Shown piece after piece: positions 1 through 34,147 of a stretch of 34,147 nucleotides of DNA. Every line of letters starts with the position of its first letter. Position 1 is the first letter of the stretch. Origin of the DNA: a virus; the IMG/VR virus record IMGVR_UViG_3300025138_000165, positions 1 to 34,147 of that record; one strand, 5' to 3'. The notes beneath the pieces are model-generated. The model was given only the letters and a program-made list of their open reading frames with translations. It was not told where the DNA came from and did no database searches. Position numbers and translations under genes: made by a program.

Positions 1-814
1 CCCTTTCTTTGTATTCAAACTTTGCTGCGTCAATATTATCTTTATTTATAGTTCCGTCTGCGTTTAAAGCAAAGTTATAAAACTCCGGTCCTAATTCTAC
101 CTGTGGCTTTGCTCCGCTTAGAACCTCTTCTAAAGAAACTACTTCAGATGGAGTTAAAATTCCTTTTCTTCTGCCATTAGCAACCTCAAGCTCTTTAATC
201 TGCGAAACAATCCTATCTCTTTTTAATTGTGAGTCGGACCTGTTATTATTATACCTACTGTTTTTTCTTTCTTGGTATGTGATTCCGCTCTCCGCAGCTT
301 CGAGTTTAGTCATTAACCTTTTTCTCTCAGACTGAAACATATCTTCCTCAAGGGATATGTCTCTTAACCCTTCGGTGTACGCACTTTCGTCTCTTGCCAT
401 TGGCTGAGAAGTAACCTCTACAATATCCTCTACGGTTACGTCTTGCGGAACATCTCCTGTAGCTACATTTTCTTGATAGTCCTCCATCATAGGAGAGCCT
501 GCAACAGATGTGTAATCAGTAAAGTCTATGGATTCCGAAGAACCATCTGCCGAAACAGATTCCGAAATGCTTGCGCCCACTGCTTGAGTAGGTTCTTTTT
601 TTTTTAAAGGTTCAACTTGTGTCTGTTCTTCAGAGCCTATTAACACCTTAAAATCATCAATAGTTTTGGCATAACCGTTACCTCTAACATATTCAAAGTT
701 GTCATTCAAAACATCATTATCGGTTGATAATAAAACTTTAAATTCATCTATGGTTTTGCCATAGCCTAATGTTTTAGCACGATTGAATAAATCAATTACT
801 ACCTCTTCGTCCAT
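1..814 (-). CDS. N-terminal part of a large internal virion (ejection-type) protein, cut by the window edge
   Basis: The first 271 residues are present and the rest lies beyond base 1. The start is the ATG seven bases after the stop of the upstream 627-aa gene. Residues about 9-60 hold two copies of a motif, GYGKTIDEFKVLL and GYAKTIDDFKVLI, about 26 residues apart. An acidic, Ser/Thr-rich low-complexity stretch follows, then a charged helical region. I recall similar tandem N-terminal motifs on very large virion proteins of Bacteroidota podoviruses, but cannot check this. Its place after gp14-like and gp15-like genes fits the last and largest of three ejection proteins (T7 gp16 position) or a crAss-like cargo protein. 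No catalytic motif is visible in the part shown. Confidence 0.72.
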   Translation of the reverse strand, partial: MDEEVVIDLFNRAKTLGYGKTIDEFKVLLSTDNDVLNDNFEYVRGNGYAKTIDDFKVLIGSEEQTQVEPLKKKEPTQAVGASISESVSADGSSESIDFTDYTSVAGSPMMEDYQENVATGDVPQDVTVEDIVEVTSQPMARDESAYTEGLRDISLEEDMFQSERKRLMTKLEAAESGITYQERKNSRYNNNRSDSQLKRDRIVSQIKELEVANGRRKGILTPSEVVSLEEVLSGAKPQVELGPEFYNFALNADGTINKDNIDAAKFEYKER

Positions 815-820
815 TGTTTT

Positions 821-2704
821 TTATTTATTTGAATAGTCAATACTTGACGAACCTGTTACAGCTCTATTCTTTGTTATAGTCTCTTGGTTCTTACCTGCAA
901 ATTGCTTTGCTGCTCTCTTAAGTTCCTCTGTTGTAAATTTACCATCACGAGCCCTTGCTATAATTTTACCGTTTGACGTTATTACTTCGGGGTCATTAAA
1001 ATATGAATCTGAATTCGTATCTATACTTACACCTAAACCTTGTTCTGTAAGAAGATTTTTTACATCCTCCACAGTCGTTGCAGCTTCTAATTCTGTGTAG
1101 TAGCTTTTTAAATTTTTAGAAGCGGTAGTTCCTGTAGGAATAAGTTCTGCTTTTGTATTTGAAAAAGCTTGAGCACCTTCGTCCGTGAAGTAGGACAATG
1201 TTTTCGTATAGTTAGGGGTACGTTTTTTTATTTTTTCCAAATCATTAATTCCGTGTACAATGTTACCAAGCAAAGCGTGGTTCTCTAAAGTCATATTATT
1301 TACGTCATAAGGAATAGACTGCTTGGTTCCATCTTTAACATAGTAAACTTTATTATCTGTTCCCACCCTTGAGAAATCTATGCTTGTCAAATTGTTCTCT
1401 TTAGCAATATCACTATTTATAAGTGCGTTAATTTTTGCGTCTCTATCTTGAGCGTTTTTGGCGGTCATTATTCCGTTCCAAGCATCAAGCGCAGTGTAGT
1501 TGTTTTTGAGGGCTTGGTTATCATCATATATTTTTCCTCGTAATGGGTCGTAACTTTTCATACCTGCTGTCTTAGCCTCATTGCTTGTTGATATCTTGCT
1601 ACGTAGCTGTGTCTTTAAATAGTCATAAGCCATTTTCTCTTGCTCCTCTGTAGGTTGCGCCTCAAGACCCGTAGGTGTCATCTTGTAGAATATAACAGAT
1701 TGGTCTCCTTTTGCGTGTGCCGCTTTAGCCTTCTCCTCATCAAACTCTTCAGTAAAAGTTCCGGTTAAATTCTCTGTGAGTATTGATGTTACATTAAAAG
1801 GATTAACCAACATCTCCTCAATAAGAAGCTTCTCTGCCCCCGAATAAGAGTTAGCCGCCATAGTCTCATCAAATTCTATTTTAGATATTTCTTTATCAGC
1901 TAATTGTTTCTGAAGTTTTGCCAATTCAGCTTTGGTTAAATACATTCCTTCTTTTTTGTCAGACATAGCGAAAATTGTATTGGCATCTCCTCCTCTTTTA
2001 GCTAAATCAAGCATCTGTGTCTTTACCTCTCCAAGACCATCTGCTGCGTTGGCTGTTGCCTTAGCAACATCAAAGTAATCGTACTTAGACTTGATTCTAT
2101 TTCTAAGCTCACCAACCGTAGCAACGTCGTTAGGGCTATCGCTAAGGACCCTAACCTCTTTTCCATCAATGGTCTTGGTAATGTACTTACCTAAGCTAAC
2201 CACCCCTGTGTTTGGATTAATGACAGCATCTACATTTGAAAGGTTACTGAGCCCTTCTATCTGAGCCATTAAAGCAGACTCTAATTGCTGACTTCTATTA
2301 GCAGGGTCTACGTTATCTATCCTTGACAACTTATCTTGATACTCAGCCTCGTACTCCTTAGCTAAGTCAAACATCTGAGTTGTTCCGTCGTTGAGGTTCT
2401 GTCTTAGGACCGCATAGTCATTTGGCTTTAGTATACCCGACTTTAATAACCTGTCTTGAATTAGTAACTGCTCCTGCGCCTTACCGCCAAACTTAATCGC
2501 AAACTCGTTTGCAGTTTGAAACTCACCGGAAGGTAAGTCTTGTAATGTTTTTCCATACTCCCTTGATGCCTCATCAATAGCCGCTTTCTTTTCCTCTCGG
2601 ATACGTGCTTCTTCTTGAAGCATATCGGTCATTCCTTTACCGACCTGCGCCCAATTTATTGTTGAGTCTGCGCTCCTCTCTGCGTATTTATAATAGGTAG
2701 CCAT
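821..2704 (-). CDS. Putative internal virion protein (T7 gp15-like by position), 627 aa
   Basis: A highly charged, mostly helical protein with no signal peptide, membrane segment or recognisable enzyme motif. The N-terminus (MATYYKYAERSADSTINWAQ) leads into a long Glu/Lys/Gln-rich helical region. This look is common for core and ejection proteins. The gene starts 7 nt after the 285-aa gene and is followed 6 nt later by the truncated large protein, so the three are co-transcribed. Three consecutive genes after the tail genes, growing in size, resemble the internal core protein order of T7-like podoviruses. The function is inferred from position and composition. The open reading frame itself is certain. 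Confidence 0.75.
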   Translation of the reverse strand: MATYYKYAERSADSTINWAQVGKGMTDMLQEEARIREEKKAAIDEASREYGKTLQDLPSGEFQTANEFAIKFGGKAQEQLLIQDRLLKSGILKPNDYAVLRQNLNDGTTQMFDLAKEYEAEYQDKLSRIDNVDPANRSQQLESALMAQIEGLSNLSNVDAVINPNTGVVSLGKYITKTIDGKEVRVLSDSPNDVATVGELRNRIKSKYDYFDVAKATANAADGLGEVKTQMLDLAKRGGDANTIFAMSDKKEGMYLTKAELAKLQKQLADKEISKIEFDETMAANSYSGAEKLLIEEMLVNPFNVTSILTENLTGTFTEEFDEEKAKAAHAKGDQSVIFYKMTPTGLEAQPTEEQEKMAYDYLKTQLRSKISTSNEAKTAGMKSYDPLRGKIYDDNQALKNNYTALDAWNGIMTAKNAQDRDAKINALINSDIAKENNLTSIDFSRVGTDNKVYYVKDGTKQSIPYDVNNMTLENHALLGNIVHGINDLEKIKKRTPNYTKTLSYFTDEGAQAFSNTKAELIPTGTTASKNLKSYYTELEAATTVEDVKNLLTEQGLGVSIDTNSDSYFNDPEVITSNGKIIARARDGKFTTEELKRAAKQFAGKNQETITKNRAVTGSSSIDYSNK

Positions 2705-2711
2705 AGTTTAT

Positions 2712-3569
2712 TTAAAGATTAGGTCCTTGATTTGGGTCTTGATAAGCATTAGTAAAATCACTTCCAAAATATAAATTTTGTCTTTGAGTTTTTGACATAC
2801 CTTTTTTAAATCCTCTATACTGTTGAGGACTCATATTCTGATAGTATTGCTGTGTGACAGCATCTCCAAACTGACTTGCATTAATGTTAAATGGATTATT
2901 ATCCATCATTGAGGGACTCATAGAATTAGGGTCAAATGTATTTTTAAGTGTACTCAGACCGCTTTCAGTTCCTGCCATTTTTCCTATAGCCGCTCTTTGA
3001 GCTGTTTGATTCTGTTGGTACAATGGAACCATAGACAATCCCTGTTGAGCCACACTTCCAATCCCTTGTATTCCTTCAGATATCTTAGCGGCACGCATCT
3101 CTTGCGCCTGTGCCGCAGCTTGCTGTGCTCCTGCAACCTCCTCTAAGTCTAACTGAACACCAAGGTCACGAAGACGTGAGTCCTCTTGAGCCGTGAGCTT
3201 CTCAAGGTCCCCAAGCTCTTTTGCCATAGCTGTTCGTGTAGATGCTTGTTGCTTCTGACCTGCTAACGCAAGTCTTCCTACACCACCTGCAACACCACGC
3301 TGACCGGATTCCTGTAGAGCTTGTAGTGCTCCTGCCTCGGCTTGAAGCGTAGCATCACGCTCCAACTCATAAGCCTCTTTGTTGATAGCAAGGTCCTCAA
3401 AGTAGTTCACGTCTAAAGCAGCACGAGCGTCTTTCATAGCATCATCTGCTTTTCTTTCAGCAGCCTCACCTAATTTCTTTTGCTTGCCTGCCTGTGCAAA
3501 TGAAGCAGCGGTTGTTCCTACTGTTACTGCTAAACTTGCTATTCCTAATCCTAATGCTATTCCTGCCAT
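2712..3569 (-). CDS. Putative internal virion protein (T7 gp14-like), 285 aa
   Basis: The N-terminal 25 residues are Gly/Ala/Val-rich and hydrophobic (GIALGLGIASLAVTVGTTAA). A long Ala/Gln/Glu-rich helix follows, about residues 25-185 (for example AGAQQAAAQAQEMRAAKISE). The C-terminal 90 residues are Asn/Gln/Pro/Met-rich and probably flexible. This plan, a glycine-rich hydrophobic start followed by an alanine-rich helix, is typical of podovirus gp14-like ejection proteins thought to enter the host envelope during DNA entry. The start overlaps the last 13 nt of the cupin-like gene, which points to translational coupling. The role is inferred. Confidence 0.75.
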   Translation of the reverse strand: MAGIALGLGIASLAVTVGTTAASFAQAGKQKKLGEAAERKADDAMKDARAALDVNYFEDLAINKEAYELERDATLQAEAGALQALQESGQRGVAGGVGRLALAGQKQQASTRTAMAKELGDLEKLTAQEDSRLRDLGVQLDLEEVAGAQQAAAQAQEMRAAKISEGIQGIGSVAQQGLSMVPLYQQNQTAQRAAIGKMAGTESGLSTLKNTFDPNSMSPSMMDNNPFNINASQFGDAVTQQYYQNMSPQQYRGFKKGMSKTQRQNLYFGSDFTNAYQDPNQGPNL

Positions 3570-4096
3570 AATTCTTTAATTTCATTTATAGTTTCTTGAG
3601 GTAACTCTCTGTAATTATTTGCGTAAACATCAGCCTCAGCTTCTTCAAAAGTTTTTGCTTCTGTTTTGTATACGCAAGCCCACTCAGTGTCCTCGTGAAT
3701 ATAAAGAACTCTTTGAGTCCCTGTCTGTGTAAAAATAGTATGAGGTCCCACTATTGTTTTAAGCTCCCCGCTGTCAGTCAAATAAGAAACTTTACCCTTT
3801 AGTAAAAAAGATGGGTGCTGTTGCTTATGAATCATACTAACAATAAGAGAACCCTTGGGCATAAACAACTCCCTTGTATAAAGACCATTTTCAATGTGCT
3901 GCTTTAAAGGATATGTTTCTGTCATCTCTTTTGACTGAGACGTTCCTGCTGTATGCTCCAAGACTCCTTCAACTTTTTTTAATTGGTCTTTAAAATCTTC
4001 TATTCTTTCCCATATAAGACCTCGGCTATGTTGCACATATTCAAGAATCTGTTCGGGTCTTTGTTCTTCTATTTTAGAAACTTCTAATATCTCCAT
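3557..4096 (-). CDS. Cupin-like phage protein of unknown role, 179 aa
   Basis: The N-terminal 60 residues form a charged helix. Residues about 75-150 look like a small beta-barrel of the cupin type: a strand run ending SLIVSMIHKQQHPSFLLKG, then KVSYLTDSGELKTIVGPH and a final VLYIHEDTEW. In cupins the His/Glu/His residues in such strands bind metal, and here His-Lys-Gln-Gln-His and the later His-Glu-Asp could do so. The gene sits between tail and internal virion genes. Its ATG is only 7 nt from a TATCTTTG promoter-like box, so any transcript from there would be almost leaderless. The cupin call is from strand pattern only. Confidence 0.7.
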   Translation of the reverse strand: MEILEVSKIEEQRPEQILEYVQHSRGLIWERIEDFKDQLKKVEGVLEHTAGTSQSKEMTETYPLKQHIENGLYTRELFMPKGSLIVSMIHKQQHPSFLLKGKVSYLTDSGELKTIVGPHTIFTQTGTQRVLYIHEDTEWACVYKTEAKTFEEAEADVYANNYRELPQETINEIKELWQE

Positions 4097-4103
4097 ACTC
4101 CTA

Positions 4104-4111
4104 CAAAGATA
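4104..4111 (-). promoter_or_regulatory. Bacteroidota-type -7 box (TATCTTTG)
   Basis: It reads TATCTTTG on the minus strand in the 21-nt gap between the 276-aa and cupin-like genes, matching the Bacteroidota TAnnTTTG -7 element. No clear -33 TTG element is visible, so this could be a weak or activator-dependent site. It may drive the cupin-like and internal virion genes. Confidence 0.4.
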
Positions 4112-4117
4112 GGAATT

Positions 4118-4948
4118 TTAAGGAAAACTTTTCATCACCTCAGACTTAACGGCAAATAACTCCGTTGCTGTTACATCGGTATTAGTAAGAGTAAACTCAC
4201 AGTAGTGTCCTAATATCCCGTGTGACTCTGCTACTTGGTTCTTTATGAATAAAAAATAATCAGTCTGTCCGGGAGGGATAGCCCCTGCCGATGTGTCCAC
4301 TACAATCTGATTAACGCCTGCAGGAAGGTTTATATTTATTGCTGTAACCGTACCGCACAATGTGGGGGTTGCAGGTGATGGTGGAGCGGGTGGTGGAGCG
4401 GGTGCAGGTGATATGAAATACAGCGTGTCACCAATACTCAATATGCTACCTATAGATGTGTTGACATTAAAGTTTATCTCTACCGCCGCAGGTGCTGCAG
4501 AGTTTACACTTGCCGATGCGCTGATACCATTCAAAGAACGCAGCGGGTATTCCGCCGCACCCGCAGGTGTAGTCCCTGTGTTTCTTATGAATGCAAACCA
4601 ATCACCTTCTTTCTGAACGAAGTAAGAAGCATCAATAGAACCTCCCGTCTGTTGGTCTGAGCTAAATACTCCTGTCCAAGCTGTATCAGATTCAAGGTTA
4701 ATAGTCTTGAATAACTTGTTCTCTAACGGAGTGTCGTTGAAGACACTCTTCATCATCGAAGCTGTGAAATTTCCATAGTACGTGTTCCTATTATCATTGG
4801 TATTGTGTCTGTAAAGATTCCCTCCCTTGAACGAGTACAGATAGTTGTTCATACCTATCATCATATCGGGGTAGTACGAATAGAAAGACGGGAATCCTTT
4901 TGAAGATTCGCTGTACGTTAATGTGTAGTTTCCTGTTGTTCCTGCCAT
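4118..4948 (-). CDS. Tail-associated beta-rich structural protein, 276 aa
   Basis: The N-terminal region has FPSFYSYYPDMMIGMNNYLY, followed by SFKGGNLYRHNTNDNRNTYYG. I recall this motif in the tail nozzle and stabilisation proteins of crAss-like and other Bacteroidota podoviruses, where it is often the C-terminal part of a larger chain. Here it is a separate ORF, starting 5 nt after the stop of the 1494-aa nozzle protein. The middle carries a Pro/Ala linker (SPAPAPPPAPPSPATP) between beta-rich segments. No membrane segment or catalytic motif is visible. A plausible role is a distal tail component bound to the nozzle. The gene is certain and the role inferred. Confidence 0.75.
   Translation of the reverse strand: MAGTTGNYTLTYSESSKGFPSFYSYYPDMMIGMNNYLYSFKGGNLYRHNTNDNRNTYYGNFTASMMKSVFNDTPLENKLFKTINLESDTAWTGVFSSDQQTGGSIDASYFVQKEGDWFAFIRNTGTTPAGAAEYPLRSLNGISASASVNSAAPAAVEINFNVNTSIGSILSIGDTLYFISPAPAPPPAPPSPATPTLCGTVTAININLPAGVNQIVVDTSAGAIPPGQTDYFLFIKNQVAESHGILGHYCEFTLTNTDVTATELFAVKSEVMKSFP
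4729..4748 (-). repeat. Copy 1 of the GTGTC/GACAC hairpin
   Basis: The sense (minus) strand reads GAGTGTCTTCAACGACACTC: a 7-bp perfect stem with a 6-nt loop, inside the 276-aa gene. It is one of six related hairpins in the window and the loop differs from the consensus at two bases. Confidence 0.6.
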
Positions 4949-4953
4949 ATCTT

Positions 4954-7900
4954 TTAGCTAAAGTAATCAAATACAATATACATATACTCCTCTGTTCCGG
5001 CTGCAGGAATCGTGTATGTTCCTGTGATTGTAGGTATTGCACCTGTCTGCGGAAGCACCTGCAATCCGGGGTCTGTTAGTAAAGAATTATACCCTAAGAG
5101 TGTAGGAGGGTAAAGCGTTGTGCTTCTACAGAACAACATTCTATTACTTGGTTGAAACTTGTAATCATCTGATGGTGGTATAGCATTGCTTATCACAGAT
5201 AAAACATCACCGTTGTTAGGTATTATACCGCCTCCTTGAAGAGCTGTAACCACTGTTGTGGAAGATACAATAGGTGCAGATATAGCGGGTTTACCCGGTG
5301 AAAACTCAACTTGCTCGCTCTGAAGTGCTGAGATAAACGAACCGTCTGTCCATTGATATTGATTATGAATAAACTTGCCTGCATCAGCAGAATCGCTAAC
5401 ACAAAAAGTCGTAAGTGTTATTTGCTGTGCCGCAGGGCAACCTACAGTTATTTCAAGAACAACAGTCTGCTTACCCGCTCCGGATGAAGGTGTCAGTGTA
5501 ACAACAACATCATCATCTCCAACACTATTCTTGTCGAAAGTAATCGTTCCTGCACCAAGAGTATTAATAAATGTTGAGGTTCCTTGGTAGTCTTCAGCTA
5601 TGGTTATGCCTCCTGTTGCGCCTGCATCTGAGGCTATAGATATTATATCGTAAGATATCGTACACACCCCTGTGGTTTCTCCAAGGTTCACTGTGAAGCT
5701 AAGCGGGTCGGCTTGTGTAACAGTAATGGTGCGTTTAACTCCGCAGTTTTGTGCCGGTTCTTCCTGTGGAATTTTAATTTCATTGGATGACAATACGTAC
5801 TCATTCATATACGGGTCAAAAGCACCGAGCTTCTGAGTTTCTCCACTACCAATAAACAAATCTCTAAACCAAGAACGCATTCCCATCTCTGAAATTACGG
5901 TTAGCTGTTCTCCTTGTCCCGAACCTTTAAGCTGTATGAGCGCACCTCTTTTTGCATCGGTAAAGAATTTATAGAACCCCCACTTTACATAACTCTCCGG
6001 GTTTTGACTTATGCCATACTTCTCTACTCTCGCTATCTGTGTTCCTAATACTTCGGGTACAGAGGCTATAGAGCCACCGCCTGTAGAATCACTAAGTAAA
6101 TTCTTTCCTGCAAGAACGTAAGATATTTTATCTTCTTGTAGCGTTAGTATATCAGTCTCCCTGCCATCAATAAGCTCTATTGAGCCAAAGGAGTCTTCTA
6201 AGGGCTTAAAGTTTGCAAGACCAAGGTTGAACTCATTGAGTTTATTTACGTTAGTCTCATCGTTAAATATACCACTGTAAGTTAAGTCTGCAAATCTTTC
6301 CATTCTGCGATAGTCCTCATTGGAAGTAGAGAAGAATCTTTCTCCAAGTTCCATAGGTTTACCAACTATTGAGTCTAATATTTTGTAGCTCTCAACTCCA
6401 TTCCCAAACGAATAACAATTTCCAAAGGTGGTATTTATAATAGCAGGCTGTGTGGCTGTTTGGTCTTGACCTCCACCCGTAGCAGATGAGCCGCTATGGA
6501 ATCCTGTTGCTTGGTCTATGGCGTAAGAGTCTGAGTCTTCGTACCACAAATCGGGACTCGCATCTGCAGGCTCTGTCTCAAAAACAAGTAGCTGCTCTGA
6601 ACGGAATACCTTCCATTCACAACTAATAGATGACCTTTTCCTTTCGCTGTTACCGCATTTTGGTGGACCTATCATAATAAACCTAATGTCCGTTCCGTTT
6701 TTATACCATCTATAATAGTTTGTAAAGTCCCCCGTTGGCATCCCATAGTCAGATGCCGGAGAAGTCGCAACAGTAGGAATAAATGTGTTAGTAATAGTGC
6801 TACCGTCTCCTGTAAATGCTTCTCCGCTATTCAAAGTGTTTGCTATAGAATCTCCCAAAAACCACTCAACTATATCCGTATAGCCGTCGCTTGAAAAGAA
6901 GGTTCGTTCATAGGTGTAGGTTCTTCTCTCGCAGTTATTTGTTCCCTGTCCTGTGCCAATTCTTTCAAAACTAAACTTCAAAACTATCCTTGCTCTTTGT
7001 GGAATATCAAAACCGCCAAGCCCACCATAAGCCATAAGAGGTTGGTCGCCGGAGGAAGAGTTATTATCTACATTTATTTGCCCGGGATTTATTATAGCAT
7101 TATCGGGCATTGTTACGTTTATATTACCGGGACCAATCTTCATATACGTCCCCGAAGGAACAGGAATAATTGTACCTGTAGAGTCTGTAGGTTTGGGCGC
7201 TAAAAATTCTGCTGTCTGCGCTTTTTTCTCTAAGACCACTATCTCTGTACAGCTTAATACAGGTCCTGCAGCATCTCGCTTCGCTTGTAAAACATCTCCT
7301 TCCTCCACCTTCCTTGTGTTCTGCCCTTCTAAAAGCATATAAGTATCTCCATTGGTGGAATCCTGCACATAGAAGTTAGAGTAAACAGTTTCGTAATCTT
7401 TTCTATCCGGCTTAACGCAGAACTTATATCTTGTAGCAAAAGATGGAGCAAGCTGCGACGGTGGTATCTCTACCTTAATTGAGTTTTTAGATATTGAGTT
7501 AGAACAAGGAACCTGCACCGAGTTGTTGGTGCTTACCAAGGCTGTTGTCGCTCTGTTGTACTCATCCATATATATAATCCCTACCTCATAGTTTCTGTTA
7601 CTATGAAGGCTACGCGGATTGTTGGTAGTGCTAAATGTATTTATTGGATTTGAAAACTTAAAATATTCGTAGGTGTTTACCGTTGGAGAAGTTACGTCAA
7701 ATACTCTTCGCATTGCAGGTAAAGAAAAAATAATGTACTCATAAGTTACATCCGCACTTGCAACGGTAGGGTACACACCCAAGCTCCCTACACCTTGGTT
7801 TCCATTAGCGGGAATATCATCAAACCCCGACTCAAACTTTGTCCTTGCTGTTGCTGTTCCTGCATCCAAGGTGTTCTGAATAGCACAGTTGATAACATCT

Positions 7901-9438
7901 GAAAATGTAAACCCACTACAAGACGTTGGATTTGCAGCGTCATACACCGGCTTCATAGTACCGCCCGGAAGTGATGTGCCAAGTTTATTTAAAAAGTCAG
8001 CAGAGGTCGCTAATTTATACGCAGCAGTAGATGTACCATCTGTTAAGAATGTTTCAACTAATGTGTATTCGAAGTTAATGGTAACAGAGGGTTGTTGGTC
8101 AGTTACACCCGCACCATTTGTGAAAGCGGAGTGGCTTAGGGTAAAATCCAAAGAAAGTGTAGAACCTGCAATCAATGATATGTTTGCTAATGGTCCTAAG
8201 TAAATCCTCATTGAAGCGTCTGTTACAGTAATCGGAGTTGCAGGGTCAGCGGTATATGCGCGGTTTGCAAATACAGTTCCCAAGCTAACAGAAGATATTT
8301 CGCTTGTAGTAAGAGATGTGGAGAAATCAAAATTTACATTATTCTTGTTTTTATCCTTCAAGTCATAACCCTCTACATAGTTTCCATATACAAGACGGTT
8401 TCCCATTAATGTTTGAGCCTTTGCTAATAGTGGAACATTATCATATGTCCTTAGAATTTCAGAATCCGGAAGTACCGTGAATACTTTATAACCACTAAAG
8501 TTATAAGTATACGTGGTGCTGTCAGAAATACCATCTGTGTTCTTGTCAAATTTCTGTACCACTCGAACAATAGAATTTGTAGATTCTTTGTACAATAAAT
8601 CAAATCCTACTACCAAAGGACCACCTGTATCCATAGTAATGATTACGTTGTTGTCCTCATTCTGCATCCCTTCATTTAGAAATGTAGATATAGTTACATT
8701 GAATACGTCGGGCACAAAAGCAGGCTCGCTAAACTGAGAGATAGCCGAATACTGATTGTCTGCATATTTATATCTATATGCAAAACAAAGAAACCTTTCC
8801 TCTATGAAGTCATCGTTCCCCGGTATGGTATTAGTCTTTATAATTGGAGATGTAACAGGCGGCTTCTTTATAACAAGTATTTCTTCTTCAGTGAATTGGT
8901 CTATCAAAGGAGCTCCCGTAGGGTCTTGATAATTTTTTCTAACATTAATTATCCTTGGAGGATTTATGTTGTCGGTAAAAACAAGCAGGTCCTGTCCCGC
9001 CATATTGACACCGTTTATTAAATACGCAGGATTAAAGTTTAAAGTAGTGTTGGTGGTTGAGCCATTCTTAACACTGATTACGTGATACGTAATCACTTCT
9101 GTGTTTACGTTCATAGAGACAATCATATCAAGCTTTCCCGTTCCGCCTGCTCCTGCACCTGTAAAAGAAGAGTCGTGAATAAACCAATATATAGTCTCGT
9201 TAGCACTGTCTTCATATGCCCCTATACACTTTGCGTTAGCACTTAAGGCTGTTGAGTTATACTTTAATGTTGTAATCTGAGTGTTACCCTTTGAGTTCTC
9301 TACTGACCCTATCTCTGATGCTTCAGTAGAACCAAGTCTTACATTCATTGCGTCAATGTACTCACCGTTAGGCACAAGTCTTTCGTCCACAGACTTGTTC
9401 ATTCTGCCTGCTATAAAATGTCTTTTTAAATTCGCCAT
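4954..9438 (-). CDS. Tail stabilisation/nozzle-type protein (crAss-like muzzle / P22 gp10-like), 1494 aa
   Basis: The N-terminus has RHFIAGRMNKSVDERLVPNG followed by EYIDAMNVRLGS. This is a strongly conserved opening in podovirus tail nozzle and stabilisation proteins (P22 gp10 / T7 gp12 class) and in the large tail protein of crAss-like phages. The chain is almost entirely beta-rich. Near residue 960 is a LLVFETEPADASPDLWYE-type block, and near 1200 LGAFDPYMNEYVLSSNE, both of the kind seen around the propeller domain. The last 250 residues look like one or more Ig-like domains (CGVKRTITVTQADPLSFTVN onward). It lies directly after the 307-aa tube protein, as in crAss-like phages. It probably forms the distal tail through which DNA leaves. 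Confidence 0.82.
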   Translation of the reverse strand: MANLKRHFIAGRMNKSVDERLVPNGEYIDAMNVRLGSTEASEIGSVENSKGNTQITTLKYNSTALSANAKCIGAYEDSANETIYWFIHDSSFTGAGAGGTGKLDMIVSMNVNTEVITYHVISVKNGSTTNTTLNFNPAYLINGVNMAGQDLLVFTDNINPPRIINVRKNYQDPTGAPLIDQFTEEEILVIKKPPVTSPIIKTNTIPGNDDFIEERFLCFAYRYKYADNQYSAISQFSEPAFVPDVFNVTISTFLNEGMQNEDNNVIITMDTGGPLVVGFDLLYKESTNSIVRVVQKFDKNTDGISDSTTYTYNFSGYKVFTVLPDSEILRTYDNVPLLAKAQTLMGNRLVYGNYVEGYDLKDKNKNNVNFDFSTSLTTSEISSVSLGTVFANRAYTADPATPITVTDASMRIYLGPLANISLIAGSTLSLDFTLSHSAFTNGAGVTDQQPSVTINFEYTLVETFLTDGTSTAAYKLATSADFLNKLGTSLPGGTMKPVYDAANPTSCSGFTFSDVINCAIQNTLDAGTATARTKFESGFDDIPANGNQGVGSLGVYPTVASADVTYEYIIFSLPAMRRVFDVTSPTVNTYEYFKFSNPINTFSTTNNPRSLHSNRNYEVGIIYMDEYNRATTALVSTNNSVQVPCSNSISKNSIKVEIPPSQLAPSFATRYKFCVKPDRKDYETVYSNFYVQDSTNGDTYMLLEGQNTRKVEEGDVLQAKRDAAGPVLSCTEIVVLEKKAQTAEFLAPKPTDSTGTIIPVPSGTYMKIGPGNINVTMPDNAIINPGQINVDNNSSSGDQPLMAYGGLGGFDIPQRARIVLKFSFERIGTGQGTNNCERRTYTYERTFFSSDGYTDIVEWFLGDSIANTLNSGEAFTGDGSTITNTFIPTVATSPASDYGMPTGDFTNYYRWYKNGTDIRFIMIGPPKCGNSERKRSSISCEWKVFRSEQLLVFETEPADASPDLWYEDSDSYAIDQATGFHSGSSATGGGQDQTATQPAIINTTFGNCYSFGNGVESYKILDSIVGKPMELGERFFSTSNEDYRRMERFADLTYSGIFNDETNVNKLNEFNLGLANFKPLEDSFGSIELIDGRETDILTLQEDKISYVLAGKNLLSDSTGGGSIASVPEVLGTQIARVEKYGISQNPESYVKWGFYKFFTDAKRGALIQLKGSGQGEQLTVISEMGMRSWFRDLFIGSGETQKLGAFDPYMNEYVLSSNEIKIPQEEPAQNCGVKRTITVTQADPLSFTVNLGETTGVCTISYDIISIASDAGATGGITIAEDYQGTSTFINTLGAGTITFDKNSVGDDDVVVTLTPSSGAGKQTVVLEITVGCPAAQQITLTTFCVSDSADAGKFIHNQYQWTDGSFISALQSEQVEFSPGKPAISAPIVSSTTVVTALQGGGIIPNNGDVLSVISNAIPPSDDYKFQPSNRMLFCRSTTLYPPTLLGYNSLLTDPGLQVLPQTGAIPTITGTYTIPAAGTEEYMYIVFDYFS

Positions 9439-9439
9439 A

Positions 9440-10363
9440 TTATTTTATCCACTTATCTCTACCTCGAAGATTCATTAGTAATCTGCCGGGGTGAATGTTA
9501 CTCATTCTAATTTTAGCATTCCTTAGTAACGCCATAGATTTTTTTCTTAACCTTGCAATGACATACTCCTGTGTTCCCACCTTAGAACTTAAAAGATTAT
9601 ACTCAATGTATGCGTATATATAATCTTCAAATAGCTTGTTAACGCTTACCAATGTGTCATCCCCATTCTCCATACCATCCGATACATACTCAAGGATACA
9701 CTGTTGGTTCGCCATATCCGAGCTAAAATTAATCACACCACCTTTCTTATCTATTTTAAAAGTAGGATTTATGTTTGCTGTTTCTGTATTCAGACCAAAC
9801 CTTGCGCCGATGCTGTAATCAAAGTACCAAGTACCGTCTATATTCCAACCTTCATAGTTGTTGTATACACTATTTTGATTTAGATATATAGACCTCTTGC
9901 TCCCTGTTATTCTATCAAAGTCTATGTTTGAGTTTTCGGGCTTAAGTATATTTCCGTCTTGGTCAAACAAGATTCTAAAGTTATTGTCCTGTAGGTAAGC
10001 ATCGCTATAGTTAGTTTGAATATTTTCTGTTAGCGGTCTAAGTACACCGTTCTGATAAATAGATACTCTAACCCAATTTACAAAGTCGGGAGGAAGTACA
10101 AACCTTAAACTATCACTAACGTCAAGCTCTAATATCTTTATCTCTTTGAACGCGTCGTAGTTCAGCTCTTGTATACCACGCTTAGCGTGAAATAGAACCT
10201 TGTATCTCTCCTCGTTGTTTATGAGGCTATGGTTCCCGCTGTACATTAGCATAAAGTTGTTTACAATGTCATATAAACTGACGTACTGATAGGAACCCCA
10301 ATTTGCATTTTCGGGATTATTACCGTTGTTTTCATAGTATTGATATGCTGTTATGTATGCCAT
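9440..10363 (-). CDS. Tail tubular / ring protein (crAss-like), 307 aa
   Basis: The N-terminal half contains YVSLYDIVNNFMLMYSGNHS and VLFHAKRGIQELNYDAFKEI. Together these are the signature I associate with a conserved tail-tube/ring protein of crAss-like and flavobacterial podoviruses (P22 gp4 / T7 gp11 class by role). The centre is beta-rich and the C-terminus ends in a basic helix and tail (RLLMNLRGRDKWIK). The gene lies between the 317-aa ring protein and the nozzle gene, with gaps of only a few bases, so the three are co-transcribed. It is expected to join the head connector to the nozzle. The exact ring cannot be assigned from sequence alone. Confidence 0.8.
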   Translation of the reverse strand: MAYITAYQYYENNGNNPENANWGSYQYVSLYDIVNNFMLMYSGNHSLINNEERYKVLFHAKRGIQELNYDAFKEIKILELDVSDSLRFVLPPDFVNWVRVSIYQNGVLRPLTENIQTNYSDAYLQDNNFRILFDQDGNILKPENSNIDFDRITGSKRSIYLNQNSVYNNYEGWNIDGTWYFDYSIGARFGLNTETANINPTFKIDKKGGVINFSSDMANQQCILEYVSDGMENGDDTLVSVNKLFEDYIYAYIEYNLLSSKVGTQEYVIARLRKKSMALLRNAKIRMSNIHPGRLLMNLRGRDKWIK

Positions 10364-10366
10364 AGT

Positions 10367-11320
10367 TTATCTTTCTTCTTGTGTATCTTCTTGGTCCTGT
10401 GCCTGTCCAAACTGTACTGCTTGAATTTCTCGTATTGACATTCCTGCGTACTGAAGTATCTTCATAATCAAAGAAGGCTCGTCATCATTAGGAAGCTCAA
10501 AGTCTTGAAAATCCGCTTGACTTGAATCAAATGATGGCTCTCCATTAGTAAGCTGAACATACGTCCACTTAGGGTCTTTGGGGTATCTTATGTACTGACA
10601 TAATACTGCAGATGTTACATTAGATGGATACGCCGTCAATATGTTTCCCTCTTGAGAGTATGCAGGAAACAATCTGTTTGGTGCTGTTAGTGCTGAATTA
10701 TTCAACATTGTAATCTTACCAAGCGTAACCTTCTCAAGTTCATTCTGCTTGGGTTTAAATATCACATACTTAGAACCATTGACCGTAAATATAGTTGATG
10801 CTAAACCAAGTGAAGTCTGTACCCCAACTGTAGTCACTGTAGATATAGTGTCCGGAATATCTGTTGTATTACAAACAATATCTCCTAATGCTACACCGTC
10901 AGTTACAAATGTAGCGTTAGCATCATCTAATGAATTTGGATTGCTTGCTGTTGTTGTGCCTGTTGTTACAATATCTTGATATGCCAACACCTTGTTGATA
11001 AGATAGTAATCGTCTCCTGTAGTTGTAGGAGAGGGTAGGTTGAATTGATTTATGGGTGCTGCGTTATTTGTATTGGTAAGAAACTTTGTTTCTGAAAAAA
11101 TCTCAATAACCTCTTCATATCCTTTCTTGATATCAGCATACCCCGTACCGGACTGACGAGCGTTTTCTTTTAGTATCTGATAGTTGTACTGATAAAAGTA
11201 ATCCTCAAATATATCCATCTGCGCTTGCTTGGCAAATAGATTAAAGTCTGATGGGGATATGTATCCGTAGTTGTTCTTGTTCAGTATAGATAGAACTGTA
11301 TTTCTTACTGAGTTAATCAT
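10367..11320 (-). CDS. Head-tail connector / ring protein (crAss-like), 317 aa
   Basis: It opens with MINSVRNTVLSILNKNNYGY followed by ISPSDFNLFAKQAQMDIFED, a helical start that I recognise from crAss-like connector proteins. A beta-rich middle insertion (about residues 95-200) and a conserved strand-helix end (CQYIRYPKDPKWTYV, then SLIMKILQYAGMSIRE) follow. It is probably one of the ring proteins below the portal. It is the first gene after an intrinsic terminator and has a TATCTTTG box 17 nt upstream of its ATG, so it likely heads its own transcription unit with the tube and nozzle genes. Family assignment is by motif memory. Confidence 0.78.
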   Translation of the reverse strand: MINSVRNTVLSILNKNNYGYISPSDFNLFAKQAQMDIFEDYFYQYNYQILKENARQSGTGYADIKKGYEEVIEIFSETKFLTNTNNAAPINQFNLPSPTTTGDDYYLINKVLAYQDIVTTGTTTASNPNSLDDANATFVTDGVALGDIVCNTTDIPDTISTVTTVGVQTSLGLASTIFTVNGSKYVIFKPKQNELEKVTLGKITMLNNSALTAPNRLFPAYSQEGNILTAYPSNVTSAVLCQYIRYPKDPKWTYVQLTNGEPSFDSSQADFQDFELPNDDEPSLIMKILQYAGMSIREIQAVQFGQAQDQEDTQEER

Positions 11321-11337
11321 TCGTTATCTTCTTTACA

Positions 11338-11345
11338 CAAAGATA
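11338..11345 (-). promoter_or_regulatory. -7 box (TATCTTTG) upstream of the 317-aa connector gene
   Basis: A minus-strand TATCTTTG ends 17 nt before the ATG and sits immediately downstream of an intrinsic terminator, the expected place for a promoter starting a new unit. A -33 element is not obvious. Confidence 0.45.
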
Positions 11346-11348
11346 AAC

Positions 11349-11378
11349 AAAAAAAAAGAGGGCTCCTTAAAAGCCCTC
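11349..11378 (-). terminator. Intrinsic terminator after the 92-aa gene
   Basis: The minus-strand RNA forms a perfect 7-bp stem, GAGGGCT/AGCCCTC, with a 7-nt loop, followed at once by nine U. It lies 23 nt after the stop of the 92-aa gene. Confidence 0.88.
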
Positions 11379-11400
11379 CTTCAATAGGTTAAAGTAAGTA

Positions 11401-11679
11401 TTAAGCATTTAAAATACTTGTTACTGCCTTTGGAAGAACCACTTCATAGTAAGCCTTCTGCCAAGATGTAGCAAGAGCTGTAGCAACTGCATCCAAAATC
11501 TCAGTATACACATCGTGAACTACTTGAGCTGCAGTTGTCACTGTAGTTGTAGTTCCGTCAAAATACTTAATAGTGACCGTAGTTGCGGTAGCGTTTGCCG
11601 TAGCAACTGCTTTGATTCCGTTAATAGCAATAAGCTGACCTGTAACAGGTGCGTTTGTAACTTTTAAAAATTTTTCCAT
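11401..11679 (-). CDS. Small Ala/Thr/Val-rich protein, candidate head decoration or tail-tube subunit, 92 aa
   Basis: The sequence starts MEKFLKVTNAPVTGQLIAIN and is dominated by Ala, Thr and Val, with beta-strand patterning (TATTVTIKYFDGTTTTVTTA) and a helical end. It has no cysteine and few charged residues, as is common for small abundant capsid proteins. It forms an isolated unit with a terminator on each side and a TATCTTTG box 30 nt upstream of its ATG. A one-gene unit beside the capsid block suggests a need for an expression level different from its neighbours, as for a high-copy virion protein. I do not recognise the family, so the role is an inference. Confidence 0.7.
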   Translation of the reverse strand: MEKFLKVTNAPVTGQLIAINGIKAVATANATATTVTIKYFDGTTTTVTTAAQVVHDVYTEILDAVATALATSWQKAYYEVVLPKAVTSILNA

Positions 11680-11709
11680 TGTAAAAAATTAATGGGGTTA
11701 ATAATACCA

Positions 11710-11717
11710 CAAAGATA
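11710..11717 (-). promoter_or_regulatory. -7 box (TATCTTTG) upstream of the 92-aa gene
   Basis: A minus-strand TATCTTTG lies between the upstream terminator and the ATG of the 92-aa gene. It is the only visible start signal for that single-gene unit. No clear -33 element is visible. Confidence 0.45.
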
Positions 11718-11719
11718 AG

Positions 11720-11750
11720 CAAAAAAAAAGAGGGATATTTAAACCCCTCT
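11720..11750 (-). terminator. Intrinsic terminator after the 249-aa gene
   Basis: On the minus strand AGAGGG pairs with CCCTCT across a 10-nt loop, and nine T follow on the sense strand. It lies 58 nt after the 249-aa gene and upstream of the promoter-like box of the 92-aa gene. Confidence 0.85.
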
Positions 11751-11808
11751 TGTTTGTAGCCACTTGATATAAAAGCCAACGATATATTACAAATATAATT
11801 AAAAAATT

Positions 11809-12558
11809 TTATTCTTCCATTTGTTTCTCAAGATATTCAAGTATCTCTACACCCTCGTCACTTTGGAAGTAAGATGTTACCACATACATAGGCTCTTCAC
11901 CAAACGGTATGCTCATCATTCTTTTCTTGTTACCCGGTAGGTTAAAGTAAACTTCCTTCTGATTGTTTCTAAAAGCTAACAATCTTTCGTCAAATAACTT
12001 TTGAACATTAGACTGAAGCTTAACCATAGGGTCTGACACCATCTTTAAAAAACTGTCGGGGTCGTGTTTAGCATAGATAAGCATATCTCTACGGAGTTCG
12101 GCGGTTGTCATATTCACTGCGTTGGCTCCAATAGCAACTCGTCCAAGCGTTTCAAGTTGGTCTATTGTAAGCTTACGTGCTTCTACCAAAGCATCTACCT
12201 CAGCATTTAACCACTCTACTTCTTCTGCAGCATCTTTCTCATCATTAACCTCCTCAAATCTTTTACCGTTAAGCGGGTGGTAGTGTAAGAACTCCTGCAG
12301 AACTTGGTTTGTTCTTGAGACGTTTAAAAATCCGTCTTCAAAAACTACAGGCTCTACAATAGCATTACCATCTTGCTCATCCTCGAAGGGAGTTTTTTGG
12401 TTTACTGCGTAACGTAGTGCTCTGTTAATTCCTTTGTCTTCATCAAAATAAAGAAGCGGACTTCTTCTTGAGTTTCTGACAGGCAGCATAAAAGATAGAG
12501 GTGCTGCATCCCTCGTTAGTCTGTACGTTTTGTCAACGTATTTCTGTTGTTTTTTCAT
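11809..12558 (-). CDS. Conserved phage protein of unknown function next to the capsid gene, 249 aa
   Basis: The protein begins with a basic segment, then SFMLPVRNSRRSPLLYFDED and a conserved-looking INRALRYAVNQKTPFEDEQD and VVFEDGFLNVSRTNQVLQEF. The C-terminal half is helical (about residues 105-195) and ends in an acidic tail. I recall similar proteins beside the capsid gene in several marine phage groups, but know no demonstrated role. It lies between two intrinsic terminators, so it is either made from limited read-through of the capsid transcript or from an unseen promoter. A head-completion or regulatory role is possible. Confidence 0.72.
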   Translation of the reverse strand: MKKQQKYVDKTYRLTRDAAPLSFMLPVRNSRRSPLLYFDEDKGINRALRYAVNQKTPFEDEQDGNAIVEPVVFEDGFLNVSRTNQVLQEFLHYHPLNGKRFEEVNDEKDAAEEVEWLNAEVDALVEARKLTIDQLETLGRVAIGANAVNMTTAELRRDMLIYAKHDPDSFLKMVSDPMVKLQSNVQKLFDERLLAFRNNQKEVYFNLPGNKKRMMSIPFGEEPMYVVTSYFQSDEGVEILEYLEKQMEE

Positions 12559-12580
12559 TTGATTGAATTTATATTAAATT

Positions 12581-12612
12581 AAAAAAAAGGAGTGTCGCTG
12601 AGGACACTCCTT
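12581..12612 (-). terminator. Intrinsic terminator after the capsid gene; copy 2 of the GTGTC/GACAC hairpin
   Basis: The sense strand reads GGAGTGTCCTCAGCGACACTCC: an 8-bp perfect stem (10 bp counting flanking A-T pairs) with loop CTCAGC, followed by eight T. It begins 17 nt after the stop of the major capsid gene. This is the only one of the six related hairpins with a full U-tract. Confidence 0.88.
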
Positions 12613-12628
12613 CGTATTGTATCAACTC

Positions 12629-14077
12629 TTAGTCTTCGAAAATGAAGAAGTTGTTTGCACCCATAGTACATACACATCTTTCAGAAAGGAAGTGAACTTC
12701 CATTGCATCTAAAGAAGATGTCATTGCACCACCTGCAGAACCTGTTACCCAAGACTTGTATCTTCGGTCTTCAGTTTCTGACGCTCGGTAACGAACGTGT
12801 AGGAATGGACGCTTAGCGTTCTTACCAAGGATTTGGTCATACACAGACGTGGAACCTGCAGGAACCATCAATCCGTTTACTTGTCCCGAACCTGCACCTG
12901 TAGGTAAACCACCGCGCATTGTTGGGTCGTTCAAGTATTTCCAATCAGACTTGTAGAAGTCATATCCTCTTCTGAATCCTGTGAATCCAAGGTTAAGTGC
13001 CATCTCTTCGTCATTGTCAAACAATCCGTAAGATGTACCACCTGCTCCGTGAGAGTTCTGAGCTGCCAACATATCGTCGATATCGAAACCAAAGTCTCTG
13101 TCAAGGAAGATAACATTCTCCTCGATAGCTCCTTGCTTGTCAAGACGAGAGATAACTGCATCAAAATCCGCGAGGGCAACAGGGTTACCACCGGACCATA
13201 CGTTACCACGATTCTTTACAGAGTAGAAAATACCCTCAGAACCTTTGTAACCTTCAACAGATGCGTTGTTTCCGGGAGCACCGGGAACTGCTTCTGCCAC
13301 TGCAGGAACCGCTTCAATCATTGAAGTTTCCAAGTAGTCATCGAAACGTAAACGAGTTTCGTGCTCAGACTTCAAATACCAAAGGTATCCTGTAGCACCA
13401 TTCTCAGTTGTTACTTCAACCCATCCAATCTGCGCCATATCAGAACCCGATACTGCATACTTATCTTTTAAGATAATTGGAGAGTTTTCAAAGAAGATAT
13501 CGTCAGCCTCTAAAGAACCAACCATTCCTTCTGTTCCTTTCTTGAATTCAGAACCGTAAATGAATACAGTAAAGTCAGCAGCCGCCAAACCTGTACCTGC
13601 AATAACTTGACCTGCTCCTTCGTAAAAAGCCGCTTGAAAACGATTGTTTGCTACAGTAACATCTGTAACAACCGCTTTGTTGCTTCCACCACCGTTGTTA
13701 GCGACAATCATAATTGTTTGTCCAACGCGAAGAGCAATACCATTTGTTCCTGTAAAGGCGGGAACACCTGTGTCATTCACTTGGAATGTTGCACTGTTGT
13801 CTCCTGCTCCACCTGCAGCTACACCAACGTTAGTGTACTTTGTGTGAAGTCTTCCTTGTTCTGCCCATTTCACTAAGTCAGAGTTGGAAGGCATCTCTGC
13901 TCCAACTAATCGTAGGAATGAACTAATTGTACGATTTCCATATCGTTCAAATTCTTTCTCGTAAGTATCCGGAAGATACTGATTCAAGAAATCAAAATTG
14001 GTTATGTAGTTTGTAGCTGTCGGGACCTGTTGTGCCGATGGCTGCAAATCAAAACCGGGAGTTGCACTAACTGCCAT
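12629..14077 (-). CDS. Major capsid protein (HK97-fold type, crAss-like), 482 aa
   Basis: The call is by position and motifs: it follows portal and scaffold-like genes and ends at a strong terminator. The N-terminal segment has LNQYLPDTYEKEFERYGNRT followed by ISSFLRLVGAEMP and LVKWAEQGRLHTKY, which I associate with crAss-like and flavobacterial phage major capsid proteins. The length matches those proteins (about 480-500 aa). The middle has a beta-rich insertion around residues 80-165. A capsid-type central region (FKKGTEGMVGSLEADDIFFE) and a final strand (HFLSERCVCTMGANNFFIFE) follow. It forms the icosahedral shell. No separate protease gene is seen nearby. Confidence 0.85.
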   Translation of the reverse strand: MAVSATPGFDLQPSAQQVPTATNYITNFDFLNQYLPDTYEKEFERYGNRTISSFLRLVGAEMPSNSDLVKWAEQGRLHTKYTNVGVAAGGAGDNSATFQVNDTGVPAFTGTNGIALRVGQTIMIVANNGGGSNKAVVTDVTVANNRFQAAFYEGAGQVIAGTGLAAADFTVFIYGSEFKKGTEGMVGSLEADDIFFENSPIILKDKYAVSGSDMAQIGWVEVTTENGATGYLWYLKSEHETRLRFDDYLETSMIEAVPAVAEAVPGAPGNNASVEGYKGSEGIFYSVKNRGNVWSGGNPVALADFDAVISRLDKQGAIEENVIFLDRDFGFDIDDMLAAQNSHGAGGTSYGLFDNDEEMALNLGFTGFRRGYDFYKSDWKYLNDPTMRGGLPTGAGSGQVNGLMVPAGSTSVYDQILGKNAKRPFLHVRYRASETEDRRYKSWVTGSAGGAMTSSLDAMEVHFLSERCVCTMGANNFFIFED

Positions 14078-14123
14078 TTTTTCTTTGTGCCTCTTACTTT
14101 ACTCAGAGGACTTTGTTTGTTGT

Positions 14124-15257
14124 TTATAATCTTTTTATTTTTCTAATCTTCAGACCACGACCACTGTCGGGATTTAAAGACTTAACCTGCACTCCTCCCT
14201 TGGTGCTAACTTCGGGTGCTCTACGTTCAGACATATTAATATTTTTCATCTTCTTCGTAACATCCTCAGTTCCTGCAGCTAAGCCTTGTTCATAAAAGAA
14301 CTTGGCATACCTTTCGGGATTTGATGCTATAGCTAAAGCTTTATGAAAACCTGTAGCGTCGCTAATCAAACCATTCTCATCAACAAACTTCTTCATAAAG
14401 TTATTTGTATCTAAGTTTCGTTTTTTTAGCTCTTCTACATTTGTGGGTGTATAAGTTAAAACTTGGTCTTCTCCTATTTTGAAATCAAAACCTTTGAAAT
14501 CTGAGAATACCTCGTCTGTCTTTTCCACGAACCAATTACGTCTCCGCTTTTGTTCTTCTTCAAAGCTCTTCGCTTCTTGTAAATATTGGTTATATGCCTC
14601 GCGTTCTTCTTTTTCACTTTCAGAGAGGTCAGCCGTACTTGACTCAAGGGGCTGCTTATACATCTCTTTCTGCTCATTGAAAAACTTCTTGGCTCTTCCA
14701 ATCGCTTTTTTCTTTGCTAACTTTATTTTCTTAATATCCGTTTCGTCGTCAACATCTTCGTCATACTTGTAGTCATCCAACAAAACATCTACATCATCAG
14801 AATCTAAACCTTCCTCCGTAGAGAGAAGGTAGTTCTTTAGCAAAGTGTTTTCGTTCATAGAATCGAAGTCTTGGTTTAATTTAACATAGTCTTCAATTCC
14901 ACGTCCTGTTTTTTTCTTGTACTCAAAATAAGCAGCAATATCTTCGGGTAGCTCTTCGTTTGATTCTTTCTCCTCAAACAACTGACCCACAGAATCTATC
15001 TGCTTATCGTACCTATTCTTAATATATAAAAGAACGTCTTCCTCTTTTAGCTCTGAGGATTGAGTTTGTGTTTCGCCTTGCGGCTGTATTGTTTCTTGCT
15101 CTTGCGGGGCGGAGGCACTCTCAGTGCTTGTTTCCACTCTTTCCAAGTTAGTTTCATTTCCTTCATTAGCCGCCTCTGCTTTTGCTAATAATTCTTCTTC
15201 TACTTCCGCACGAGACTTTTGCTCTGTACCGGAAACTTCTTTTACTTTAAATTCCAT
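14124..15257 (-). CDS. Scaffold-like head assembly protein, 377 aa
   Basis: A very acidic, low-complexity protein: residues 1-75 are Glu/Thr/Ser/Gln-rich and a central block is Asp/Glu-rich (LDSDDVDVLLDDYKYDEDVD), followed by a charged coiled coil and a basic C-terminus (SGRGLKIRKIKRL). An acidic helical body with a basic C-terminal tail, encoded between portal and capsid, is the usual pattern for phage scaffolding proteins, whose basic end contacts the coat. It is preceded by a TAACTTTG box 15 nt upstream of the ATG. Sequence conservation in scaffolds is low, so the call rests on composition and position. Confidence 0.75.
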   Translation of the reverse strand: MEFKVKEVSGTEQKSRAEVEEELLAKAEAANEGNETNLERVETSTESASAPQEQETIQPQGETQTQSSELKEEDVLLYIKNRYDKQIDSVGQLFEEKESNEELPEDIAAYFEYKKKTGRGIEDYVKLNQDFDSMNENTLLKNYLLSTEEGLDSDDVDVLLDDYKYDEDVDDETDIKKIKLAKKKAIGRAKKFFNEQKEMYKQPLESSTADLSESEKEEREAYNQYLQEAKSFEEEQKRRRNWFVEKTDEVFSDFKGFDFKIGEDQVLTYTPTNVEELKKRNLDTNNFMKKFVDENGLISDATGFHKALAIASNPERYAKFFYEQGLAAGTEDVTKKMKNINMSERRAPEVSTKGGVQVKSLNPDSGRGLKIRKIKRL

Positions 15258-15272
15258 TTGATTATATTTTTA

Positions 15273-15280
15273 CAAAGTTA
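15273..15280 (-). promoter_or_regulatory. -7 box (TAACTTTG) upstream of the scaffold gene
   Basis: It matches TAnnTTTG on the minus strand, in the 51-nt gap between portal and scaffold. It could give extra transcription of the scaffold and capsid genes. Confidence 0.4.
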
Positions 15281-15308
15281 ATAATAAATTTTATTACATT
15301 TTATTTAA

Positions 15309-17744
15309 CTATCTCGGCTCAAACTCTGCAAAGTCAAATCCATCAAGACTATCCTCGTTAGACTCAAACGTTTGCGGTGGAAGGTTATTCTTTCTTTGGT
15401 CTATAAGTTTAGACTGCTGAGTGTTCTGCTGACTTATTCGTTCTGACTTAGCACCTTCTCTTTGATTCTCTCTGCTCTGAAGTGCATTCTCACTAATATC
15501 TCTAAGCTGCATATTAAAGTCAAACTCTGCCTGCATAAGCTGCATCTTAAGCTGTGCTTCATTTTTAAGCTTCTCAATCTCAAAGGCTACCTCAGCCTGT
15601 TTAAGCTGCATTTTTCCTTGTATCTCTACCTGCTGCTTTTCCATTGCTGTCTGAGCCGCCATCTGCTGAGACTGCATATTAAGCTGTGCTTGATTTTGCT
15701 GTAGCTCTTTTTGCTTCTTTAATTCTTTCTCTTCTTTCTGAACCCTTTTTACTTTAAGCAACTGATTTGCAAGCTTTATATTCTTAAGCTCCCTAATATC
15801 AATAGCATCCTCAAGATTTATATCTTGCTTCTGAAGTGCCATCTGTATGTTCTGCTCAAGCTGTGCCTGCTGCTCTTCGTCCGGACTTACTTCTATAAAC
15901 ACTCCAAAGTCATATATGTATAAGTCTGATATATCACCAAGTATACTTACGTTATACTTACCTATCTTATTCACAAAATCATCCTTGAAGTCTGAATACT
16001 CTAAGATGTCTGCTACTCTGTATGTAAGAGCCTCTGATAAACTTCTGAATATGTAAAGACTACCATCAAGTATATGCCGAGTTGCAGTGTTAGAGTTTAA
16101 CGCCGCAAGCTTCTGTAGACCAACTAAAGAATTAGGGTCCGGTGTAGATGCGTCACGAGCTTCATTTAAACCTGTGACCGTCCTAATCATATTGAGATAA
16201 TGATTGTAGTTTGTTAAAAGCATTTGAGTCTTACTCGCTCCCGATGAAGACTGAAGTTCTTTAATAGGAACTTTACCTTGATTAAAATCACCGTCTTGAG
16301 TATAGCTTCTACCAATAACACTACCCGTTTGAAAGTACATACGTAAAGCATCTTCGGGGTTATATGCCTGACCCGTTCCTAAGTCCACTTCATTTAATCC
16401 ATCTGCATCTATATACACACCGTCGGGCACAACCCTTGATATTACCTGCTGAAGCTTTAGGTGTGTCATCTGAATTAAATCTGCAAAAGGAATCATTCTT
16501 CTAACTAATGATTCAATAACACCCTTGTACATTCTTGGAGCAACTGCTACATAGTTTGGTAGCGCGTGTTGACTCGCTGACTTTGGGCGTACCATATTCT
16601 GAGCTAACTCCCATTTCAGTAAGATGTTAGTACCCATAACCATAACTCCATCATACCAAACGTCAATGGTTTTTTCAAACCTTTCAAATCTACCTTCCTC
16701 CATCATCTCCTGTGGCGGATTGAAAGTATCATCCTTTTCTACAACTTTAGAGCCACCTGTTTCAAGAATTTTTTTCTTGTAGACCATCTTCTTTGTGGTC
16801 TTATAGTTAAAGTACATAACAGTAACTGTGTCTCTATAAAAAATATCGTTCTCATAATACTGAGCAACATTGTAATAGTTGTACCAACTCTGACTGTACT
16901 TACTTATCTCTTCTAAATCTTCTCTTGTTAAAGATGGGTCTATCTTTAATAGCTCTACAACAGGAAGAGTTTTAATCTCTCCCCAATAAAAGCAATCTTT
17001 AAAGTATGGGTCTTCAGTATAGCTGTATACTACATTCGCAGGGTCAACATATTCTACCTCAACACCGGAGCCCTTTAAGAAGTTGTGCTTCGCTATACTA
17101 ATACCTAATGTAGCTAAGTCATAGTCGCACCTTTTTCGTGTGTCTTGATAATGGTTTTCTTCAAGTATAGTATTTATAGCTTCCTCTTCAGCTATTTCAA
17201 TCGCAGGCTTGTAGTTAAGCTGCATATACAGAGACATTTCTTCGTCTGTATTAGGAAGTTCTTCGGGGTCTATTATAAACGGATTCGCTCCTGTTTTATC
17301 TTTAATAATGTTAAGAGTCTCTTTTGCGACCATCTGCCCCTCAACCATATCTTGATACTTACTTCTCTTTGATTGAGAAAGTGCATCTTGAGCATAGGCT
17401 TTAACTTTGAATAATCTATCAGACATTCCGTTAACAACAATGTCAACAAACTTTGGTATAACAGGAACAGGTGTCCAATCTAAATTTAGATAAGATAAGT
17501 CACCATCAATAGCAAGTTCATTTTTGTATTTTGCAACAGACTGTTCGCCTCGTGCGTATAATCTTAATTTATTAAAGTCTCTCCATTGACTGTAGAATCT
17601 GCATTGTTGCCCGTCTTTTTTAAACCATTCATATTGAATAGCTTGTCCAATCTGTAATCCAAATTCGTCGGTAGCTTTCTCAGCATCCGATACAAACTGA
17701 CTTGGGAAACCTGCAGATGAAATGTTTATTTTTACGTCTTTCAT
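15309..17744 (-). CDS. Portal protein (crAss-like), 811 aa
   Basis: The N-terminal part has EFGLQIGQAIQYEWFKKDGQ, WRDFNKLRLYARGEQSVAKY and LNLDWTPVPVIPKFVDIVVN, all typical of the large portal proteins of crAss-like and flavobacterial podoviruses. The length fits that group. The dodecameric portal sits at one capsid vertex and is the docking site for terminase and connector. The C-terminal 130 residues are Gln/Lys/Met-rich with repeated MQ-type heptads, probably a coiled coil and flexible tail. The ATG overlaps the TerL stop as ATGA, so translation is coupled. A TAACTTTG sequence lies about 40 nt upstream, inside the TerL gene. Confidence 0.88.
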   Translation of the reverse strand: MKDVKINISSAGFPSQFVSDAEKATDEFGLQIGQAIQYEWFKKDGQQCRFYSQWRDFNKLRLYARGEQSVAKYKNELAIDGDLSYLNLDWTPVPVIPKFVDIVVNGMSDRLFKVKAYAQDALSQSKRSKYQDMVEGQMVAKETLNIIKDKTGANPFIIDPEELPNTDEEMSLYMQLNYKPAIEIAEEEAINTILEENHYQDTRKRCDYDLATLGISIAKHNFLKGSGVEVEYVDPANVVYSYTEDPYFKDCFYWGEIKTLPVVELLKIDPSLTREDLEEISKYSQSWYNYYNVAQYYENDIFYRDTVTVMYFNYKTTKKMVYKKKILETGGSKVVEKDDTFNPPQEMMEEGRFERFEKTIDVWYDGVMVMGTNILLKWELAQNMVRPKSASQHALPNYVAVAPRMYKGVIESLVRRMIPFADLIQMTHLKLQQVISRVVPDGVYIDADGLNEVDLGTGQAYNPEDALRMYFQTGSVIGRSYTQDGDFNQGKVPIKELQSSSGASKTQMLLTNYNHYLNMIRTVTGLNEARDASTPDPNSLVGLQKLAALNSNTATRHILDGSLYIFRSLSEALTYRVADILEYSDFKDDFVNKIGKYNVSILGDISDLYIYDFGVFIEVSPDEEQQAQLEQNIQMALQKQDINLEDAIDIRELKNIKLANQLLKVKRVQKEEKELKKQKELQQNQAQLNMQSQQMAAQTAMEKQQVEIQGKMQLKQAEVAFEIEKLKNEAQLKMQLMQAEFDFNMQLRDISENALQSRENQREGAKSERISQQNTQQSKLIDQRKNNLPPQTFESNEDSLDGFDFAEFEPR

Positions 17745-20020
17745 CTGATTATCTCACTTAATGTTCCTGTGTTACTATACCTTGCAAAGTTAACTTTTAT
17801 TTTTGACTCTTTTTTCTGTGGAGTGTATAGATGTTTCTGACACGCCATTATTGCAAGACCCGAACTAATAGAGGCATCATACTTGGTCCTATTGTTTATA
17901 TCGAACTTAGCCCAATCCTCAAGCGTTCTGACAAAAGGCATAGTCCCCATTGAGTCGTCATCTCTAAAGGTCCCTTCAATATCCATACCCACGTACTTCT
18001 CTATGTAAGACTCAATAGCTGATGCGTGCGCCTGCTTTACAGCCTCACTTGTGTTAGGTATACCGCCGAGCTCTCTTTCTGTCTTAGACAGCTTAGTATA
18101 GGTCTTGTCGGGTCTATTCATACAGAATCCTCTATACCCTCTGTTTTTAAAATGGTATAACAATCTTGGCTTGTTGTTCTCTATGAGTATAGGCATCCCA
18201 TAAAATACACACGCCATTAGAACCTCTTCATAAAATATCTCTGCAGTCTGAGGTCGCGCTACATATTCAAGAAAAAATTCATTGGTAGGGGAATCCTCCA
18301 TACTAAATTTGGTTAGCCCGTGAAGAGCACCATTAGAACCGCCTCCGCCTACTACTCCGGATATATCATAAGAGTCACAACCGAATGCGCCCATATGCTC
18401 ATTTCCCGGATACTTGACTCCGTTCTTAACCTCGACTCTATTATTAAGCCCCTTTCGTGGTGTCCAAGAAACCTTGAACCTGCCTCTCGTATCGGGACTA
18501 AATATTACCTCACTATCCTTTATGCCATCTTTCCAATGAAAAGAACCTCGTGTTATATGATGTTCCTTTATCATTGAGTCGTTATAATCTATCTGTTGAT
18601 ATATCTTTGTTAGGTTAAACAAAGACTCTTTACTCTCGTCTCTAAATGCGTGAGACTCGGTACGTGGAAACTGACGATAGAACTCGTTGAGCGCATCGGC
18701 ATCATTCTTTAAAGAATCAACCTCAGCTTCCCAATAATCAATTGCTCCGTTTGTAATCATTTCTCCGTCTACCCCTAACACCGAAACAGCAGGCTTTCTA
18801 AATACAGGCATACCGTATCTATCAATAAACCCTTCCATATTCCATTCCATAGGTATGAACAATGAATACATTCCACTCTTTGTCTGTCCATTGGCGTTTC
18901 GCGTCGTAAGCATTGAGTCTTCGTAAAGCTTTTTAAAGTTGCCACCACCTTTAGCTAAAGCATTTGAAGTGGAGCCCATCATACACTTACCTATAATCTT
19001 ACTACCTAAACGCAAACAGGTTTTTGTTACACGCCAATTATTAAGTATGTTGTTTGGCTTAATCCATTTACCGCTCTCATCGTGTATCAACAACAGCAGC
19101 TTCTCACCATCATAACTGTTGTCATCTGTATTCTTCCAATCTATTGTTGTATCAAGACCCTGCATCTCATCATCAGAGACATCGTACATATTCTTCTTTG
19201 TAATCTTAGAGGCAGGAATCCTAAACGCTAATTCTGTTTTAGGCTTATCCATACCATCTTGAATAGGCTTAAAGAAGAATGGGTAGTTATTTACGACAGG
19301 AACAACCTTGTCTGTAAACATCTTTTTAGCATCCGCTCCCGTTTTAGATAGTATACCTATCCTTGAGTCCTTGGATATGGTTCCTATGTTTGCACACTCC
19401 TCTGAACCCATATAAGAAAACCCGGAACGACGTATCTTAAGATAATCCATTCCAAAGCTTCGGTTATCCGCTTTACAGGCTTCCCAAAATATATATAGTA
19501 TTCTATTCGCTTCTCTGTAGTCCGGATACCCGACATCAATCTTGGTCCACTGCAAGTACATATAGTGTCCGCCGGTTATGTATGTCTTCTTGCCATTGTT
19601 TGTAAACCAAAACCCCTCTTCTCTTATATTAAACTCTTCTTCTATATAATCAACCCATCTGTTTTTAAACGTAGCGTGCTGTTCGTTCCACTGAAATATA
19701 GATTGAATCCTGTTTAATTCTTTTGGTATCTGTAACCTTTCCCAATATTGCTCTGATTTTTTTGAGTGTCGCTGACGACACTCTTTAGGTGCTTTGGGCA
19801 AAGCAATAGGCAAGCCTTGTATGCTTACTACTTCCCCTATTTGACCTGTCTTTGATATTACAACTACATCGTACTTTGGGTCATAACCATACTTCCAACT
19901 TCCACTCTTGTTTTTGTTGGTCACTACAGTCTTTGGGATATAATCCTCTAAGACTCTGTATAGCTTATCCTGCGCGTCTTTCTGCAAACCCTTGTTTTGA
20001 ATCCGTATTAGTCTTTCCAC
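17741..20020 (-). CDS. terL: Terminase large subunit (packaging ATPase-nuclease), 759 aa
   Basis: The ATPase domain has a clear Walker B strand with catalytic Glu (KLLLLIHDESGKW, about residue 312) and a coupling motif (MGSTSNALAKGGG). The Walker A position (IRRSGFSYMGSEE, about residue 196) lacks the usual GK(S/T). I recall similar deviant P-loops in crAss-like terminases. The RNase H-type nuclease carries acidic residues in GAFGCDSYDISG (about 547) and TKYDASISSGLA (about 713). The start is GTG: an in-frame stop lies just upstream and no ATG is nearby, which forces a 56-nt overlap with the upstream 93-aa gene. It drives DNA into the prohead through the portal and cuts concatemers. Confidence 0.9.
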   Translation of the reverse strand: MERLIRIQNKGLQKDAQDKLYRVLEDYIPKTVVTNKNKSGSWKYGYDPKYDVVVISKTGQIGEVVSIQGLPIALPKAPKECRQRHSKKSEQYWERLQIPKELNRIQSIFQWNEQHATFKNRWVDYIEEEFNIREEGFWFTNNGKKTYITGGHYMYLQWTKIDVGYPDYREANRILYIFWEACKADNRSFGMDYLKIRRSGFSYMGSEECANIGTISKDSRIGILSKTGADAKKMFTDKVVPVVNNYPFFFKPIQDGMDKPKTELAFRIPASKITKKNMYDVSDDEMQGLDTTIDWKNTDDNSYDGEKLLLLIHDESGKWIKPNNILNNWRVTKTCLRLGSKIIGKCMMGSTSNALAKGGGNFKKLYEDSMLTTRNANGQTKSGMYSLFIPMEWNMEGFIDRYGMPVFRKPAVSVLGVDGEMITNGAIDYWEAEVDSLKNDADALNEFYRQFPRTESHAFRDESKESLFNLTKIYQQIDYNDSMIKEHHITRGSFHWKDGIKDSEVIFSPDTRGRFKVSWTPRKGLNNRVEVKNGVKYPGNEHMGAFGCDSYDISGVVGGGGSNGALHGLTKFSMEDSPTNEFFLEYVARPQTAEIFYEEVLMACVFYGMPILIENNKPRLLYHFKNRGYRGFCMNRPDKTYTKLSKTERELGGIPNTSEAVKQAHASAIESYIEKYVGMDIEGTFRDDDSMGTMPFVRTLEDWAKFDINNRTKYDASISSGLAIMACQKHLYTPQKKESKIKVNFARYSNTGTLSEIIR
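19764..19783 (-). repeat. Copy 3 of the GTGTC/GACAC hairpin
   Basis: The sense strand reads GAGTGTCGTCAGCGACACTC: a 7-bp stem, extendable to 8 bp, inside the TerL coding region. It has no U-tract on the transcribed strand, so it is unlikely to be a plain terminator. Confidence 0.6.
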
Positions 20021-20246
20021 TCTTACTAAGCTCTAACGCTTCTTTCTCCGTTTCTATTCTGTTTAGAATTTCAAAAGCATCAAAGATAGCAAGCTTCTTT
20101 GTAGCCGCTGCGTTCTTTAATCTGTCCGCTGCAAGTTCGTCTTCGGGGTCGTGTCTGATGATTTCTTCTTTAGCAACCTTTATGAGCTGTTGAACAGCTA
20201 TACTCCCTGCCTTAATAATGTTTTCTTTTAGTTCTGTAGATGTCAT
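19965..20246 (-). CDS. Putative terminase small subunit-like protein, 93 aa
   Basis: A small helical protein with LAADRLKNAAATKKLAIFDA followed by FEILNRIE. It ends in a basic, Gly-rich tail (SKQGFAERRAG). It lies immediately upstream of TerL and overlaps it by 56 nt, while its ATG overlaps the stop of the GroES-like gene as ATGA. Position, size and helical character fit a small terminase (DNA recognition) subunit. No helix-turn-helix can be asserted by eye, and a small conserved accessory protein is an alternative. The gene itself is well supported by the coupled overlaps on both sides. Confidence 0.65.
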   Translation of the reverse strand: MTSTELKENIIKAGSIAVQQLIKVAKEEIIRHDPEDELAADRLKNAAATKKLAIFDAFEILNRIETEKEALELSKSGKTNTDSKQGFAERRAG

Positions 20247-20806
20247 ACGAGCATTGTTATTTGATGGTCATACATTCTGTATAGCTTTTCACCTTCTACA
20301 GTAAACTCATATTCACTATCGGGCTTGAAGCTAATCTTGTCTCCTACATTTACTCCCTTACTTAAAAGGTATTCATTGGGGTATTTCATTTCTCCCACCA
20401 ATGGTTCCTCGCTAAATGGTTTAAAAATATAAGACTCTTCTGCCGGTACGGGTTTAACAAAACAATACTTATCGTATGAATTCCAACCCGTTTCATTCTT
20501 GTACAAATAAAATTGGTCGGGGTCCACAAGAAACATATTGTCCTTTAAAAAACTCTTTCCACTCTGCCTTCTACCTTTCATATCATTGTAGAACTTAAAT
20601 ACATTGTGGTGAACCAAAAGCGTATCTCCTTTTTTTATTTCTCCATTGTAGTAGAGCGGTGTTGCTAATACTTCAGCATACCTATTGGAAAATTTATGGT
20701 CCTCCTCTGATGTGCTTATTATTAAATCAACACCCCCTATATCCTTAGTGTTGTCGTAACGCTTTCCTTTTAATGGTGTGACTATAAATTGAGTTGGTGA
20801 TTTCAA
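20243..20806 (-). CDS. GroES-fold (Cpn10-like) protein in the packaging module, 187 aa
   Basis: The chain opens FIVTPLKGKRYDN and then has a loop with a hydrophobic run (GGVDLIISTSEED, about 24-36), where GroES carries its mobile-loop GG-I-V-L. Next comes RYAEVLATPLYYNGEIKKGD, like the GroES segment that ends in V-GD. After an insertion, residues 137-186 (GVNVGDKISFKPDSEYEFTV onward to ITML) resemble the final strands of a Cpn10 barrel. It is about twice the length of GroES. The start is TTG, supported by a TTGA overlap with the upstream gene and an ATGA overlap downstream. A role as an assembly co-chaperone (T4 gp31-like) is inferred. Confidence 0.6.
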   Translation of the reverse strand: MKSPTQFIVTPLKGKRYDNTKDIGGVDLIISTSEEDHKFSNRYAEVLATPLYYNGEIKKGDTLLVHHNVFKFYNDMKGRRQSGKSFLKDNMFLVDPDQFYLYKNETGWNSYDKYCFVKPVPAEESYIFKPFSEEPLVGEMKYPNEYLLSKGVNVGDKISFKPDSEYEFTVEGEKLYRMYDHQITMLV

Positions 20807-21030
20807 AAGTTTATATTGTATTCTATTGTTATAGGAAGATTAGAATTAAATTCCTTCCAAAGAACAACCATATCTCCTGTGGCTTCTTCTATGTAAAGCT
20901 TGTATGAAGAATCTTTTGAATTGAACTTTATTAGGTGTATAACATAGGTTCCATTTAAAACCTCCTGCCCCACTATGTAGTGCATTGAAGCTTTAAAATC
21001 TGTACCTATTGATATCTTTCTAATATCCAT
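20803..21030 (-). CDS. Conserved small protein of unknown function, 75 aa
   Basis: A compact protein with alternating strands: MDIRKISIGTDFKASMHYIV, then VLNGTYVIHLIKFN and MVVLWKEFN, ending EYNINF. It lacks membrane segments and cysteines. I recall similar proteins beside packaging genes in Bacteroidota phages, but not a function. Its stop overlaps the TTG start of the GroES-like gene, so the two are probably translated together. A small beta-barrel is a guess. Confidence 0.7.
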   Translation of the reverse strand: MDIRKISIGTDFKASMHYIVGQEVLNGTYVIHLIKFNSKDSSYKLYIEEATGDMVVLWKEFNSNLPITIEYNINF

Positions 21031-21041
21031 TTTAATTTAAT

Positions 21042-22061
21042 TTATGTTGTTATGTCCCCATAAGCATACCAAGTATCAGTTGCAGTCTTTACAACGTGAG
21101 CCACGGAGTATTGAGCAGTAGTTTTTGTTTTACCACCCTCAGAATTAAGAGTAACTCCTGCCGTTGGAGCAATAGTTACTTGCCCTGCACCCTCTTGGAT
21201 TATTGTTACCTTAGTTCCTATAGGAAATGCTTGTCCTGCATTGGTAGGTATTCTTACGTCAGTAATTAATGCCGCTGTGGTTACAACCACGCCTTCAGCA
21301 TTTGAAAGAGCTAAGTTTATAACAGTCAAAGCACTTGATGCCAATGGAGATGGTAATGTAGATTGCCAAGTAACTTGACCACTTGCGTTTGAAACAAGAA
21401 ATTGATTAGCTGCTCCGAGTGTATCAGTATAATCTTTTACCGTACCTGTTAAACTAACTGAACTGTTACAGGTTAATGCTCCACCAAGAACCATTGTTCC
21501 CGAAGCAGTCATTGTAAATTGACCGGCACTATATTGATATGACCCTGCGTGAACCATCCCTCCTGTAAGACGCATAGTTCCCATTTGTCCATAATCACCT
21601 GTAAGGGTTATGTTTCCCGTCTGAGTAAGATTGCCTGTAAGGTTAATGTTATTAGTCGCGGTATTGCCTACTGCTAATACCTGTTCTAAGTTCTGACTAC
21701 CTCCGCCTCCGGAACCCCAAACAGGATTACCGCTTGCATCAGAAGTAAGAGTTTGCCCTAAAGCTCCTGTCGCTCCTGTTGAATCTATTAAAAGACCACC
21801 CACATATAAAGAAGCAGTTGAGCCTAAAGTAAGGTTGCCTCCGTTAAGAGATATATTACCTGTAAGAGTAATGCTCTGTGTAGCTGTGTTTCCTGCATCA
21901 AGTACATTCTGCAATGTGATGTTAGATTGAAACAATGTCAGTAGGTCACTAACTAAAAAGTTTTTAGTGACGTTAGCAGGTGTACCCGCTACTTCAGTTC
22001 CAATGAATTTATCCGATAATGTTACGGGAATTGCATTTGTGTATGTACTTATTCTTGCCAT
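21042..22061 (-). CDS. Tail fibre protein with repeats, 339 aa
   Basis: The chain consists of short Gly/Thr/Ser/Asn-rich beta repeats such as LQNVLDAGNTATQSITLTGN and LEQVLAVGNTATNNINLTGN, the kind found in trimeric fibre shafts, plus a Gly-rich hinge (WGSGGGGSQN). The C-terminal 90 residues (from AFPIGTKVTIIQEGAGQVTI to WYAYGDITT) resemble a small knob domain that I recall at the ends of many marine phage fibres. It likely contacts the host surface. It is translated with the coiled-coil 75-aa gene just upstream and lies next to the lysis genes, a common place for fibres. No enzyme motif is seen. Confidence 0.8.
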   Translation of the reverse strand: MARISTYTNAIPVTLSDKFIGTEVAGTPANVTKNFLVSDLLTLFQSNITLQNVLDAGNTATQSITLTGNISLNGGNLTLGSTASLYVGGLLIDSTGATGALGQTLTSDASGNPVWGSGGGGSQNLEQVLAVGNTATNNINLTGNLTQTGNITLTGDYGQMGTMRLTGGMVHAGSYQYSAGQFTMTASGTMVLGGALTCNSSVSLTGTVKDYTDTLGAANQFLVSNASGQVTWQSTLPSPLASSALTVINLALSNAEGVVVTTAALITDVRIPTNAGQAFPIGTKVTIIQEGAGQVTIAPTAGVTLNSEGGKTKTTAQYSVAHVVKTATDTWYAYGDITT

Positions 22062-22063
22062 CT

Positions 22064-22291
22064 TTATTTTTTGTTTTCAGTAACCTCTCCCGTTTGAATG
22101 TTTATAACGGAGTCGGCTCCATATTTATCTATAAGCTTCTGTTCGTGCTGTCCGAAGTCAACCTTCAAGACATCTATTGTCTTTAGAAGTTGGTGCTTGT
22201 TAAGCTCTAAATCTGCTAAGGCAAGTTTTGCCTTTTGAAACTCACCCTGCATCTCGCGGATAGTCTCTAATTCTTTTTCATCAAGTTTCAT
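22064..22291 (-). CDS. Small coiled-coil protein of unknown function, 75 aa
   Basis: Residues 1-55 form a strongly charged heptad-patterned helix (ELETIREMQGEFQKAKLALA), followed by a short tail with YGADSVINIQTGEVT. I recall this tail motif in other Bacteroidota phages without an assigned role. It sits between holin and tail fibre genes and has a TATCTTTG box 21 nt upstream of its ATG, so it may head the fibre-packaging transcription unit. It could be a small structural or chaperone protein for the fibre. Confidence 0.7.
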   Translation of the reverse strand: MKLDEKELETIREMQGEFQKAKLALADLELNKHQLLKTIDVLKVDFGQHEQKLIDKYGADSVINIQTGEVTENKK

Positions 22292-22312
22292 TGTATTGTA
22301 TTTTATTTATTA

Positions 22313-22320
22313 CAAAGATA
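22313..22320 (-). promoter_or_regulatory. -7 box (TATCTTTG) upstream of the coiled-coil and tail fibre genes
   Basis: A minus-strand TATCTTTG lies in the 33-nt gap after the holin gene. A TTG lies 24 nt further upstream, slightly longer than the usual -33/-7 spacing. Confidence 0.5.
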
Positions 22321-22324
22321 GGAA

Positions 22325-22720
22325 TTATTTCTTTCTTGTCTTCTCAACTGTTCTCCCGCCAAAATATGCGGCTATAACTGTAAGTAAAAGAATCTGTAGT
22401 AGGTCTACCCAATTTGCTTCAACTTTAAAATCAAGCCGTCCCGCATCAATAAATATCAATAGCATCGTACACAAAACCAAGAACATCAATACCAATGGTC
22501 GGACGTTCTTTGACAGCCAAGAGTCTGAAGTCATATCTGACTTCCACCTCTCGGTGACGTTCTTCTGCATATCAGCCTCAGCATTGATAAGTATCTCTGC
22601 CATCTCCTTCTCAAACTGAGCCTTCTCATCTTTGGTTCTAATGAATCTGTCTACAACTCCTCCTACCTGCTCAACAACTCCCGAACCTTTTCCAAATAGT
22701 CTTGCTAATATTTCTTTCAT
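22325..22720 (-). CDS. Holin-like membrane protein, 131 aa
   Basis: The N-terminal 70 residues are charged and helical. Two strong membrane segments follow: about 74-92 (VRPLVLMFLVLCTMLLIFID) and 105-122 (WVDLLQILLLTVIAAYFGG), with a basic tail (RTVEKTRKK). The pattern of an amphipathic N-terminal helix plus NVRP-leading membrane segment and an AAYFGGRT-type end matches the 3TM-type phage holin family as I recall it. Its ATG overlaps the amidase stop as ATGA. It would form holes in the inner membrane that time release of the amidase. A membrane protein is certain; holin function is inferred from context. Confidence 0.8.
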   Translation of the reverse strand: MKEILARLFGKGSGVVEQVGGVVDRFIRTKDEKAQFEKEMAEILINAEADMQKNVTERWKSDMTSDSWLSKNVRPLVLMFLVLCTMLLIFIDAGRLDFKVEANWVDLLQILLLTVIAAYFGGRTVEKTRKK

Positions 22721-23376
22721 TCGTTCTCGATTTTATTTATCATTTCAATGTGAGCCTTTGCGATTCGGTCTCTTCCCTCCTCACTAAGCAAGAGCGTCTT
22801 GCACTCTCTCTCGTTTGTCATAAAGAAGTTCTCAGATAGTATAGCAGGCATTGCTGTGTGTATAAGCACATAGAAGTTTGACTCCTTGTCTACATCACCA
22901 TCCCTTGTATCCGGTCTCATATTACAGTCAGGGAACTCTTTTTCAACTTCTTGATATAGGACTGTGGCTATGTGGTCTGACTTTGTCTCTCCCGGAGATG
23001 TATACACCTCCCAACCATTTGCTGACTCATCACTAAAGCCATTAGCGTGTACGCTTACATATATACAGGGCTTCTCGGACTCACGATAAACCTCGTTAGC
23101 CATCTTGACTCTTGTGGATAGAGACACATCATCATTGGTATCAACCAAGTTTATGTACTCAATATTGTTTTTGTCGCAATACTTTGCAATCCTGTCTACA
23201 ATAGCACGATTAAACTCACCCTCAAAAAGCTGAGTACCATCTGCCCAAATAGGACTACGCTTTCCGGCTGTCTGATAGACACCATTAATAATTCCACCGT
23301 GACCATTATCAAGAATCCAAACATACTTTGAATCACTCTTGATTTCTTGACCACAGCATCTACATACCTTTGCCAT
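22717..23376 (-). CDS. N-acetylmuramoyl-L-alanine amidase (endolysin, Amidase_3 type), 219 aa
   Basis: The zinc-amidase pattern is complete: His26 in ILDNGHGG, Glu54 in LFEGEFNR, His110 in YVSVHANG, and the catalytic Glu182 in AILSENFF. It would cleave the bond between N-acetylmuramic acid and the first L-alanine of peptidoglycan at lysis. No signal peptide is visible, so export needs the holin encoded next to it. The N-terminus carries an unusual CRCCGQEI cluster, like half of a zinc ribbon, before the domain. The gene is flanked by spanin-like and holin genes, forming a lysis cassette. Confidence 0.9.
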   Translation of the reverse strand: MAKVCRCCGQEIKSDSKYVWILDNGHGGIINGVYQTAGKRSPIWADGTQLFEGEFNRAIVDRIAKYCDKNNIEYINLVDTNDDVSLSTRVKMANEVYRESEKPCIYVSVHANGFSDESANGWEVYTSPGETKSDHIATVLYQEVEKEFPDCNMRPDTRDGDVDKESNFYVLIHTAMPAILSENFFMTNERECKTLLLSEEGRDRIAKAHIEMINKIENE

Positions 23377-23382
23377 AATGTT

Positions 23383-23646
23383 CTATTGAAGTTCATAGAG
23401 ACGGTTCTCCATAGTCTGAAGTTGTCCCTTTATGTCTGTGATTTCCTCCTTGATAAACGTAAGCTCGTTGGAGGTTTTTATTACCGCCTCTTTAACCTCT
23501 TGGTCTTGGACGGGTAGTTGTTTAGCTTCCTCAATCTGAGATTGGAGAGAGAAGTACATACTTACAAAGGTTCCTATTAACCCTGCAATAAAAATAAAAT
23601 TCCTTGGTGAAAGTTTTATCTTTGTATTCTCACTAATCGTCTCCAT
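23383..23646 (-). CDS. Inner-membrane spanin-like protein, 87 aa
   Basis: One N-terminal membrane segment (about 17-33, FIFIAGLIGTFVSMYFS) is followed by a long charged coiled coil (VIKTSNELTFIKEEITDIKG) to the C-terminus. This matches an i-spanin topology, and it precedes the amidase by 6 nt. A GTG one codon upstream could also serve as start, but the ATG is the simpler choice. An outer-membrane lipoprotein partner was not found nearby, nor an embedded one. Spanin function is therefore tentative, and a small membrane-anchored structural protein is an alternative. Confidence 0.7.
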   Translation of the reverse strand: METISENTKIKLSPRNFIFIAGLIGTFVSMYFSLQSQIEEAKQLPVQDQEVKEAVIKTSNELTFIKEEITDIKGQLQTMENRLYELQ

Positions 23647-23675
23647 CACTAACTATTTCATAATTTATTTTTACA

Positions 23676-23692
23676 TCCACCGATACGGTGGA
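23676..23692. repeat. Short perfect hairpin without U-tract
   Basis: TCCACCG and CGGTGGA form a 7-bp stem around ATA, in the 54-nt gap between the 88-aa gene and the spanin-like gene. It may be an RNA stability or attenuation element for the lysis genes. It lacks the T-run of an intrinsic terminator on either strand. Confidence 0.5.
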
Positions 23693-23700
23693 ATAGAATA

Positions 23701-23967
23701 CTACCACAAAGCAAGAATATTTGTTGCTGTAGTTCCTGTTGCAAATACTCTCAGAACTTGAACAGGAATAAAAGAACCTGCAAGCACCCCTGTAAAAGTA
23801 ACCTCGTCACCACCAACGGTTAGTACCTTAACATTTCCTGCTACACCAACGTATAGTACACATCCATTGTTTCCCTTGCCATCTTGTGCTGATATACTTG
23901 AAATATTTACTGTGTCGCTTGTAACCACTGCTGCAGCTCTGTAAGCCTGTAATTTTTGATAACTCAT
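23701..23967 (-). CDS. Small beta-rich structural-type protein, 88 aa
   Basis: It begins MSYQKLQAYRAAAVVTSDTV and continues with Gly/Val/Thr-rich strands (GNVKVLTVGGDEVTFTGVLA, then IPVQVLRVFATGTTATN). I recall similar small proteins in many marine phages, where they are unassigned but likely virion components. It has its own TACCTTTG box 21 nt upstream, between it and the 104-aa gene, suggesting separate and perhaps high expression. The family is unknown to me by name. Confidence 0.7.
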   Translation of the reverse strand: MSYQKLQAYRAAAVVTSDTVNISSISAQDGKGNNGCVLYVGVAGNVKVLTVGGDEVTFTGVLAGSFIPVQVLRVFATGTTATNILALW

Positions 23968-23988
23968 TTGTGTCTTTTTATATACCTA

Positions 23989-23996
23989 CAAAGGTA
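23989..23996 (-). promoter_or_regulatory. -7 box (TACCTTTG) upstream of the 88-aa gene
   Basis: It matches TAnnTTTG on the minus strand, in the 41-nt gap upstream of the 88-aa structural-type gene and the lysis cassette. A TACCT/AGGTA mini-inverted repeat overlaps it. Confidence 0.4.
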
Positions 23997-24008
23997 GCAT
24001 TATTTTTT

Positions 24009-24323
24009 TTATGTCTCCGCAGGTATTACTTGCGGAACTATAGGTTCATACTTTTCGGATGGTAGTTGAAACTTAGGAGAGCTATCTTCTACAGAGGTTT
24101 GATAATATCGTGCGCCCGCTATATTATCTACATAGTCCTCTAACTCATCTTCTGTTAGAAAAGCATATATGTTTGGTTGACCTGTATCAAGCTCTGTTTC
24201 ATTAACAGGTCCAACATTACCGAACACAACAAACCCTTCTTCACCGGGGTCTGAATCGGTTATTAGAAACCATCTATTAGGATTGTCTTTAGTTATGTGC
24301 TGTATGCTTTTTAAATTACTCAT
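24009..24323 (-). CDS. Small acidic protein coupled to the receptor-binding protein, 104 aa
   Basis: The start chosen is the ATG that overlaps the stop of the 585-aa gene as TAATG; a longer reading starting 10 codons upstream would overlap that gene by 31 nt. The protein is acidic with WFLITDSDPGEEGFVVFGNV and NIYAFLTEDELEDYVDNIAG, ending Pro-rich. Its stop-start coupling to the BspA-like gene suggests it is made in proportion to it. Assembly chaperones for tail fibres and spikes are often encoded in just this way, so a fibre chaperone is a reasonable guess. I do not recognise the family. Confidence 0.7.
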   Translation of the reverse strand: MSNLKSIQHITKDNPNRWFLITDSDPGEEGFVVFGNVGPVNETELDTGQPNIYAFLTEDELEDYVDNIAGARYYQTSVEDSSPKFQLPSEKYEPIVPQVIPAET

Positions 24324-26080
24324 TACACTGCTCCTCCATCTGTTATTGTCCAACTGTGGTCTGCTATCAATGCTGCCCTTGCTAACGCTGCTGCACTTCC
24401 TGCGGTGTACTGAGACCCTCCTGCACCTAATGTAACTGTATTGCTATTGGTTGCCTCAAACCTTACCAATAAAGCATCATAATCAGATGTAGCAATTACC
24501 CTTGACGCTGTCCCTGTAAAGTTTATCAAGTTGGTGATAGATTGAAAGTTAACAGCAGAATCAAATACTAAATTAAAAGTTCCTATTTTTACATTAAAGA
24601 AAGCATTTTGCATAGTAGTGACTCCTCTAAAATCCATATTAGAACCAAATGTTATTGAATCTAAATTTGGTGTCGCTCTTGCAAAACTTAGCATATTGGT
24701 TAATGCAGTAGTAGTTGTCATATTAAAATTCAATGTGCTAACACCTTCCATTTCATAAAAGGCTGCATTTAAAGCTGTGCAGTTAGGATGATTCCAATTT
24801 AAAGTAAGAGTAGAACCATCAACATATCTACTTGCTGAAAATAAGAATTGACACTGCCCTGTAGCAGTTGGCATAGACCAATCTGCTATTGTAGGAGTAG
24901 GGCCTGCTGTAGCGGCTGTAAGGCTGTATCCGTTTCTAAAAAAGAACCTACTAAAACTACCCGTCATTGATGCCCAATTATTCCAACTTGTTCCGAAATT
25001 GTGATTAGTAAAGTGAAGCCTTCTTGTGTCATAGAACACTTCATTTGCAAAAGTAACACTTGAAACATCTATTGTACTTAATCCTGCTATCTCTTCAAGG
25101 TGTTGCGCTCCTTTAAAAGCAAATGACATATTAGTAACATTGGATGTATCCCAACCTGTTAAGTTGACACTTTTTAAAGCAAAAGCATTAAATGCAAATT
25201 CTTTTATATTTTTTATTCCCGAAGTGTTATTCCAAGTTGAAAGGTCGGGCGTAGAAATTCCGTTAAATATAGGGGTGCTAAGGAATCCTGCTTGCTGAAA
25301 GAAATCTTCTAAAGTAACCCCTGCTGTCCTTAAAGTCCAATTACTTAAATCTGTAGCAGGAAGTAAACAAGACCTAAAAAACATTTCTTTCATAGTAGCC
25401 GTTGAACTCCAATCTAAATTAGGGGCAGTTACAGTACAGCCTCCTGTGAGTCTACCGCACTCTGTCATAAACCCTTCAGCGTTTGTAAAGCCACTTGTGT
25501 CCCAACCTGTTAGATTAATATTGGTTGCCTTTGTTAAACCGTTTAACATATCGGAAGAGTCACCTGCAAAGTTCCCTGTATTTTGCCAATTAGACAAGTC
25601 GCACTCAGTAAGTGCGAAACATTGAAAAAACATTTGCGATGGTCTTCTGTCTGTTAAACCTGTTATATCGGGATAGTCTGAAGGTAATGATGTTAAGTTA
25701 GGGAATACTCCAAAAGCTCCAAAGAAACTTTTCCATTCTATATTCCCCCATTGAACTATTCTTGTTAAGTAGTCTTTCCAAGCACCCGCAATAGTTGCAT
25801 AATTAAAGGCAGGGAAAGTTCCGCTTATCTTTACTTGATATGTTCCTGTAGAAGCGTAAACGTGAGACCCTCCGTTCCAAGTGGTTACTGTATCTACAGT
25901 ACCATCTCCCCAATCAACTTGAGCGTTATACGTTAGGGTGTTTATTCCTCTTAACAAAAAGGCATCACTACCTGTAACAGTAAGCTCCATTATGAATCCA
26001 TCGAATGTAGGACCCGATGGAATTCCGGTGTTACCACCGCCACCTCCTATGGCATTCGATATGGATATTTGCATTGGCAT
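24323..26080 (-). CDS. BspA/DUF285-like leucine-rich-repeat protein with PKD-like domain, candidate receptor-binding protein, 585 aa
   Basis: After a Gly-rich start (GGGGG, 12-16), residues about 30-90 resemble a PKD domain (VDWGDG at 55-60, then HVYASTGTYQVKISG). The remaining 480 residues are irregular repeats with phrases such as INLTGWDTSGFTNAEGF and SVNLTGWDTSNVTNMSFAF. The GWDTSNVTNM phrase is the hallmark of BspA-type (DUF285) repeats, which mediate surface adhesion in bacteria. In a phage tail region this suggests recognition of a host surface sugar or protein. It lies between a basic-protein block and the lysis genes and overlaps the next gene as TAATG. No signal peptide is present, which fits a virion protein and not a secreted one. 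Confidence 0.82.
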   Translation of the reverse strand: MPMQISISNAIGGGGGNTGIPSGPTFDGFIMELTVTGSDAFLLRGINTLTYNAQVDWGDGTVDTVTTWNGGSHVYASTGTYQVKISGTFPAFNYATIAGAWKDYLTRIVQWGNIEWKSFFGAFGVFPNLTSLPSDYPDITGLTDRRPSQMFFQCFALTECDLSNWQNTGNFAGDSSDMLNGLTKATNINLTGWDTSGFTNAEGFMTECGRLTGGCTVTAPNLDWSSTATMKEMFFRSCLLPATDLSNWTLRTAGVTLEDFFQQAGFLSTPIFNGISTPDLSTWNNTSGIKNIKEFAFNAFALKSVNLTGWDTSNVTNMSFAFKGAQHLEEIAGLSTIDVSSVTFANEVFYDTRRLHFTNHNFGTSWNNWASMTGSFSRFFFRNGYSLTAATAGPTPTIADWSMPTATGQCQFLFSASRYVDGSTLTLNWNHPNCTALNAAFYEMEGVSTLNFNMTTTTALTNMLSFARATPNLDSITFGSNMDFRGVTTMQNAFFNVKIGTFNLVFDSAVNFQSITNLINFTGTASRVIATSDYDALLVRFEATNSNTVTLGAGGSQYTAGSAAALARAALIADHSWTITDGGAV

Positions 26081-26083
26081 ATA

Positions 26084-26275
26084 TTACTTCTTTTTAAAAG
26101 GGAACGCTCTATTTAAAGAATCTCTACGCTCGTCACATCCACAGTCTTCAACTCCTAATGCTTCAGAAACTTTTTTAACTGCAGTCTTTATACCTGTAGC
26201 TTTTGTAAATTTCTCTACACTATCACCAAGCCCTCTGCTCGGTTGATTGAAAGTTGGTTTCTGTTTGTATGACAT
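26084..26275 (-). CDS. Conserved small phage protein with CGC motif, 63 aa
   Basis: The sequence has GLGDSVEKFTKATGIKTAVK, then EDCGCDERRDSLNRAFPFKK. I recall this DCGCD-R motif in small proteins next to tail genes of Bacteroidota phages, with no known role. It is basic at both ends and carries two cysteines separated by one residue. It starts two bases beyond the stop of the 35-aa gene and precedes the BspA-like gene by 3 nt. Confidence 0.68.
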   Translation of the reverse strand: MSYKQKPTFNQPSRGLGDSVEKFTKATGIKTAVKKVSEALGVEDCGCDERRDSLNRAFPFKKK

Positions 26276-26277
26276 TG

Positions 26278-26385
26278 TTACACGTTTTTAAACATAAGCT
26301 TGCTGATGAGCTTATTCCAAGTTCTCTTACATAATAGTCCAAAGGAAATAATTTTATTTCCTAACCATACTAAAGCCCTTCCCAT
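26278..26385 (-). CDS. Micro-protein, basic and amphipathic, 35 aa
   Basis: It reads MGRALVWLGNKIISFGLLCK then RTWNKLISKLMFKNV. The ATG overlaps the upstream TAA as TAATG and the stop falls 2 nt before the next ATG. This tight fit supports a real translated gene in what would otherwise be a 109-nt gap. The first half is hydrophobic with a Lys/Arg-rich second half, so membrane association is possible. No family is recognised. Confidence 0.55.
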   Translation of the reverse strand: MGRALVWLGNKIISFGLLCKRTWNKLISKLMFKNV

Positions 26386-26705
26386 TAGATTTTGTAAGAG
26401 CCCTTCTTAAGCTCTTTCATTAGTTTAGCTCGAGCCACCTTACCTTTTGCAGGGTCTGTTTTTTCTAATTTTAAAATCTGAGCTTTCGCCTTTTTGATTT
26501 GTTCGGGACTCATCTTAGTAAAGCCTTGTGCTTTTGCGTTCTTTTTTGAAAATGAATCGGTTGATGGGGAGACGTTAGCCCTCTTTTCTCTTCTCTCTAC
26601 TTTCTTCTCTTGTCTCTTTGCTTTTCTCTTTGCCTTCTTCTTATCATCATCATCATTAAACTGAGTGTTCGCTAAAGGAAGAGAAGTTCTTACTTGGTAT
26701 TTCAT
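26385..26705 (-). CDS. Lys/Arg-rich small protein, 106 aa
   Basis: After an acidic DDDD patch the sequence becomes extremely basic (KKKAKRKAKRQEKKVERREK), then has a short helical domain (MSPEQIKKAKAQILKLEKTD) and a basic end. It is one of about ten small basic proteins encoded consecutively. Charge suggests nucleic-acid binding, perhaps packaged with DNA, but no fold is recognisable. Confidence 0.65.
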   Translation of the reverse strand: MKYQVRTSLPLANTQFNDDDDKKKAKRKAKRQEKKVERREKRANVSPSTDSFSKKNAKAQGFTKMSPEQIKKAKAQILKLEKTDPAKGKVARAKLMKELKKGSYKI

Positions 26706-26717
26706 AATCGGGTTTGT

Positions 26718-26933
26718 TTACTTTTTAATAAGCTTTGTAAGATGTGGACCTACCTGTCCGTTCTTAATACATTTGTGCTCGTAAGACATTGAGTGGTCTC
26801 CACCGTAAGCGTGACCATAATCTTTTTTAGACATTGCCTTAGACTCGTTTCTACGAGACTTCATTGATTGAGACTTCTTTCCGTTCTTTGCTCCTAATGA
26901 CTCGTCGAGTCTTGAATTGTAACCTTGTGCCAT
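26718..26933 (-). CDS. Basic small protein, 71 aa
   Basis: The start taken is the ATG of MAQGYNSRLDESLGAKNGKK. A reading starting eight codons earlier would overlap the upstream gene and include an implausible MQQVKKKI leader. It has SMKSRRNESKAMSKKDYGHA and a C-terminal HKCIKNGQVGPHLTKLIKK. I recall LDESLGAKNGKK-type proteins in other marine phages, role unknown. A 12-base A-run precedes the start on the sense strand. Confidence 0.65.
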   Translation of the reverse strand: MAQGYNSRLDESLGAKNGKKSQSMKSRRNESKAMSKKDYGHAYGGDHSMSYEHKCIKNGQVGPHLTKLIKK

Positions 26934-26944
26934 AATTTTTTTTT

Positions 26945-27136
26945 TTACCTGTTGCAACCGAAGTTGTTTGCGAATGTAGCCATCTTGACCACATTTGATT
27001 TATATTTGTTTTTGTTCTTTAACACAGAAGATGCAGCAGCGCAAGTTGACTTACCCTTCATATTCTTGTCTACCCAAGCGGTAAACTTCCCTTCGTTTGC
27101 TTTTTTGATTTTTATGTCTGCTTTCTTTCGTGCCAT
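26945..27136 (-). CDS. Basic small protein with two Cys, 63 aa
   Basis: It reads MARKKADIKIKKANEGKFTA, then WVDKNMKGKSTCAAASSVLK and ends VVKMATFANNFGCNR. The two cysteines flank a helical middle. Similar IKIKKANEGKFTAW proteins occur, as I recall, in other phages of Bacteroidota and in marine metagenomes. A TATATTTG box ends 7 nt before the ATG, which would give an almost leaderless mRNA. Function unknown. Confidence 0.68.
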   Translation of the reverse strand: MARKKADIKIKKANEGKFTAWVDKNMKGKSTCAAASSVLKNKNKYKSNVVKMATFANNFGCNR

Positions 27137-27143
27137 AACATTA

Positions 27144-27151
27144 CAAATATA
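27144..27151 (-). promoter_or_regulatory. -7 box (TATATTTG) in the basic-protein block
   Basis: It matches TAnnTTTG on the minus strand, in the 15-nt gap between the 96-aa and 63-aa genes. The spacing to the ATG leaves no room for a leader. A chance match in AT-rich DNA cannot be excluded. Confidence 0.3.
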
Positions 27152-27442
27152 CTAATATTTTCCTTGACGACTTTTAGGTGAGCTCTTCGTTGAGCCACCT
27201 TTACCCGCCCATAGGTTCTTACAGGACCAATATCTTGCTGTTAGTTTTGACTTAGCCGTGTTGCACTTGTGTCGTGCCTTGAATGATTTACGTGCTGCCG
27301 GTGAATAGTTGTGACCATAGCCCTTAGCACCAAAGTGAATCAGCTTCTCCTTGCCACCTTCACAGGCTTTCACCATCTTCTTCTTACCGGGTCTGTCTGA
27401 TGCAGTAACCCTGTTACATTTCATCTTACTCTTCTCAGCCAT
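27152..27442 (-). CDS. Basic cysteine-containing conserved viral protein, 96 aa
   Basis: The sequence includes DRPGKKKMVKACEGGKEKLI, then HFGAKGYGHNYSPAARKSFK, ARHKC and TARYWSCKNLW. I recall a widespread small viral family with this SDRPGKK-VKAC-GGKEK-HFG plan (also in cyanophages), without known function. Four Cys and several His could bind metal. Its ATG overlaps the upstream stop as TAATG. Confidence 0.72.
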   Translation of the reverse strand: MAEKSKMKCNRVTASDRPGKKKMVKACEGGKEKLIHFGAKGYGHNYSPAARKSFKARHKCNTAKSKLTARYWSCKNLWAGKGGSTKSSPKSRQGKY

Positions 27443-27696
27443 TATCTTTTGGTATATTGTTTTGTCACCTTTCCTGCCGGAGTGTTAGATACAACCTGCT
27501 TACCTTTTCGACCTTCACGTTTCTTTTTACGAGCAGTTCTTCTACGCTCTGCCTTAGTCATACTCTGAGCCTTCTTCAATGGTAAACACCTATCGGGATT
27601 CTTCTTGTTCTTGCTTGTGCCACAAGCCCCCTTGATGGAGCCATCAGCTCCTATACGAACCCAATTCTCATCTCGCCACTTCTTAAGCTCACTCAT
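27442..27696 (-). CDS. Basic conserved viral protein with CGTS and DRCLP motifs, 84 aa
   Basis: It begins MSELKKWRDENWVRIGADGS, followed by IKGACGTSKNKKNPDRCLPL and an extremely basic TARKKKREGRKGKQVV tail. I recall this WVRIG-DG-I-G-CGTSK-NPDRCLP plan in several phage groups as a domain of unknown function. Two Cys may pair or bind metal. The stop overlaps the next ATG, and its own ATG overlaps the upstream stop. Confidence 0.72.
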   Translation of the reverse strand: MSELKKWRDENWVRIGADGSIKGACGTSKNKKNPDRCLPLKKAQSMTKAERRRTARKKKREGRKGKQVVSNTPAGKVTKQYTKR

Positions 27697-27821
27697 TACT
27701 TTTTCTTTGTATGAGTGTATCCTTTTTTCTTTAGAGCGTTGTGCTGTGCGAGGGTAGAAGCAACCTTCTTTATCCCCGTCTTGCTGTACATATTATGCAC
27801 CTTGAATTTTTTAGTAGCCAT
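27696..27821 (-). CDS. Micro-protein, very basic, 41 aa
   Basis: It reads MATKKFKVHNMYSKTGIKKV, then ASTLAQHNALKKKGYTHTKK and a final K. The stop TAA overlaps the next ATG (TAATG), and the upstream gene ends 2 nt before its own ATG, so it fills the space exactly. I recall an MYSK-G-KVAKTLAQHNALKKKGYTHTK-type sequence in other marine phages. Function unknown. Confidence 0.65.
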   Translation of the reverse strand: MATKKFKVHNMYSKTGIKKVASTLAQHNALKKKGYTHTKKK

Positions 27822-27823
27822 AG

Positions 27824-27988
27824 TTATTTCTTTTTTGAACCCTTAGCGTAATTAGGGTCTTTACAATATTTACTTGCCGCCATATTAGCGTATGCCGATG
27901 GGTAGGTGTCGAAGGTTCTCTTCGCCCACGCTATTCCTGCGGGACATATCTTGTTGCCTTTACTCTTTACTCTACCGCTCTTTGCCAT
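27824..27988 (-). CDS. Small basic conserved phage protein, 54 aa
   Basis: It reads MAKSGRVKSKGNKICPAGIA, WAKRTFDTYPSAYANMAASK and YCKDPNYAKGSKKK. The ICPAGIAWAK-TFDTYPSAYAN-AASKYCKDP pattern is one I recall from many marine and crAss-like phages, always as a small protein of unknown role. Two Cys flank an aromatic-rich core between basic tails. Its ATG overlaps the stop of the upstream 75-aa gene as TAATG. Confidence 0.7.
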   Translation of the reverse strand: MAKSGRVKSKGNKICPAGIAWAKRTFDTYPSAYANMAASKYCKDPNYAKGSKKK

Positions 27989-28215
27989 TACTTAGTTGTA
28001 AATCCTTGAAATTTTGCTAATCCCGTGATGTTCGCACGTGACTTTCTTTCTCTACGTTTTTTCTTAGCTACTTCTCTCTTAGCTTTTCTCTCAAGCTTTC
28101 TTTCTTCACGAGTAGCTTTAGTCATATCCTCAAGACGCTCAAGACGCTCAATGACTTTGTTCTTAAATGGAACCTTGTCCTTATCCTCTTTGTTGTTAGA
28201 TTCTTTGTCAGCCAT
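27988..28215 (-). CDS. Small charged helical protein, 75 aa
   Basis: A highly charged helix: an acidic start (MADKESNNKEDKDKVPFKNK), a heptad-like ERLERLEDMTKATREERK, then an Arg/Lys stretch and the end RANITGLAKFQGFTTK. It lies 4 nt after the 178-aa gene. It may be a coiled-coil nucleic-acid-associated protein. No family recognised. Confidence 0.65.
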   Translation of the reverse strand: MADKESNNKEDKDKVPFKNKVIERLERLEDMTKATREERKLERKAKREVAKKKRRERKSRANITGLAKFQGFTTK

Positions 28216-28219
28216 TTTC

Positions 28220-28756
28220 TTATTTTATTCTTTTACCCTTTAAAGGATTTAAGGATTCTCCCTTTTTCATTTTTTGAAACACAGGAATTTTTTCTTTTAG
28301 ATTACGAGATTTTTGTTTTGCACCTCTGCCGCCCGTTTTATTATTCGGGGTTTTGTTTGGAGGAGTAGGTTCTTTATCCCTTTGTCTATTAGCCTTTGGA
28401 GGTTTTGCTTTCTTCTTTAGCCTTGGTGCATCCACCTGCTTCATAAGGAGCTTCTCTTTCTTTGTCTTTACTCTGAAGCCTTTTTCCTTCTGCTTCTGCT
28501 GTCTTGCATCTTTCGCATCAGACACCCTGTCCATCTTAGACTGAAGCTTAGCAACCTTCTTGGTTACTTTTACTTCGTCGGCTTTAAGACCGGAGGCTAC
28601 ACGGTCAGCTCTTTTCTTGAGCTCAAGCCTTTTAGCTTTTGCTTTTGCTTGCTTTTTCTTTTCCTTCTCGTCCGGGTCATTTGCAGTATTAGCCCTTGAT
28701 TGGATGTTATCAACCGCCCTGTTCTTGAATGAATAACTATTGTAATCCTTAGCCAT
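28220..28756 (-). CDS. Lys-rich basic protein heading the basic-protein block, 178 aa
   Basis: The start chosen is MAKDYNSYSFKNRAVDNIQS; a reading seven codons longer starts where the promoter-like box lies. Most of the protein is Lys/Arg/Ala-rich (KKKQAKAKAKRLELKKRADR), with a Pro/Asn-rich section and an RNLKEKIPVFQKMKKGES end. It is one of the most basic proteins in the window. A TAACTTTG box lies 18 nt upstream. It could coat nucleic acid. No family is recognised, and low complexity makes homology unreliable. Confidence 0.65.
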   Translation of the reverse strand: MAKDYNSYSFKNRAVDNIQSRANTANDPDEKEKKKQAKAKAKRLELKKRADRVASGLKADEVKVTKKVAKLQSKMDRVSDAKDARQQKQKEKGFRVKTKKEKLLMKQVDAPRLKKKAKPPKANRQRDKEPTPPNKTPNNKTGGRGAKQKSRNLKEKIPVFQKMKKGESLNPLKGKRIK

Positions 28757-28774
28757 AACTTTTTTATCTTTACA

Positions 28775-28782
28775 CAAAGTTA
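28775..28782 (-). promoter_or_regulatory. -7 box (TAACTTTG) for the basic-protein block, in a divergent intergenic gap
   Basis: It lies in the 40-nt space between the leftward 178-aa gene and the rightward regulator gene. A plus-strand TATCTTTA at 28765-28772 could be the opposing -7 box, so the two promoters would nearly overlap and might compete. Confidence 0.45.
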
Positions 28783-28796
28783 CTAAAATTAAATTT

Positions 28797-29234
28797 ATGC
28801 CTATTGACGATTATCTTAAGTATTGGAAGGTTGTACGATACTTTGTAAAAGCGAAATACAACATAACTCAAGCTGAATTAGATATGCTACTGTTTCTAAG
28901 AACGGAAAAATACTTTTCCAAAAATAGATTCGATGACTTTGATGAGCTACTCAGTTGGAATGTTAATAGGTTTGACAAACTAAAACGTGACGGTTGGATT
29001 GAAGTCTTTCGCAAAAGGAAGGGGAACAACAAGGCTCTATACCAACTGTCGTACAAAGCGCAACGTATGCTAACATCTATATATGAAAAGTTGAAGGGAG
29101 AGTCTATGCCAACATCTCCATCTAAGAACTCTATGTTTCAGAAGAATGTCTCATACTCCGACAAGGTTCATCGCAATATGATAAAGGAGATGAACGCATT
29201 TATAAAACAACAACGACATCGCGCTCTTGAATGA
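28797..29234 (+). CDS. Winged-helix-like putative transcription regulator, 145 aa
   Basis: It is the only plus-strand gene inside the late block. The sequence (MPIDDYLKYWKVVRYFVKAK, then ITQAELDMLLFLRTEKYFSK) has the helix pattern of MarR-type winged helices. The recognition-helix region is about FDELLSWNVNRFDKLKRDGW, and the wing is IEVFRKRKGNNKALYQLS. A conserved-looking tail (SYSDKVHRNMIKEMNAFIKQ) follows. I recall similar proteins in marine phages. Its 3' end overlaps that of groES by 35 nt tail to tail, and its 5' end faces the basic-protein block. It could switch or repress late transcription. Fold call is moderate, function inferred. Confidence 0.75.
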   Translation: MPIDDYLKYWKVVRYFVKAKYNITQAELDMLLFLRTEKYFSKNRFDDFDELLSWNVNRFDKLKRDGWIEVFRKRKGNNKALYQLSYKAQRMLTSIYEKLKGESMPTSPSKNSMFQKNVSYSDKVHRNMIKEMNAFIKQQRHRALE

Positions 29235-29457
29235 TGGTGTACTGCTCACCCTCAATCATCATTGTGTAGCACTGACGCTTGTCAAAGTAAATTTCATCAC
29301 CCTCGTTGATAATAGATACATCTGTGCCCGGCTTAACAACTGTAGCTTTATGGTATCTGAAGGCACTTGCATCCTGTGCGGATAATAATAGTCCGGAGTC
29401 CGTCTTTACTTCTTCCTCTATCAAGCTTACGATTATATGTTTTCCGATTGGTTTCAT
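29200..29457 (-). CDS. groES: Phage co-chaperonin GroES (Cpn10), 85 aa
   Basis: The N-terminus MKPIGKHIIVSLIEEEVKTD aligns with the first GroES strand. The mobile-loop tripeptide region is SGLLLSAQD (21-29), where GroES has GGIVL. The remainder (ATVVKPGTDVSIINEGDEIY, then EGEQYTIIQERDVV) follows the GroES barrel with its G-D turn and closing strands. It is about ten residues shorter than bacterial GroES and lacks the classic roof-hairpin sequence. It caps the GroEL ring during substrate folding. It is the last gene of the groEL unit, and its ATG overlaps the stop of the 65-aa gene as ATGA. It overlaps the plus-strand regulator gene by 35 nt. Confidence 0.85.
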   Translation of the reverse strand: MKPIGKHIIVSLIEEEVKTDSGLLLSAQDASAFRYHKATVVKPGTDVSIINEGDEIYFDKRQCYTMMIEGEQYTIIQERDVVVVL

Positions 29458-29651
29458 TCAAATGATTTAATTAACATTACTAAAAGTATAACAGCTATAA
29501 CACCGAGGTAAAATAGACTACCCCATATAGCATACCGTAGAATAGTTCTCTTGTTGTACAAACGCTTTTTGTATAGTTCACGTATGCTTTCACCTAAGTC
29601 TGCATCATTTGGATAGGCATCCATAAGCTTCTTGATTATACTCTCTCTCAT
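29454..29651 (-). CDS. Single-pass small membrane protein in the chaperonin cassette, 65 aa
   Basis: A charged N-terminal half (MRESIIKKLMDAYPNDADLG, then ESIRELYKKR) is followed by one hydrophobic segment, about 41-61 (AIWGSLFYLGVIAVILLVML). Topology is likely N-in with the helix at the C-terminus. It lies between the 22-aa peptide and groES, coupled to groES by an ATGA overlap. Its presence in the cassette is unexplained. It might anchor chaperonin substrates at the membrane or be an unrelated early or lysis protein. No family recognised. Confidence 0.68.
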   Translation of the reverse strand: MRESIIKKLMDAYPNDADLGESIRELYKKRLYNKRTILRYAIWGSLFYLGVIAVILLVMLIKSFE

Positions 29652-29653
29652 TT

Positions 29654-29722
29654 CTATTTTTTATTAGCCACTACTACAAGTGCTGCTACAAAAGCTGCTA
29701 TTATTAATACTACTTGTGTCAT
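29654..29722 (-). CDS. Hydrophobic micro-peptide between groEL and the 65-aa gene, 22 aa
   Basis: The ORF reads MTQVVLIIAAFVAALVVVAN plus two Lys: one membrane helix and a basic end. The ATG overlaps the groEL stop as ATGA and the TAG stop lies 2 nt before the next ATG. This exact packing, the same overlap style as at neighbouring genes, makes translation likely. It is too short for standard gene callers. Its role is unknown. Confidence 0.55.
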   Translation of the reverse strand: MTQVVLIIAAFVAALVVVANKK

Positions 29723-31329
29723 TCTTTCTCGTATGAACGTGCCATAGTCACAATGGCATCTGTTGATAATATGGTTACTGCAACACTGACCGCATTCTGT
29801 AGTGCACTACGTGTTACCTTCAGCGGGTCAATGACACCCATCTTGTACAGGTCTCCTTTCTCTCCTGTTTTTACATTGTACGCCTTGGTTATTTTATCGC
29901 TACCCTTGATGTCTCCGTACACATCTTCATAATTCTTTCCTGCATTTCTAAGTATCTGACATAGAGGAGAACATAGAGCTTCATCTAATATCGTGAAAGC
30001 TATCTGTTTTGAATCAGAATAGGACTCCTTAATTTGAATCTCAGAAGCAAGGTTATTAAGAGCCACTCCTGCTCCCGGTAGTATTCCTTCTTCCAATGCT
30101 GAGCGTACTGCACACACCGCATCGTCTACTCGGTCATACAATTCCTTTTGCTCAAGGTCTGTGTTACCACCAACATAGATAACACCGATGCCACCCGTTA
30201 GTGAAGCTATACGCGAAAGGATAAACTCCCTGTCAGCTTTTTTATTAGTCAGACTATGCGCGTGAGTTAATTCCTCAACACGCTTCTTTATGATGTCATC
30301 ACTCTCATCACTCTCATCCTTGAGGATGACCGTCGAGTCCCTCCCAACTATCACCTTGGAAGCGTGACCCAAATCGCTAAATTCAATTAGACTCAAGTCA
30401 TCCCCTGTCTTCTCGGAGAAGTATGTTGCACCAACACTGAGCGCAATGTCCTGCATCAGCTCGTGCTGCTTGTACCCGAAGTTGGGTGGCTGTATAGCAC
30501 ACACCTTCAAGTTGTTCTTCATTACGTTAGCCGCTAAAGTATTTACTACCTGTCCGGAGACCGGCGCAATAATCAATAGCTTCTTACCGTCCTGTATGAT
30601 TGGTTTCAACACCTTCTCTATCTGTAGGATGTTACTGACCTCTGCATCTGATACCATAATGTAAGTGTCGTCAAGGACACTCTCATCTTTCTTTTGGTCA
30701 TTGACAAACAGGTCGGTCATATACCCCCTGTCTATCTTTATACCATTGGTAGTCTCGTAGTAAGTGTCTGATGTTTGTGAACGCTCAACTGTAACGATGC
30801 CGTCCTTGCCAACTTTTTCGTATACGTCTGCTATGGTATCCCCGATGAGCTTGTCGTTGTTCGCTGAGATAATCGCAACATCCCTAAGCGTTTTCGAGTC
30901 TACCCTCTTTGACATCTTCTTTAATCTCTCTACTATCTCTTTCGTTTCCTCTACAAGCATACGTAAGACCTCCGTCCTGTTACAATCTTTCATACGAGCT
31001 GTACCCGCTTTTACAAGTGCCTCTGTTAACACTATAGCTGTCGTGGTTCCATCACCCGCTGAGGTAGCTGTCTTGTCTGCTGCTTCCTTCATCATACGAA
31101 CCGCAAGGTTCTCGATTGGGTCCATTAGACTAATAGACTTCGCTACTGTTACTCCGTCTTTCGTTACCGTAATCCCGTGAGTGTGGTCCGGTGACTCTAT
31201 GAGCACAGTGTTACCCATAGGTCCTAACGTACTCTTTACTGCTTTAGAAATTTTTGTGATGCCGGAGATGAGCTTGTCTCTCCCCTCTGTGCCGAACTCT
31301 AAGTCCTTTGGCGAATAACCTTGATTCAT
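29719..31329 (-). CDS. groEL: Phage chaperonin GroEL (Cpn60), 536 aa
   Basis: A full-length type I chaperonin. It has LGPMG (35-39), TKDGVTVA (56-63), the ATPase motif AGDGTTTA (91-98), and RVDDAVCAVRSALEEGILPG with the conserved Asp pair near the C-terminal half. The apical region (RGYMTDLFVN, then APVSGQVVNTLAANVM) is intact, but the Tyr of the usual SPYF substrate site is Leu. The C-terminus ends ARSYEKE, without the Gly-Gly-Met tail. The start used is MNQGYSPKDLEF, because a reading eight codons longer would begin inside the -7 promoter box. It heads a cassette ending in groES, the reverse of the usual bacterial groES-groEL order. Confidence 0.95.
   Translation of the reverse strand: MNQGYSPKDLEFGTEGRDKLISGITKISKAVKSTLGPMGNTVLIESPDHTHGITVTKDGVTVAKSISLMDPIENLAVRMMKEAADKTATSAGDGTTTAIVLTEALVKAGTARMKDCNRTEVLRMLVEETKEIVERLKKMSKRVDSKTLRDVAIISANNDKLIGDTIADVYEKVGKDGIVTVERSQTSDTYYETTNGIKIDRGYMTDLFVNDQKKDESVLDDTYIMVSDAEVSNILQIEKVLKPIIQDGKKLLIIAPVSGQVVNTLAANVMKNNLKVCAIQPPNFGYKQHELMQDIALSVGATYFSEKTGDDLSLIEFSDLGHASKVIVGRDSTVILKDESDESDDIIKKRVEELTHAHSLTNKKADREFILSRIASLTGGIGVIYVGGNTDLEQKELYDRVDDAVCAVRSALEEGILPGAGVALNNLASEIQIKESYSDSKQIAFTILDEALCSPLCQILRNAGKNYEDVYGDIKGSDKITKAYNVKTGEKGDLYKMGVIDPLKVTRSALQNAVSVAVTILSTDAIVTMARSYEKE
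30665..30680 (-). repeat. Copy 4 (divergent) of the GTGTC/GACAC hairpin
   Basis: The sense strand reads GTGTCCTTGACGACAC: a 5-bp stem inside groEL (coding near SVLDDTY). It is the weakest copy and could be chance. Confidence 0.35.
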
Positions 31330-31350
31330 TGTATTTGATTTAATTTGGAA

Positions 31351-31380
31351 CAAAGATATAAATAATAACTACATACACAA
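31351..31380 (-). promoter_or_regulatory. groEL promoter (Bacteroidota type)
   Basis: A -7 box TATCTTTG (31351-31358) and a -33 TTG (31378-31380) are separated by 19 nt, close to the known Bacteroidota sigma-A promoter arrangement. The -7 box ends 21 nt before the groEL ATG. This is the best complete promoter in the window and fixes the groEL start. Confidence 0.62.
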
Positions 31381-31401
31381 TGTAGACTTTTTTGCTCCCT
31401 A

Positions 31402-31432
31402 CTCTCTCTCTCTCTCTTTATTATTATTATTA
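31402..31432. repeat. Simple repeat: (CT)8 followed by (TTA)5
   Basis: Sixteen bases of alternating CT run directly into five TTA units. It lies in the 286-nt intergenic region upstream of groEL. The tracts could vary in length by slippage and alter promoter strength. Confidence 0.85.
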
Positions 31433-31454
31433 AACGCTTGTCTGTATAGAAAGA

Positions 31455-31538
31455 AAAGTTAACATTTTAACATTTAGTATTGATTATCAGTTAGTTAGGT
31501 TTTAAAAGTCAACACAAAGTTAACATTAGGTCAACACA
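31455..31538. promoter_or_regulatory. Direct-repeat cluster upstream of groEL (possible operator)
   Basis: AAAGTTAACATT occurs twice (31455-31466 and 31516-31527), 61 bp apart, each centred on the palindrome GTTAAC. GTCAACACA occurs twice within this stretch, about 21 bp apart. The spacings are near whole helical turns (six and two), as expected for protein binding sites on one DNA face. The factor is unknown. Confidence 0.4.
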
Positions 31539-31558
31539 GTTAGTAAAGTTTAGAGCAT

Positions 31559-31589
31559 AAAAAAAGAGGACCGTAGGAGAGTCCTCTTT
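31559..31589 (-). terminator. Intrinsic terminator after the 67-aa gene
   Basis: A 9-bp stem AAAGAGGAC/GTCCTCTTT with a 9-nt loop, followed on the minus strand by a T-run. It ends the 67-aa gene unit and isolates groEL from upstream transcription. Confidence 0.85.
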
Positions 31590-31643
31590 ATACTTAGGTA
31601 ATAATGGGTATGTGTGTACCCGAATCATCAAACACTAACTTAC

Positions 31644-31847
31644 CTAAAACATACTTCTAATATTTTTTCTTGCCTCAGCCATTTCTATGCCGTCAGCTAT
31701 CTTTGCAATCTTCTTACTATTACGAACATCTCTTCGTAATCTTGCCGCCTTAGAGATACCCATCTCAAGTGGTGGCGCATTGTTAATGAGTCTACCGTTC
31801 TTTACCGTGTACTCACTATCCATTAAGTCTTTGTATGTCTTCATCAT
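31644..31847 (-). CDS. Small basic protein of unknown function, 67 aa
   Basis: The start taken is the first of two adjacent ATGs (MMKTYKDLMDSEYTVKNGRL). An upstream TTG in frame falls inside a TACCTTTG box at 31875-31882, so it would not be in the mRNA. The protein has ISKAARLRRDVRNSKKIAKI, a basic helical stretch, and ends AEARKNIRSMF. It is the first leftward gene after the divergent region and has its own terminator, which marks it as a separately expressed, perhaps early or regulatory, gene. No family recognised. Confidence 0.62.
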   Translation of the reverse strand: MMKTYKDLMDSEYTVKNGRLINNAPPLEMGISKAARLRRDVRNSKKIAKIADGIEMAEARKNIRSMF

Positions 31848-32065
31848 AACGCTACTAATATAAGGTTTATTTTTCAAAGGTACAAATTTTTTTTAGATGC
31901 CTATAGTGTTTGGGTTATATAGGGCAACGCGCGCCCGGTGGGGCTGAGGAAACACGTTTTTTTTTGGGATGGGGGGTAACGTTTTGTTGACCGCACTCCG
32001 GATTTTTTGGCGTTTTCTTTCCCTGTATTGACGGGGGCTGTAGCTGTTACGTCACCGCCTACCTA

Positions 32066-32104
32066 CCTGCCTGCTGTGGTCCTGCCTGCCTGCTGTGGTC
32101 CTGC
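32066..32104. repeat. 19-bp tandem repeat, two copies plus partial flanks
   Basis: CCTGCCTGCTGTGGTCCTGC occurs twice with a 19-bp period, preceded by ACCTACCT and followed by a partial CCTGCTGT. The strand is strongly C/T-rich. It lies in the GC-rich part of the divergent region. Confidence 0.85.
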
Positions 32105-32118
32105 TTCCGTCCTGCTGT

Positions 32119-32132
32119 AGCGCGCTCGCGCT
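32119..32132. repeat. Perfect GC inverted repeat AGCGCG-CT-CGCGCT
   Basis: A 6-bp perfect inverted repeat with a 2-bp centre lies just after the tandem repeats. It may extrude as a cruciform or be a protein site. It is notable because alternating GC is rare elsewhere in the window. Confidence 0.6.
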
Positions 32133-32168
32133 CCTTCCCCCTTGCTATATGCGCTCTTAACCGCTATA

Positions 32169-32186
32169 AGTGTCCTCAGTGACACT
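32169..32186 (+). repeat. Copy 5 of the GTGTC/GACAC hairpin
   Basis: The plus strand reads AGTGTCCTCAGTGACACT: a 6-bp stem with loop CTCAGT, one base from the consensus. It lies in the leader region of the rightward genes. Confidence 0.65.
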
Positions 32187-32350
32187 ATTACACGAATAGA
32201 GGAGAGCGGTAGCCTCTGCGCCATAGCTGAGGTAATCAAATAAAATTGGGGGAATTAAAAGAAATATTGCTTTGGGTATTGTAGATACGGAGAAAAAGAC
32301 TATATTAGCTATATGAAACGACGAGAAAACGACACTGTAACTACGCAACT

Positions 32351-32365
32351 GACTGATACTCAGTC
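32351..32365 (+). repeat. Hairpin GACTGA-TAC-TCAGTC followed by TTTT
   Basis: A perfect 6-bp stem with a triloop and four T on the plus strand, about 60 nt before the 226-aa gene. It may be an attenuator or operator. ACGACACT flanks it on both sides (32329-32336 and 32370-32377). Confidence 0.55.
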
Positions 32366-32426
32366 TTTTACGACACTTTCAGACACGTTTTTTCAATTAT
32401 TAACTATTAATCAATAACCATTTATT

Positions 32427-33107
32427 ATGAATGCACAAGAAACAAATTTTTACAACAGCGTAACAGGATTTAGTCCTGCAGGGATTAAGAAGGCTCTTAA
32501 GAAGCAAGACACAGCAACCACCAAATTTTGGACTATCAAAGCGGAGGTAGGTAAAGAGCTAATGAAAGCGCGTGACTATTACAACAGCGAAGAAGGTAAG
32601 ACTGAAATGGATGATGCAGGGATTTGCTACAACGATATATGCGATTTCTTCCAAGTGTTAACAGCAGGACAAATGAAGAAGCCTTCAGTATACAAAAGAA
32701 TCAAAGTATACGAAAACATCGAAGCCAATGCAGATGTGCCGAGGTTATTCGTAAAGGCGGTGAAGGAAGCGAAAGAGGAAAACCCAAATGTGAAAATAGT
32801 ACAATCTGATGAGGGCTTCAATTACTTCTGCGCTAACGGTGAGCTCAAAATCAAAGGAGCAACAGCAACAGCAAACGAAAGTGCAGCAGGCGAAACGGAA
32901 GAGAGCGAAAGCGAAGATGGAGCCAACGAAAGCGAAGATGGTACCAAGTTTTCATTCTCAAGCAAGAACACGGGTAATGGTGGTAGTTGTGTCCGAATGG
33001 ATGAAGACTTCAATCTTATTGCCGAAGTAGGAGATTCAAGTCAAATAATGCAAGCAATGGAGACGTACTTAAATTTAAAAGGGTTTTCAGTAACGATGAA
33101 TGACTAA
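32427..33107 (+). CDS. Putative early protein with acidic linker, 226 aa
   Basis: The N-terminal domain (about 1-120) is helical: FWTIKAEVGKELMKARDYYN, then CYNDICDFFQVLTAGQMKKP and SVYKRIKVYENIEA. A strongly acidic, repetitive linker follows (about 150-175, with ESESEDGANESEDGTK). The C-terminal 50 residues form a small domain ending LNLKGFSVTMND. It is the first gene to the right of the divergent region and runs opposite to the late genes, so early expression is likely. The helical domain vaguely resembles DNA-associated phage proteins, but I cannot name a family. Confidence 0.75.
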   Translation: MNAQETNFYNSVTGFSPAGIKKALKKQDTATTKFWTIKAEVGKELMKARDYYNSEEGKTEMDDAGICYNDICDFFQVLTAGQMKKPSVYKRIKVYENIEANADVPRLFVKAVKEAKEENPNVKIVQSDEGFNYFCANGELKIKGATATANESAAGETEESESEDGANESEDGTKFSFSSKNTGNGGSCVRMDEDFNLIAEVGDSSQIMQAMETYLNLKGFSVTMND

Positions 33108-33114
33108 CACGAAA

Positions 33115-33136
33115 GCAGTGTCCTCAGCGACACTGC
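33115..33136 (+). repeat. Copy 6 of the GTGTC/GACAC hairpin, 7 nt after the 226-aa gene
   Basis: The plus strand reads GCAGTGTC, loop CTCAGC, GACACTGC: an 8-bp perfect stem. The core matches the sense strand of the post-capsid terminator exactly. No T-run follows, so it may process, protect or bind a protein instead of ending transcription. Confidence 0.72.
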
Positions 33137-33204
33137 CCGTCCACAGGTGAAGCCTGTGCTGATGAGCTCAAAAGAGCGAAACGGAAACTTAAAACTTACA
33201 CAAT

Positions 33205-34147
33205 ATGAGAAACGGAATTCAATTTACTAACGACGGAGAAAGAGGACGAAACGTCATTCGCTCTTACCAATCCTATATCGAAAGGAGAAACGGTACCGGT
33301 AGACCGTCTTGCATCGACAAGAGCCAAGGACACGCCGTAGATATCGCAGGTCTAAGATGCAGAGAAGCCAAAAGTGATTTGGTTACAGCTACAGGAAGCG
33401 CAAGATTTAAAATAGGTTTTGAGATTGAGAAATCTTCATTTGCAGGTAGAACTGCGAGAGGAGCAAGAATGACTGAGTTACCTTTGGTTCAAACGTTCGA
33501 GGAGGATTCAAGTTGTGGCGTTGAAGCAGTTACGCACATCATTCCATTACTACCTAAATCTGCTTGGAGAAGCAAAGTGTTCAATATGTTTCACGAGGCT
33601 TCTCATATCATTGAGGAGGACAGGAGCCCAAGCACTTACCGTTGTTCAATGCATACAACGATATCGGTAGCAGGTATTAATGGTACGCAGTTAATGAATG
33701 CACTACGTCCTTACTGCGGAATTCTTTATAGTGTTTTTAGACTCAGAATTGCGAATCACTACTGCAGAAGCAATGTCGAGATGAGAACTGATTCAAGTTA
33801 TTGGAGAGGAGAAACCAAGTACGTACCTGCTAAGAATAGAGGTTACGGTATTGAGTTTAGATTACCTTCGAGAGTAAAATCAGTTAGAGCTATGCAGTTA
33901 CGTTATGAGCTGTTTTATGAGCTCGTTAACTTCGGTCTAAATCACGCAGGTAAATCCTTTGGTTTGTTCCTCAGAAGAGTTAAGCCAATCATTGAGAGAA
34001 TGTATGCAGGTGACGAGGGCAAAGCGGAAGAGGTTCTTACCTTGGCGAAATCCTTCCAAAAGTTTTTGAGCACCGGACGTATCACCTCTGACATCAGAGA
34101 ATACATTGAAGGTACTCACGCTATCAATAGAAACATCGACACTGAAG
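33205..34147 (+). CDS. Amidoligase-like protein (glutamine-synthetase-fold type), cut by the window edge
   Basis: It stays open for 314 codons from the ATG to the window edge. Residues 68-75 (FKIGFEIE) match the opening G-E-E strand of the Amidoligase_2/COOH-NH2 ligase class. Residues 99-116 (EEDSSCGVEAVTHIIPLL) resemble the D-S-x-G-x-E-V-T strand, CSMHTTIS (147-154) the C-x-H-x-H site with the second His missing, and YGIEFRLPSR (214-223) the closing I-E-F-R motif. Such enzymes join amines to carboxylates using ATP. The substrate is unknown; peptide tagging and cell-wall or protein modification are options. It is the second rightward gene, after the acidic-linker gene. Confidence 0.6.
   Translation, partial: MRNGIQFTNDGERGRNVIRSYQSYIERRNGTGRPSCIDKSQGHAVDIAGLRCREAKSDLVTATGSARFKIGFEIEKSSFAGRTARGARMTELPLVQTFEEDSSCGVEAVTHIIPLLPKSAWRSKVFNMFHEASHIIEEDRSPSTYRCSMHTTISVAGINGTQLMNALRPYCGILYSVFRLRIANHYCRSNVEMRTDSSYWRGETKYVPAKNRGYGIEFRLPSRVKSVRAMQLRYELFYELVNFGLNHAGKSFGLFLRRVKPIIERMYAGDEGKAEEVLTLAKSFQKFLSTGRITSDIREYIEGTHAINRNIDTE

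Follow-up and report, generated by a model that had tools for sequence, protein, structure and literature searches.

Why a phage should encode a chaperonin of its own, and what kind of chaperonin this would be, is the question raised by the window analyzed here, a 34,147-nt stretch of viral DNA (positions 1 to 34,147 of IMG/VR record IMGVR_UViG_3300025138_000165) from a phage of aquatic Bacteroidota-type bacteria. The reading favored here, at a probability of about 70%, is a phage-owned group I chaperonin: a single-ring GroEL, a roofless GroES, a second GroES-like protein (dES) in the same pathway, and two membrane micro-genes carried as passengers. The groEL gene (29719..31329, minus strand, ATG start codon at 31329) encodes a 536-aa group I chaperonin, recognized from Pfam and PHROG matches, residue analysis, and trees. 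Its product matches Pfam Cpn60 (PF00118) at full length (profile positions 1-488 of 490; E 1.4e-61, 209 bits) and PHROG_5725, "chaperonin groEL," over residues 8-531 (E 2.5e-136). The groES gene (29200..29457, minus strand) encodes an 85-aa Cpn10, assigned by alignment, AF2 fold, and its Pfam Cpn10 match (E 1.9e-11, 44.3 bits). With these profile matches, both reading frames are real, as the preliminary description of this DNA had proposed, and the order of groEL, a 22-aa ORF, a 65-aa ORF, and groES is as it described.

The same description held phage GroEL to be uncommon and a complete pair to be rarer still, neither of which proved correct. Relatives of groEL are encoded by 267 of 50,697 phage records and by 413 viral-contig candidates, and of 82 related phage loci, 81 have groES after groEL. 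Indeed, GroEL is already known from this phage group, having been published in 2017 for 36 genomes (Nishimura 2017, PMC5332604); according to papers that cite it, Marine 2017 described prevalent virioplankton chaperonins, and chaperonins go unmentioned in a study of Baltic Flavobacterium phages (Nilsson et al., 2020). No experimental work on a member of the window's clade came to light. The probability that the locus is an assembly chimera, with a host groESL fragment fused to a phage contig, is vanishingly small. The locus recurs 81 times elsewhere in phages; a circular 60.85-kb genome (MW202828) has it, and so do many contigs of 55-65 kb. The phage GroELs form a clade separate from Bacteroidota GroELs (support 100/100; 37-41% identity to bacterial GroELs), with no nesting in a host genus. 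Matches in the genome collection were limited to four MAG contigs of 3-11 kb, read as binned phage DNA. Synteny and trees thus rule out both chimerism, for which no supporting evidence was found, and recent host capture. Long branches blur where the clade sits with respect to elemo, phi38:1, and Panino, the last of which joins at 79/25.

How far does this GroEL depart from its bacterial counterparts? The ATP-site residues (T30-P33, K51, D52, D87, D398, G414, and D495) are invariant in 82/82 clade GroELs, so that at the level of sequence the ATPase residues are intact. The apical groove, judged from the aligned residues, is rebuilt clade-wide and is a real departure from canonical GroEL: L234E, V264A, and Y203L/M are each present in 82/82 clade sequences and V263A in 81/82, at positions that are canonical in 33/33 bacterial GroELs. 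Y199 (79/82), F204, and L237 are kept, and the groove sites are conserved inside the phage clade (entropy 0.32 vs 0.83). The canonical hydrophobic groove (Y203, L234, L259, V263, V264) is not found in the phage GroEL; such a groove is no requirement for membership in the Cpn60 family. In E. coli GroEL, L234E is said, from work by Fenton in 1994, to abolish both substrate and GroES binding, and the phage GroEL must therefore bind by different means. The Leu at the position of E. coli Y203 and the absence of a GGM tail (the protein ends ...TMARSYEKE) had been noted beforehand as hints of specialization. Both observations are accurate, and specialization relative to bacterial GroEL is borne out and exceeds the Tyr-to-Leu change.

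In the phage clade, no equatorial sites are under less constraint than the ring-ring contact sites (entropy 3.05 vs 1.21 for random equatorial sites; 0/2000), whereas those of bacterial GroELs have an entropy of 0.90 vs 0.82. The V464 position is most often Asp or Glu in the clade, and the single-ring mutant SR1 and the single-ring ancestor ACI are altered at the same ring-ring positions. Because these sites lack conservation, the phage GroEL is predicted to be most likely a single heptameric ring; alternatively, their relaxation could reflect a changed double-ring interface. EL gp146, OBP gp246, and AR9 supply further phage Cpn60 proteins for which a single-ring state is known or part of the cycle. 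These chaperonins with solved biochemistry come from giant phages, and to our knowledge none of the three has a known GroES. Indeed, a Cpn10 search of the EL and AR9 genomes gave no match, unlike the window phage, and the EL and AR9 GroELs share 24-27% identity with the window GroEL. Because the single-ring chaperonins of OBP and AR9 need no co-chaperonin, they are imperfect models for a system in which groES is adjacent in 81/82 loci.

The lid itself is also altered. The AF2 model of GroES (pLDDT 92.3) has a GroES fold and matches 4v4o_P with a VIA Z of 11.0 (83 residues aligned, rmsd 2.1). Its hydrophobic mobile-loop motif is SGLLLS, and an SGLxLS-like motif is kept in 78 of 81 clade GroES proteins. 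In the alignment, the mobile loop is not lengthened and the roof beta-hairpin is absent from all clade GroES, 8 of its 9 residues being gone in 81/81 sequences, which suggests an open-topped lid. This resembles the solution of T4 gp31, a GroES-fold phage lid likewise without roof loops. The gp31 type combines rooflessness with a longer mobile loop and host GroEL as the partner; the window GroES differs from it in loop length and in that its phage has its own GroEL.

Could these features represent drift in an ordinary phage copy of bacterial GroEL/ES, that is, a broad double ring that boosts folding capacity? The full-length Cpn60 and Cpn10 and the intact ATPase site are compatible with such a copy, and the best matches in a PDB sequence search with GroEL are double-ring GroELs, topped by an ancestral FCB-group chaperonin. 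However, the groove changes are fixed across 82 sequences, the ring-ring sites are uniquely relaxed, and the roof hairpin is lost throughout; moreover, drift would not make L234E universal. An ordinary copy is thus unlikely, and a phage-owned, specialized chaperonin is the better account.

A further gene, overlooked in the preliminary description, lies at 20243..20806 (minus strand) and directly precedes the large terminase gene. Its product, dES, is a 187-aa tandem Cpn10-like protein with two predicted GroES-like domains and matches PHROG_13932, co-chaperonin GroES, over its full length (E 3.7e-21). The best PDB structural matches of its AF2 model (pLDDT 80.7) are Cpn20 and GroES, with chloroplast Cpn20 (7ekq_R) at the top (residues 1-187, Z 9.6, 158 aligned, rmsd 4.4, 13% identity over the structural match). 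For domain 2, hhalign against GroES gave a weak match (E 8e-4, probability 25%), the dES profile searched against PDB sequences reached GroES at only E 0.28, and the same domain of the phi38:1 homologue scores above the Pfam cut-off. The sequence profile of domain 1 gave no match to Cpn10/GroES, its assignment coming from fold prediction alone. Chloroplast Cpn20 carries two GroES-like domains head to tail, as predicted for dES; the latter differs in being a phage gene product with one mobile-loop-like segment. Among open-licence papers, nothing relevant to phage tandem GroES was found. The protein is present in 20/20 near-complete relatives as well as in Elemovirus and Callevirus, and five contigs that carry dES without groEL look cut before the groEL position. 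Distances for GroEL, GroES, and dES are correlated with one another (r 0.69-0.75).

On the model, dES is a predicted tandem GroES, and it probably acts in the GroEL-GroES pathway. A less probable but serious contender is that dES reuses the GroES fold as a head or packaging protein, a role that would account for its position next to the terminase gene. This position is fixed in the window, elemo, Panino, and phi38:1; the model gives domain 2 a short, ordered loop, unlike a mobile loop, and domain 1 carries a conserved VHHN motif and an insertion. However, domain 1 retains a low-confidence GG-hydrophobic segment that resembles a mobile loop, the phi38:1 homologue is annotated as hypothetical and falls outside the proteins annotated as structural by similarity to phi18:1, and the structural matches point to co-chaperonins. 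If dES is indeed a co-chaperonin, it would constitute a tandem lid outside plastids.

Similar gene sets occur in described phages. In Elemovirus (Flavobacterium phages vB_FspP_elemo, about 60 kb), groES likewise follows groEL, the two overlapping slightly, and the gene that immediately precedes the terminase gene encodes a second "co-chaperonin GroES," similar in type to dES. Elemovirus differs in that the slot between groEL and groES holds no gene, groEL lies on the strand opposite the terminase gene, the groove residues are not the same, with L234 kept, and its GroEL shares only 37.6% identity with that of the window. Callevirus (Cellulophaga phage phi38:1, 72.5 kb) encodes a Cpn10 whose roof hairpin is also missing, a GroEL (35.5% identity), and, preceding the terminase-position gene, a homologue of dES; here, the order is Cpn10-hypothetical-GroEL, beside DNA-polymerase genes. 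The nearest annotated record, Caudoviricetes sp. ctfjg026 (MW202828.1, 60.85 kb), has the same synteny (identity 60% for GroEL, 65% for GroES, and 66% for dES), but unlike the window its slot is empty (4 bp), with no micro-genes.

In the window, this slot holds m22 (29654..29722, minus strand), a 22-aa single-TM micropeptide (MTQVVLIIAAFVAALVVVANKK), and m65 (29454..29651, minus strand), a 65-aa protein with a charged N-terminal part and a C-terminal TM helix, both described from sequence and homologues. The two had been reported as coupled by ATGA overlaps, which exist between the groEL stop and m22 and between m65 and groES; m22 and m65 themselves are separated by a 2-nt gap. PHROG searches with both proteins gave no match, and Pfam gave a sub-threshold match for m65 only. 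Homologues of m22 were found in loci L004 and L069 (dN/dS about 0.07-0.11), and m65 (dN/dS about 0.06-0.2) is known from eight genomes; by these ratios, both are under purifying selection and are real rather than chance ORFs.

Their proposed role as part of the core cassette is rejected as a general statement. Across loci, the groEL-groES interval varies from -17 to 1,867 bp; it is empty in 18 of 81, holds unrelated soluble genes in some others, and contains different TM micropeptides in further loci, and by this comparison it is a cargo slot with exchangeable contents. Distances for m65 show no correlation with those for groEL (Mantel r -0.03) or for groES. Partnership, with the chaperonin tethered to the inner membrane by m65 and m22 or supplied by them with membrane clients, would explain why the two genes are coupled between groEL and groES. 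It draws on the other TM micropeptides, on purifying selection, and on the occurrence of m65 in 8/8 genomes only in this slot, with overlaps or few-nt gaps, a restriction that could reflect a functional link with the chaperonin. However, a chaperonin partner should coevolve, and the slot is vacant or otherwise filled in other loci; partnership is thus very improbable, and m22 and m65 would be translationally coupled passengers.

How might the phage-owned system work? GroEL would use ATP to drive folding in chambers that are most likely single heptameric rings, and be capped by the roofless GroES, whose SGLxLS mobile loop may bind the rebuilt apical groove. Together, they may fold a small number of bulky phage proteins, perhaps just one, poorly handled by host GroEL/ES; plausible clients are head proteins, namely the 482-aa probable capsid protein (12629-14077), the 811-aa portal, and the 759-aa terminase. 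dES, encoded beside the terminase gene, would probably serve the same folding pathway. Possible but doubtful is a true three-part machine, with a single-ring GroEL bearing an acidic groove residue, a roofless GroES, and a Cpn20-like, packaging-linked lid for terminase, portal, and capsid, which would be unlike any characterized folding machine. New here are the rebuilt groove, the relaxed ring-ring sites, the roofless GroES, dES, and the promoter described below. A widespread clade of 55-65-kb phages encodes GroEL together with its GroES and, as a conserved further component, another GroES-like protein; because this is a complete small system with a cultured relative (Elemovirus), the reason why phages keep their own chaperonin becomes testable. 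The natural E234 and relaxed ring interface also probe which features a working chaperonin can lose.

The cassette had been placed in the late direction. Its strand is indeed that of the structural genes; "late" is unproven for groEL, because a terminator-like hairpin and groEL's own Bacteroidota-type promoter lie upstream. The hairpin (31563..31589, minus strand; 10-bp stem plus T run) separates groEL from the 77-aa gene upstream of it and has the longest stem of three intrinsic terminator-like hairpins found, vs 2.3 expected by chance. The putative promoter (31351..31380, minus strand; TTG-N19-TATCTTTG), which precedes the groEL ATG by 22-51 nt, is the sole intergenic full match in the window. 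Its -7 box recurs upstream of groEL in 79/80 loci vs 10% of random windows, and both boxes in 39/80 vs 1.4%; host RNA polymerase would thus transcribe groEL-groES as a separate unit. On the other side, the operon is bounded by a convergent 145-aa gene (28797..29234, plus strand; PHROG_17028, E 7.7e-15), which runs 35 nt into the 3' end of groES, is present in all loci but one, and lies on the opposite strand in 81/81.

The points of interest in the window are a rebuilt GroEL, a roofless GroES, and a gene for a predicted tandem GroES-like protein. On the minus strand, groEL (29719-31329, 536 aa) is followed by two membrane ORFs, m22 (29654-29722, 22 aa) and m65 (29454-29651, 65 aa), and then by groES (29200-29457, 85 aa). 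ATGA overlaps join groEL to m22 and m65 to groES, 2 nt separate m22 from m65, and Pfam and PHROGs matches place the identities of groEL and groES beyond doubt. Because this 34,147-base virus record also encodes a terminase, portal, virion proteins, endolysin, and holin, the chaperonin genes stand in a phage context; the cassette reported in the preliminary description was correct in substance, but the rarity claimed for it was wrong. A scan of viral contigs yielded 413 relatives of this GroEL, and groES lies downstream on the same strand in 81 of 82 phage loci (the window and 81 others), the exception (L015) stopping 1.5 kb past groEL. Nor is phage GroEL new, since Nishimura et al. (2017; PMC5332604) had already described it from 36 phi38:1-like genomes.

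Assembly chimerism is ruled out by the recurrence of the locus in 81 other phage loci and by phylogeny, in which the GroEL is not nested among Bacteroidota GroELs but belongs to a separate clade (support 100/100, long stem) outside these and E. coli GroEL, with which it shares 37-41% identity. Owing to long branches, the tree does not settle the position of this clade relative to the GroELs of elemo (Flavobacterium phages), phi38:1 (a Cellulophaga phage), and Panino. The best bacterial-genome matches, four MAG contigs of 3-11 kb, are read here as binned phage DNA. Phage GroEL contigs in MAGs of Chthoniobacterales, Aliivibrio, TMED88, and Bacteroidetes (L084-L087) are likely binning contamination in public genomes.

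In E. coli GroEL, the apical groove binds both substrate and the GroES mobile loop. Groove residues kept by all 33 bacterial GroELs compared show fixed changes in the phage clade (Y203L/M, L234E, V263A, and V264A), and L259 is V or I in most members. R231 and A241, on the same helix as L234, become L and I, such that the helix H face R231-L234-L237-A241 reads L231-E234-L237-I241. ATP-site residues are invariant (82/82). Groove sites vary little among clade members (entropy 0.32 vs 0.83 at random apical sites), which, judged from sequence, marks these changes as specialization rather than decay, in keeping with the earlier hint drawn from the substrate-site Tyr.

The ring-ring contact sites (105, 109, 434, 452, 461, 463, 464, and 467, E. 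coli numbering) have a mean entropy of 3.05 in the dereplicated clade vs 1.21 at random equatorial sites (0/2000 draws as high), whereas in bacterial GroELs they are ordinary (0.90 vs 0.82). At position 464, D or E takes the place of V in 32/56, while within-ring and ATP sites are still conserved. The ring-ring positions are also altered in two single-ring chaperonins, the E. coli mutant SR1 and the ancestral ACI (PMC12696368). The phage GroEL is thus predicted to form a single heptameric ring.

Eight of the nine residues of RILENGEVK, the roof hairpin of E. coli GroES, are missing from all 81 aligned clade GroES proteins, and the hairpin is likewise missing from those of elemo, phi38:1, Panino, and DAC19. 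An SGLxLS-like mobile-loop motif is retained in 78/81, and the window protein is predicted to adopt the GroES fold (pLDDT 92.3). T4 gp31 is similarly without roof loops, a feature believed to ease entry of the 56-kDa capsid protein (PMC6318259).

A second GroES-like protein, dES (187 aa; 20243-20806, minus strand), is encoded directly before the terminase and matches PHROG_13932 (co-chaperonin GroES) along its full length. Among 350,542 PDB chains, the top structural match of its AlphaFold2 model (pLDDT 80.7) is Cpn20, the tandem co-chaperonin of Chlamydomonas (7ekq_R; Foldseek E 7.9e-4; VIA Z 9.6, 158 aligned), followed by many single GroES chains. The second domain is supported as GroES-like by sequence; for the first, no sequence support was found, and its GroES-like assignment rests on the model. 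The gene occurs in 20/20 near-complete relatives and in Elemovirus, Panino, and Callevirus. dES may act as a lid, or it may have taken over the fold for a role in the head or in packaging; its gene precedes the terminase wherever this is annotated and, in phi38:1, the gene at the terminase position. Its GroES-like character is already on record, since GenBank labels the elemo and Panino homologues co-chaperonin; a search of open-licence literature brought up no publication describing the tandem form. VHHN and FYND-like segments of domain 1 are invariant in the clade, with HHN kept across Elemovirus, Panino, and Callevirus. Weak second Cpn10 matches in Bacteroides phage DAC19 (W08, 71079-71186, 218-aa ORF) and crAss-like cr108_1 (W09, 14073-14255, 162-aa ORF near the terminase) possibly mark distant dES-like genes.

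Beside groEL in related phages, m22 homologues were found in two loci (L004 and L069) and m65 homologues in seven others, both with low dN/dS. These are real genes by sequence, and every m65 copy lies between groEL and groES; the emphasis placed on them earlier was nonetheless misplaced, as the interval is variable (≤20 bp in 18/81 loci, up to 1,867 bp in others) and m65 distances are uncorrelated with those of groEL (Mantel r -0.03). GroEL, GroES, and dES distances agree (r 0.69-0.75). L051 and L069 share 99% GroEL identity vs 84% for m65; L004 and L069 share 74% and 91%, respectively. m22 and m65 are best read as exchangeable passengers coupled to the operon. By eye, the interval also holds a recurrent 60-85-aa family and 21-35-aa membrane micropeptides. 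Larger cargo, likewise assigned by eye (L014, L017-L020, L031, L061, L064, L080), includes a 185-aa 2OG-Fe(II) oxygenase-like, a 119-aa MazG-like, and a 282-aa protein. A recurrent 21-31-aa hydrophobic family (MxWQEIxxVIIVWEILK-like; L012, L014, L017-L020, L031, L048, L082) looks unrelated to m22 by eye.

Just upstream of the groEL ATG lies a promoter, TTG-N19-TATCTTTG (31380-31351, minus strand), which we take to be of Bacteroidota type after established work on Bacteroidetes promoters; it points to a Bacteroidota host. Of 80 loci, nearly all have a -7 box (TAnnTTTG) ~23-35 nt ahead of the ATG; the scanned stretch contains one in 79/80 vs 10% of random windows, and both boxes occur in 39/80 vs 1.4%. 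Given this promoter, a terminator-like hairpin preceding it (31563-31589, minus strand), and a convergent PHROG_17028 gene at the other end (28797-29234, plus strand, 145 aa, overlapping groES by 35 nt), groEL-groES is probably its own transcription unit, served by host RNA polymerase; the "late" expression suggested earlier is not established. The PHROG_17028 gene is present in all but one locus, always on the opposite strand, and is labeled "repressor protein" in MW202828 (Caudoviricetes sp. ctfjg026). Short GA/CT and TAA/TTA tandem repeats (about 31395-31440) lie between the hairpin and the promoter.
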